In this document: in pieces, positions 1 through 37,895 of the stretch
How positions within the stretch are numbered: the first letter of the stretch is position 1
Layout of the letters: every line of letters starts with the position of its first letter
From: a virus
Virus record (IMG/VR): IMGVR_UViG_3300028837_004144
Span: 1 to 37,895 of that record
DNA length: 37,895 nt
Direction: 5' to 3' (one strand)
Notes under the pieces: model-generated
Seen by the model: only the letters and a program-made list of their open reading frames with translations
Told to the model about the DNA's origin: nothing
Databases searched by the model: none
Made by a program: the position numbers and the translations under genes

Positions 1-441
1 TCATTCCCCCCCGGCCGCGTGTGCATCCTGGGCCTTGATGATTTGCTGCACGTGCTCCCGCACGGTATCGACCTTGACCACGAAACCCTGCCCCGACTCC
101 GGGGCCAGGCGCTCGGCCTTATACGTCCTGTAGGCGCACTCCGCGGCCTTACCGCAGCACGCCCAACATATCGACAAGGCCAAATCCGCCGGGCCACTGC
201 CGGCGTAGCCGAATTGAAACCCGGTGGGACTGTGCCGCACCACGTGGGGCAGGGGGACCTTTTTGCCCACGGCGTCCATCACCTCGGCCTTGACCGTCCC
301 GTCGGTCTGCCGCTGCACGATGATGAGATTGTTGCCTGCCAGGCCAAGGCCGGCCGCGCAGCACGTCGAGCAAAAACCCGTATCGCTGTATACCAGGCTC
401 AAGCGCCGGGTGTGCTTTCTGCATAGGCTGCATTGTGCCAT
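1..441 (-). CDS. DUF6166-like protein with Cys knuckles
   Basis: 146 aa. The N-terminus holds a C-x2-C pair (residues 4-7) and a second cluster C-x2-CC (residues 24-28), suggesting a small zinc-binding knuckle. The middle contains the phrase PTGFQFGYAGSGPADLALS, which matches from memory the DUF6166 signature of phage and mobile-element proteins (aromatic-x-G-Y-x-GSGPA-x-LAL). Function of that family is unknown to me. The ATG at 441 is chosen because AAAAAGGTGGTG lies about five bases upstream. The stop is the first codon of the window, so the gene is complete. If the molecule is circular its TGA directly abuts the ATG of the adenine methylase at the other end. Family recall is moderate; zinc binding is inferred from the cysteines only. 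Confidence 0.75.
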   Translation of the reverse strand: MAQCSLCRKHTRRLSLVYSDTGFCSTCCAAGLGLAGNNLIIVQRQTDGTVKAEVMDAVGKKVPLPHVVRHSPTGFQFGYAGSGPADLALSICWACCGKAAECAYRTYKAERLAPESGQGFVVKVDTVREHVQQIIKAQDAHAAGGE

Positions 442-537
442 TGTGCACCACCTTTTTGTTGAGGGTTTCCCCTAGCACCGGCAGGGCGCCCATGACCGCC
501 ACGAGCCATCCCGCCGGCACCAGGTGAGAGGCTGTGT

Positions 538-948
538 TTACGCTTCCGCTGTCGGCCCCGGCAAATGCTTGAAGTGTTCGACCACCGTTTCGACGTAATC
601 CGCACACCGGGCGGCGCCGGCGATCTCATCGCCCCGCATTCGCAACGGTTGTGTGTGCCGCAGCAACACGGTGGCCTCTTGTAGTGCTTTGTCGATGCGT
701 TCTAACTGTGCCATGATGCGCTGGCCGCCCTTGATCCCCCTGGCCGCTGCTGTTTCGCGCTCGACAAAGGCAGACACGGCCGCCTCGGCGCCCCAGGGCG
801 ACGAATCGACCAGCGTGTGCGCGGGCACCGTCGATTCGGTGCCTGGCAGGAGTTGCGCATCATCCCGGTTTGCCCGCCATCCCTTGCCTTTCGCGTCCAG
901 CGCGACGGTCCACTCTTGCCCCCACACTTTTATGCGGAGCGTGCTCAT
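538..948 (-). CDS. hypothetical protein
   Basis: 136 aa, starting MSTLRIKVWGQEW. I do not recognise it. The N-terminal third looks like a small beta-rich unit (RIKVWGQEWTVALDAKGKGW), and the C-terminal half (from about residue 55) is predicted helical with heptad-like spacing (IMAQLERIDKALQEATVLL), so a coiled coil is possible. The start at 948 is preferred over the longer frame because the upstream codons lie in the repeated leader element 951-1020 and read as leader rather than protein. It is the third gene of the leftward unit. Confidence 0.6.
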   Translation of the reverse strand: MSTLRIKVWGQEWTVALDAKGKGWRANRDDAQLLPGTESTVPAHTLVDSSPWGAEAAVSAFVERETAAARGIKGGQRIMAQLERIDKALQEATVLLRHTQPLRMRGDEIAGAARCADYVETVVEHFKHLPGPTAEA

Positions 949-950
949 AA

Positions 951-1020
951 GACACCACCTTTCTACATGGCCACCATTGGCCGGCCGGCAGGTCCGGCCC
1001 CAGGGCCAGGCCCGCCGAGG
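951..1020 (-). repeat. leader repeat R1
   Basis: Copy 1 of a leader element that fills the gap between a leftward stop codon and the next leftward start. On the minus strand it ends in the ribosome site GAAAGGTGGTG just before the ATG at 948. The plus strand shows CACCACCTTT, then GGCCACCATTGGCCGGCCGGC, then CAGGCCCGCC. Copies R2 and R3 share the same order. R1 is the most diverged and lacks the full GGCCCGCCGGCGGGCC palindrome. Confidence 0.8.
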
Positions 1021-1021
1021 C

Positions 1022-1929
1022 TCATTCCTCAAGGTTATCTACCAGGTCGGACACGGCCGCCCAATTGTCGGCCACGCCTTGCAGGTGCTTGCGGGCCTCG
1101 GCTTCGCGGTCGAGCCCTTGCTCCCATAGGGTCTTATCGCGCTCGGCCTTGACCGCTTTGGTGATAAGGTCATCGAGCGTGGCCGGCTCAAGGGCGTCCA
1201 ACTCCCAGGAATCCTCACCGTACTCGACCACGTAGCCCTCATATCGAGAATCGGTCACCTTTGCGGGGTTGGGCGGCGGTTGGTACTCGTCAACCTGGTC
1301 CATGTTCAAGGCCAGGCGGGTGAGGCGCACCGGCTCATCGAGAAATAGGTCGAGCCGGTCGCGTATATCCCTGGTCATGTCGATGCCGCTTGGGTCATGG
1401 TCGCCCAGGTGCAGCAACAAGATGCCCTGCCCCCGGCCCTGGTGCTGCTGAAACCGCCGGATGGCGGCGTCCCACATTTCGCTTTGACTCATGTAGCCGC
1501 GGCACGCCATGTAATCGACGCGGAGACGCTTGGCAATGGTGTCCAGCACGCCGGCCAGGGCTTCCTTTTCGATCCAGACCTCGTTGGCTGCGCGGCCCAC
1601 AGGTCGAGCCGGAACTGGTCGGCCACCGCCTCGATCATGCTTTCGGGCGACCGCCAGGTCGGATAGGCTTCAAGGTTGCGCGTGCGGTCCTCAATCGCAT
1701 CCCAATCCACCAGGCCGGCCAGGCGGGCGTCGGACAGGATGGCCCCCAGGCGCTTGTAGTTCCGCTGCACGTTCGGCATGAGACCGCGGGCCACGAATTG
1801 GTAATAGAGTTGCCGCAAGGTGAGGCGGTAACCCTGCCCGCGGTATTCCTCGATGATGGCGTTTGCCCGATTGATGGTCTCGAGTGTCGCCGGCTTGAAA
1901 TCCTTGTCCACGTATCGGATGCGCGGCAT
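1022..1929 (-). pseudogene. Spo11/TopoVI-A-like TOPRIM protein, frameshifted
   Basis: Two overlapping frames together make one protein of about 300 aa. The first part starts at the ATG at 1929 (MPRIRYVDKDFKP) and contains LTLRQLYYQFVARGL, a winged-helix type segment as in Spo11/topoisomerase VI A-like proteins. The second part, from about 1585 to the stop at 1022, contains VWIEKEALAGV and LHLGDHDPSGIDM, a TOPRIM-like acidic motif with D-x-D. The break lies near 1579-1590, where the minus strand reads CAGCCAACGAGGTC. One extra base there would restore Q-P-N-E-V-W-I-E-K continuity. No slippery heptamer is present, so this looks like a lesion or a sequencing error rather than programmed recoding. 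Related phage proteins of unknown function exist; the TopoVI-A assignment is by motif only. Confidence 0.7.
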
Positions 1930-1930
1930 A

Positions 1931-2015
1931 TCCCACCACCTTTCCTGGCCACCATTGGCCTGCCGGCAGGTCTGGCCCCCACGGCCAGGCCCGCCGGCGG
2001 GCCAATGGCCCGCCT
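1931..2015 (-). repeat. leader repeat R2
   Basis: Copy 2 of the leader element, between the stop at 2019 and the ATG at 1929. It holds the ribosome site GAAAGGTGGTGGG (minus strand), a GGCCACCATTGGCC segment, and the perfect 16-bp palindrome GGCCCGCCGGCGGGCC at 1988-2003. It is close to identical with R3 over most of its length. Confidence 0.85.
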
Positions 2016-2018
2016 GAA

Positions 2019-2387
2019 TCATTCGCCCATGGCCGCCCGGTTGCCCGCCTCTTGCAGTATGGCCGCTTGGGTGATTTCTTCGCAGGTAAGAACGTAGTGC
2101 GGCGCCGGCCCCCACACCAGGTCACCCCAATAGAGCGCCTCATGCAGCCGGACCTCGGCTTTGCGCTGGCCCGTCGGCTCATAGACGTAGACCACCCGGT
2201 CACGCCTTGGTTCGATGCCGGCGTCACGGATGGCCGCCAGCGCCTGCCAAAGCGCTTCTGTGAGTGACCGGCCTTCGCCCGGCTCGCCGTCGCCAAGCCA
2301 CTGGCCATTGACCACCTGGGCCAACCACCCGGCGGCCTGCATTGTGCCGTACATGCAGACCTCTGCAACCACCTTGGCCTTTCGCAT
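2019..2387 (-). CDS. hypothetical protein
   Basis: 122 aa starting MRKAKVVAEVCMYG. I do not recognise it. It alternates short strands and helices (SLTEALWQALAAIRDAG; RVVYVYEPTGQRKAEVRLHEAL) and has no membrane segment. It is the promoter-proximal gene of the leftward unit, about 180 bp downstream of the consensus promoter at 2568-2595. The start at 2387 is chosen because GAAAGGTGGTGGGTT lies directly upstream within leader repeat R3, whereas the longer open frame runs back through the repeat. Confidence 0.6.
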   Translation of the reverse strand: MRKAKVVAEVCMYGTMQAAGWLAQVVNGQWLGDGEPGEGRSLTEALWQALAAIRDAGIEPRRDRVVYVYEPTGQRKAEVRLHEALYWGDLVWGPAPHYVLTCEEITQAAILQEAGNRAAMGE

Positions 2388-2390
2388 AAC

Positions 2391-2470
2391 CCACCACCTT
2401 TCCTGGCCACCATTGGCCGGCCGGCAGGTCCGGTGATCCCCAGGCCCGCCGGCGGGCCAATGCCCGCCTG
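2391..2470 (-). repeat. leader repeat R3
   Basis: Copy 3 of the leader element, directly upstream of the first leftward gene. It holds the ribosome site (CCACCACCTTTCC on plus), GGCCACCATTGGCCGGCCGG, and the palindrome GGCCCGCCGGCGGGCC at 2443-2458. Its position shows that the element belongs to the 5' leader of each gene and is not a leftover of the preceding gene. Confidence 0.85.
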
Positions 2471-2567
2471 CCTCTGCCGCATCGGTCGGGCGCCCCAAGG
2501 GCCGGGCCTACCGCCCTGCGCCGGTTGTCATTTACGCCCGACTATTCACTTGCCAAAGCACTACTGC

Positions 2568-2595
2568 ATTATACCCCATTTGGGGCATTTGTCAA
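2568..2595 (-). promoter_or_regulatory. consensus sigma70-type leftward promoter
   Basis: Read on the minus strand, TTGACA (2595-2590), a 16-base spacer (2589-2574), then TATAAT (2573-2568). Both hexamers match the consensus exactly, in an otherwise GC-rich genome. It points toward the gene starting at 2387. The spacer contains the palindrome CCCCAAATGGGG, so a protein bound there would block RNA polymerase directly. Confidence 0.85.
2574..2585. promoter_or_regulatory. operator-like palindrome O1
   Basis: CCCCATTTGGGG: arms CCCCA and TGGGG around two central bases, lying between the -35 and -10 of the leftward promoter. The wider segment 2575-2590 is repeated in inverted orientation at 2611-2626 with one mismatch in 16. 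Confidence 0.7.
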
Positions 2596-2616
2596 GCGCC
2601 CGGCCAGAAAAAATGT

Positions 2617-2626
2617 CCCAAATGGG
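2617..2626. promoter_or_regulatory. operator-like palindrome O2
   Basis: CCCAAATGGG, the same core as O1. Its centre is 42 bp from the O1 centre, close to four helical turns, so two bound proteins would sit on the same face of the DNA. It lies upstream of the leftward -35. Confidence 0.6.
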
Positions 2627-2962
2627 TTGTTTATTTTTGCCCTTTGCGGCGCGGAATCAGTCTTTTTGCGAGATTTCTTGCTTGACCGCAGAATAAGAAC
2701 GCGGTAGGTGTCGTGTCGATGACGCGGATGGCCGAACCGGCGGCGTGACAAGGCCAACACGTGGTGCAGGACCCCAGGCCCTACCCTACGCCCACGCCAC
2801 CCCCCGATGCTGCCTTGGCACAAGTCCTTAGTATACCTCTACTTAGCGTGTGCGGGTCCTTGGGAGGCTCTTTCGAGCAATCGGGTGCAGAGTACCCGCT
2901 AAAAAAGCGCACCATTGTTTTAGTCGCTGCTGCGTCAATTCCTTTGCCCCCAGGTGAACGGC

Positions 2963-2968
2963 TATAGT
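2963..2968 (+). promoter_or_regulatory. possible rightward -10 element
   Basis: TATAGT lies 20 bases before the ATG at 2989. The matching -35 (TTCCTT at 2939-2944, 18-base spacer) is poor, so this is only a candidate for the start of rightward transcription. Confidence 0.3.
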
Positions 2969-2988
2969 TATCGAAACGAGGCAATGTC

Positions 2989-3672
2989 ATGGCCAATCGC
3001 AAGCGCTTCAAACCGCCACGCCCCACCGCCAGGCCGCCGCGGGCGCCCTACATTGAGGCCGGTATCCGGTGGATGGCCGTGCCCGTCGAAACCGTGCATC
3101 CGGACCCCGAAAACGCGCGGCACCATACGCCGGCCAATCTGGCCGCGATACGCGGCAGCCTCACCGGCGCCCGGCAGCAAACCCCCATTGTGGTTGACCG
3201 GGACGGGATGATTCTCAAGGGCAACGGCACCTGGCACGCGGCCAAGGCCCTGGGGTGGGATTACATCGCCGTAAGCCTGACCACTCTCGAGGGCGCCGAT
3301 GCGCGGGCCTACAGCCTGGCCGACAATCGCACGGCCGAGTTGGCCGAGTGGGATGAGACGCGCTTGGCCGTGCAACTGGCCGAGTTGCGGGCCGAGGGCA
3401 GCATCGACCTGACCACCCTGGGATGGTCCGACGAGGAAACCCAAGAGGTGCTCAACCTGGCCGCCGGCCTGGGGCATGATACCAACCGGGGACCCGATAT
3501 GCTTATCGACCGGCGCGACGCCGGCCCCTTGGTCAAGGCGGTGTTTGCGCCGTCGGCCCTGGCCCTGGTCGAGCAAGCCCTGGGCATGACCGGCCTGGTT
3601 AACCGGGGCAAGGCCCTTGAGGCCATTGCCCGGTTTTACATCGAGGCGGTGACCGATGCCGGGACAGACTAA
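2989..3672 (+). CDS. ParB/Srx nuclease-domain protein
   Basis: 227 aa. Residues about 20-110 carry the ParB N-terminal fold as seen in phage proteins: VETVHPDPENARHHTPANL, the box KGNGTWHAAKALGWDYI (equivalent of the GERR/GxHR box), and LADNRTAELAEWDET, the second hallmark. In many phages this domain is fused to a DNA methylase, or sits next to terminase genes and may nick or bind DNA. Here it is unfused, and the next gene (17-nt overlap) is a methyltransferase-like protein, so the pair looks like a split version. The C-terminal 100 aa (from MLIDRRDAGP) are not recognised. Start chosen at ATG 2989 with GAGG about eight bases upstream. First gene of the rightward unit. Confidence 0.85.
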   Translation: MANRKRFKPPRPTARPPRAPYIEAGIRWMAVPVETVHPDPENARHHTPANLAAIRGSLTGARQQTPIVVDRDGMILKGNGTWHAAKALGWDYIAVSLTTLEGADARAYSLADNRTAELAEWDETRLAVQLAELRAEGSIDLTTLGWSDEETQEVLNLAAGLGHDTNRGPDMLIDRRDAGPLVKAVFAPSALALVEQALGMTGLVNRGKALEAIARFYIEAVTDAGTD

Positions 3673-4279
3673 AAAACAACATACCACCTTCGCCCGCAAG
3701 ATGGCCCTGCGCCGCCGGATACTGGCCGAGGTCCGCTCTCGCGGCGAGCCGGTCATCATCGAAACGCACGGCGGGTGGGGCCGGCTCTGGCAGGCCCTCT
3801 ATGCCGACGTGCCCGCCGGCGTGGTCTTTGAGCACAACCGCTTGCGGGCCGAGCACCTTGCCAGGCAGCGGCCCACGTGGGCGGTCTATGAAACCGATTG
3901 CGTGCGCGCCCTGGCCGCGGGGGTGGGCAGCCACCTGGTGCCCAACCTCATCGACCTTGATCCGCACGGTAGCCCTTGGGAAGCGCTTGAGGCCGCCCTG
4001 GTCGGCCTCGCCGACCTGGCCGACCCTCTGTGGGTGGTGGCCACCGACGGCCTCCGCGAGAAACTGCGCATCACCGGGGCGTGGCCCCTGCATGCGCTCA
4101 AGGAGTTTGTCGGGGAGTTTGGGAACCGCCTGGCCGACGTGTATCTTGATGTTTGCAAGGTCAAGGTCGGACGCCTGGCGGCGCTGCGCCGGTATACCCT
4201 CGATGAGTGGCGGGGGTACTACTGTGGGGCGGGCGGGGCCATGACGCATTGGGCCGCACGCCTGGTCAAAACAGGGTAG
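3656..4279 (+). CDS. Trm1-like SAM methyltransferase-fold protein
   Basis: 207 aa, overlapping the ParB-domain gene by 17 nt. The order of motifs fits a class I methyltransferase: ETHGGWGRLWQALY near residue 30 (glycine-rich motif I), VFEHNRLRAEHL (acidic motif II), YETDCVRAL (motif III) and NLIDLDPHGSPWEAL (motif IV). The last closely resembles the DPFGSP motif of tRNA guanine-26 dimethyltransferase Trm1. The usual DPPY of adenine or N4-cytosine DNA methylases is absent, so the target could be RNA or unusual DNA. Function beyond methyltransferase fold is not established. It ends convergently with, and overlaps by 14 nt, the leftward DUF5131 gene. Confidence 0.7.
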   Translation: MPGQTKKQHTTFARKMALRRRILAEVRSRGEPVIIETHGGWGRLWQALYADVPAGVVFEHNRLRAEHLARQRPTWAVYETDCVRALAAGVGSHLVPNLIDLDPHGSPWEALEAALVGLADLADPLWVVATDGLREKLRITGAWPLHALKEFVGEFGNRLADVYLDVCKVKVGRLAALRRYTLDEWRGYYCGAGGAMTHWAARLVKTG

Positions 4280-5069
4280 GCGCGGGGGCCGGAAACGGAA
4301 GGGCGGGGAACTCTTGCACCACCTCACCATCGAGCAAGTGACCGGCGCTGTCGTGCCTGGGGCCGCCCCATTGCTTGAAGAAAAACGGCACGCCCGCGGC
4401 CCTGCAAAGCGCCCGGATTTCGGTCACCCAATGCTGGCGGTCCTGCCGGCAACCCCAATGCCCGCCGCGATCCCCCAGGGGCACGGCCATGCCGCGGGCG
4501 TCCCTGATGGCCGGGTCTTTGAGGTGGGGGCCGGACTCCCCGGCCACTATCACCCACCCGATGCCCTCAAGCGGCAGGTCGGGCATGGCCGACAGCATCG
4601 GCTCGGCCGACACAAACCGCAGGCCGCACTCGACGTTGCGCAGGGCGGTGATCCGCTTGTAGTATTGGGGATTTTCGACCGTGACGCCGAGCATCACGTT
4701 AGCCGGCACGTCGCGCCGCTGCCAGTAGGCCAGCATTCCCGCGTGGCGTTTGGTGAGTATCTGAAAGACGTGGCGCGGGCAGGCCCGGATAACCTCAAGC
4801 ACTTGGTCGCGCATGCCGTCGCCCGCCTGGTCAAGAAAGAAATCACTCATGGAGCAAATAAAAAACATGCCCGGCTTTTTGACCGTCCGAGGCACGTTCA
4901 TCTTGTGCAACTTGGGGGTGAATCCGAAGCCATTGGGAAATGCCGGCGTGCCGGCCATGCTCTCGGCCTGCCTCTTGGCGTAGCAGTACCGGCAGCCCTC
5001 ACTCACCGGGGCGCCGCCGGTCCAGGGGTTCCACGTGTGATTGGTCCAAGAGATTTTGGTATTCAGCAT
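4266..5069 (-). CDS. phage Gp37/Gp68 (DUF5131) family protein
   Basis: 267 aa from ATG 5069. Family landmarks in order: KISWTNHTWNPWTGG at the N-terminus, SEGCRYCYAKRQAE (the Cys-x2-Cys-Tyr-Ala motif), MFFICSMSDFFLD, HVFQILTKR, VMLGVTVEN, LRFVSAEPML, VIVAGESG, and AGVPFFFKQWGG near the end. This is the PF07505-type family common in phages; the fold is thought to be radical-SAM-like, but the reaction is unknown. It is the only leftward gene inside the rightward structural region and has its own promoter at 5111-5138, which suggests a moron. A longer frame opens at 5144 but that start lies upstream of the predicted transcript start. Confidence 0.88.
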   Translation of the reverse strand: MLNTKISWTNHTWNPWTGGAPVSEGCRYCYAKRQAESMAGTPAFPNGFGFTPKLHKMNVPRTVKKPGMFFICSMSDFFLDQAGDGMRDQVLEVIRACPRHVFQILTKRHAGMLAYWQRRDVPANVMLGVTVENPQYYKRITALRNVECGLRFVSAEPMLSAMPDLPLEGIGWVIVAGESGPHLKDPAIRDARGMAVPLGDRGGHWGCRQDRQHWVTEIRALCRAAGVPFFFKQWGGPRHDSAGHLLDGEVVQEFPALPFPAPAPTLF

Positions 5070-5110
5070 CGGACACCCGTTTGCCGCCACGGATTCATTT
5101 GCGGGCAGGG

Positions 5111-5138
5111 ATAATACCGCGGACCGCGCAGTTGACAA
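5111..5138 (-). promoter_or_regulatory. leftward promoter for the DUF5131 gene
   Basis: Minus strand TTGTCA (5138-5133), 16-base spacer, TATTAT (5116-5111): one mismatch from consensus in each hexamer. The expected transcript start would fall near 5104, giving a leader of about 35 nt before the ATG at 5069. The -35 overlaps the TTG start of the small terminase gene on the other strand. Confidence 0.65.
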
Positions 5139-5803
5139 AGACAAAAACCAAAAAATCCGCCCCGCGCAAACGCAAGCCCAAGACCAAGGCCGCGGCCAAA
5201 GCCAAGGGCAAAAAACAAACCGGGCCGGCCAAGGCCGAGGCCGGCGGGCGGCCGGTGGGGCATCCCCGGTCCGAAGCGCCCGGACCTACGCTTGTCAAGG
5301 GCACGGCCGCCCTGGCTCAATTGCTCGGCGTGCACCAGACCACCATCAACAGGTGGGTGGCCAAAGGGTTGCCGGTCGCCGGGGCCGACACCTTCGACGT
5401 GGCCGAGGTGCTGGCCTGGCGTGAAGGCCAGGACGGCAAGGGGGGCGGCCAGGGCGGCACCGCCGATGTCGAATTGAAACAATGGCGGGCCAGGCACCTG
5501 CAACTCAAGGTGCTAAAGGACCTCAAGAAACTCATCCCCAGGGGCGAGGCCGAAGCCATTTGGATCCAAACCATCGTCAACGTGCGCACCCGCATGATGG
5601 CCCTGCCCGACCGGGTGGTCTTGCTCGTGCCGGCCAGGCTGCGGGCCGACCTGCGCGTCGAGGTGCAGCACGAGGTTGACCGTATCCTGGGCGAATTGCA
5701 AAACGGTTTTCTTATGCCGGAGATAGAGGAACAAGTCAATGCGTTCATCGAAACCCTTATCCCCCGCGACGAGGATGCCCATGTTGCCGGGGCGGGTGCG
5801 TAG
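5132..5803 (+). CDS. terminase small subunit (Nu1-like)
   Basis: 223 aa. A Lys-rich N-terminal tail (KTKTKKSAPRKRKPKTK) is followed at about residue 55 by a helix-turn-helix of the Nu1 type, TAALAQLLGVHQTTINRWVAKGLPV, and then DVAEVLAWREGQD. The central and C-terminal parts are helical (ELKQWRARHLQLKVLKDLKK) and end before the large subunit. In lambda-like phages this protein binds cos and recruits the motor. The open frame reaches back to 4940 but only through the antisense of the DUF5131 gene, so I chose TTG 5132; the ribosome site there is weak and the start is uncertain. It overlaps the large subunit gene by 65 nt. Confidence 0.75.
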   Translation: MTKTKTKKSAPRKRKPKTKAAAKAKGKKQTGPAKAEAGGRPVGHPRSEAPGPTLVKGTAALAQLLGVHQTTINRWVAKGLPVAGADTFDVAEVLAWREGQDGKGGGQGGTADVELKQWRARHLQLKVLKDLKKLIPRGEAEAIWIQTIVNVRTRMMALPDRVVLLVPARLRADLRVEVQHEVDRILGELQNGFLMPEIEEQVNAFIETLIPRDEDAHVAGAGA

Positions 5804-7757
5804 ACTCTGGCAGCCGCCCGAGCGCATGACGGCCGCCGAGTGGGTACCGCGGTGGGTGCGTCTGCCCGCGACCGTGGCGGCGATTCCCGGCCGGTGGTCG
5901 GCCGACCTTTTCCCATACTGCACAGGGGTGCTCGATGCCTGGTGTGACCCGTACATCGAGCAGATTGTATTGGAGTGGGGGTCACAGTTGGGCAAGACCA
6001 CCCTGATCGCCTGCCTCGCGCTGTACGTGGCCGACCAGGACCCCGGCCCCATGCTCTTGGCCTCAAGCGTGCAGTCGAGCGTCAAGGAACTGGTGAGCCT
6101 GCGCCTGTATCCCATGCTTGAGGCGTGTGACCGCACCAGGGAACTCTTGCCGCCCAAGCACCTGCAAGATGATTACCTGGTCTCCCTAACGACCATGCTC
6201 ATCTACACCGGATGGTCCGGCAGCGCCACGCGGATGGGCGAGAAAAGCATCCGGTACGTGATGATGACGGAATTAGATAAGTGGGCCATCCGCACGAGTC
6301 TTGAGGCCGACCCCGAACATCTGGCCGGCGAGCGCCGCAAGGCGTTTCCCAACTTCAAGATACTCAAAGAGTCCACGCCGACCATTGAGGGCCTGTCACG
6401 CATTCACTCGGCCTACCAGGCCAGCGACCGGCGCCGCTTCCACGTGCCATGTTCCAAATGCGGCGCCTATCAGGTACTGGACCGGGCCAACGTATGGTGG
6501 CCCCACACCCAGGAGGGCAAGAGCGTGGCGCCCGCCGAGGTGCGCGACGTGGCCCTTTACGTCTGCCCCCATTGCAACGGGCGCCTTGAGGACTATCAGA
6601 AACCCCGCCAATTGCGCGCGGGCCTCTGGCTCCCCGAAGGCGTGACGGCCACCGTGATCCGCCACCGGAAAAAGGCGCGGCGGCGCGACGTGGTTTGGGG
6701 CCGCCCGCCCAAGTGGCCGGCCAGGCCGTGGCTCACCAAAGGCGTCAAGTGGAAATGGGACCTCTTTGAGTACCGGCTGGCCGGCGAGCCGGCCAAGACC
6801 ACGCGCACGGCCGGCTACCACCTCGGCAGCCTCTACTCGCCGCTACTGACCTATGGCCATTATGCAGAAAAGTGGCTTGACTCCCAGGACGACCCGGCGG
6901 CCTTGCAGAACTTTATCAACGGGTGGGATGCCAAGCCCTGGCGGCTGTCGGTCTCGATGCCAGCGGCCGAGGAACTGGGCGAGCAACTCAAGACCGGCCA
7001 CGAACCGGGCACAGTGCCCAAGGGGGCCGTGATGTTGACCGCCGGCGTGGACCCCGCCGAGCATGTGATAAACTACGTCGTGCGCGCCTGGGCCAAGGAT
7101 GGCACCAGTTGGCTCATCGAGCACGGTGTGGTCGAATGGTCCAGAGACCTGCATACCGTCTACAACGCCATCATCGAACCGGCGTGGACGGTCGAGGGCG
7201 GCGGCACGATGGCCGTCCATTGCTGCGGCATCGACACCGGGTGGCAAGCCGGCGTGTGCTATGAGTTTTGCGTCCGGCAGGGCGATCGGGTGCGCGGTCT
7301 CAAGGGCCATGGGACGGTCGGCAGCGTGTGGAAACCCCTGCGCGTGGACGTGAATCCGGAAAGCGGCAAGGTCTACAAGCGCGGTCTGGTGGTGTGGGTG
7401 ATTGATTCGGGATATTGGAAAGACCAGATACATCATCGCTGGGGTCTCGACTCCGAAAGCCCAGGCAGTTGGAACCTGCACGCCGAACCGAGCCGGCCGT
7501 ACCTTCGACAGTTGGTGGCCGAGGTCAAGAGCAAGGTGACCGACAGGACCGGCCACGAAAAATTGCAATGGGTGGTGGTGGACCGCGGGGCCGGCTCGCA
7601 CTATCTCGACGCCGAGGTCTACGCCATGGCCGTAGCCTACATGAAAGGGATTGGCCGCGTGGCCAGGACCCGGCGCCGGCCCGGCCGGGGCAAGGGCGGG
7701 GCGGCCCATACGATGCGCCGGTTGCGGATGCACCGGGGGCATGGACGGAAAGGGTGA
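5739..7757 (+). CDS. terminase large subunit (lambda gpA family)
   Basis: 672 aa motor and nuclease of DNA packaging. WGSQLGKTTLI near residue 85 is the Walker A loop. RYVMMTELDKW near residue 175 is the Walker B position, with Thr where most relatives have Asp; the catalytic Glu is kept. FHVPCSKCGAYQ and the later CPHCNGRL resemble the zinc-like cysteine pairs of gpA. LTAGVDPAEHVINYVVRAW marks the start of the nuclease domain with its Asp. The C-terminus is very basic (RTRRRPGRGK). GGAG and AGAGGAA precede the ATG at 5739; ATG 5781 is an alternative. The family implies a lambda-like packaging mechanism, usually cos-cutting. Confidence 0.93.
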   Translation: MRSSKPLSPATRMPMLPGRVRRLWQPPERMTAAEWVPRWVRLPATVAAIPGRWSADLFPYCTGVLDAWCDPYIEQIVLEWGSQLGKTTLIACLALYVADQDPGPMLLASSVQSSVKELVSLRLYPMLEACDRTRELLPPKHLQDDYLVSLTTMLIYTGWSGSATRMGEKSIRYVMMTELDKWAIRTSLEADPEHLAGERRKAFPNFKILKESTPTIEGLSRIHSAYQASDRRRFHVPCSKCGAYQVLDRANVWWPHTQEGKSVAPAEVRDVALYVCPHCNGRLEDYQKPRQLRAGLWLPEGVTATVIRHRKKARRRDVVWGRPPKWPARPWLTKGVKWKWDLFEYRLAGEPAKTTRTAGYHLGSLYSPLLTYGHYAEKWLDSQDDPAALQNFINGWDAKPWRLSVSMPAAEELGEQLKTGHEPGTVPKGAVMLTAGVDPAEHVINYVVRAWAKDGTSWLIEHGVVEWSRDLHTVYNAIIEPAWTVEGGGTMAVHCCGIDTGWQAGVCYEFCVRQGDRVRGLKGHGTVGSVWKPLRVDVNPESGKVYKRGLVVWVIDSGYWKDQIHHRWGLDSESPGSWNLHAEPSRPYLRQLVAEVKSKVTDRTGHEKLQWVVVDRGAGSHYLDAEVYAMAVAYMKGIGRVARTRRRPGRGKGGAAHTMRRLRMHRGHGRKG

Positions 7758-7761
7758 GCGA

Positions 7762-7974
7762 ATGGTCAAGGTTTCTCCACGTGACGATGACAAGGCCAAG
7801 ACCCGGCCGTGGATGGTCTGCCCGGAATGCGGCAGCACCGACACCGAGGTCTACAGCAGCGGCCCCAAGTGTTGGGGCCGGCGGGACGGGCAGCCGTTCC
7901 GGTACCGCCTGCAATACCGCCGGTGCCTGGTGCTCAAGTGCCGCGCCCGGTTCAAGGCGGTCATGCCCCTTTGA
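7762..7974 (+). CDS. Ogr/Delta-like zinc-ribbon protein
   Basis: 70 aa. CPECGSTDTEVYSS gives a C-x2-C pair and, about 25 residues later, YRRCLVLKCRARFKAV gives C-x4-C followed by x-A-x-F. This spacing (C-x2-C, about 23-30 residues, C-x4-C, SATF-like tail) is that of the Ogr/Delta activators of late transcription in P2-like and satellite phages, and is also near that of Mu Com. It lies between terminase and gpW, an unusual place. AAAGGGTGAG precedes the ATG at 7762; an in-frame ATG at 7741 is possible. The role as activator is inference. Confidence 0.65.
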   Translation: MVKVSPRDDDKAKTRPWMVCPECGSTDTEVYSSGPKCWGRRDGQPFRYRLQYRRCLVLKCRARFKAVMPL

Positions 7975-8182
7975 TCCGCCTGCCGGCCGGCCGGAAATGG
8001 CGCCTGCGGGCCGCGCGCCGGCAAATCCGGCCTGGGATAGCCGCGCTACCGCCGCGAGGCGCCATGGCCCGCCTGGCGGCCCCCAGGGGGCAATAGACGG
8101 GAGTTGCAGGAGAAAAAGATTGTTACCAAATTGGTAATCATCCTCTTGCGGCCATGCCCGCCATCGGCTTTATCCTGAATGA
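7975..8182. other. noncoding gap with palindrome
   Basis: A 208-bp gap with no convincing gene, within the otherwise packed packaging module. It begins with a GGCCGGCCGG-rich stretch. At 8123-8137 the perfect palindrome TTACCAA-A-TTGGTAA stands out because it is AT-rich against a GC-rich background. It is placed 45 bp before the gpW-like gene and directly after the zinc-ribbon gene, so it is a candidate regulatory site. Confidence 0.55.
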
Positions 8183-8446
8183 ATGGCCACCGTAGATGAC
8201 ATCGAGACCCTCGCGGATGCGTGCTCGACCGCCCTGGCCGCCGGCGACTACGCCACGGCCAAACTCAAGTGGACACAACTTTCTGTGATGATAGGCGCAA
8301 AGCCGGACGTGACCACCCCCGAATTGTCCACCCGGTGGGACCGCGCCGCGCTCGATGGCCTGGGAAAGCAAATCGCCGCGCTTGAACAAGAGACGGGACG
8401 GCGCCGGCGGCGGGTGTTGGCCGGTTTTCGCAACCGGGGCAGATAA
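8183..8446 (+). CDS. gpW-like head-tail joining protein
   Basis: 87 aa. The C-terminal part GLGKQIAALEQETGRRRRRVLAGF parallels the end of lambda gpW (an ALEVQTG-like helix, an Arg-rich turn, then AGF). The position between large terminase and portal is exactly that of lambda W. gpW is needed after DNA packaging for tail attachment. The N-terminal half (ADACSTALAAGDYATAKL) is helical. The ATG at 8183 has no clear ribosome site. Its TAA overlaps the portal ATG by one base. Confidence 0.75.
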   Translation: MATVDDIETLADACSTALAAGDYATAKLKWTQLSVMIGAKPDVTTPELSTRWDRAALDGLGKQIAALEQETGRRRRRVLAGFRNRGR

Positions 8447-10002
8447 TGCCAAGGCCGAGTGATGGGAGTCTGGGCAATCTTCACGTGCAGTTGCGTCGCG
8501 CTTCTGAGCGCACGGTGCTCGACCGTGCCATCGGCTTCGTCTCCCCGCGCGCCGAACTCGCCCGCCTCAAGGGCCGCGTCAGCCGTACCATGCTCGGATT
8601 CCGGGCGGCCAACATCAGCCGCCTGCGCCGCCGCCGCGACCGGACCAGCGGGTCGGCCGACCGGCATCTTACGCACGCCCAACTTCACGTGTTGCGCGAG
8701 AACGCGCGCGAGTTGGACCGCGACAATTGCATCGCCGGCGGTCTGCTCAATCGCATGGTCGATAACATCGTCGGCGAGGGCGGGCGCTTTGAGGCCCTTA
8801 CCGATGACGAGCAATGGAACACGCGGGCCGAGGGCCTGTTTGACGAGTGGGCCTTTGATGCCGACACGGTGGACGTTGCCGGGCGGTTTGCCTTTTGGGA
8901 AATGTCCCGGTCCGCGCTCCGGGCCGTGCTGGTGGACGGTGACCATCTCATGCTCAAGATTCGCAACGGCACCTTGCAGCAAGTCGAAGGTCACCAGTTG
9001 GGCACGCCGACCCGGCGCAGCATCCCGGCCGGCACGCCGTCGGGCACGCGCATCATCCACGGCGTCGAGATTACCAAAACCAACAAGCCGGTGGCCTACC
9101 ATTTCGGGCCGAGCCACCGCGGCATCGAGCATATCTTCAAGACCACCCGCGTCGAGGCCAGCAAACTCTTTTGGCTCTGGAACTGGAAACGGTGCAGCCA
9201 GACGCGCGGACAGTCGAGCCTGGCCGACACCGATATTTACTTCGAGCACCTTGACCGATATATCGAGTTTGCGATTGTGGCATCCCAGGTTGCGAGCGCC
9301 CACGTCATCGGCGTCGAAACCGAATATGGCGAAGCGTCGGGCGAGCCGGAAGGCACCACGGAACTCGATGAGTTGGGTAACGAGCAATTTGTTGAGGAGA
9401 ACCAAGCGGGCACCATGCTCTACATGGAGCCGGGGGAGAAAGTCAAGCCTCTCACGCCCGCCCACCCGATGCCGGAGTTTGAGCCTTTCTTGCGGGCCTT
9501 CGGCCGCATCATCGGCCTGCCCTATGGCCTGCCGATCGAGGTGGTCCTGCTCGACTGGTCGCAGGGCAACTACGCCAGCGCCCGCGGGGCCATGCAGCAG
9601 GCCAAAAAAGCCTGGCGAAACTGGCAGAAATACATCTACACCCACCTTATGTGGCCGGTATGGGTTTGGAAGATTCGCCAGTTTATCGCCGAGGGAAAAC
9701 TGGCCAACCGTGATGACCACGCCAAGATGCTGTGGGTGGGGCCTGGGTGGGATTGGATTGACGTTTACAAAGAGGTCGTGGCCGCCGAACGGGGTATCGG
9801 GTGCGGCATCGAAAGCCGGGCCAGGGTGCTCATGCAGCGCGGCCTGGACCTGGGGAACCTCATGCGCGAGCGGGCCAAGGCCATCGTGATGGCCAAGGCC
9901 ATCGCCAAGGAGTTTGAGATTGAGAATTACAAAGACGTGCTCGGCAAGGTGAAAAAGCCGGCCGGCCGCGCGACGAAGCGCGGCGGTACGCAAGGGGAGT
10001 GA
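8446..10002 (+). CDS. portal protein (lambda gpB family)
   Basis: 518 aa dodecameric vertex channel through which DNA enters the head. The N-terminal block with LRENARELDRDNCIAGGLLNRMVDNIVGEGG and the central ALRAVLVDGDHLMLKIRNG, VEGHQLGTP and IIHGVEITKTNKPVAYHFGP are typical of the lambda-family portals (PF05136). The later IGLPYGLPIEVVLLDWSQGNYASARGA is the conserved helix-rich segment of the same family. Length is as expected. Gene order Nu1-A-zinc ribbon-W-B-C matches lambda apart from the added zinc ribbon. Confidence 0.93.
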   Translation: MPRPSDGSLGNLHVQLRRASERTVLDRAIGFVSPRAELARLKGRVSRTMLGFRAANISRLRRRRDRTSGSADRHLTHAQLHVLRENARELDRDNCIAGGLLNRMVDNIVGEGGRFEALTDDEQWNTRAEGLFDEWAFDADTVDVAGRFAFWEMSRSALRAVLVDGDHLMLKIRNGTLQQVEGHQLGTPTRRSIPAGTPSGTRIIHGVEITKTNKPVAYHFGPSHRGIEHIFKTTRVEASKLFWLWNWKRCSQTRGQSSLADTDIYFEHLDRYIEFAIVASQVASAHVIGVETEYGEASGEPEGTTELDELGNEQFVEENQAGTMLYMEPGEKVKPLTPAHPMPEFEPFLRAFGRIIGLPYGLPIEVVLLDWSQGNYASARGAMQQAKKAWRNWQKYIYTHLMWPVWVWKIRQFIAEGKLANRDDHAKMLWVGPGWDWIDVYKEVVAAERGIGCGIESRARVLMQRGLDLGNLMRERAKAIVMAKAIAKEFEIENYKDVLGKVKKPAGRATKRGGTQGE

Positions 10003-10004
10003 CC

Positions 10005-11612
10005 ATGCCGTTTGTCAACTACCACAACTGCCGGCTGAAAGACCCCGGCAAGTTCAAGGACGGCAAAGACAATTGGGCCACGGTCGGGCGAAAATCGGCC
10101 AGCAAGGGGGGCCGCGCTTACCTGGCGGTCCGGGGCGTGCTCAAGGCCACGGGCAAGTGGGCCGACCAGGCCCTGCGCTATGCCAAGGGCAGGTGGCCCA
10201 AGGCCGTGGCCCAAAGCCATTGCAAGGCCCACAAGGGGATACTCTTTGAGCCGGCCAAGGGTACCAGCGCGCCGGCCGATCCCGATGACGTGGCCGAGGT
10301 CCTGGCGGTCGGATGGTATGGGCCGACAGACGTAAGCGCGGCCGAGCCGTGCCCGACCGGCATGGACGATGAGGCCATCGACGCCCACGACCTGGGCGTC
10401 GGCCTTGAGGATGGTGCCACCCCGGCCATCGGCCAGGTCGCCGCGGGGGGCACGGTGGAATTGCCGACCGAAGCGCTGTGCCTGGCGGCCGGCGAGGAGT
10501 CAATCGAACTGGCTGCCGATGACGGCGACGGCGGCAGCACACAGTTCAAGATGGTGGCCTACAGCGGCCACCCCATTGTGGGGCACTGGTATTACGGCAC
10601 CCTGGTCCTGGACTGTGCCGGCATGGTCTTTGACGGCGCCAAGATGGCCGTGCTGCGCGAGCACGAGCGCGACCGCATCGTCGGCCTGGCCCCCACCAAG
10701 GATATTGAGCATAACACCGCGCTGGTGGTTTCCGGGAAGGTGCTCGACACCGGGGATGGCCGCGAGGTCGTGAGCCTGTCGAAGCAAGGTTTTCCGTGGC
10801 AGGCCAGCATGTATTTCCGGCCCCTGGGTGACGTGACCCAGTTGGCCAAGGGCGAGACCATGACGGTCAACGGCCACCCGGTACGGGGACCGGCGTATGT
10901 ATTCACCAAGACCCGGATACGCGAGGTGAGTTTCTGCACGCTGGGTGCAGACCATAGGACCCGCGCACGCGCGTGGGCCGCTGCCGATGATGGCCCGGCG
11001 GCCATCACCGTCCAATCGAGCAAACCTGATGAGGAGCATGAGCCCATGGCAGAAACACCAACCCCAGGCGCCGAAGCGCCCCCGGCCGCAGACCTGTCGA
11101 AAGTCACGGCCGAGCAATTGCGGAGTGCCAACCCGGACCTGGCCGCGGAACTGGCCAAGGCGCCGGCGGGCACCGTCGAGGAACTGAAAGCGGCCATGCC
11201 CGATGCGCCGGCCGACTTTCTCTTGGAGCAAGTCCAGGCCGGGGCCAGCGTGGCCGACGCCCGCGGGAACTGGGCGAATAAGGTGCTCAAGGAAAAGGCC
11301 GCGGCGGCCGAGGCCGATGCCACGACCACCGCGCCGGTCGAGACGGCCGGCGACGGGACGGGCGCCGAGGACGTGCCCAAGACGTTTCGCCAGGCCGTGG
11401 CCGTGGTCCAAAAAGAGCGGGCCGAGGAAGGGCGGCCGGTGAGCCGGTCCAAGGCCATGAGCCTGGTGGACGGGCGGTGGCCCGACTTGCGCAAGAAGAT
11501 GGTGGCCGCGGCCAATCCCACCAAGACGGCTGCCGTGGACGGCCACTTTGCCGCGGCCGAGGCCAGCGAATTGCCGCACGCCCGCAAGGCCGCCAACACA
11601 CCGGGCGGTTAA
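10005..11612 (+). CDS. head maturation protease with C-terminal scaffold (gpC-like)
   Basis: 535 aa. An N-terminal segment (MPFVNYHNCRLKDPGKF to about residue 85) is a lysine- and tryptophan-rich unit also seen in other phage proteins. The centre contains VLREHERDRIVGLA and, about 50 residues on, GFPWQASMYFRP; these fit the His and Ser of phage prohead serine proteases. The last 190 residues (from MAETPTPGAEAPP) are Ala/Glu-rich and helical like a scaffold, and have their own in-frame start at 11046. This is the arrangement of lambda C and Nu3. AAGGGGAG precedes the ATG at 10005; a GTG at 9999 overlaps the portal stop. Confidence 0.82.
   Translation: MPFVNYHNCRLKDPGKFKDGKDNWATVGRKSASKGGRAYLAVRGVLKATGKWADQALRYAKGRWPKAVAQSHCKAHKGILFEPAKGTSAPADPDDVAEVLAVGWYGPTDVSAAEPCPTGMDDEAIDAHDLGVGLEDGATPAIGQVAAGGTVELPTEALCLAAGEESIELAADDGDGGSTQFKMVAYSGHPIVGHWYYGTLVLDCAGMVFDGAKMAVLREHERDRIVGLAPTKDIEHNTALVVSGKVLDTGDGREVVSLSKQGFPWQASMYFRPLGDVTQLAKGETMTVNGHPVRGPAYVFTKTRIREVSFCTLGADHRTRARAWAAADDGPAAITVQSSKPDEEHEPMAETPTPGAEAPPAADLSKVTAEQLRSANPDLAAELAKAPAGTVEELKAAMPDAPADFLLEQVQAGASVADARGNWANKVLKEKAAAAEADATTTAPVETAGDGTGAEDVPKTFRQAVAVVQKERAEEGRPVSRSKAMSLVDGRWPDLRKKMVAAANPTKTAAVDGHFAAAEASELPHARKAANTPGG
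11046..11612 (+). CDS. nested scaffolding protein (Nu3-like)
   Basis: 188 aa made from an internal in-frame ATG of the protease gene. The site GAGGAG lies at 11031-11036, nine bases before the ATG, and is among the best ribosome sites in the window. The sequence is Ala/Glu/Asp-rich and mostly helical (TAEQLRSANPDLAAELAKAP; VEELKAAMPDAPADFLLEQVQAG), ending in a basic stretch that could contact the capsid protein. In lambda, Nu3 is translated the same way from inside C. Expression is inferred from the ribosome site, the junction of domains and the parallel. Confidence 0.72.
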   Translation: MAETPTPGAEAPPAADLSKVTAEQLRSANPDLAAELAKAPAGTVEELKAAMPDAPADFLLEQVQAGASVADARGNWANKVLKEKAAAAEADATTTAPVETAGDGTGAEDVPKTFRQAVAVVQKERAEEGRPVSRSKAMSLVDGRWPDLRKKMVAAANPTKTAAVDGHFAAAEASELPHARKAANTPGG

Positions 11613-11674
11613 TGGCCGGCCGCCGATTGTAGAGGGGTTGACCGGGTGAGGGGTAAAATCGAAAGGTACTGGCC

Positions 11675-12184
11675 ATGAGCACCCAATCGCACTCAGCCGC
11701 GGCTAAAGCCAAAGCCAAGGCCGACGCCGAAGCCAAGAGGGCGGCCGACGCCGACGCCGATGCCGAAGCCAAGAGGGTAGCCGAAGCCGAAGCGGACGTC
11801 GAAGCCGAAGCGGACGCCGAAGCCAAGAGGGCGGCCGACGCCGAAGCGGACGCCGATAGAGACGAACATGCCGGGGCCGACGGGAAGCGCAGGTCGGACG
11901 ATGTACCGGGGACCACACGCGAGCCTGATGCCCCCAAGCCGGGGAGTGACGCCCCCCGGCCGGGGGCCGAGCGTGGTCAACCTGCCACCGGGGTTGCCGC
12001 CGCGACCGCCGCGGCCGGCCAACCCGCGACGTTGGAGGAGGCCGTTGAAAGCCACCTCAAACGTCACCCGACCTGCCACCGTTGGCTTGCCGTGGACATC
12101 TGCCGCCAGGCTTACCCGGAACTCGCCGGCCTGCCGCCCACGCGGTTAAGCCGGCAGCGCGCCAAGCAACGGCAAGGCGGGTAG
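11675..12184 (+). CDS. Ala/Asp/Glu low-complexity protein
   Basis: 169 aa. Residues about 7-65 are a run of Ala alternating with Lys, Glu and Asp (AKAKADAEAKRAADADADAE), followed by a Pro-rich acidic linker, then a short folded-looking C-terminus (EEAVESHLKRHPTCHRWLAVDICRQAYPEL). I do not recognise the family. The repeat array should form a long charged single helix. GAAAGGTACTGG precedes the ATG. It sits between protease/scaffold and the decoration-like protein, so a role in head assembly is possible but unproven. Confidence 0.65.
   Translation: MSTQSHSAAAKAKAKADAEAKRAADADADAEAKRVAEAEADVEAEADAEAKRAADAEADADRDEHAGADGKRRSDDVPGTTREPDAPKPGSDAPRPGAERGQPATGVAAATAAAGQPATLEEAVESHLKRHPTCHRWLAVDICRQAYPELAGLPPTRLSRQRAKQRQGG
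11713..11868 (+). repeat. in-gene tandem repeat region
   Basis: A 32-bp unit beginning GACGCCGAAGCCAAGAGG occurs identically at 11723-11754 and 11813-11844, 90 bp apart (a multiple of three), with partial copies between. It encodes the DAEAKRAADA pattern and is expected to vary in copy number between relatives. Confidence 0.75.
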
Positions 12185-12271
12185 CCGCCAAATGAGGGAG
12201 ACGTGAGCGACGTGGCTGGCCGGCCACGTGATGCCGGCCAAGCATGAACCCAAACACAGGGAGTTACGCAA

Positions 12272-12670
12272 ATGGCTCGACAAATCGAAAACGGGCACGT
12301 GACCTTGCAGGTCAATGCCACGGTGGCCGTGACGCGGTTCGCCCTGGTCAAACTGACCAGCGGCCTCATCGTCCTTAACACGGTGACCGAGACCGACGTG
12401 CCGGTCGGCGTCGTGCAGAACGCGGGCGCCGTCAACACCCGCCAGGACGTGCGATTGCTGTCCGATCCTGGGACGTTCAAGATGGTCGCGTCCGGCGTCA
12501 TCGCCCTCGGCGCCGACGTTTACGCCGCGGCCATCGGAAAAATCTCTGCGCTGCCGGTCGGCGCCGGCGATTACCGGCGCGTCGGCCAAGCCCTTGAGGC
12601 CGCCGCCGCCGACGAAGACATCATCGAGGTGCTGCCGTCCCATGACCATCACATCGAGACCGTGACCTGA
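12272..12670 (+). CDS. capsid decoration/head fibre-like protein (DUF2190-like)
   Basis: 132 aa. Beta-rich pattern with alternating hydrophobics: VTLQVNATVAVTRFALVKLTSGLIVLNTVTETDVPVGVVQNAGA, then VRLLSDPGTFKMVASGVIALGADVYAA and a final acidic tail. This resembles DUF2190-type small capsid proteins that sit just before the major capsid gene, where lambda has the decoration protein D. CAGGGAG precedes the ATG at 12272. The match is by pattern and position and I hold it at moderate confidence. Confidence 0.65.
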   Translation: MARQIENGHVTLQVNATVAVTRFALVKLTSGLIVLNTVTETDVPVGVVQNAGAVNTRQDVRLLSDPGTFKMVASGVIALGADVYAAAIGKISALPVGAGDYRRVGQALEAAAADEDIIEVLPSHDHHIETVT

Positions 12671-12742
12671 TAGACGGTCACGAGTCTCGCAAGGGTTGTA
12701 ACCGCCCGGTCGGGGCGTCTCGGCCTGGGAGACAAAACGACG

Positions 12743-12760
12743 GCGTGGCCGTTGCCACGC
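12743..12760 (+). promoter_or_regulatory. stem-loop before the capsid gene
   Basis: GCGTGGC, loop CGTT, GCCACGC: a perfect 7-bp stem ending two bases before the GGAAAGGAG ribosome site of the major capsid gene. It could protect the 5' end of a processed mRNA or tune translation. Confidence 0.5.
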
Positions 12761-12779
12761 GCGGAAAGGAGTAAGTGCC

Positions 12780-13757
12780 ATGGCCGTTAGCGCAGCCGCT
12801 ACCCTGCAACGCCCGGACCTGGGCGTTACCATCGAGGAATACCGGCTTGAGGCGCTCAGCCGGTCCCTCATCGCCGACCAGGCGCTGCCGCTGTTTGAGG
12901 TGGCCCTGCAATCCGCCGAGTTCGGCGTGATCCCGGTCGAGACTGGCCTGCGCGTCCCCGACACCAACCGGGCGCCCGGCGCCGCGTACCCGCGCGGTGA
13001 CTGGCAGTTTGAGACCGACTACTATGCTTGCTCCGAGCATGGTTGGGAGGAGGTGGTTGACGACAGCCGCGCCGCCATCTACCGGCGTTTCTTCGACGCC
13101 GAGCAAGCGACCGCGAGAAAGGCGGCCAAGGTCTTTTACACGGCCCGCGAGTACCGGGCCTCGGCCTTGCTGTTCAACACGACCACCTGGTCGGTGGCGG
13201 ACACCGAAAAGCAGACGGTTAGCGTGGAGTGGGACACGTCGGCCACCGCCGTGCCGCGCGCCGAGATTCTCAAGGCCCGCAAGCAAATCCATGCGGTGAC
13301 CGGCCTCGAACCGAACGCGCTCATCGTGACGTGGAGCACCTACCATGACTTGCTCAACTGCGCGAGCATTCTCGACGCCCTGAAATACACCGCGCCGCTT
13401 GAGGTCAGCCCGGAAGTTGCGCGGCGCCGCATCCTGGCCACCGTGCTCGGCGTTGATCGGATTCTGGTCGGGGGTGCCATCTACAACAGCGCTCTCGAGG
13501 GCGCCACGCCAACGCTCGTGCCCGTGTGGGACGACGAGTACGCCATGCTGGCCTGCGTCTGCGAGGAAAACGCGGACCTCGAAATCCCCGCCGTCGGGCG
13601 CACGTTCCTCTTTACCGGCGACTCCCCCGACCTGGTGGTCGTGGAAAGTTACCGCCTTGAGGAAAGGCGCAGCGACGTGATCCGCCTGCGGCAGCACGTG
13701 CACGAGAAAGTGCTCCGCAAAGACGTGGCCATCCTGTTTGACAACATCACCACCTGA
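12780..13757 (+). CDS. major capsid protein
   Basis: 325 aa. The layout fits an HK97-fold capsid protein: an N-terminal arm with LEALSRSLIADQALPLFEVALQSAEFGVIP, an extended loop region with RVPDTNRAPGAAYPRGDWQFETDYYACSEHGWEEVVDD, a long spine-like helix (FFDAEQATARKAAKVFYTAREYRAS), and a C-terminal domain with VTGLEPNALIVTWSTYHDLL and RRRILATVLGVDRILVGGA. It has the strongest ribosome site of the head genes (GGAAAGGAG), as expected for the most abundant protein, and follows protease, scaffold and decoration genes. Confidence 0.88.
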   Translation: MAVSAAATLQRPDLGVTIEEYRLEALSRSLIADQALPLFEVALQSAEFGVIPVETGLRVPDTNRAPGAAYPRGDWQFETDYYACSEHGWEEVVDDSRAAIYRRFFDAEQATARKAAKVFYTAREYRASALLFNTTTWSVADTEKQTVSVEWDTSATAVPRAEILKARKQIHAVTGLEPNALIVTWSTYHDLLNCASILDALKYTAPLEVSPEVARRRILATVLGVDRILVGGAIYNSALEGATPTLVPVWDDEYAMLACVCEENADLEIPAVGRTFLFTGDSPDLVVVESYRLEERRSDVIRLRQHVHEKVLRKDVAILFDNITT

Positions 13758-13830
13758 GTCATCTTCCGCGCAATCCACCGGCGCCGGGCCGGCCGGCCGG
13801 CCCGGCGCCCGAGCCCGTCGGGGGCCGCCA

Positions 13831-14181
13831 ATGGGAGCACCACGTCGTGCCGACCCGAATGGCTGTGGGGGCAAGCACCTGAAACTGGTGCTGGCCCTGG
13901 GCCTGCCCGTGATGGCCCTGGTGCTGGCCATCAGCGCGTGGGTGCACACCGGCGCCGCCTCGGCCCTGGCCACCCATCAAAAGGCCCAGGCCGCCGCGGC
14001 CGCGGTTTCCGAGACCCGGCTGCGGTCCCTTGAGGGTGACCGGGCGAGCCTGGTGACCGCCACCGATAACCTGCGCAGGGAACTCGAGCGCGCCCGCCAG
14101 GACGTCCGGCAGGCCATGGCCGACCTCAAGCGCGAAATCGACCGGCTGCAACCGCGGCCACCGACGGCCGCGGACAACTGA
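13831..14181 (+). CDS. membrane-anchored coiled-coil protein (i-spanin-like)
   Basis: 116 aa. A short basic N-terminus is followed by one membrane segment (about residues 17-38, LKLVLALGLPVMALVLAISAWV) and then a coiled coil of some 65 residues (VSETRLRSLEGDRASLVTATDN onward), ending in a short Pro-rich tail. This is the architecture of an inner-membrane spanin (Rz-like). The next gene encodes a lipoprotein, which would be the outer partner. Spanins normally lie beside endolysin and holin, not after the capsid gene, so the assignment is provisional. A structural membrane protein is the alternative. ATG 13831 follows a GGGGG tract; the longer frame overlaps the capsid gene. Confidence 0.55.
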   Translation: MGAPRRADPNGCGGKHLKLVLALGLPVMALVLAISAWVHTGAASALATHQKAQAAAAAVSETRLRSLEGDRASLVTATDNLRRELERARQDVRQAMADLKREIDRLQPRPPTAADN

Positions 14182-14194
14182 AAGGGTTTCATTC

Positions 14195-14716
14195 ATGCGG
14201 TATTTTGCCATTGCGATTTGTCTTGCCCTGGCCGTCCTGGCTGGCTGCGCCAATCCCGCCATCGAGCAAGCCGAACGCCTGCAACTGGCGGGCCTGGAGC
14301 AATACCGGGCCGAAATGCAAACATATCACACCAAGAGCCTGGCCACCATCCGCGCGCTCAATCTTGAAAAACTGGACGCCGCTTTCACCGATTCCGTGCG
14401 CCTGGCCGCCGTCCCCCCACCCGATCCCGCCGCCGAGGGCGCCGAGCCGATGGTCCCCCTGTCGGCCGTCTTTGAGAAAGTCGCCAAGGTCGCTGCGCTG
14501 CGCGCCGACCTTGAGATCAAACTGACCACGCTCGACACCCAATTTGCCGAGCGTGATGCCCTGGCCGCCCGCCTGATCCGGATAGGCCAGGGCAAACTCG
14601 ACCTCATCACCGCCTACACCCGGCTGGCCGCGGCGTGGCGTGCGCTGTGGACCCGCGAGCCGGAGTTTGCCGATTTGTCCGCCGATGCCAGAAAGGTGCT
14701 CGAAGATGGCCAGTGA
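14195..14716 (+). CDS. lipoprotein (possible o-spanin)
   Basis: 173 aa. The N-terminus MRYFAIAICLALAVLAGCAN is a clear lipoprotein signal: positive charge, hydrophobic core, and LAGC lipobox with Cys at residue 18. The mature part is largely helical (IEQAERLQLAGLEQYRAEMQ; VAALRADLEIKLTTLDTQFAERDAL) with a Pro-rich loop (AAVPPPDPAAEG). It starts 14 bases after the coiled-coil membrane protein, as expected for a separate i-spanin/o-spanin pair, but it is much longer than typical o-spanins. AAAGGG precedes the ATG. It overlaps the next gene by 11 nt. Confidence 0.6.
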   Translation: MRYFAIAICLALAVLAGCANPAIEQAERLQLAGLEQYRAEMQTYHTKSLATIRALNLEKLDAAFTDSVRLAAVPPPDPAAEGAEPMVPLSAVFEKVAKVAALRADLEIKLTTLDTQFAERDALAARLIRIGQGKLDLITAYTRLAAAWRALWTREPEFADLSADARKVLEDGQ

Positions 14717-14972
14717 AGCCGACCTTACCGCCGCCGCCGCCAACTTCATGCGCGAGGCCGCCCGCTACAGCGCGGCCGCCAGGGACCCGGAGGACCCGCT
14801 TGACGGGGTATCGTTCAGGGTCCCCGACCTGGGGGGCCTTGACCCGGTGGTCACCGACGAGGACGCCAGCGCCGTCATCGCGCGGATGGGCGCTGCCAAG
14901 GCGCCGGCCGAAGCCATCCCGGCCCTGGTGACCATGGCCCGCAGCCTGGCCACGTTCTTTGGCCTGGCGTGA
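14706..14972 (+). CDS. hypothetical protein
   Basis: 88 aa starting MASEADLTAAAANFMREAA. I do not recognise it. It is soluble, Ala-rich and helical, with an acidic centre. GAAAGGTG at 14691-14698 and an 11-nt overlap with the lipoprotein gene support the start and suggest translational coupling. Its context between lipoprotein and a two-helix membrane protein hints at a lysis or membrane-related group, but nothing in the sequence shows this. Confidence 0.6.
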   Translation: MASEADLTAAAANFMREAARYSAAARDPEDPLDGVSFRVPDLGGLDPVVTDEDASAVIARMGAAKAPAEAIPALVTMARSLATFFGLA

Positions 14973-15042
14973 TCCCAGGGTCTCGGGCCAGGTGAAACCA
15001 ACACAGGGGGCGAGATAACCGCCAATCGAAAGGAGCGCACAA

Positions 15043-15255
15043 GTGTGTAACATCTTCACCAGTAAAAAGAGCGTCATGGCCTTGCTGGCCGTGGCCATGG
15101 TTTTTGCCCTGGGCATCGTGGTGTTGGTCACCCACGTCGAATCCTTCGACCAGGCCAAAGAGGTGATGTTCTACCTGGTCGCAAGCATCACCGGCATCGC
15201 GGTGGGGCATAACGTCAGCCAGGGAATCGCCGACCACGGCAAGCCGGCCGAATGA
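15043..15255 (+). CDS. small membrane protein (holin-like)
   Basis: 70 aa, GTG start preceded by AAAGGAGC. Two hydrophobic segments: about residues 10-31 (VMALLAVAMVFALGIVVLVT) and about 42-57 (MFYLVASITGIAVGHN), joined by a short charged loop, with a charged tail. This fits a class II holin. The two upstream genes look like spanins, which strengthens the idea of a lysis group, but no endolysin is adjacent. A minor membrane protein of other function cannot be excluded. Confidence 0.55.
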   Translation: MCNIFTSKKSVMALLAVAMVFALGIVVLVTHVESFDQAKEVMFYLVASITGIAVGHNVSQGIADHGKPAE

Positions 15256-15295
15256 CCTGGCCGACGCCCTGTAAGGAATGACCCGTTTGACCAGC

Positions 15296-15329
15296 GGGGG
15301 TCGGCACGGGCCGCCCCGTGTCGGCCCCC
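15296..15329 (+). promoter_or_regulatory. strong stem-loop upstream of the Cys-rich gene
   Basis: A 15-bp stem with two G-U pairs (15296-15310 with 15315-15329) and loop CCGC. No T-run follows, so it is not a classic terminator. It lies 24 bases before the ATG at 15353 and may be a processing or attenuation element. Confidence 0.6.
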
Positions 15330-15352
15330 ATGTTTCAAGATAGGGGCAAAAC

Positions 15353-16459
15353 ATGGCATACGCATTGTGCTGTTATTACGGGGGTGGCGGGGCCGAGGCG
15401 TGTTTGCTCTGTGTGCCGGACTCGACGCCCGGCGCTGGCGGGGCCGCCCTGGTCGCCGACCTCAAGATTTTGGCCGACCGCATCGGTCCCTGCAAATACG
15501 ACGCTACCGCAGCGCCCACCGCCGATGATGACGAGAATGACGGCTATCGGGTGGGTTCCCGGTGGTTCAACCTCACCACCCAGGACGAGTATATCTGCAT
15601 CGACGCCACGGCCACGGCGGCCGTGTGGATAGCAACAACCCTTGCGCCGGGCAGTGTGGGTACCTCGGACCTGGCCGACCTGGCCGTGACCACGGCCAAG
15701 TTGGCCGCCGGCGCCGTGACCGTCGCCAAGATTGCGCCCTTCGGCGAGGGTGAAACCTTGCTCTTTGGGTGCGGGTGTTGCGGCATCATCCATGGTTGCG
15801 ATGATGCCGGTACGCCGTACCTGTCCATTGCCCACCCCACCCGGCTCTGCCTTGAGACCGGCTGCATCATTACGGCCGGCAGCATTTGCGCCGGCCCGAT
15901 CGTCAGGGGTACCTGCCTCGTGGCGGCCGAGGCCGTGGTCGCCGGCACCTGCGCGCACGCCAAGTTGGTGTTTGCCTCGTGCTGCGGCATCGTGGGGTGT
16001 TCCGATTTCGCCGCGCTGCCGGCCGGGTGCCTTTGCACCACCAAGGCCGAGTTGGATTCGACCTATTACAATGCCGAGATGGCCTTTCTCAAATCTGAAG
16101 CCAACTGCATGTATCTGATGTGCGTCAGGGCCTGCGGGGGCCCCGCACAACTGCAAGTCAACTGGTCGGACGGTGTGGGTCTGGCCAATCTGGGCAAACT
16201 GATTGTCGGCGAGTGCTTACAGGGCGGGTGTCAGGTGGAATCGCCCTTGCTCACAGTTACATGCGGGAACGTCGATTGCAACCTGGTGGTGGGCGAAGCC
16301 ATCACGGCCGGATTGCTCAGCGCCTGCGCTGTTGTGGGTGGCGAACAACTGCTGGTGCCTGGCAACCAATGCGAGGTGACCCGCAATATGTATTGGGATG
16401 GCACCGACCTGATGGTCTATACCGGCGCCGCCTGGGTGTGCTTCTGCCAGAAATCCTAA
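15353..16459 (+). CDS. cysteine-rich fibre-like structural protein
   Basis: 368 aa with about 31 cysteines, in pairs or clusters throughout (ALCCYY, CLLC, FGCGCCG, SCCGIVGC, CLC, CFC). The N-terminal third has DGYRVGSRWFNLTTQDEYICID and LADLAVTTAKLAAGAVTVAKIAPF, typical of fibre or appendage proteins (x-T-x-KLA-GAVT repeats). The C-terminus NMYWDGTDLMVYTGAAWV is also fibre-like. The middle is beta-rich with regularly placed cysteines (GCIITAGSICAGPIVRGTCL), suggesting a beta-helix with stacked Cys. Neighbours in the structural operon are Cys-poor, so this is specific. Ligand or disulfide role is unknown. ATG 15353 follows AGGGGC. Confidence 0.7.
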   Translation: MAYALCCYYGGGGAEACLLCVPDSTPGAGGAALVADLKILADRIGPCKYDATAAPTADDDENDGYRVGSRWFNLTTQDEYICIDATATAAVWIATTLAPGSVGTSDLADLAVTTAKLAAGAVTVAKIAPFGEGETLLFGCGCCGIIHGCDDAGTPYLSIAHPTRLCLETGCIITAGSICAGPIVRGTCLVAAEAVVAGTCAHAKLVFASCCGIVGCSDFAALPAGCLCTTKAELDSTYYNAEMAFLKSEANCMYLMCVRACGGPAQLQVNWSDGVGLANLGKLIVGECLQGGCQVESPLLTVTCGNVDCNLVVGEAITAGLLSACAVVGGEQLLVPGNQCEVTRNMYWDGTDLMVYTGAAWVCFCQKS

Positions 16460-16484
16460 TCGCCGGGGGGCGAAAGGGTGTGAT

Positions 16485-17468
16485 ATGCGTACCGATTTCG
16501 ATAGCGTTGCCCTGGTGGTCGAAGGGGGCATCGGCCGGTGTATCGCCGCCACGGCCGTGGTGCGGTGCCTGGCCGCCGCCCATCCCGGCAAGCGCCTGGT
16601 GGTGGTGACCGGGTGGCCGGACCCCTTTATCGGCAATCCCCACGTGGCCCGCATCTACCGCATCGGGGACCCGCAGCATTTCTTTGAGGACGAGGTGCTC
16701 GGCCGGCGCACCTGGGTGGCCCACGTGGAACCGTACCGCCATCCCGATTACGTCAACGCCGAGCGGCACCTGGTCGATTGCTGGTGTGATCTGTTGGGGG
16801 TCGAGTATGACGGCGGCACGCCTACCCTCTTTTTGACGCCGGGGGAACTCGATCAGGGCAAGGCCGCCATGGCCAAGGCCCGCCGGCCGGTGGTGCTCAT
16901 GCAGGCCAGCGGCGGCCCGGTACCGGCCACCCAGGACCTGGACCGGCTCATCGAGGTACGCCGGCGGATGCACCGCCGCAACCTGCCCTTGAACATTGCC
17001 GGCCAGGTGGCCAATGCCCTCATGGCCAAAGGCTACCACGTGGCTCTGGTACGGCATCAGAACCAACCGGCCTTGGCCGGCGTCGAGTCGGTGACCGGCC
17101 CCCTGCGCACCATCTTCGCCCTCGTGCCCTTCGCCAAGCACCTGGTGCTCATCGACTCATTTATGCAGGATGCAGCCGCGGCCCTGCAACGGCCGGCCGT
17201 GGTGTGTTGGGGGGGCACCAGTTACAAGCGCCTGGGTTGGGACCTGCACACCAACATCGAGCAAGATACGGGATGCCCCACTCCCAGGTGCCACCGCCCC
17301 AACAGTTATCTGTGGGACCGCGACGCCAACGGCAATCCGTGGGATTGTCCCTACGGCGATAAGTGCATGAATCAGTTTGACCCCAAGGGCATCCTCGCCG
17401 CCCTGGGGGAGAGCGAAACCCAGAAAGGGGAACCCGATGCCACTCAAAGTGGACCTGGCGGCCGGTGA
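16485..17468 (+). CDS. GT9-like glycosyltransferase (heptosyltransferase fold)
   Basis: 327 aa. VEGGIGRCIAATAVVRCLAAAHPGKRLVVVT at the N-terminus corresponds to the GDxxxxTP-type loop and first Rossmann unit of ADP-heptose:LPS heptosyltransferases. The C-terminal domain has LVLIDSFMQDAAAALQRPAVVCWGGTSYKRLGW, the nucleotide-sugar side of GT-B enzymes. A C-terminal cysteine set (CPTPRCHRP, then CPYGDKCM) is common in phage-type GT9 relatives. It follows the Cys-rich fibre-like gene by 25 bp, so it may glycosylate that or another virion protein; alternatively it changes host LPS. GAAAGGGTGTG precedes the ATG. Confidence 0.75.
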   Translation: MRTDFDSVALVVEGGIGRCIAATAVVRCLAAAHPGKRLVVVTGWPDPFIGNPHVARIYRIGDPQHFFEDEVLGRRTWVAHVEPYRHPDYVNAERHLVDCWCDLLGVEYDGGTPTLFLTPGELDQGKAAMAKARRPVVLMQASGGPVPATQDLDRLIEVRRRMHRRNLPLNIAGQVANALMAKGYHVALVRHQNQPALAGVESVTGPLRTIFALVPFAKHLVLIDSFMQDAAAALQRPAVVCWGGTSYKRLGWDLHTNIEQDTGCPTPRCHRPNSYLWDRDANGNPWDCPYGDKCMNQFDPKGILAALGESETQKGEPDATQSGPGGR

Positions 17469-17793
17469 AACCGCCCTGGCGACGGACCTGCCCGCGGCGC
17501 ACCTGGTGGTTAAGAGCGTGACCATCAAGATGCCGGCGGCGGCAACGGAAACGGCCGCGGCCGAGGCTGAGGTGCAGGTGTACGCGAACGGGGCTGCAAG
17601 GGCAGCCGGCGGGCAGCCGGCGGAAAGCCTGCCCGTCCGGCTCGAAGTGCCGGCGGATGATTGGGCCGTCATCGAGGGCTTGGTATTTGATGCCCTCAAG
17701 GCGGCCGACCCGACCTTTATCCGCGCTGTGCCGGTGGAAGACACGGTGCCCGCACGCCCGGCCCCAGCGCCCGAGGTACCCGAAAGCCCATGA
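17437..17793 (+). CDS. hypothetical protein
   Basis: 118 aa from ATG 17437 with AAAGGGGAA upstream, overlapping the glycosyltransferase end by 32 nt. I do not recognise it. A hydrophobic/Val-rich first part (AHLVVKSVTIKMPAAATETAAAEAEVQVY), an Ala-rich centre and a Pro-rich acidic end (RPAPAPEVPESP). Its stop overlaps the next ATG (ATGA). Position suggests a minor head or connector component. Confidence 0.6.
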   Translation: MPLKVDLAAGETALATDLPAAHLVVKSVTIKMPAAATETAAAEAEVQVYANGAARAAGGQPAESLPVRLEVPADDWAVIEGLVFDALKAADPTFIRAVPVEDTVPARPAPAPEVPESP

Positions 17794-18254
17794 CCCTGCG
17801 CGACACCCACAAAGCCGACGTGGCCACGATACTGGCCGGCGAAGATTTCAGCCTGCCCGTGCGCTACCTGCCGGCGGGGGACCTGGGCGCGAGCCGGATG
17901 GTACGCGCCGCCGAGGTGACGGCCGAGGACCGCCTTGAGCAATCGGATGAGGGCCAGGACGTGGAGCGCACGCGGGTCCTGGTCATTGCCCGCGACGATG
18001 ACAACTCCGGCATCGAGGCGCCCAGTGTGCAGGACGGGGACAAGTTTCAGTTTCCGGCCTCGTCCCTCGACTGGTCAACCATGACCCCCGGCGAATGGGC
18101 CGAGTTGACGGTTGACGAATGGGCCGCCCTGGCCGCGGCCGACGAGGAATGGGTGCTCATCGGTATCGACCGCCAGGACGAATATACAAGCCGGCTCCGC
18201 CTGGTGCGCGTGGACCGCCGCCAGGTCACACAACCGGACTACCGGAGATCGTAG
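17790..18254 (+). CDS. head-tail connector candidate with WAELTV motif
   Basis: 154 aa. Alternating strand pattern (FSLPVRYLPAGDLGASRM, TRVLVIARDD, EEWVLIGIDRQDEYTSRLRLVRVDR) fits small beta-barrel connectors or adaptors between head and tail, and the position before tail genes agrees. Residues about 90-115 carry an inserted Trp-rich motif TPGEWAELTVDEWAALAAADEEW. The same motif, with 32 of 33 bases identical, occurs in the tail protein at 23468. ATGA overlap with the preceding gene. Family not recognised. Confidence 0.55.
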   Translation: MTLRDTHKADVATILAGEDFSLPVRYLPAGDLGASRMVRAAEVTAEDRLEQSDEGQDVERTRVLVIARDDDNSGIEAPSVQDGDKFQFPASSLDWSTMTPGEWAELTVDEWAALAAADEEWVLIGIDRQDEYTSRLRLVRVDRRQVTQPDYRRS

Positions 18255-18257
18255 CCG

Positions 18258-18770
18258 ATGACCGAACCCGACGGCTGCCTGCACACGCCGATGACCACCT
18301 TGCGGACGATGCTGTCAACCGTGGCCGCCTGGCAGACCTGGTGCAACGTGCCCGACGCCGCGGCGGCCTTGCTCCGGATCCACCGCATGGTTGTGGAAAT
18401 CACCGGCGGCGAGACCGGCGACGATGCCGTACCCTTCCCGTTTGCCGTGGTGGGCATGGGTGACCGATGGGAGAGTGAAGCGGTGGCCCAGGGGGCCACG
18501 GCCGATATGTACGTTGAGACGGGTTCGGTGTTCCTGGCGTTTGAGGACGTGCTGGCCCAAGAGGAAACCGACCGCGACGGCCTGACGCGGTTTGTCAATA
18601 ATGTATCTGCTGTGCTCGATGGCCTGCGCGCGATTTCCGGGCAGGGCGCCAACCTCAACATCGTCCGCATCATGCAGCGGGACCCGCCGGGCCTGTTTGC
18701 CGAAGCGAAACACCAGACGCGGCCGGCCCGCGGCGTGCAGGCCGCCTACCTGATTGAGTGGGGACCGTGA
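18258..18770 (+). CDS. hypothetical protein, tail-completion candidate
   Basis: 170 aa. Starts MTEPDGCLHTPMTTLRTML; contains VVEITGGETGDDAVPFPFAVVG and ADMYVETGSVFLAFEDVL, a strand-rich pattern seen in tail terminator or completion proteins. It lies three bases after the connector candidate and overlaps the next gene as TGATG. Function assigned only by position between connector and tail-tube genes. Confidence 0.5.
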   Translation: MTEPDGCLHTPMTTLRTMLSTVAAWQTWCNVPDAAAALLRIHRMVVEITGGETGDDAVPFPFAVVGMGDRWESEAVAQGATADMYVETGSVFLAFEDVLAQEETDRDGLTRFVNNVSAVLDGLRAISGQGANLNIVRIMQRDPPGLFAEAKHQTRPARGVQAAYLIEWGP

Positions 18771-19255
18771 TGCCGGTTGTGATCCGAACGCGCATCGACT
18801 ACGTGGCGCCCGCCGGCATCACCGCCCGCCGCCTGCCGCGGCACGTCAAGCAAAGCCTGCAAGCGGCCGGCATCCTCTGGCATGACAAGATGCTGCCGCG
18901 TCACTTTCAGAGTTACGCCTCGGCCAAATACGGCTACAAGCACCGGGCCGCGTGGTACAGGGAGCAAAAGCAAGCCGGCATGGGTCCGGCCGCCACCGAC
19001 CGGCCCCTGGTGTGGTCGGGGGACACCGAACGGCAGGCCACCAGCAGCGCCCGCATCGGCGGCACGAGCAAGCGCCTGCGGGTGACCATGGACGTGCCGT
19101 TTTATTTCGGCATTCAGTCGGCCAGCCGGCCGGACCTGGTGGCCGAGTTGATTGCCTGGACCGCGGCCGAGGGCCTGCACCTGGCACGGTTTGTTTCAGC
19201 CGACCTGGCGGCGCGCCTTGCGGCCGAGAGCACCCGCACAAGTGTGACCGTTTAG
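18770..19255 (+). CDS. hypothetical protein, head-tail joining candidate
   Basis: 161 aa. Contains LPRHVKQSLQAAGILWHDKMLPRHFQSYASAKYGYKHRAAWY, a basic aromatic segment like that of small tail-completion (gp10/gpZ-type) proteins. The C-terminal half has VTMDVPFYFGIQSASRPDLVAELIAWTAAEG. Start at ATG 18770, overlapping the previous TGA; a GTG at 18758 is possible. Function inferred from position. Confidence 0.5.
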   Translation: MPVVIRTRIDYVAPAGITARRLPRHVKQSLQAAGILWHDKMLPRHFQSYASAKYGYKHRAAWYREQKQAGMGPAATDRPLVWSGDTERQATSSARIGGTSKRLRVTMDVPFYFGIQSASRPDLVAELIAWTAAEGLHLARFVSADLAARLAAESTRTSVTV

Positions 19256-19271
19256 CCGAAAGGGCGAATCC

Positions 19272-20186
19272 ATGAATCTCTACACCCTCTATCTCTTGCA
19301 GCACAGCACCGATGACCTGGGCGGTGTGACCGACTTCGGCCTGCCCCCCGGCATCCGCGAAATCATGCTCGGCGCCGACGGGCAGGTGGACCCGACCTTT
19401 GCCGCCGTCATCGACCAGGCGCCTACCCTGCGGTGGACCTCGCGGGCCATTCAGGCGCATCTCGACCTGATTGGGCAGGACGGCCTGGCCGTCAGCGCCA
19501 CCCCGCTGACCGCGTGGCTGCGCCGCAACACCGCGCAGGGGGTCCGGGCCACCGGCTCGGTGCACACCAAAATGGAAATCAACCTCGGCCTGGCCGTGCC
19601 CCGGCAAATCCGGGCGGCCCACAACGACCCCAACGGGGCGACCATCGACTATGAGTGTATCATTCTGCATGACGGCACGAATGACCCGGTGGTCATCACC
19701 GAAGCCCAGGCACTGCCGGCCTCGGATGACGAAGGCGTGCAGCAGGTGTTCACGTGCGGCCAGGTGTCGCTCAACGGCACCGAGGTCAACGGCGTGCAGG
19801 AAATCATCGTGGACTTTGGCATACAGGTGAGCACCCAGGGCGAAAAGGGCCTGGTGTGGCCGACCTACGCCGGCATCATCAGCCGGCAGCCGCGCATCAC
19901 CATCCGGGTGCTCGACCCCGACGTGTGGGCCGACCTCGGCATCAGCGGCCAGGTGCAGGCCGCGACCGACAGCGAAATCTATCTCCGCAAGGTCTCCGCC
20001 GGCGGCACGCGCGTGATCGAGGCCACCTCCGAGCATATCAAACTGTCGATGAATGCGGGCCGGCACTTTGTCGATGACGTGTCGGGCCGGCACGCGGATT
20101 GGGTGACCGGCAGCCTGGTGCTTACGCCCCTTGAGGAAGCCACCACGGCGCCCCTGGTCATTGACACCGCCTGCGCGATTACATAG
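19272..20186 (+). CDS. tail tube protein candidate
   Basis: 304 aa. Strand-rich throughout, with VHTKMEINLGLAVPRQIRAAHND, IDYECIILHDGTNDPVVITEAQALPA, VNGVQEIIVDFGIQVSTQGEKGLVWPTYAGIISRQPRITIRV. This fits a two-layer tail-tube or major tail protein, and the place just upstream of the tail chaperone and tape measure supports it. GAAAGGGCG precedes the ATG at 19272. I do not recall a specific family match. Confidence 0.6.
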   Translation: MNLYTLYLLQHSTDDLGGVTDFGLPPGIREIMLGADGQVDPTFAAVIDQAPTLRWTSRAIQAHLDLIGQDGLAVSATPLTAWLRRNTAQGVRATGSVHTKMEINLGLAVPRQIRAAHNDPNGATIDYECIILHDGTNDPVVITEAQALPASDDEGVQQVFTCGQVSLNGTEVNGVQEIIVDFGIQVSTQGEKGLVWPTYAGIISRQPRITIRVLDPDVWADLGISGQVQAATDSEIYLRKVSAGGTRVIEATSEHIKLSMNAGRHFVDDVSGRHADWVTGSLVLTPLEEATTAPLVIDTACAIT

Positions 20187-20215
20187 CCGGGGGGCCACCG
20201 AAAAGAGGGAATCCC

Positions 20216-20950
20216 ATGAGCGCCTTTCTGTATTGGGTACCGGGTGAATCGACCGGCGGCCCCAAGATGGTCGAGGCCGCCGGCCTCTCCCACGTCTTTG
20301 ACAGGAGCGCCGGCGTGGCCGTATGCAGCAAAGGGCCGGACGGGGTCGGCGGGGCCATTCTGGCGCGCGGCAACCTGGGCGGCAAACACGGTTACTATCC
20401 GGACGTCCAAGAATGGCAAAAGGTGGCCGGCCAGTGGCTTGGGTGGCCCAAGGATAATCCGCCCGGCCCCGATGACCTGGTGCGCGATACCCTGGTCGAT
20501 GGGTGGGACACGGAACTGGCCGACGGCAATGCGTGGGTGGTGCCCGTGGTCCGGGTCTTTCCCAAGGGTACGCGCCTGCCGCAGACCATGGTGCTCGGCC
20601 CCGCCGGCCAATGGGTTGGCCAGGTGCGCGAGGAGTTTGTTGACTTGTGCCAGGCGGTGGGCGTGGCGTGGGATTTCTTTTTCGCGGCCCCCCACGTCGC
20701 CGACCCGGCGGCCGGATTCGAGGGCAGGGTCATCACCCTGCCCGACGCGGCCGACCTGGCGGTCCGGGGATTGACCCTCAACTACCGCGTCGGCCGGCGC
20801 GAGGTGTCGGCCCTGCGCCTGTTAGATGACAAGATGGTCGGGCGGGTCATCGGCGCCATGTTCGACCTGCCGGCCGTGATCCGCGCGGCCGAGGCCGTGG
20901 CCGCCGCCCAGGCCGATGGAAAAAAAGGGGGTGCCCCGACTACCGCATGA
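20216..20950 (+). CDS. tail assembly chaperone, short form (gpG-like)
   Basis: 244 aa. Position between tail tube and tape measure is that of lambda G. C-terminal half is helical (KMVGRVIGAMFDLPAVIRAAEAVAAAQ) and the gene ends in GGA AAA AAA GGG, a slippery run. The upstream part carries mixed strands (WVVPVVRVFPKGTRLP). The short form ends at TGA 20948-20950. A -1 shift at the slippery run gives the long form ending at 21030. I base the chaperone assignment on gene order and the recoding signal; sequence similarity alone is not clear. Confidence 0.72.
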   Translation: MSAFLYWVPGESTGGPKMVEAAGLSHVFDRSAGVAVCSKGPDGVGGAILARGNLGGKHGYYPDVQEWQKVAGQWLGWPKDNPPGPDDLVRDTLVDGWDTELADGNAWVVPVVRVFPKGTRLPQTMVLGPAGQWVGQVREEFVDLCQAVGVAWDFFFAAPHVADPAAGFEGRVITLPDAADLAVRGLTLNYRVGRREVSALRLLDDKMVGRVIGAMFDLPAVIRAAEAVAAAQADGKKGGAPTTA

Positions 20951-20976
20951 TGGTTCACACCATGTGGCGGTCGGGG
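20920..20976 (+). promoter_or_regulatory. programmed -1 frameshift signal
   Basis: Slippery heptamer A_AAA_AAA at 20920-20926 in the zero frame (GGA AAA AAA). A spacer of seven bases (GGGGGTG) is followed by a stem: CCCCGAC at 20934-20940 pairs perfectly with GTCGGGG at 20970-20976. Inside the loop a second hairpin forms (ATGGT 20950-20954 with ACCAT 20959-20963). Slip site, spacer length and downstream structure all match the usual -1 frameshift design. Confidence 0.85.
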
Positions 20977-21030
20977 CTGCTGCCCGACTACGTACCAACC
21001 TTTGCCGATGTTTATTGGCTTGCGTTGTAG
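20926..21030 (+). CDS. tail chaperone frameshift extension (gpT-like)
   Basis: Reading in the -1 frame from 20926 gives 34 codons without a stop up to TAG at 21028-21030, adding RGCPDYRMMVHTMWRSG and then LLPDYVPTFADVYWLAL to the first 237 residues of the chaperone, for a 271-aa long form. The tail is hydrophobic and aromatic. An ATG at 20947 overlapping the TGA could also start it independently as 27 aa, but the slippery site makes fusion likelier. It ends nine bases before the tape measure gene, as in lambda G-T. Confidence 0.78.
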   Translation, partial: RGCPDYRMMVHTMWRSGLLPDYVPTFADVYWLAL

Positions 21031-21039
21031 GGGCCTGTC

Positions 21040-22527
21040 ATGGCCAAGGTGATTTTTGAGATGGACGCGAAGGCCGAGCGTGTGGTGCGCGCGTACATGG
21101 CCGTCCATGAGGCGCAGAAAAAGACCGAGACCGGCGCCCGCCGCCTCGGCCAGACCACCAAAGAGACCGGCAGGCAATCACGCGAAGCAACCCGCGGCAT
21201 GGGCAGCGACCTTGGGGGCCTGGCCCTGCGCTACGTGTCTTTGAGCGCCATCGCCACGACCGGCATCATGGCCATTCGGAAAGCCTGGCAGGATGTTGAA
21301 CAGGCGGCGCGTGAGGCCCTTGAGGCCCAGGTACCGGCCGGGCAAGCCTGGTCGCGGTTCCTCTTGAACATGCCGGCCGGGTGGGACGCCCAGGGCATGG
21401 AGCAATGGGCCGAACGGATGCAGGCCACCACCGGCATGACCAAGGCCCGCCTGGCCGACCTGATGCAAGGTGTTAGCGCCAAGGGCGCCCTTGCCCAGCG
21501 CCCCACCCTGGCCGCCGCCGAGGTGGCCGCCACCATCGAACGCCTGGCCGGCGAGGGCTACCTGTCACCGGAAGCCCTCTCCGGCTTCTTTGCCGTTGCC
21601 AACCTGGCCGGGGCCAAGACCAAAGAGGACGTGATGAACACCGTGGGGTGGTCCCTGGCCTTGCAGCGCCGGGCCAAGGTCATCGAGCCGACCGCCATGC
21701 TGGCCACGATGCCGCGGGCCGTGACCGCCATGCAGCAAGCCGGCTTTGCCCCGGAAGAAGGCGGCCGCCTTTGGGCCACCATCACCCAGGTGGTCGAGGA
21801 TTACGAGGGCCGGCGAAGCGCCATGGCGGTGGCCGAGTTTGCCAAGACCATCCGCACCAAGGCGATCCTGCCCGAGCGCCGCGGCCGGTGGGGCATGATA
21901 CCGGAGACGATGACCGACGTTGCGGACGTGCTCGATTTGATGGGAGAGCGCTACCAGGCGGCCGCCCCGACCGTCCGGGGCCAGATGTTGCGGCGCGTCG
22001 GCGGCGGCGCCCGGTTGCAGCAATTCCTGATGGGATGGTGGCAGGGACCGGAAGGCCGGGCGCAGGCCGAGTGGCAGGCCACCGGCGGGTTGCCGGCGCC
22101 GCTTGCGCCCGAGGCCGGCCGTTTCTTCACCGATTGGTTGGGCCGGGCCAAGGCCGGCCGCGAGGCCCCGCTGGTCGAAGCGCAGGCATTCGCCACGGGC
22201 GCCGTGGACCTGGCCAGGCGCGCCAACGTACCGGCCGCCCAATATGCCCTGGTCACCAAGACCCTTGAGGAAATGGACCGGGCGGCCGGCGTCAACTGGA
22301 TCGACCGCACGGGCCGGGCCTTGACCCGCGCGGTGGACTATCATATCTTCGGAGTGGAACCGCAAGATATTGCGATGCGCGAAGCCGGCGGCCGCCTGCG
22401 CCGAGGATGGACTCCGGGAGCGGAATCGTCTTGGGCCGCGCTGATTAAAGCCCTGCAAGACAACACCGAGGTCGTGCGCGAGACTCTGGCCGGCGTGCCG
22501 GCCAGACCGATAACCGAGAGCGACTAA
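21040..22527 (+). CDS. tape measure protein
   Basis: 495 aa. N-terminal coiled-coil segment (KAERVVRAYMAVHEAQKKTETGARRLGQTTKETGRQ) followed by a hydrophobic stretch (LGGLALRYVSLSAIATTGIMAI) and Ala-rich helices throughout, with many aromatic-capped turns (FMGWWQGPEG). This and its place directly after the frameshifted chaperone identify the tape measure. It is short for the class; using the rule of thumb of about 0.15 nm per residue a tail of some 75 nm would be expected. GTAGGGG precedes the ATG. Confidence 0.8.
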   Translation: MAKVIFEMDAKAERVVRAYMAVHEAQKKTETGARRLGQTTKETGRQSREATRGMGSDLGGLALRYVSLSAIATTGIMAIRKAWQDVEQAAREALEAQVPAGQAWSRFLLNMPAGWDAQGMEQWAERMQATTGMTKARLADLMQGVSAKGALAQRPTLAAAEVAATIERLAGEGYLSPEALSGFFAVANLAGAKTKEDVMNTVGWSLALQRRAKVIEPTAMLATMPRAVTAMQQAGFAPEEGGRLWATITQVVEDYEGRRSAMAVAEFAKTIRTKAILPERRGRWGMIPETMTDVADVLDLMGERYQAAAPTVRGQMLRRVGGGARLQQFLMGWWQGPEGRAQAEWQATGGLPAPLAPEAGRFFTDWLGRAKAGREAPLVEAQAFATGAVDLARRANVPAAQYALVTKTLEEMDRAAGVNWIDRTGRALTRAVDYHIFGVEPQDIAMREAGGRLRRGWTPGAESSWAALIKALQDNTEVVRETLAGVPARPITESD

Positions 22528-22531
22528 GACC

Positions 22532-22924
22532 ATGGCAATCAACATAGGTGGCACCAATCTTATTAGCCTGCGCATGACGCCCGACCGGCCGGGCACTCAG
22601 GTCGAGACCATCGTGCGGCCGGGCGTGGACGGCGTGGCCTTCCGCGACCTGGGCAGCCGCGGCGAACCTTTCGACGCGCTGGCCGTTGTCGATTGTGACG
22701 ACGCCGCGGCGGCCACGGCCGTTACCGAAACCCTCAAGGCCCTGCAAGGCCACCTCGTGGATGCCGAAGATGACCACGGCGAGACGTATACCGATTTGAT
22801 GCTCTTGCAGGTGCGCATCCTGGCCCGGAAGGCCATCAAGAGCGCCGCCGGCGGGGTGAGCGAAACCAAAGGGGTGCTGATGCGCGTGGGCTTCCGGCTG
22901 CAATGGTCCGCGGCCGAGTCGTAG
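22532..22924 (+). CDS. minor tail protein
   Basis: 130 aa. Mostly strands: TNLISLRMTPDRPGTQVETIVRPGVDGVAFRDLGSRGEPFDALAVVDCDD, then a helix and TYTDLMLLQVRILARKAIKSAAGG, ending VLMRVGFRLQW. The pattern suits a small tail-tip protein following the tape measure (the place of lambda M or a Dit-like subunit). No specific family is recalled. It starts five bases after the tape measure stop. Confidence 0.6.
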   Translation: MAINIGGTNLISLRMTPDRPGTQVETIVRPGVDGVAFRDLGSRGEPFDALAVVDCDDAAAATAVTETLKALQGHLVDAEDDHGETYTDLMLLQVRILARKAIKSAAGGVSETKGVLMRVGFRLQWSAAES

Positions 22925-22935
22925 GGGGCAGACAA

Positions 22936-23463
22936 GTGACGGTTTCCGACCTGGCCGCTCAACGCCTGGCCCCCAACACGTGGCGCCTGTCCTGGTCGAG
23001 CGACCTGGGCGCCCCCCTCTTTTACGTCTACCGCGACGGCATCCTCGTGGTGGGACCGATCACCCCGACTTACCTGGTGGTGCGCGTCCCGGACGGCGAA
23101 AGCCCGGTCTTTGACGTGATAGACCAGGACGGCGTTGCCCCCGACGCCGCCTATCCGGGCCGGGTTACGGTTGCCTGGTGGGGTGTGGACGGGGCCGATC
23201 ATTACGTGGTGCGCGAATACGTCGGCGCCGCGTGGGTGGACCGCAAGACGTTCTGGCCGACGCAGGCCGACTATTACAAATGGCTTTCCGCCCGCCTGGC
23301 CGACTCGACGCTGCACACGTTTCGGGTGGTGGCGGTAGGAGCGGATGGAAACGAAAGCACGGCGGCCGAGCGCGAGGTGTATATGGTGCGCCACCCCGAC
23401 GAGCCTGCCGTTACATTCACCTATGACGATCAGACTGGCAATGTCACCGTAGCCGAGGCGTGA
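22936..23463 (+). CDS. fibronectin-III-like tail protein
   Basis: 175 aa, GTG start with AGGGGGC upstream. Two beta-sandwich-like units: the first from residue 8 (NTWRLSWSSDLGAPLFYVYRDGILV), the second from about residue 76 (RVTVAWWGVDGADHYVVREY to TFRVVAVGADGNEST). The W-x-x-V-x-G-A-x-x-Y-x-V spacing and closing VVAVGADGNES are typical of fibronectin type III repeats, common in phage tail proteins where they bind carbohydrate or stabilise fibres. The C-terminus VTFTYDDQTGNVTVAEA is beta. Confidence 0.65.
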   Translation: MTVSDLAAQRLAPNTWRLSWSSDLGAPLFYVYRDGILVVGPITPTYLVVRVPDGESPVFDVIDQDGVAPDAAYPGRVTVAWWGVDGADHYVVREYVGAAWVDRKTFWPTQADYYKWLSARLADSTLHTFRVVAVGADGNESTAAEREVYMVRHPDEPAVTFTYDDQTGNVTVAEA

Positions 23464-23467
23464 TCCG

Positions 23468-25927
23468 ATGGCCGACCAGAACACCGGCGCCGATGCCCTG
23501 GGGCAGTACCTCACCGGCGCGGGGTCCGACGGCGCAAGCCAACCTGATCCCGATGCAAGTTTGGGGAACTACCGGGCGGCCGAGCGGCTTGACCCCCTGG
23601 GGGTGCTGATGGCCCAGGGACCGCCCGGCCTGCGCATCGAGCGTGTGAGCGGCTACAACGGTGTGGGCGCCGCAAGCCTGGTGGCCGCCGGCGCCGACGC
23701 GGTGGCCTGGCGGCCGCCGGATGACACCGAGGGTGAGGCCATTGCGATCGCCGACGGCGAAACCCGCCAGGTGGCCGGTGCCGACGAACCCTACTGGGCC
23801 AACATGAGCGTGGCCAGGTGGGCCGAGTTGACGGTTGCCGAATGGGCCGCCATGGGCATCGGCGGCAGCGGCCTCGACGGGTTTGCCATCGTGACCCGGC
23901 GCAGCACCGAACCCCTGGCCGGCGAGTTTGTGGCCCACCTCGACCGGGTGGTCGGCAACGTGGTGGGCGGCAGCCGGCAGACCGCCAGCGGCGAAGCGTA
24001 CCGATGCGTTTGCCTCAAGAACACCACCGGCGACGGCAAGACCCTCGGCTTGTGGCACCTGGCCGACACCGCGGCGGATGGCCTGGCCGACGTGGCCACC
24101 ACCACCCGTGACTTTACCAATCATGGCGCCGAGCACGTGCCCGGCCAGGGGTACCGCTTCGTCAAGGCTGAGAACGATTACATGCAGGCTACGGTCGGCG
24201 CTCTCGACGCAATTGCGGCGGTGACAATGGAGTGTTGGGTCCGCGATTGGCAGACCCCGATTGATTCCTATGGGCAGATAGCCCGTTTCTGGACGGACAG
24301 CAGCAACCGCCTTATGCTGGATGCCAAAATCACTACCGACCCTGCCTCGTCCTACATCTGCGCGTCCCTGAAAATCGGAGGAGACTGGTCGCCCACTGCC
24401 TCTTGGACGGGCGTCGATGCCAACGCACTGCTCGTCGGAAGCGATCCCTGGCATGTCGCCGTCGTGCTCGATGCCCCGAACACCCTTCGCCTCTTTGTGA
24501 ATGGTATTCTCCGCGCCGAGGTCGTGCCGCTTGGCAATGAACTACCTATCGGCACGTATTATCTCATACTTGGCTACGGCTCGACTGCGGCCGCTCTCTC
24601 GGCCATCGTGGACGAACCCCGACTGTCAAGCGCCGCGCGTTACTCCGCCACGTTCACCCCGGACACCCTCTTGCCCGAGCGCGCCATGACCGGCGTGACC
24701 GCGTGGCTCGCGCCCGACCGCACGCCCAAGACCGTGGCCGGCAACTACGGCACCGCGGGCGCCACCATCACGGTGGACGGGGACCTTGACGACTGGCCGC
24801 CCACCGGGTGGATGGTCAACAAGACCACCGACGAGGTTCTGTGGTACATCGTGCGTACCAGCACCCAATTGACCGTAGACCCGGACGGCCGCGACGTGTG
24901 GGACGAAACCGGCGGCGGCGCCGGCGTCGGCATGGCCGGCTCGGCCGGCGACGTGCTGGCCCTGGTGGGGCCGGCGCGCATCGGCAAAGAGACTCCGAGC
25001 GCACAGCCGGACGGATACTTTACCACCGTGAGCCCGGAAACCTCGGCCCCCGGCGGCGTGACCTTCGAGCACCCGTGGGGGAGCCTGGACCCGACCGCCC
25101 TTGACCTGGGGACCGTGGCGGCCGGCGAAATCGTTGGCCTCTGGATCGAGCGCATGGCCCTGGCCAAAACCGGCGGCGGCCGGCACGCCGAACCCCGGCG
25201 CCATACGGCCGTGGCCGTCCAGTGGACGGAATACCTGGTGCACACCCACAACGCGGCCCTGCCCGGCCTCGGGCGCGTCGGAGATACCAGCGTGCTCCGT
25301 TACGGTTTGTGGCATGGTGTGGACGCCGAGCCGGACTTGACCGCCGATCCCGACGAAACGTCCGACACGTTGCCTTTTGTCTATACCGCCATGACCCCGG
25401 ATGCCGTCAACTACCTGGTCGTGCGGCAGCGGAATGATTGGGGCCTCTGGTCTCAGAATACCATGGCCTGGCAAATCGAACTCGACGCCCAGGGGCCGCC
25501 GGGCGTGGTGGCGGTCAAACCGTCGGCGCCCAAGCCCTACGCCGTCGAGCCGGCGGCCGGCGGGGATTTCCGGGTGGTGGCCGATTACTTTTACCTGCTC
25601 GACGGCCAGTGGGCCGCGGGCACGTGGGTGATCTGGTATCAGCACGGCGCCTCGCCGCCCGACCCGGACCCCGACGTGGATACCCCCGACGCCACGGTCA
25701 CCATGGCCAAGAGCGACGGCGTTGCCTGTCTGGACTGGACCGCCGGGCTCACCCTCACCGACGGGCATACCGTCAAGGTGGTGGTGCGTACCCGGCGCGT
25801 CGATGCCGGCCCCGTCAACGTGGACAGCGCCAACACCGGCGTGGTGCAGGCCACCATCAACACCGACGGCCCCCCCACCCCGCCGGCCCAGGCCCATTAC
25901 GGCGTGGTCGCCAAAGAGGTCGAGTGA
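23468..25927 (+). CDS. large tail protein with inserted LamG-like domain
   Basis: 819 aa. Residues 1-190 are beta-rich and contain NMSVARWAELTVAEWAAMG, a motif shared with the connector candidate. From about residue 190 to 400 lies a concanavalin/LamG-like lectin fold: GLWHLADTAADGLADVATTTRDFTNHGAEHV, then VTMECWVRDW, WHVAVVLDAPNTLRLFVNG, and IVDEPRLSSAARY. The remainder (TVDGDLDDWPPTGW, later HNAALPGLGRVGDTSVLRYGLWHGVD and FVYTAMTPDAVNYLVVRQRNDWGLWS) looks like FN3-type repeats. The DNA for about 24150-24650 has visibly less GCC/GGC codon bias than its flanks. A tail-tip adhesin is likely. Stop overlaps the next ATG. Confidence 0.72.
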   Translation: MADQNTGADALGQYLTGAGSDGASQPDPDASLGNYRAAERLDPLGVLMAQGPPGLRIERVSGYNGVGAASLVAAGADAVAWRPPDDTEGEAIAIADGETRQVAGADEPYWANMSVARWAELTVAEWAAMGIGGSGLDGFAIVTRRSTEPLAGEFVAHLDRVVGNVVGGSRQTASGEAYRCVCLKNTTGDGKTLGLWHLADTAADGLADVATTTRDFTNHGAEHVPGQGYRFVKAENDYMQATVGALDAIAAVTMECWVRDWQTPIDSYGQIARFWTDSSNRLMLDAKITTDPASSYICASLKIGGDWSPTASWTGVDANALLVGSDPWHVAVVLDAPNTLRLFVNGILRAEVVPLGNELPIGTYYLILGYGSTAAALSAIVDEPRLSSAARYSATFTPDTLLPERAMTGVTAWLAPDRTPKTVAGNYGTAGATITVDGDLDDWPPTGWMVNKTTDEVLWYIVRTSTQLTVDPDGRDVWDETGGGAGVGMAGSAGDVLALVGPARIGKETPSAQPDGYFTTVSPETSAPGGVTFEHPWGSLDPTALDLGTVAAGEIVGLWIERMALAKTGGGRHAEPRRHTAVAVQWTEYLVHTHNAALPGLGRVGDTSVLRYGLWHGVDAEPDLTADPDETSDTLPFVYTAMTPDAVNYLVVRQRNDWGLWSQNTMAWQIELDAQGPPGVVAVKPSAPKPYAVEPAAGGDFRVVADYFYLLDGQWAAGTWVIWYQHGASPPDPDPDVDTPDATVTMAKSDGVACLDWTAGLTLTDGHTVKVVVRTRRVDAGPVNVDSANTGVVQATINTDGPPTPPAQAHYGVVAKEVE

Positions 25928-28900
25928 TGGCAACCATACAGATAAACGAGACCGGCGCCGCGGGCACTATTGAGGATATGGCCCGCGTAGTGGTTTATAC
26001 CAAGGCCAAGTGGTCTGACGACTGGACCCGCGCGCGCTATCTCTGGCCCCTGCGCATCGTGGACGTGGGCGGCCCCGGCGTCGGCTACGCCTCTTTGGTG
26101 TTTGAGGCCGGGCGCATCACGCAACCGGACCTGACCACGTGGCACGAGTATCCGAAACTGGCCGACCTGTCCGGGGCGTTTGTCAAGATTTGCCGCCTGG
26201 CCGGCGAGCGGCCTGACCTCGGTTGGGAGTGGGCCACGGAGTTCGAGACCCTTTGGATCGGCGTTATCGACATTCAGAATCTTGCCTATCACGGCGCCGA
26301 CGCGAGCGACGAGGCGTGCAATCAGACCGTGACCGCCTTCGACCTGAAATACCTCTTGGCCGGCCGCCGGCTCGACCACGCTTGGGTATGCCCCAAGACC
26401 GGCGCCGAGCCGGTTCGCGTCGAGTGGGCGCCGCCGTTCAATCAGCGGATGCGCCGGGCCTTGCCCGTCCAGGGCAATGCGGTGAACCTGGGGGGCACGG
26501 TCGGCCACGTTTTCGGCCGCGAGACCGATGATGAAACCGAGGCCCTGCGGCGGTGGACGAATGCCGACGTGTTGCAATACGTACTGTATCGGTTCGCGCC
26601 CCGGATGGACCCGGACGATGATGCCAGCGACCTCTTGTTTTATCCCGGCGGCCAGTGCGCGTTGCTTGACAACATCGTCGAGCCCCACGACTTTTCCGGC
26701 CGCAGCGTCCTGCAAATCGTGCAGCGCCTCATCGATCCCCGGCGCGGCCTGGGGTGGCGCGTGGTCACCGACGGGGATGCCGGCAGCACCATCACCATCG
26801 AGGTCTACAGTATGCTGCCGGAAACCCTCACCGCCGGCGGTATCACCCTGGAGCGCAATATCCGGCCCGTCTCTCTGGACGTCCGGCAGGACCCCTTCGC
26901 CGGACACGCGGCGGTCACCTACAGCCGGAGCAATGCCTTTCAGACCGTGCGCGTGCAGGGGAACCGCGTCCTGGTTTGTTGCAGCCTGTCGATTGCCGAC
27001 GGGACCCTTGAGGCCGGTTGGACGGGGACGCTTGAGGCGGCGTACAAGACCGCGGCCGGCAGCAGTGATGAGGCCGAAAATGACCGCTACCGCGGCCGCG
27101 ACCAGTTTGAGCACGTCTACTCGCGTCTGGCCGTACCGGCCGGGTGGGATTGGCAGGCCGGCGACGGCGTGGGCGGGGACAAAATCAACGTCAATATCTA
27201 CACCGATGATGCCGGCGATGCCATCACGCTTGTGCCCCTGCCCGCATTCGATGAGTTTACGGCCTTCGAGCGCGGCCTGCCCTTGTGGGAAGGGTACGAC
27301 TACACCGAATGGCCGGCCGTCAATGAGAACCCCGCCGGCGCCGAGCCGTATCTGCGCCGCCCCCTGGTCGTGGTCAAGGCGCCCAATGCCGACGGTGATG
27401 ACGTGTGGCACCTGGCCGACCGCCTCAGCGCTTCGGTCGATGAACTGGGAAAGCGCTATCCCAATGCGGGCGTGACGATGCTCGACGGGCGCCTGTGCCT
27501 GTCGGTGCGCTTCACGCCCCGCCACGTCGCGGCGCTGAACCATTGGACGATCGAGGGCGAGGATGACCCGGCCTACACCCGGTGGCCGCCGATGGTGGAT
27601 TACGCCGACTTTATCGCCACCGTGGCCCTGCGCGGCAACGCCCGCCTGGCCGTGGTGGTGGAGACCGGATTCTACTGCCGCGGACGGGTCTTGACCATCG
27701 ACGTGCCCGACGCCGACTTGTGGTGGGTGGTCGCGGGCACGGTGATCGACGTGGACTCAGGGGGCGACCTGGTGCGGATGGATGCTTCGCGCGTCCTGCA
27801 TACCGACGCCGACCGCCTCAAACGTATTGCCATGTTGGCCAAGGCGTACTACCGGCGGCCGCGGTACACGGCGAGCCTGGTCTTGCGGCGTATCGACCAG
27901 GGCCTTGCGGTGGGCCACCTGCTTCACACTCTCGAGGGTGAGGACGGCGCCGGCCTCGATTCGGTCATCACCCGGCGGGTGTTCGACTTTATCGAGGGCA
28001 CGACCACCATTGAGACCGCCAACGCCGAACTGGACTGGCGTAGCCTGGTGGCCGACCAGGCCGGCGCAGGGCTGGCCGGCGTGACCCTGGCCAGGACGGT
28101 GGGCGTGCAGGGCCACCGGCTCGATGCCCTTGAGCGCCGCACGGCCAACCTGCCCGACCGCATCCCGCCGCAGACCCCCAGGGACCCGCCCGGTCTTGAG
28201 TTTGGCACGGTACAGACCCGGCACACCAACACCGGCACTCCGTGGGGGTCCTTCGAGGGCGACGGCTTTATCGAATGGATAAGCGTCTATCCATGCTCAA
28301 GCAATGGCGATGGCGTGGACGAGGACACCACCCTTACCATCAAGTGCACCCAAAAGGCTGAGGATACGACCGAGGCCAAGGTCGGGTTTGCCCATATCCT
28401 GGGTGGTCACGTGATTGGGTTTGTGCGGATGGACGAACACGAGACCGCACCGGGGGGTGGTCCCTATGACGGCCAGGTCGTGGCCAATGCCGGCATCAAC
28501 GGCGCCGTCCTGTCCGGGGTTGAGCCGAGCCATACCGAAATCCCGCCGTGCGAGTTTGGCACGGTCCTGGCCATCAAAAATCATGCCGACGGCGGGTGGG
28601 CGAGTTGGGAAGCGGATGGCTGGATCAGCCACGTGCAGGTGGACACCACCTACAGCACCGGGGCGCCGGTTGACGACAGCGAAACCGTTTGGCTCAAGGC
28701 CGCCGAGGACGTGCAGGCCCAAATCGGTTACGACACCATCGAGGTGGGCGACGTGATTGGTTTCGTGCGGGGCGACGGGTGGGAGCCCAAGCCGGGCGGC
28801 GGCACGTTCCACGGATACGTGATCCCCAACGCGGGCATCGACGGGGCGGTGCTGACCACCTACAAGGTCCGGGGACCCATCCTTTACGACCCATGGAAAT

Positions 28901-29676
28901 ACCCCCAGGTATTCCCGGCCCTGGTGGTCACCGCCGGTGACCCTATCGAGGCGCGGGTCTGGATGCCGACCATCGGGGCCTTTCCGGTTGACCCATCGAC
29001 AAATCACTATTTTCTCACGCCCGCCGGCGTGACGGCTGCCGTTTCCTTTGACCAGATAGGCGACAGCGGGGACTTTACGGCCGACCCGGCAACTCTTATC
29101 CCGGCTTTGCGCGACTACGACGCCGGCAACAATATCGCAGACTGGATTACCGTCCGGGTGGTGCCAGGCAATTGGTCCACCGAGGTGGCCGTCCCCCAGG
29201 GCGACGGCCACCTGGTGGACTGGTCGGGGACTCTGATCGACTATCCCCTGCCTTACGTGGCGTTTGTCGAAGTGGTGGACCCGCATGATACCGGCCTCTG
29301 GCAGCGGGCCTATACCGGGGACCTCTACAGCGTGACGGCCGCACAGTATCGGTGCTACCTCATCGGGGATATCGGAGCCGGCGCCACCAGTTTCATCGAC
29401 TACCGCAGCCGACAATGGTTTGTCCGTTTTGACCGGCCGCCGCGGGCCGGCGCTATCATCCGGGTGCGCTACGTGGCAGTAAGCGCCTGCAAGTGGCGGT
29501 GGGTGGAAATCGCGCAGGCCATCGAGGGCGGAGATTTGGAGTATGTCCGACCCGAGGGCGGGGAAGATGACGGCTGGCTCCTGATCGACGACGATCCGGA
29601 GAGTGACTTTTATGGTTGTACGGTGCACGGTGACCCTCAAACCACAAAACTCGATACGACAACCCTCGGAGCGTAG
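25927..29676 (+). CDS. large tail tip/host-specificity protein
   Basis: 1249 aa from ATG 25927 (TGATG overlap). Residues 1-300 are hub-like: WPLRIVDVGGPGVGYASLVFEAG, WIGVIDIQNLAYHGADASDE, VTAFDLKYLLAGRRLDHAW. The centre (SVDELGKRYPNAGVTMLDGRLCLSVRF; LKRIAMLAKAYYRRPRY) resembles the receptor-binding core of long siphovirus tail proteins. Residues about 757-980 hold two tandem repeats of roughly 105 aa, each starting EFGTV and ending with AGI(N/D)GAVL. The C-terminal 250 aa form a further beta-rich unit. Size and place at the end of the tail genes suggest the lambda gpJ role. The frame is open back to 25438 but that is antiphase overlap. Confidence 0.75.
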   Translation: MATIQINETGAAGTIEDMARVVVYTKAKWSDDWTRARYLWPLRIVDVGGPGVGYASLVFEAGRITQPDLTTWHEYPKLADLSGAFVKICRLAGERPDLGWEWATEFETLWIGVIDIQNLAYHGADASDEACNQTVTAFDLKYLLAGRRLDHAWVCPKTGAEPVRVEWAPPFNQRMRRALPVQGNAVNLGGTVGHVFGRETDDETEALRRWTNADVLQYVLYRFAPRMDPDDDASDLLFYPGGQCALLDNIVEPHDFSGRSVLQIVQRLIDPRRGLGWRVVTDGDAGSTITIEVYSMLPETLTAGGITLERNIRPVSLDVRQDPFAGHAAVTYSRSNAFQTVRVQGNRVLVCCSLSIADGTLEAGWTGTLEAAYKTAAGSSDEAENDRYRGRDQFEHVYSRLAVPAGWDWQAGDGVGGDKINVNIYTDDAGDAITLVPLPAFDEFTAFERGLPLWEGYDYTEWPAVNENPAGAEPYLRRPLVVVKAPNADGDDVWHLADRLSASVDELGKRYPNAGVTMLDGRLCLSVRFTPRHVAALNHWTIEGEDDPAYTRWPPMVDYADFIATVALRGNARLAVVVETGFYCRGRVLTIDVPDADLWWVVAGTVIDVDSGGDLVRMDASRVLHTDADRLKRIAMLAKAYYRRPRYTASLVLRRIDQGLAVGHLLHTLEGEDGAGLDSVITRRVFDFIEGTTTIETANAELDWRSLVADQAGAGLAGVTLARTVGVQGHRLDALERRTANLPDRIPPQTPRDPPGLEFGTVQTRHTNTGTPWGSFEGDGFIEWISVYPCSSNGDGVDEDTTLTIKCTQKAEDTTEAKVGFAHILGGHVIGFVRMDEHETAPGGGPYDGQVVANAGINGAVLSGVEPSHTEIPPCEFGTVLAIKNHADGGWASWEADGWISHVQVDTTYSTGAPVDDSETVWLKAAEDVQAQIGYDTIEVGDVIGFVRGDGWEPKPGGGTFHGYVIPNAGIDGAVLTTYKVRGPILYDPWKYPQVFPALVVTAGDPIEARVWMPTIGAFPVDPSTNHYFLTPAGVTAAVSFDQIGDSGDFTADPATLIPALRDYDAGNNIADWITVRVVPGNWSTEVAVPQGDGHLVDWSGTLIDYPLPYVAFVEVVDPHDTGLWQRAYTGDLYSVTAAQYRCYLIGDIGAGATSFIDYRSRQWFVRFDRPPRAGAIIRVRYVAVSACKWRWVEIAQAIEGGDLEYVRPEGGEDDGWLLIDDDPESDFYGCTVHGDPQTTKLDTTTLGA

Positions 29677-29678
29677 CA

Positions 29679-30119
29679 ATGGCGGGGCCGTGGCACGTTA
29701 CTAATTTCCGCTTCGATAAGGGCGGTCATGCTATTGCGATTCAACTGCGGCGCTGGATTTCCAGTCAGCCCGATGTAGATGAGTGGCAATGGTACGATCT
29801 CGACGGCAACCCCATAGAGGGGGAATCCGGGTCTGAGCCTGTCTTTCCGCATGTCTGCCTGGGTCTGCGATTAGACGCCCGCGGCCATGCCGTCGCCACT
29901 CTTGCATGGCTTGTATCTTCTTCTGAATCCGGTCCATTGACGGTACAGTGGTATGACCTTGGCGGCGACCCCGTGGGCGACCCCATACTGTGGGTCGAAG
30001 CGGGGCCGGGCGCTGGTGACCTTGAGCACGTGCGACTCGACGCCCGCGGCCACTTTGTTGCCGTTGCCATGACTTATGAGCACATCTGGTATGATTTGGC
30101 TGGACAACTGGCGGCGTGA
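29679..30119 (+). CDS. three-repeat beta protein
   Basis: 146 aa made of three copies of one unit. Copy 1 is VTNFRFDKGGHAIAIQL with WQWYDLDGNPIEG, copy 2 LGLRLDARGHAVATLAW with VQWYDLGGDPVGD, and copy 3 VRLDARGHFVAVAM with IWYDLAGQL. The pattern (strand, D-x-x-GH-x-x-A, strand, W-Y-D-L-x-G) suggests blades of a propeller or a small beta-prism adhesin. Last rightward gene, two bases after the tail-tip protein stop. I do not recognise the family; a fibre-tip or receptor-binding role fits context. Confidence 0.6.
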   Translation: MAGPWHVTNFRFDKGGHAIAIQLRRWISSQPDVDEWQWYDLDGNPIEGESGSEPVFPHVCLGLRLDARGHAVATLAWLVSSSESGPLTVQWYDLGGDPVGDPILWVEAGPGAGDLEHVRLDARGHFVAVAMTYEHIWYDLAGQLAA

Positions 30120-30394
30120 AAGGCGGTTGCGTGTGCCGTCCCCTGCACGTCTTTGTGCATCAGACTCCCATGGCCGTATCGGGCCACTCCCCGCCCTGAT
30201 GATGAGGCCATGCGGCCGCCGAGGCCCAGGCCCCCCCTTGGCAGGACCCTTCCGGGGGGTTCTCTGGCAGGCTGCCGGGTGCCAGGGATTGCGCAGGACG
30301 GCCGCAAACCTGCAAAGGTGGCCCTGGGTAGCCGCGCTTGCCCCCGCGTGCAGCCTGCGCGGCCCTGTGACCGCGTGGGATGCCTGGCGCGGGG
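30120..30394. other. convergent noncoding junction
   Basis: About 275 bp between the end of the rightward unit and the end of the leftward unit. It is GC-rich with several inverted repeats (TGCAC/GTGCA at 30144-30159; C-run 30231-30237 with G-run 30254-30259) and borders the G-quadruplex motif at 30391-30411. No gene is convincing. The function is probably termination of both units. Confidence 0.55.
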
Positions 30395-30411
30395 TTAGGG
30401 GTGGGTTAGGG
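30391..30411 (+). other. G-quadruplex motif of telomere type
   Basis: GGGG-TTA-GGGG-T-GGG-TTA-GGG on the plus strand: four G-runs with short loops, containing two GGGTTA units like vertebrate telomere repeats. It overlaps the stop codon of the last leftward gene and sits at the convergent end of both transcription units. Confidence 0.75.
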
Positions 30412-30610
30412 ACCGGGTCGGCGGGGCCAGAGTGGCCGCACACCTGATGATGGCCCTTCTGGCCTTTTTTATGGCGGCCTCAACCGCCTGTCGATCGTCG
30501 GGCCGGTTCAGGCCATGCTTGACTGTCCGGTCGAGTTGGTCGAGACCCGCCTTGACCCGAAAGAGCGGCCGGAGTTGGCCGGCGTACAGGTTGAACAGTT
30601 CGACGGTCAT
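30395..30610 (-). CDS. hypothetical small helical protein
   Basis: 71 aa (MTVELFNLYAGQLRPLFRVK, then GLDQLDRTVKHGL and DRQAVEAAIKKARRAIIRC). I do not recognise it. The predicted helices suggest a small soluble regulator or an accessory DNA-binding protein. Its ATG overlaps the TGA of the upstream gene (ATGA at 30607-30610), typical of this operon. The same frame is open far upstream but only through other genes. Confidence 0.6.
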   Translation of the reverse strand: MTVELFNLYAGQLRPLFRVKAGLDQLDRTVKHGLNRPDDRQAVEAAIKKARRAIIRCAATLAPPTRSLTHP

Positions 30611-30927
30611 GCGCAACCTCGTTGCGGTCCACCACGGTGCGGGCGCACCACGCGCAGCCGCGGCCCCGCGGGAGTGGTCCTCTTGGGCCGGTGCCACCTG
30701 GCCAGGCGCCGCACGTGTCCGATACTTACGGCCGCCGTATCGGCCGCCGGCGCCGGGGACTCGCCGCGGCTTAAGCGCTGGATGCGGCTGCGCCTGGTGG
30801 CCACGTGCTCCCCCCGCCACCGCACGGCAGCCGAGCGGCTTGAGCCCAGCGCCACCAGGCGCTGCCTCTCGTCGGGGCCTTGGCCCTTGACCATGAACAC
30901 GCCCCACAACAAGGTTGCCTGACTCAT
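30607..30927 (-). CDS. hypothetical HTH-like protein
   Basis: 106 aa, starting MSQATLLWGVFMVKGQGPDERQRLVALGSS. The middle (AVRWRGEHVATRRSRIQRLSRGES; DTAAVSIGHVRRLARWHRP) is very basic and has a helix-turn-helix-like spacing, so DNA binding is plausible, but no family is recalled. Overlaps both neighbours by four bases (ATGA). The Arg-rich C-terminus may reflect GC bias. Confidence 0.5.
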   Translation of the reverse strand: MSQATLLWGVFMVKGQGPDERQRLVALGSSRSAAVRWRGEHVATRRSRIQRLSRGESPAPAADTAAVSIGHVRRLARWHRPKRTTPAGPRLRVVRPHRGGPQRGCA

Positions 30928-31442
30928 CGGTCTCCCTTTCTTGCCGCCAGGTCGGTGATGCCGGCCTGCCGACAGGCATCATCGAGTCGGGCATCGGTCT
31001 CGGCAAAACCGAGCACGGTCTGGCCGGCCGCCAAGTCACGCCCCAGGGCGCTGAGCCGGTCGGCCCGGCGCCGCAGCGGGTCGATACGCACGGTGAGCCA
31101 ATGGGCCGCGTCAAAGCACTCCTGGGGTGTCGTGCAGATATAGAAACCATCCGGGCCGCTGCCGACCGGCTGCCGGCGCTCGACCACCAGGTCGGCCGCC
31201 CACTCGCGCACCTGGGTGCCGCGGCCGTCGGTCTTGACGCCGAGCCTGGCCAGAGCGCCCTTGAGTCTGGTGACCGTCCACGCCGAGCCGACCCCCTGGC
31301 AGTAGCGGTGCAGGATGCCCAACAAAAGGAACTTGCCGAGGGGATTTTGGGCGGCGGCCCGGCCGGCCTCGGTACTCGAGTCCGGGTGCTCTTGGCCGGC
31401 GTCGGCCGCCGCGTCCCATAACCTGGGACCGTCATCCCCCAT
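30924..31442 (-). CDS. hypothetical protein with MGDDGPRLWD leader peptide
   Basis: 172 aa. After the leader (MGDDGPRLWDAAADAG) the body has GKFLLLGILHRYCQGVGSAWTVTRLKGALARLGV and KTDGRGTQVREWAADLVVERRQPVG, resembling a winged-helix or small DNA-binding module, then FYICTTPQECFDAAHWLTVRIDPLRRRADRLSALGRDL, as in phage proteins of unknown function. The N-terminal DNA segment is repeated in front of the glycosylase gene. GAAAGGTGAC precedes the ATG at 31442. It overlaps the glycosylase stop. Confidence 0.6.
   Translation of the reverse strand: MGDDGPRLWDAAADAGQEHPDSSTEAGRAAAQNPLGKFLLLGILHRYCQGVGSAWTVTRLKGALARLGVKTDGRGTQVREWAADLVVERRQPVGSGPDGFYICTTPQECFDAAHWLTVRIDPLRRRADRLSALGRDLAAGQTVLGFAETDARLDDACRQAGITDLAARKGDR
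31413..31429 (-). repeat. junction hairpin repeat, copy C
   Basis: GTCCCA-TAACC-TGGGAC on plus: perfect 6-bp arms, 5-base loop. It lies just inside the start of the 172-aa gene, which overlaps the end of the glycosylase gene. The flanking ATGGGGGATGACG is shared with copy A. Confidence 0.75.
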
Positions 31443-31986
31443 GGTGGGTCACCTTTCTCTTTTTTGCGCGGCGCGCGTACGTATCCCAAATGGCGTAGTC
31501 GAGCGCGGCCGGGTCAAGGTCCAACGTATCTGCAATGCTCAAAAAGAGTACCTCGACCGCCCGGTACCTTGGGCCGGTGGGTGTCGATAAGGGCACGTCG
31601 TGGCCCTGCCGGCGCAACCAGGCCAGGACGTGCCTGTCCAGCGCCGCGTACCGTGCCCCCGGCCGTGTCTTTAACAGAAACATGTGGGCCGTTTTCGGGC
31701 CGACGCCGGGTACCGCTTCCAGATCCGCCACCGTGCACGTGGCCAGGTCGGCAATGGCGCCGGCGAGCAGTCGATTGACCGCCGCTTCGATGACGGCGTA
31801 GCGCCCGGTTCCGCAGGCTTTCAACCACGCCGCCAACCCGCCGCGGTCCGTGCGCCGGTCGCGCAGAGAATCGAAGGGCCGGCCCCAGTCCACAAGACGG
31901 CTTAGAACTTTGGTGGCGAATGCCTCGCTCTTGCCGGCCACAAGGAGACTAAAGAGTATCCATAATTCAAGGTCGGCGGTGCTCAT
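31432..31986 (-). CDS. HhH-GPD DNA glycosylase (endonuclease III-like)
   Basis: 184 aa from ATG 31986. EAVPGVGPKTAHMFLLK is the helix-hairpin-helix with the Lys of endonuclease III-type lyases, and YAALDRHVLAWLRRQG follows with the catalytic Asp about 20 residues on. The N-terminal helices (ELWILFSLLVAGKSEAFATKVLSRL) agree with the fold. There is no C-terminal Cys cluster, so no iron-sulfur loop. The enzyme would remove damaged or modified bases, or protect phage DNA in repair. AGGAAAGG precedes ATG 31986; an upstream ATG 32052 would add MGDDGPRLWDGAPAGEQERQ, shared with the next gene. Confidence 0.82.
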   Translation of the reverse strand: MSTADLELWILFSLLVAGKSEAFATKVLSRLVDWGRPFDSLRDRRTDRGGLAAWLKACGTGRYAVIEAAVNRLLAGAIADLATCTVADLEAVPGVGPKTAHMFLLKTRPGARYAALDRHVLAWLRRQGHDVPLSTPTGPRYRAVEVLFLSIADTLDLDPAALDYAIWDTYARRAKKRKVTHHGG

Positions 31987-32022
31987 GGCCGCTTGCCTTT
32001 CCTGCTCACCAGCGGGCGCGCC

Positions 32023-32039
32023 GTCCCACAATCTGGGAC
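32023..32039 (-). repeat. junction hairpin repeat, copy A
   Basis: GTCCCA-CAATC-TGGGAC on plus: same arms as copy C with a different loop, lying between the RusA stop and the glycosylase start. The adjacent 31990-32022 block (TTGCCTTTCCTGCTCACC etc.) is shared with the leader of the zinc-finger gene. Confidence 0.75.
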
Positions 32040-32041
32040 CG

Positions 32042-32431
32042 TCATCCCCCATCATGGGGCTTTCTGCATGTGTCATCCACTACGTCGATCTCCACCCGCG
32101 GATTGGCGCGGTCAATGCCGACCTCGACTTCCTGGTGGACCATGCCGACATCGTCGGCCACCACGCCGGCGTCGGCCAGGCCATCGAACGCCGCCTTCAT
32201 TGAGGCAAGCAAGTTGTCCCGATCGCGGCGGCGCGATCGGGCGAAGTAGAATCGGCACGTGACTCGTGCTTGCGTCCATTGCGGCCTGGCACGCGAGAGA
32301 GCCACCAGGGCCATGAGCCGGGCGCACTCGCGGTACCGTTTGACGGTGGCCGCCCGGATGAGTGGGTGCACTCGCGCGTTCGGTGAGAGTTCGCGCGGCG
32401 GCGGGCGCAGGATCACAGTCACGCCATTCAT
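32042..32431 (-). CDS. rusA: RusA-like Holliday junction resolvase
   Basis: 129 aa starting MNGVTVILRPPPRELSPNARVHP. The catalytic region RDRDNLLASMKAAFDGLADAGVVADDVGMVH matches RusA in order and spacing: D-x-D-N, then Lys and a second DD. RusA cuts four-way junctions, resolving replication or recombination intermediates before packaging. The ATG at 32431 overlaps the upstream stop (ATGA). Ends HDGG* with the junction repeat just beyond. Confidence 0.88.
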   Translation of the reverse strand: MNGVTVILRPPPRELSPNARVHPLIRAATVKRYRECARLMALVALSRARPQWTQARVTCRFYFARSRRRDRDNLLASMKAAFDGLADAGVVADDVGMVHQEVEVGIDRANPRVEIDVVDDTCRKPHDGG

Positions 32432-32631
32432 GGCGCCTTGGCCTTTCTGCACGCCCTGACGTGGCGCTCAAAGTTGCGCAATGCGTAGATAAGCATGAGT
32501 TGCCGCCTACCGGCCACCTTCGGCCGGCCGTCCTTGCGCCGGCTGCCGCGCGGATGCTTCACCTGGTAGCGCCCCGGAAACTCTCGACCGCAAACCGGGC
32601 AGGTCAACGGCTCATCGCGGGCGGTGCTCAC
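32428..32631 (-). CDS. C2HC zinc-finger protein
   Basis: 67 aa from GTG 32631 (GTGA overlap with upstream gene). EPLTCPVCGREFPGRY gives C-x2-C, and FERHVRACRKA supplies His and Cys with classic spacing, so a single zinc finger is likely. Between them is a basic segment (RGSRRKDGRPKVAGRRQ). DNA or RNA binding is inferred. The GTG and its ribosome site lie in a leader shared with the glycosylase gene. Confidence 0.65.
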   Translation of the reverse strand: MSTARDEPLTCPVCGREFPGRYQVKHPRGSRRKDGRPKVAGRRQLMLIYALRNFERHVRACRKAKAP

Positions 32632-33224
32632 GGTCTCTTGCCTTTCCTGCTCACCAGCGGGCGCGCCGTCCAATACACCTGGCCGCACACGCTGCATCGG
32701 CCCACCCACAGCCGCACGTTTTTGCCGCTGCTCGACTGGTAGAAATGATGGGGGTCCATGTTGACCGTCTCGGCCGTGACGTTCTTTTCTCTGGCCCGGT
32801 CGTGGGTCTCATCGTCGGTCGGACAAATGAAAGCAAATGGACCTTCCGGCTCGCGCATGGCCACAAAGCGCCACGTGTCCGGCGCCGGCCAGTCATCGGG
32901 CACAGACCCGCCCTTGCGCATCTGCTGATCGAAGGCCAGAAGCAAGGCCAGGCGCATGGGGATGCGCAGGTCGAGCAAGGTGTGCGGCAGCCAATAGACC
33001 TGCCAGTGGCGGCGGTGGCGGTATCCTTCCGGCCGGCTGCACGCGCCGGGGCGGTCGATGAGGGCGACCACCGCCTCGGCAATTGTGATCCGGCCCTGCC
33101 GGAACTCCATCACGTCGCCGGCAGCCGTCCGCGGGTTTTGGGGGAAGCACCAATGCGGCCATGCCCCGGCGCGGGTGGCGGTAAAGAGCGCGCGGTCGCC
33201 GCCGGGCGGCACGCGGACCCTCAT
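32628..33224 (-). CDS. hypothetical protein with C-terminal zinc ribbon
   Basis: 198 aa from ATG 33224 (overlap with upstream TGA). Middle: VMEFRQGRITIAEAVVALIDRPGACSRPEG, then WLPHTLLDLRIPMRLALLLAFDQQM. C-terminus has FICPTDDETHDRAREKNVTAE and GRCSVCGQVYWTARP, giving cysteines in a C...C-x2-C pattern. The first stop-proximal part is recognised only as a possible zinc ribbon. Function unknown. Confidence 0.55.
   Translation of the reverse strand: MRVRVPPGGDRALFTATRAGAWPHWCFPQNPRTAAGDVMEFRQGRITIAEAVVALIDRPGACSRPEGYRHRRHWQVYWLPHTLLDLRIPMRLALLLAFDQQMRKGGSVPDDWPAPDTWRFVAMREPEGPFAFICPTDDETHDRAREKNVTAETVNMDPHHFYQSSSGKNVRLWVGRCSVCGQVYWTARPLVSRKGKRP
32637..32672 (-). repeat. leader repeat, copy B
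   Basis: Plus strand CTTGCCTTTCCTGCTCACC followed by AGCGGGCGCGCCGTCC, repeated near-identically at 31991-32026. It carries the AGGAAAGG ribosome site and is followed by a start in VSTA or MSTA in each case, so duplication covers the ribosome site and first codons. Confidence 0.75.
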
Positions 33225-33889
33225 GGTGCACCGCCTTCCGTGGCCTTGGCCCTGGCCTGCCATGCGGCTTGCTGCGCCTGGTCGGCCTTGAGGGCATTGG
33301 CCCACAGGTCGCCGGCGGCCGGACACAAGAGGAACCCCAGGGCGGCCTTGACCAGCGTGACGGGAATGGCATCGACCCCCTCGGCCTGCGCGCGCACCAA
33401 GGATACAAACTCGTCGCTCAGGCCGGCCATCGGCTCGGCCTCGGCCTTCACCCCTTCGGCCAGCAGGCGCGCAGCGGCCAGGGCCGCCATGCTCTCAAAC
33501 CCGATGCACACCTGGACCATCCCGGTGCTCGCAAGGTGCAGGACCACCGCGGCCCCATACTCGCCGGCCAGGGCGCGCACCTGTTTGAGCGTGCCGAAGC
33601 GGCCACACGGATTCGGGATGCTGTAGTTGATGCCCCAGGCGGCGCCGGGCGGGCACAGCATCGGCCGGCAACGGTCCTGGGGAATGACCTGCCCCTCGGC
33701 CTCAAGCGGCATGGGCAGCATCCGGTAGCCGGAGACCATCACGGCAAAAAGCCCATTGAGCGTGTCGGTGTCGGCGGCGTCGATTGCGGCCGGCGATAGG
33801 CCGGCCAGGACGGCGCCGCGCACACTGAGCGGAATGTACGGCGGCCGGGCGGGCACGCCGTCGCCCGCGAGCGTTGGTATTTCTATCAT
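33221..33889 (-). CDS. hypothetical protein
   Basis: 222 aa starting MIEIPTLAGDGVPARPPYIP. I do not recognise it. Contains LFAVMVSGYRMLPMPLEAEGQVIPQDRC and FGTLKQVRALAGEYGAAVVLHLASTGMVQVCIGF, a mixed alpha/beta pattern, and a helical C-terminus. No signal peptide or membrane segment. GAAAGGGGAATCCC precedes the ATG. The downstream gene overlaps by four bases. Confidence 0.6.
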   Translation of the reverse strand: MIEIPTLAGDGVPARPPYIPLSVRGAVLAGLSPAAIDAADTDTLNGLFAVMVSGYRMLPMPLEAEGQVIPQDRCRPMLCPPGAAWGINYSIPNPCGRFGTLKQVRALAGEYGAAVVLHLASTGMVQVCIGFESMAALAAARLLAEGVKAEAEPMAGLSDEFVSLVRAQAEGVDAIPVTLVKAALGFLLCPAAGDLWANALKADQAQQAAWQARAKATEGGAP

Positions 33890-33940
33890 GGGATTCCCCT
33901 TTCTCGATAGGTTTCTGTGCCCGCCGATCGACGGACGCTT

Positions 33941-34222
33941 TCAGTTTTCTGCAGCCTCTACCTCGGTGACCTTGAAGCGGCCGCGGCCGGGCCGGTCGTA
34001 CAGCACGGCCACAAAGTCAAGGCCGTCGGAGCGTGACGCCGTATCCGGCCATGACCACCGCATGTATCGGTGGCGCACGCGCTGGCCGGCGGCCTCAAAA
34101 TCCACTTCCGCGGCCGCAACGGTTTTGCGGGCCTGGCCGGCGGGCACGTGTCCCCGAACGTAAAAATACGGCGGGCAATCCTCCCACCACAGTGCCATAT
34201 ATGTACCATCCGGTGTGGTCAT
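33941..34222 (-). CDS. hypothetical protein
   Basis: 93 aa (MTTPDGTYMALWWEDCPPYFYVRGHVP). Strand-rich with several Trp and Tyr; C-terminal FVAVLYDRPGRGRFKVTEVEA. ATGA overlap with the upstream 73-aa gene, 51 bp before the 222-aa gene. Not recognised. Confidence 0.55.
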   Translation of the reverse strand: MTTPDGTYMALWWEDCPPYFYVRGHVPAGQARKTVAAAEVDFEAAGQRVRHRYMRWSWPDTASRSDGLDFVAVLYDRPGRGRFKVTEVEAAEN

Positions 34223-34440
34223 TCCTCGGCCCCTTCCGAAATCAGCCCCTCAACATCGGCCTCGTGCCCCGCGATTTGAGCAATCAGGTCGCGGCATTGG
34301 CAGGCGGCCTCGTCCACGTCGATCTGGCCGTTGGCGGCCGCCAGGCTGATGGCCCACCCGGCCAGGCCGTTCGCGTGGTCCTCAAGCGTTCTTGCGAGCC
34401 TTGACCTTTCCGCCGCGTCTTGCCCGTTTGGGTTTCCCAT
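34219..34440 (-). CDS. hypothetical protein
   Basis: 73 aa (RSRLARTLEDHANGLAGWAISLAAANGQIDVDEAACQCRDL). Helical, with a small Cys-x-Cys pair. It starts inside the end of the ParB-like gene (59-nt overlap) and overlaps the 93-aa gene by four bases. Not recognised. Confidence 0.55.
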   Translation of the reverse strand: MGNPNGQDAAERSRLARTLEDHANGLAGWAISLAAANGQIDVDEAACQCRDLIAQIAGHEADVEGLISEGAEE

Positions 34441-36406
34441 CGGTCTTGCCCTTTCGCTTGGCCTTGGTCCTGGCCGGCTTGGCCGGTTTTACCGGGACCG
34501 GCTTTTTCTCGAAATCCGACTGCCTCGGCCGGGCCGGCAATTTGATGCCGAGCCGGTCGGCCAGGGCCATCTTGACCAGGCCGTGCATGTTTCCGACCAG
34601 GCGTTTGTAGCCTTTCTCATGGAGTAGGGCGGCCAGGCCGCCAAGGCCCTGTGCTCCGCAGGTCCCCACGGCCACCGCGTCGAGAAAGCCGAGGAACTTT
34701 CCAATGGTGCGCCTGACTGTGCTGTCGGTGGTGGCCACGCCCCACAACTTGGCGCCCTGGGCGGTCTCGCGTGCCAGGTAGAGGGCGGCCAGGGTCATGG
34801 GGTCTCGCGGCAGTTTGGCCAGCACCGCTTTGGTGGCCTGCTCTTTCCACCGCAAATTGGCCATGTAGAACTTGCCGGCCGGCGTCTTTTCCCAGGCGCC
34901 CCCCCCGGCCTCGGTCTTGGCCTTCGCCTTGGCCGCCGGCTGCAACTGTCTCACCACCGGCCCGACCTTGACCCCGGCCGGCACGTGGACGGCCACGCCT
35001 TTGGCGGTCGGCTCGGCCTTGGCCGCCCGCGCCGCCTTGACCGCCGCCTCGACGGCCTGGTCGGCAAACGTGCTCTTGCGTTTGTAGCACTTGGGGTCAA
35101 GGCACTTGCCGCGGGCCAGGGTTTCGGTGTCCATGGTTGCAAAGAGGGCTGCCGCGTTCTCGGAGTTGTGCGGGCATTCGATGCAGGGCGGGCGGCCGGC
35201 AAAGGGTGCATCGAGGCGCCACCGCACGCCGTACAGGCTGCGGAGCATGTTGGCCACAAGGCGCCGGAGCCGGTCGATGGCCATGCCGCCGGTGCCGTCC
35301 TCACGCCTGGCCGCCGTCGTGGCCACGCTGCCTTGCTCGCGGGCGTCAACCAGTTTGGCGACCTCGTGGGCGTGGGCCAGCGGCAGCCGGCCGTCGATGA
35401 CCAGGTTGGCCGCCTTGACGCCCAGGCGCATGAGCACGGTGCGGCCGCGCATCCACGCCACGGACTGGCCGAGCAAAGAGGCCACCTCGCGGATGGCTTC
35501 GCGCGGTATCTCGACCGCGGCCGCGGCGGTGATCCGCCGGCCGAACTTGGCCTGGCCGGTGATGGCCTTGAGCATATTGCAGACGGCCAGCGCTTCCTCG
35601 ACCGGGTTCAACTCGCCGCGGTGCAGATTCTCGATGGCCGCCAGTTGCGCTTGCCAGCCTTCCGAGCCGCCGTCAAAGACCACCGCCGGCACGGTCGTGA
35701 GGCCGGCCAGAGCGGCGGCCAGCACCCGGCGCCGGCCGTAGATGACCCGGTAAGGCGTCGGGTCACCCGCTGGCTTGGTGCGCATCAGGCCCACCGGCTC
35801 AAGCACGCCGACTTGGCGGATGCTCTCGGCCAGGGCCGTCAAGCCCTCGGTCTTGCCGGTCGGCTCAAGCCGGTGGTCCTGGGTGGGGCGTTCGATTTCT
35901 CCCAGGTCCACCAGCATGAGACCCTCGCGGTGCAGCGTTTCGACGGCCGCCAGGACCGGGGCCGGCCGGAACTTGGGGACCCCCGCCGGCCGCCTGGCCC
36001 GAAACTTGGCCCGGTACCTGTCGGGGTGCTTGGCCGAGCCGAACACCGTTGCCAATTCATCGAGGCCCCAGGCCAGCGCCTCTTGCTCCGTCTCGGCCGT
36101 CTCGGCGCGAATGACGCCCGCCGCGCACGTGCTCCCGACGTCCGGGCCGGCGGCCTCGATACCCCAATGCCACCGGCCGGCCGGGGCCTCGGCCAGAAAC
36201 ACCTTGGCCACGACCTTGCCCCAGGACTTGGGCAGGGCGACCTTGACCGTCTTGAACTTGTCGAATACGCCGGCCGCGGTGAGGTGGTGTGCTTTCTGGC
36301 AGTCCGCGCACACCACAAACCCGCTGTCGCGCTCTATCATTGCATGTATATCGCCGCATACCCGGCAGGCCGGACGCGGCGCCGCTGATGGTTTGGGCTT
36401 GCTCAT
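34382..36406 (-). CDS. large ParB-like protein with N-terminal zinc finger
   Basis: 674 aa. N-terminal CRVCGDIHAMIE ... VVCADCQKAHH gives a four-Cys finger. From about residue 160 the ParB core appears: LALAESIRQVGVLEPVGL-type box (here LTALAESIRQVGVLEPVGLM), YRVIYGRRRVLAAALAGLTTVPAVV (the GxRR box) and AIENLHRGELNPVEEALAV. A middle region has IECPHNSENAAALF ... KCLDPKCYKRK (a second Cys set), and the C-terminus is a long Lys/Arg tail (KPARTKAKRKGK). ParB proteins bind centromere-like sites and spread; no ParA is in the window, so a role in replication, regulation or packaging is as likely as partition. GAAAGGG precedes the ATG. Confidence 0.8.
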   Translation of the reverse strand: MSKPKPSAAPRPACRVCGDIHAMIERDSGFVVCADCQKAHHLTAAGVFDKFKTVKVALPKSWGKVVAKVFLAEAPAGRWHWGIEAAGPDVGSTCAAGVIRAETAETEQEALAWGLDELATVFGSAKHPDRYRAKFRARRPAGVPKFRPAPVLAAVETLHREGLMLVDLGEIERPTQDHRLEPTGKTEGLTALAESIRQVGVLEPVGLMRTKPAGDPTPYRVIYGRRRVLAAALAGLTTVPAVVFDGGSEGWQAQLAAIENLHRGELNPVEEALAVCNMLKAITGQAKFGRRITAAAAVEIPREAIREVASLLGQSVAWMRGRTVLMRLGVKAANLVIDGRLPLAHAHEVAKLVDAREQGSVATTAARREDGTGGMAIDRLRRLVANMLRSLYGVRWRLDAPFAGRPPCIECPHNSENAAALFATMDTETLARGKCLDPKCYKRKSTFADQAVEAAVKAARAAKAEPTAKGVAVHVPAGVKVGPVVRQLQPAAKAKAKTEAGGGAWEKTPAGKFYMANLRWKEQATKAVLAKLPRDPMTLAALYLARETAQGAKLWGVATTDSTVRRTIGKFLGFLDAVAVGTCGAQGLGGLAALLHEKGYKRLVGNMHGLVKMALADRLGIKLPARPRQSDFEKKPVPVKPAKPARTKAKRKGKTDGKPKRARRGGKVKARKNA

Positions 36407-36450
36407 CGTGGAACCCTTTCAGTTGGGGACCGACCTGGTGGCCGGCCCGG

Positions 36451-36717
36451 CTATGCCTTTGGCTTGCTGGCCGGGATGACCGGCATGTCATAGCCGGCGC
36501 CGCGCAGCATGGCCAGTTGCTCTTTGGTGGCATCGACCACCCCCAGGTTGTCCTTGTACGCCTGGGACGGGGTAATCCACCGGCGGGCGTTGGCCTGGTC
36601 GAAATCCACCACCAGCATGGCCCGGCCGCCGCCGGCCGCCGGCACCACCTCGGCCGATTCGATGACCTCACCTGTCTCAAACAGTACCGCCTTGGGGTCC
36701 TGCGCCATCAGTTTCAT
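36451..36717 (-). CDS. hypothetical protein
   Basis: 88 aa from ATG 36717, overlapping the methylase stop (ATGA). MKLMAQDPKAVLFETGEVIESAEVVPAAGGGRAMLVVDF then QANARRWITPSQAYKDNLGVVDATKEQLAML. Not recognised; mixed strands and helices, no membrane segment. Sits between methylase and ParB-like gene. Confidence 0.6.
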   Translation of the reverse strand: MKLMAQDPKAVLFETGEVIESAEVVPAAGGGRAMLVVDFDQANARRWITPSQAYKDNLGVVDATKEQLAMLRGAGYDMPVIPASKPKA

Positions 36718-37895
36718 GCCTCGCCCTTTCCGGAATCGCCGGCGGCATTGCCGGCGGGTGTATCTTCGGTGGGAAACAAGGGGCCGGCCGTGGCCGACAG
36801 GCAATGCGGTGAAAAGTAGATGCGTTCCCGGTTACGATTGGTCCGGGCGGCCCCGTCGCCCTTGCAGCCGTATCCCCCTTGTGCCGTCCACTTGTACAGC
36901 GTCCAATTCGTCGGCATCGCGTGCTCTCCCTCGTAGCCGCAAAGCGCAATCCGCATCCGGGGGTCGTCGCCGTGCTCGACCGCCCACGCGCGCGCGGCAT
37001 CGGCGAGGGCCTGGTCGTCGCATCGGTACAGGCTGGTGCGTCGTGTTGCCTCTTTGCCATAGGGCGGGTCCAAAAACACCCCGGTCAACCCGGTGCACGT
37101 GGTCTGCGCCCGGCCGAGAATCGAATCCCATTGACCGCAATGCACCCGGACCATGCGCAGCCGGTCACAGAGCGTCCCCATCCATGCACACAAGGCAGCC
37201 AGGTGGCCCACCGATGCCCCCAGGCCCGCGGGCGCGCCGGCTCCGAGTCCGCGCCGGCGGTTGACCCCCCGGCCACCGTCCCCGCAGTGCAGGCGCTGCC
37301 GATTGACCCCGCGGTGTGCCCGGCCGGTCTGCGGTACCTGTCTGCTGACACCGCGGCCGCCCCGCGTTTTCTTTTTCGTGACACCTTTCGGGCCCTTGCC
37401 TGTCTTGCGAAGCGTGGACGTGCCCCCCTCATTCACCACGTGCCACGGCCCCACCCCGGAGCAAAAGCCGGAACCAATCCAACAACTCATACCCCAGGCC
37501 CAGGCACCGGCTATCTCCGCATCGTAATAGGTACGGTCTGCCTCGATGCGCGCCTGCAATCCGCCAGAGACCTCGACCAACCACAAATGAATGGCGGTGA
37601 GGTCGGCGGTGCTTGGCGGCCGGTCGGCCGCCGCGGCCACTCCGTCCGGATCCGCCCGGACGGCCCGCCAGAAATTGACCACCAGGCCATCGAGGTCGTT
37701 CACGGTCTCGATGCCCGGTGCACCGGGCCGGGCGAGCAACACCGCGCCGGATCCAAAGAACGGTTCGACGTAATTGGGCACGTCGCCGAAGCGCCGCCAG
37801 ACCTCGGCCGCCGCCCTGCGCTTGCTCCCGAAATACGGGAAGGGCGCTTGCAGGGCAGGGGGCGCCGCGGGCCGCTTGTGTGAACGCTTGGCCAT
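36714..37895 (-). CDS. D12-class adenine-N6 DNA methyltransferase
   Basis: 393 aa with the start codon on the last base of the window. PFPYFGSKRRAAAEVW (motif X), YVEPFFGSGAVLLARP (motif I) and VFLDPPYGKEATRR (motif IV, DPPY) identify a Dam-like D12 methylase. It would methylate adenine in phage DNA, giving protection from host restriction or marking. It is about 120 aa longer than a typical Dam because of a low-complexity insert (about residues 165-225) with repeats of RGVNR and Gly/Arg (KKKTRGGRGVSRQ; GGRGVNRRRGLG). Alternative starts outside the window cannot be excluded. Confidence 0.87.
   Translation of the reverse strand: MAKRSHKRPAAPPALQAPFPYFGSKRRAAAEVWRRFGDVPNYVEPFFGSGAVLLARPGAPGIETVNDLDGLVVNFWRAVRADPDGVAAAADRPPSTADLTAIHLWLVEVSGGLQARIEADRTYYDAEIAGAWAWGMSCWIGSGFCSGVGPWHVVNEGGTSTLRKTGKGPKGVTKKKTRGGRGVSRQVPQTGRAHRGVNRQRLHCGDGGRGVNRRRGLGAGAPAGLGASVGHLAALCAWMGTLCDRLRMVRVHCGQWDSILGRAQTTCTGLTGVFLDPPYGKEATRRTSLYRCDDQALADAARAWAVEHGDDPRMRIALCGYEGEHAMPTNWTLYKWTAQGGYGCKGDGAARTNRNRERIYFSPHCLSATAGPLFPTEDTPAGNAAGDSGKGEA

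Follow-up and report, generated by a model that had tools for sequence, protein, structure and literature searches.

Cysteine-rich fibres and a GT9-type glycosyltransferase travel together in diverse phages, suggesting S-linked glycosylation of phage fibres

The sequence that we analysed (the window) is a viral record of 37,895 bases, and its features of interest are collected in Table 1. The major head protein was used to place the cassette described here and to find relatives (L003–L007, at 41–45%). Because in one of these relatives, L005, the next gene begins 8 bp after the capsid gene at the equivalent place, the 4-kb stretch of the window that carries a fibre-like gene and a glycosyltransferase (GT) gene looks like an accessory insert.

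Table 1. Features of the fibre and glycosyltransferase cassette, in positions of the window.
Feature	Position	Strand	Evidence
Major head protein	12780..13757	+	phrog_1005, E 4.9e-42
Stretch with fibre and GT, between the major capsid gene and head-completion/tail genes	13738..17793	+	comparison with L005
Cys-rich fibre-like protein, 368 aa, 31 Cys, proposed acceptor	15353..16459	+	ORF and PHROG matches
Fibre framework, residues 85–128	15605..15736	+	phrog_892 E 2e-6, phrog_28766 E 1.2e-4 (tail fibre families)
Cys-dense region, residues 140–365, 25/31 Cys	15770..16447	+	Cys positions
GT9-fold glycosyltransferase (by model), 327 aa, proposed protein S-glycosyltransferase	16485..17468	+	AF2 model, PDB matches
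GGIGR, GT residues 14–18; family motif GGxG[K/R], in place of WaaC/WaaF GD (catalytic Asp)	16524..16538	+	alignment
IDS..Q(H/D)AAAAL..PAVV.WGGT, GT residues 223–246, GT9-type C-terminal donor-binding motif	17151..17222	+	hhalign with WaaC/WaaF, E 1.2e-6
Four GT Cys (264, 269, 288, 294) near the C-terminus, also in L010	17274..17366	+	alignment

Cysteine accounts for 8.4% of the fibre-like protein (residues 6, 7, 17, 20, 47, 82, 140 ... 365), and the binomial tail for at least this many cysteines is about 6e-20. Because cysteine codons make up only 0.93% of the 14 other window genes, codon or base composition was ruled out as the source of the excess. The first-pass annotation of this DNA had reported a protein with about 31 cysteines (roughly 8% of its residues) among Cys-poor neighbours, with a GT9-like enzyme 25 bp downstream, and all of this was borne out; the GT ORF begins 25 bp past the fibre stop codon. 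The cysteines, which that annotation had described as regular clusters, are indeed concentrated in one region, but their spacing is irregular, with adjacent CC and CxC pairs. Its fibre-like framework is retained with some reserve: the PHROG matches are weak and span residues 49–128, and they place the protein with tail fibre families over a short segment and, at 4.7e-9, with a family of unknown function. Direct searches of the phages and viral_contigs collections returned no relatives of the fibre, and there was no match to it among the Cys-rich proteins of the loci with which it was compared. An AF2 model of the fibre alone reached a pLDDT of 32 and was left unused.

The GT was modelled with AF2 from a 51-row alignment (pLDDT 86, pTM 0.86), and the model has a GT9-type GT-B fold; a SunS-type GT-A (GT2) fold is absent. 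The PDB matches of the model begin with the GT9 enzyme 3tov (Z 24.4), WaaF (21.1), TibC (20.8) and WaaC (20.7); after these heptosyltransferases come chains of the chloroplast NDH supercomplex (Z 18) and other GT-B enzymes from Z 11.6. The predicted heptosyltransferase-like fold is accompanied by a donor motif of the form D(S/T)xxxHxxAALxxP, which aligns with that of WaaC and WaaF. PF01075 matched five of nine members of the GT family (best 1.1e-4), the window enzyme not among them; the window enzyme also had no NCBIfam match, and a PDB sequence search with it alone gave only noise. Relatives in viral_contigs were found with an alignment query, the single window sequence having given none, and the cyanophage/Vibrio branch of the family is only remotely similar to the window enzyme (about 24%). 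A scan of a bacterial genome collection (genome_contigs) returned one relative (L266), in a Flavobacteriaceae MAG contig that is likely to be of phage origin; there the GT gene is flanked by low-Cys collagen-like (GTQGTQ-repeat) proteins.

The phage enzymes have lost the catalytic Asp of the GD loop (WaaC Asp13). Lys occupies this position in 50 of the 51 aligned members and Arg in the window enzyme, and another nine phage enzymes also have Arg (GGxGR). As an acceptor, a thiol would depend less on help from a base than a hydroxyl, which may bear on this loss. The phage GT resembles the LPS heptosyltransferases WaaC and WaaF (GT9) in fold and C-terminal donor motif but differs from them both in this substitution and in travelling with fibre genes instead of LPS genes. 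SunS and ThuS are GT-A S-glycosyltransferases of bacteriocins; they place a sugar on Cys, as we propose for the phage enzyme, but act on small peptides, whereas the phage enzyme is GT-B/GT9 by its model and would act on phage fibres. TibC, a protein heptosyltransferase, O-heptosylates Ser of autotransporter passengers; it begins with a beta-barrel domain and contains an iron finger that is conserved (Cys339/342/358/370) and the catalytic Asp110 (PMC4358343). The phage GT shares with TibC and AAH (the BAHT enzymes) a GT9-type fold and, as proposed here, an adhesin-like protein target and an ADP-heptose donor. Unlike TibC, the window enzyme goes with Cys-rich candidate substrates and lacks the beta-barrel, its model aligning from TibC residue 92 on, and it has Lys/Arg at the loop position of Asp110, as judged through WaaC/WaaF. 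The four cysteines near its C-terminus, found in the window enzyme and L010 and absent from the seven remaining sequences of the alignment, lie roughly at the position of the TibC iron finger with a different spacing, and are possibly a metal site.

Cysteine-rich proteins recur beside the GT in other phages. We examined the two closest relatives for which gene context was available; in the closer, L010 (40% identity), the gene upstream encodes a fibre of 357 aa with 38 Cys that is also Tyr- and Gly-rich, and the GT of L011 has beside it two proteins with Cys contents of 6.4 and 6.9%. In 46 loci of the Pelagibacter type, the mean Cys content of the gene immediately before the GT, which nearly always encodes an NTAVG-type fibre, is 2.0%, and that of the other ORFs is 0.87%. 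Cys-rich proteins accompany the GT in P-SSM2 (two of 10.1%), S-CAM3 (three of 8–11.6%), S-SSM7, Sf-FS3 and S-CAM1 (three each, about 8–12%), AG-345-O18 (9.6 and 10.7%) and AG-345-P14 (9.2%). A protein of 4.1% Cys directly precedes the GT in Aeromonas phage HJ05 and one of 4.4% directly follows it in Vibrio phage SBP1; Vibrio D505 has a protein with 41 Cys in 1,756 aa, and the HTVC112P fibre has 14 Cys. Among 487 ORFs of at least 200 aa in control phage loci without the GT, none contained 6% Cys or more. No protein of at least 3.5% Cys was seen in the GT-containing T4-like records G081, G083, G084, G085, G086, G088 and G094, all of which are apparently fragments. Among the accompanying fibres are solenoids of the NTAVG and NNFFG types, proteins rich in Gly, and Vibrio tail proteins; fibre folds differ among the GT phages, and the common elements are cysteine and the enzyme. 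The pattern is recurrent across phages and not confined to one appendage.

Selection of loci through the GT could itself have produced this link. We therefore sampled solenoid (NTAVG/NNFFG-repeat) fibres, one proposed acceptor class of the GT family, using Cys-free segments as queries, in two samples with two repeat types, and the link persisted. “Surface” cysteines were defined here by the variability of their repeat position, not from structure. Most fibres sampled with the NTAVG query had neither surface Cys nor a GT. In the first sample, surface Cys was present in 5 of 5 records with the GT and absent from 69 of 75 without it; in each of the six exceptions the contig breaks off inside the fibre, inside a second fibre or shortly past it, and in two cases the break falls within the opening codons of the GT gene. 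In the second, surface Cys was present in 23/24 records with the GT and absent from 28/37 without it, and for six of the nine exceptions the contig runs out at the fibre or no more than about 1.2 kb from it. Fisher P values were 1.9e-5 and 2.7e-8, respectively, and are too small because the related contigs are not independent. The three exceptions left in the second sample, L335, L340 and L346, have surface Cys and sequence that continues past the fibre, and searches with PF01075 or the P-SSM2 GT found nothing in them. Two of these records carry GT25-type genes (L340:12505-14767 and L346:1610-3919), which are possibly an alternative partner enzyme.

The presence of the GT goes with a positional switch in cysteine. 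At six variable repeat positions, Cys occupies 8.2% of sites in Pelagibacter-type fibres with the GT and 12.3% in others with it; in fibres without the GT it occupies 1 of 7,830 sites. Ser, Gly and Asn barely differ at these positions, and in the Pelagibacter-type comparison the only strong change was in Cys, with no rise in Ser, Thr or Asn. The GT-lacking fibres examined have few cysteines, mostly at conserved small or core positions, and the relatives with readable repeats have theirs at variable positions, outside the conserved core. A third fibre type behaves similarly: the tail protein of SBP1, which has the GT, contains 41 Cys, and its relatives in VBP32, 1.097.O, 1.066.O, 11E33.1 and Vaitephage contain 4–6, the GT being undetected in the records of these five phages.

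In cyanophages, genes of the ADP-heptose type adjoin the GT. The best NCBIfam matches beside the GT in P-SSM2, S-CAM3 and S-SSM7 included heptose-7-phosphate kinase, heptose-1-phosphate adenylyltransferase and ADP-heptose epimerase (HldE/HldD-like); these are best hits that fall below the NCBIfam equivalog cut-offs, and the genes tested varied by phage. They are accompanied by a carbamoyltransferase, matched in P-SSM2 and otherwise known from annotation. Heptose is absent from cyanobacterial LPS (PMC4515613), and therefore cyanophages would need their own supply of ADP-heptose; where the host is another Gram-negative bacterium, its own supply could serve the phage. A P-SSM2 gene annotated as phosphoheptose isomerase (PSSM2_311) was rejected as part of this set: it has no SIS domain, and its best match is a HAD phosphatase family. 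This gene (L256:23312-23653) and L175:13921-14238 both match best to a HAD-type capsule phosphatase family (EcbF) and are probably misannotated.

That the GT and the surface cysteines are functionally linked we regard as nearly certain, and S-glycosylation of the fibre cysteines is quite likely the form that the link takes. Taken together, the window pair is likely an acceptor and its enzyme, the latter a phage-specific GT9-fold protein S-glycosyltransferase, probably an S-heptosyltransferase, that caps the cysteines of the fibre. Transfer to Cys is suggested by the co-occurrence of Cys and GT, and use of ADP-heptose by the HldE/HldD-like neighbours in cyanophages; heptose is the sugar we favour, with less assurance than we attach to the linkage.

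The sugar is where an alternative fares best. S-glycosylation with a sugar other than heptose, or with heptose in cyanophages only, overlaps with the explanation just given as a sub-case and is, in our judgement, unlikely. GT9 includes enzymes with donors other than ADP-heptose, the branches of the GT family have diverged widely, and the donor-type genes found were those of cyanophages, with none from the window or the Pelagibacter phages; against this, the best structural matches of the GT are ADP-heptose enzymes, and donor-type genes adjoin it in all three cyanophages tested. We consider it rather less probable still that the GT O-glycosylates Ser, Thr or Tyr of the fibre while Cys has a linked role, such as a second modification or metal binding. 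TibC, which has the same fold, does modify Ser (PMC4358343), and some fibres, such as that of L010, are rich in Tyr and Gly as well as Cys. However, only Cys changed strongly in the Pelagibacter-type fibres, and the phage enzymes lack the Asp that serves O-heptosyltransferases as a base.

The first-pass annotation had offered S-linked glycosylation, metal loading and disulfide stapling on an equal footing, and the phage comparison favours the first. High Cys is common in disulfide-rich extracellular proteins, and the CC and CxC pairs of the window protein would suit stapling or cross-linking of the fibre by disulfides, or a metal site, with the adjoining GT modifying something else. Yet surface Cys is almost lacking in GT-free fibres of the same fold and present in GT-containing fibres of other folds. 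Because surface Cys tracks the GT across unrelated fibre folds, a pattern predicted by neither stapling nor metal binding, and because the solenoid cysteines sit at variable positions and not in the conserved core, which argues against stapling inside a beta-helix, we think this explanation very improbable. Hitchhiking of GT and Cys-rich fibres in a common accessory region, without functional coupling, is hardly credible: both do lie in often-exchanged fibre/accessory regions, but their association turns up repeatedly, in several fibre folds and groups of phages, and two of the high-Cys contigs scored as lacking the GT end inside the GT itself.

If S-glycosylation is the right explanation, the GT would load the exposed thiols of the neighbouring fibre with a sugar, for which heptose donated by ADP-heptose is the likeliest candidate. 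A newly made fibre would be capped in the reducing cytoplasm of the host and would acquire many S-linked sugars, an oxidation-proof coat that may shield or tune the fibre. Where the host makes ADP-heptose for its LPS, the transferase alone would suffice, as we propose for the window phage and for the Pelagibacter, Vibrio and Aeromonas phages, whereas cyanophages would supply the ADP-heptose genes and a carbamoyltransferase. Surface cysteines without the GT would be selected against because they would oxidise or cross-link after lysis. We lean slightly towards the broader view that phage-specific S-heptosylation is widespread, coating fibres of unrelated folds, with surface Cys tolerated in these fibres only where the enzyme caps it.

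The pairing of GT and Cys-rich fibres points to a route, apparently widespread and not described before, by which phages attach sugars to their fibres through sulphur; in the literature that we searched (open-licence PMC papers), no report of S-glycosylated phage fibres was found. In mycobacteriophages, a phage-encoded GT is likewise thought to decorate virion proteins, but to our knowledge without any coupling to cysteine. If our proposal is correct, phages of marine and freshwater bacteria, including cultured phages of Prochlorococcus, Synechococcus, Pelagibacter, Vibrio and Aeromonas, carry a dedicated machine for building sugar coats on fibres. A number of hypothetical Cys-rich proteins would then have a function, as would cyanophage ADP-heptose genes that otherwise resemble host-metabolism genes, and a GT9-type enzyme would become available for the synthesis of stable S-linked glycoproteins. 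The phages in culture offer a ready test of the claim.

If fibres do carry heptoses, those of some phages are probably carbamoylated or sulfated. Sulfotransferase genes lie directly beside the GT in the two T4-like loci tested (L061:6883-7815 and L036:4988-5950), which suggests further decoration of the sugar. Other genes lie in clusters of the GT and Cys-rich proteins: Sf-FS3 (L257) has annotated prolyl-hydroxylase-like 2OG dioxygenases and a second carbamoyltransferase-type gene, and S-SSM7 (L258) an annotated tryptophan halogenase.

Follow-up and report, generated by a model that had tools for sequence, protein, structure and literature searches.

A tail chaperone-like gene of an uncultured siphophage with a predicted -1 frameshift site, and candidate transcriptional slippage among its relatives

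The window analysed here is a single stretch of 37,895 bases of viral DNA. In its tail region a gene that we call G is located directly downstream of the gene of the major tail tube protein, and its 3' end is overlapped by an open -1 frame, T, whose fusion to G is called GT (Table 1). The tail tube protein was predicted by AF2 with a pLDDT of 92.3 and gave Z scores (VIA) of 17.5 against the tail tube of P74-26 and 17.4 against that of T5, over 264-268 residues. It shares the duplicated fold of T5 pb6 and P74-26 at about 6-11% identity, and two tandem tube domains as in these phages make trimeric rings likely; on the mechanism of the chaperone this comparison is uninformative. In the initial annotation the -1 frame ended just before the tape measure. 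The next large open reading frame does begin there, but it gave no family match and is called tape-measure protein solely for its position and size. In most relatives an open reading frame of such size (436-733 aa) is found at the same place after T. Further upstream in the window, a cysteine-rich open reading frame of 368 aa (15353-16459) lies downstream of the capsid genes.

Table 1. Features of the tail region around gene G (positions in the window).
Feature	Position	Strand	Details
Major tail tube protein	19272..20186	+	304 aa; tube domain in two tandem copies (T5 pb6 / P74-26 type)
Gene G, tail assembly chaperone-like	20216..20950	+	244 aa; zero frame, TGA at 20948-20950
Slippery heptamer A_AAA_AAA	20920..20926	+	In G frame, read as GG[A AAA AAA]G
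Spacer	20927..20932	+	6 nt
Putative stimulatory hairpin	20933..20977	+	MFE -32.6 kcal/mol, z -5.84
Outer stem of hairpin	20933-20941/20969-20977	+	9 bp, one G-U pair
Inner helix of hairpin	20943-20949/20961-20967	+	7 bp
T extension, -1 frame	20926..21030	+	34 codons + stop; from translation, HMM and T-domain alignment
Next large open reading frame	21040..22527	+	495 aa; assigned as tape-measure protein from position and size only

The fold of the G protein is predicted confidently (pLDDT 92.5). No convincing match to G was found in Pfam, PHROG and NCBIfam, and none of confidence to its fold in the PDB. The best viral fold match, in BFVD, is annotated as 'Tail assembly chaperone' (probability 1.00, E 5.3e-3), a weak match with TM 0.29/0.49. 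From the gene position, the recoding described below and this fold match we infer that G/GT is a lambda-G/GT-like tail chaperone of a siphophage. As in lambda, a single gene between the tail tube and tape-measure genes would give two products through a -1 shift close to the 3' end of G; in contrast to lambda, no sequence similarity of G to known families of chaperones could be detected. By analogy with lambda, the predicted role of G is to coat the tape measure and that of GT is to bring in tail tube subunits, and the two would be made in a fixed ratio.

Recoding of tail chaperone genes is textbook ribosomal frameshifting. The heptamer near the end of G, correctly placed in frame by the initial annotation, follows the X_XXY_YYZ pattern of programmed -1 ribosomal frameshifting, and its run of seven A's is shorter than the A or T runs of about nine or more that go with programmed transcriptional slippage. 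It is the sole A7 in the window when both strands are scanned, but since chance alone predicts about one, the heptamer by itself is weak evidence. The downstream stem lies within the distance of about 5-9 nt that is characteristic of ribosomal -1 sites. The initial annotation had counted a spacer of seven bases and a stem of 7 bp (20934-20940 with 20970-20976), both of which are corrected in Table 1, while the inner hairpin that it described could be confirmed. None of 200 shuffles matched the stability of the window hairpin, which is the most extreme among 53 junctions compared. The hairpin overlaps codons of T, and coding constraint could account for part of the stem.

With the window G as single query no relative was detected in viral contigs, and four different G queries gave zero matches in cultured phages. 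The first relatives were obtained via the neighbouring genes, where homologues of G and T were recognised, and an alignment of these first G relatives, used as query, yielded a large family, with members in both viral contigs and genomes and about 25-40% identity to the window G. Prophage-like loci of this family are present in Planctomycetota genomes, and the family was found in 2-3% of the sampled genomes from the phylum of the Planctomycetota genome (loci L141-L159). Among the genomes sampled from the class of the Methylophaga genome and from the phylum of the Armatimonadota genome, it was found only in the one already known in each case. G belongs to an unrecognised family of putative chaperones for which Pfam, PHROG and NCBIfam hold no model, and annotation pipelines would miss its members. 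Two loci differ in their gene arrangement. In L034, a homologue (5801-6283) of the 165-aa protein that precedes the tail tube gene in the window (18758-19255) is placed after G/T, a change of gene order, and in L145, G ends an open frame of more than 700 codons (up to 2190) and is perhaps fused to an upstream tail gene.

Translated from 20926 to the stop at 21030, the -1 frame encodes RGCPDYRMMVHTMWRSGLLPDYVPTFADVYWLAL. The predicted GT fusion therefore has 237 + 34 = 271 aa, which agrees with the initial annotation. A T-domain HMM, built from the peptides of the relatives with the window excluded, hit the -1 frame of the window with an E-value of 1.8e-12, the next of the 891 window ORFs being at 0.063. 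Relatives of the extension do exist, in difference to the initial annotation, which named no similarity for it: the motif W..GL.P.Y.PT.ADL is conserved across the 62 T domains aligned and worn in a few relatives (e.g., L146-L149), and T is about 35-55 aa long in the family. Of 69 distinct junctions, 68 continue past the slip site with a motif-related peptide in the -1 frame. The lone exception is L020, with A10 and the T motif in the +1 frame. An in-frame fusion of G and T was found at none of the 69 loci. A chance A-run in front of a meaningless open -1 frame would fit the one A7 expected in the window, but the E-value obtained without the window and the motif kept across the aligned T domains leave practically no probability for it.

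T could also be produced without any fusion, as a small separate peptide. In the window, GCATGATGG puts an ATG (20947-20949) across the stop codon of G (ATGA, 20947-20950), which would allow stop-start coupling. However, many relatives have no ATG (M) in T ahead of the conserved motif, and both the A-tract junction and an uninterrupted -1 frame have been kept; this route to T was rejected as very improbable. The -1 extension conserved in nearly all junctions and the position after the tail tube gene strongly support, at the level of sequence, a -1 recoding that gives a predicted tail chaperone of 271 aa in the window. The same observations speak for the lambda G/GT logic proposed in the initial annotation.

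The 69 junctions comprise 58 sites with A9, five with A10, one with A8, three with A7 and two with GGGAAAN. The window stem is not conserved in the first relatives, and its absence together with their A-runs led to the recognition of the A9 pattern. Of the conservation of slip site and stem, which the initial annotation had named as a check, only part was therefore found: the relatives share the recoding, but the majority have A9 without a stem. The A9 tracts start evenly in codon phases 0, 1 and 2 (21/21/16, p 0.65), hence tract length is conserved among the relatives while codon phase is not. If seven A's were sufficient, about 12% of sites should have at least two A's beyond these (calculated from a mean A content of 21%), whereas such an excess was observed at 63 of the 67 A-run sites. 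On the G strand no run of A9 or longer occurs elsewhere in 472 kb of family loci. Downstream structure is not in excess at the A9 sites, and a Shine-Dalgarno-like stimulator upstream of the tract was seen in 7 of 53 junctions (13%) against a background of 7.3%, which is no clear enrichment. It has been argued that a 9A run whose length is conserved in homologs is very likely purposeful transcriptional slippage (Baranov et al., 2005, PMC1088944). A fixed length of nine A's in any codon phase, mostly without a stem, is the signature of transcriptional slippage and not of a ribosomal heptamer.

The tract might instead act as a switch by replication slippage, that is, phase variation. Nine-base homopolymers mutate easily, which would favour such a switch. 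But T is in the -1 frame at all loci except L020 and in-frame G-T fusions are absent, and phase variation was rejected, with a probability even slightly below that of stop-start coupling.

The A7 runs (window, L017 and L036) and the A8 run are all in the phase that yields A_AAA_AAA, and the two GGGAAAN sites (L141 and L153) are in ribosomal phase as well. A stable hairpin begins 4-6 nt downstream of each of the five in-frame heptamer sites (the three A7 and the two GGGAAAN sites). An uninterrupted stem of at least 8 bp is present at four of these five, where it measures 9-12 bp, compared to 2 of 63 A9/A10 sites (L039 and L112; Fisher p 9e-5). The fifth, L036, has a stem of 5 + 8 bp with one mismatch, and at the A8 site (L018) a stem of this kind is absent. 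The heptamer sites are located in different parts of the G tree, in which many branches are weak and L153 is not included. Since related sequences are not independent events, the p values overstate the certainty.

Every A9 includes one in-frame A_AAA_AAA, so that ribosomes could slip at A9 too. All members might then rely solely on ribosomal -1 frameshifting, the known mechanism of lambda-type chaperones (PMC5009743), with A9 as a phase-proof version of the heptamer. Seven A's would do in this case and the extra ones would be free, yet nearly all A-run sites have nine or ten; the A9 sites are also without excess structure and Shine-Dalgarno-like motifs are not clearly enriched. We regard an exclusively ribosomal mechanism as rather unlikely, although it is the most serious of the alternatives. 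The opposite extension, in which the window also uses transcriptional slippage on its A7 and the hairpin is incidental, could draw on the A9 of the relatives and on IS elements of Deinococcus and Nostoc, for which eight A's have been proposed to permit productive slippage (PMC1088944). An A7 is shorter than the reported tract lengths, however, and the window combines a run in ribosomal phase with a hairpin that is canonically spaced and stronger than any other in the set, which makes this explanation improbable.

We therefore favour, with a probability of roughly 80%, that G/GT of the window would be produced by ribosomal -1 frameshifting and that of most relatives by slippage of RNA polymerase, lineages having switched between the two or kept one; products, ratio and slipping enzyme are deduced here from sequences, frames and their conservation. 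In the window, most ribosomes would translate G through to its TGA, and a minority would slip back one base on A_AAA_AAA, aided by the hairpin, and append the 34 residues of T. In the A9/A10 relatives, RNA polymerase would slip on the tract and add one A, resulting in a fraction of mRNAs with G and T in one frame. The lineages with heptamer and hairpin (window, L017, L036, L141 and L153) would either have adopted ribosomal slippage or retained it. The two mechanisms were probably exchanged more than once in the family, as between dnaX of E. coli and Thermus.

The dnaX genes are a close parallel for such an exchange: Thermus thermophilus dnaX is the classic case of transcriptional slippage on A9 (PMC5009743, PMC1088944), whereas E. 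coli dnaX uses A_AAA_AAG and ribosomal frameshifting (PMC5009743, PMC3711429, PMC1088944). As in the G family, homologous genes give two products by either route, but dnaX is a DNA polymerase gene and no phage tail gene. In IS elements, tracts of 8-10 A's join orfA and orfB, and tract and frame relation are conserved for a fusion product as in G/T (PMC1088944); these are transposases, however, without a part in structural assembly. Among tail chaperone genes, that of SPP1 also has a homopolymer-type slip site (UUUUUUC, -1), at which ribosomal frameshifting is predicted to give gp17.5 and gp17.5* (PMC6316719). The 297-aa gp17.5* has only 112 N-terminal aa in common with gp17.5 (PMC6316719), an extension far longer than T of the G family. 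For lambda, the likeness extends to the slip site in two relatives only, L141 and L153. The lambda site resembles the GGGAAAN type that these two carry, in difference to the A_AAA_AAA, 6-nt spacer and hairpin of the window and to most family members, which have A9 and no structure.

If most members indeed slip in transcription, the ratio of G to GT can be determined at the level of RNA. The family would then offer a rare opportunity to compare both mechanisms at work on one gene, and it would hold a natural replacement of one recoding level by another under the same ratio constraint. It appears fairly likely to us that a widespread uncultured siphophage/prophage family, with several members in Planctomycetota, sets this ratio by slippage of RNA polymerase on A9 and that several of its lineages swapped to ribosomal frameshifting with heptamer and hairpin. 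Transcriptional slippage in tail chaperones was not reported in the literature searched, which included few subscription journals. What is new is a family with candidate transcriptional slippage in tail assembly and candidate repeated switching, the predicted frameshift of the window itself being of a known kind.

A few junctions show further peculiarities. All five A10 tracts (L020, L046, L047, L117 and L156) begin in codon phase 1. No slip site was seen in L137, L150, L158 and L159. Two related G genes, L068 (4700-4760) and L070 (4540-4620), have T in the -1 frame without an A-run or clear heptamer; both carry a GGCGGCC/GGCCGCC hairpin, and L068 in addition has C_CCC_CCG.
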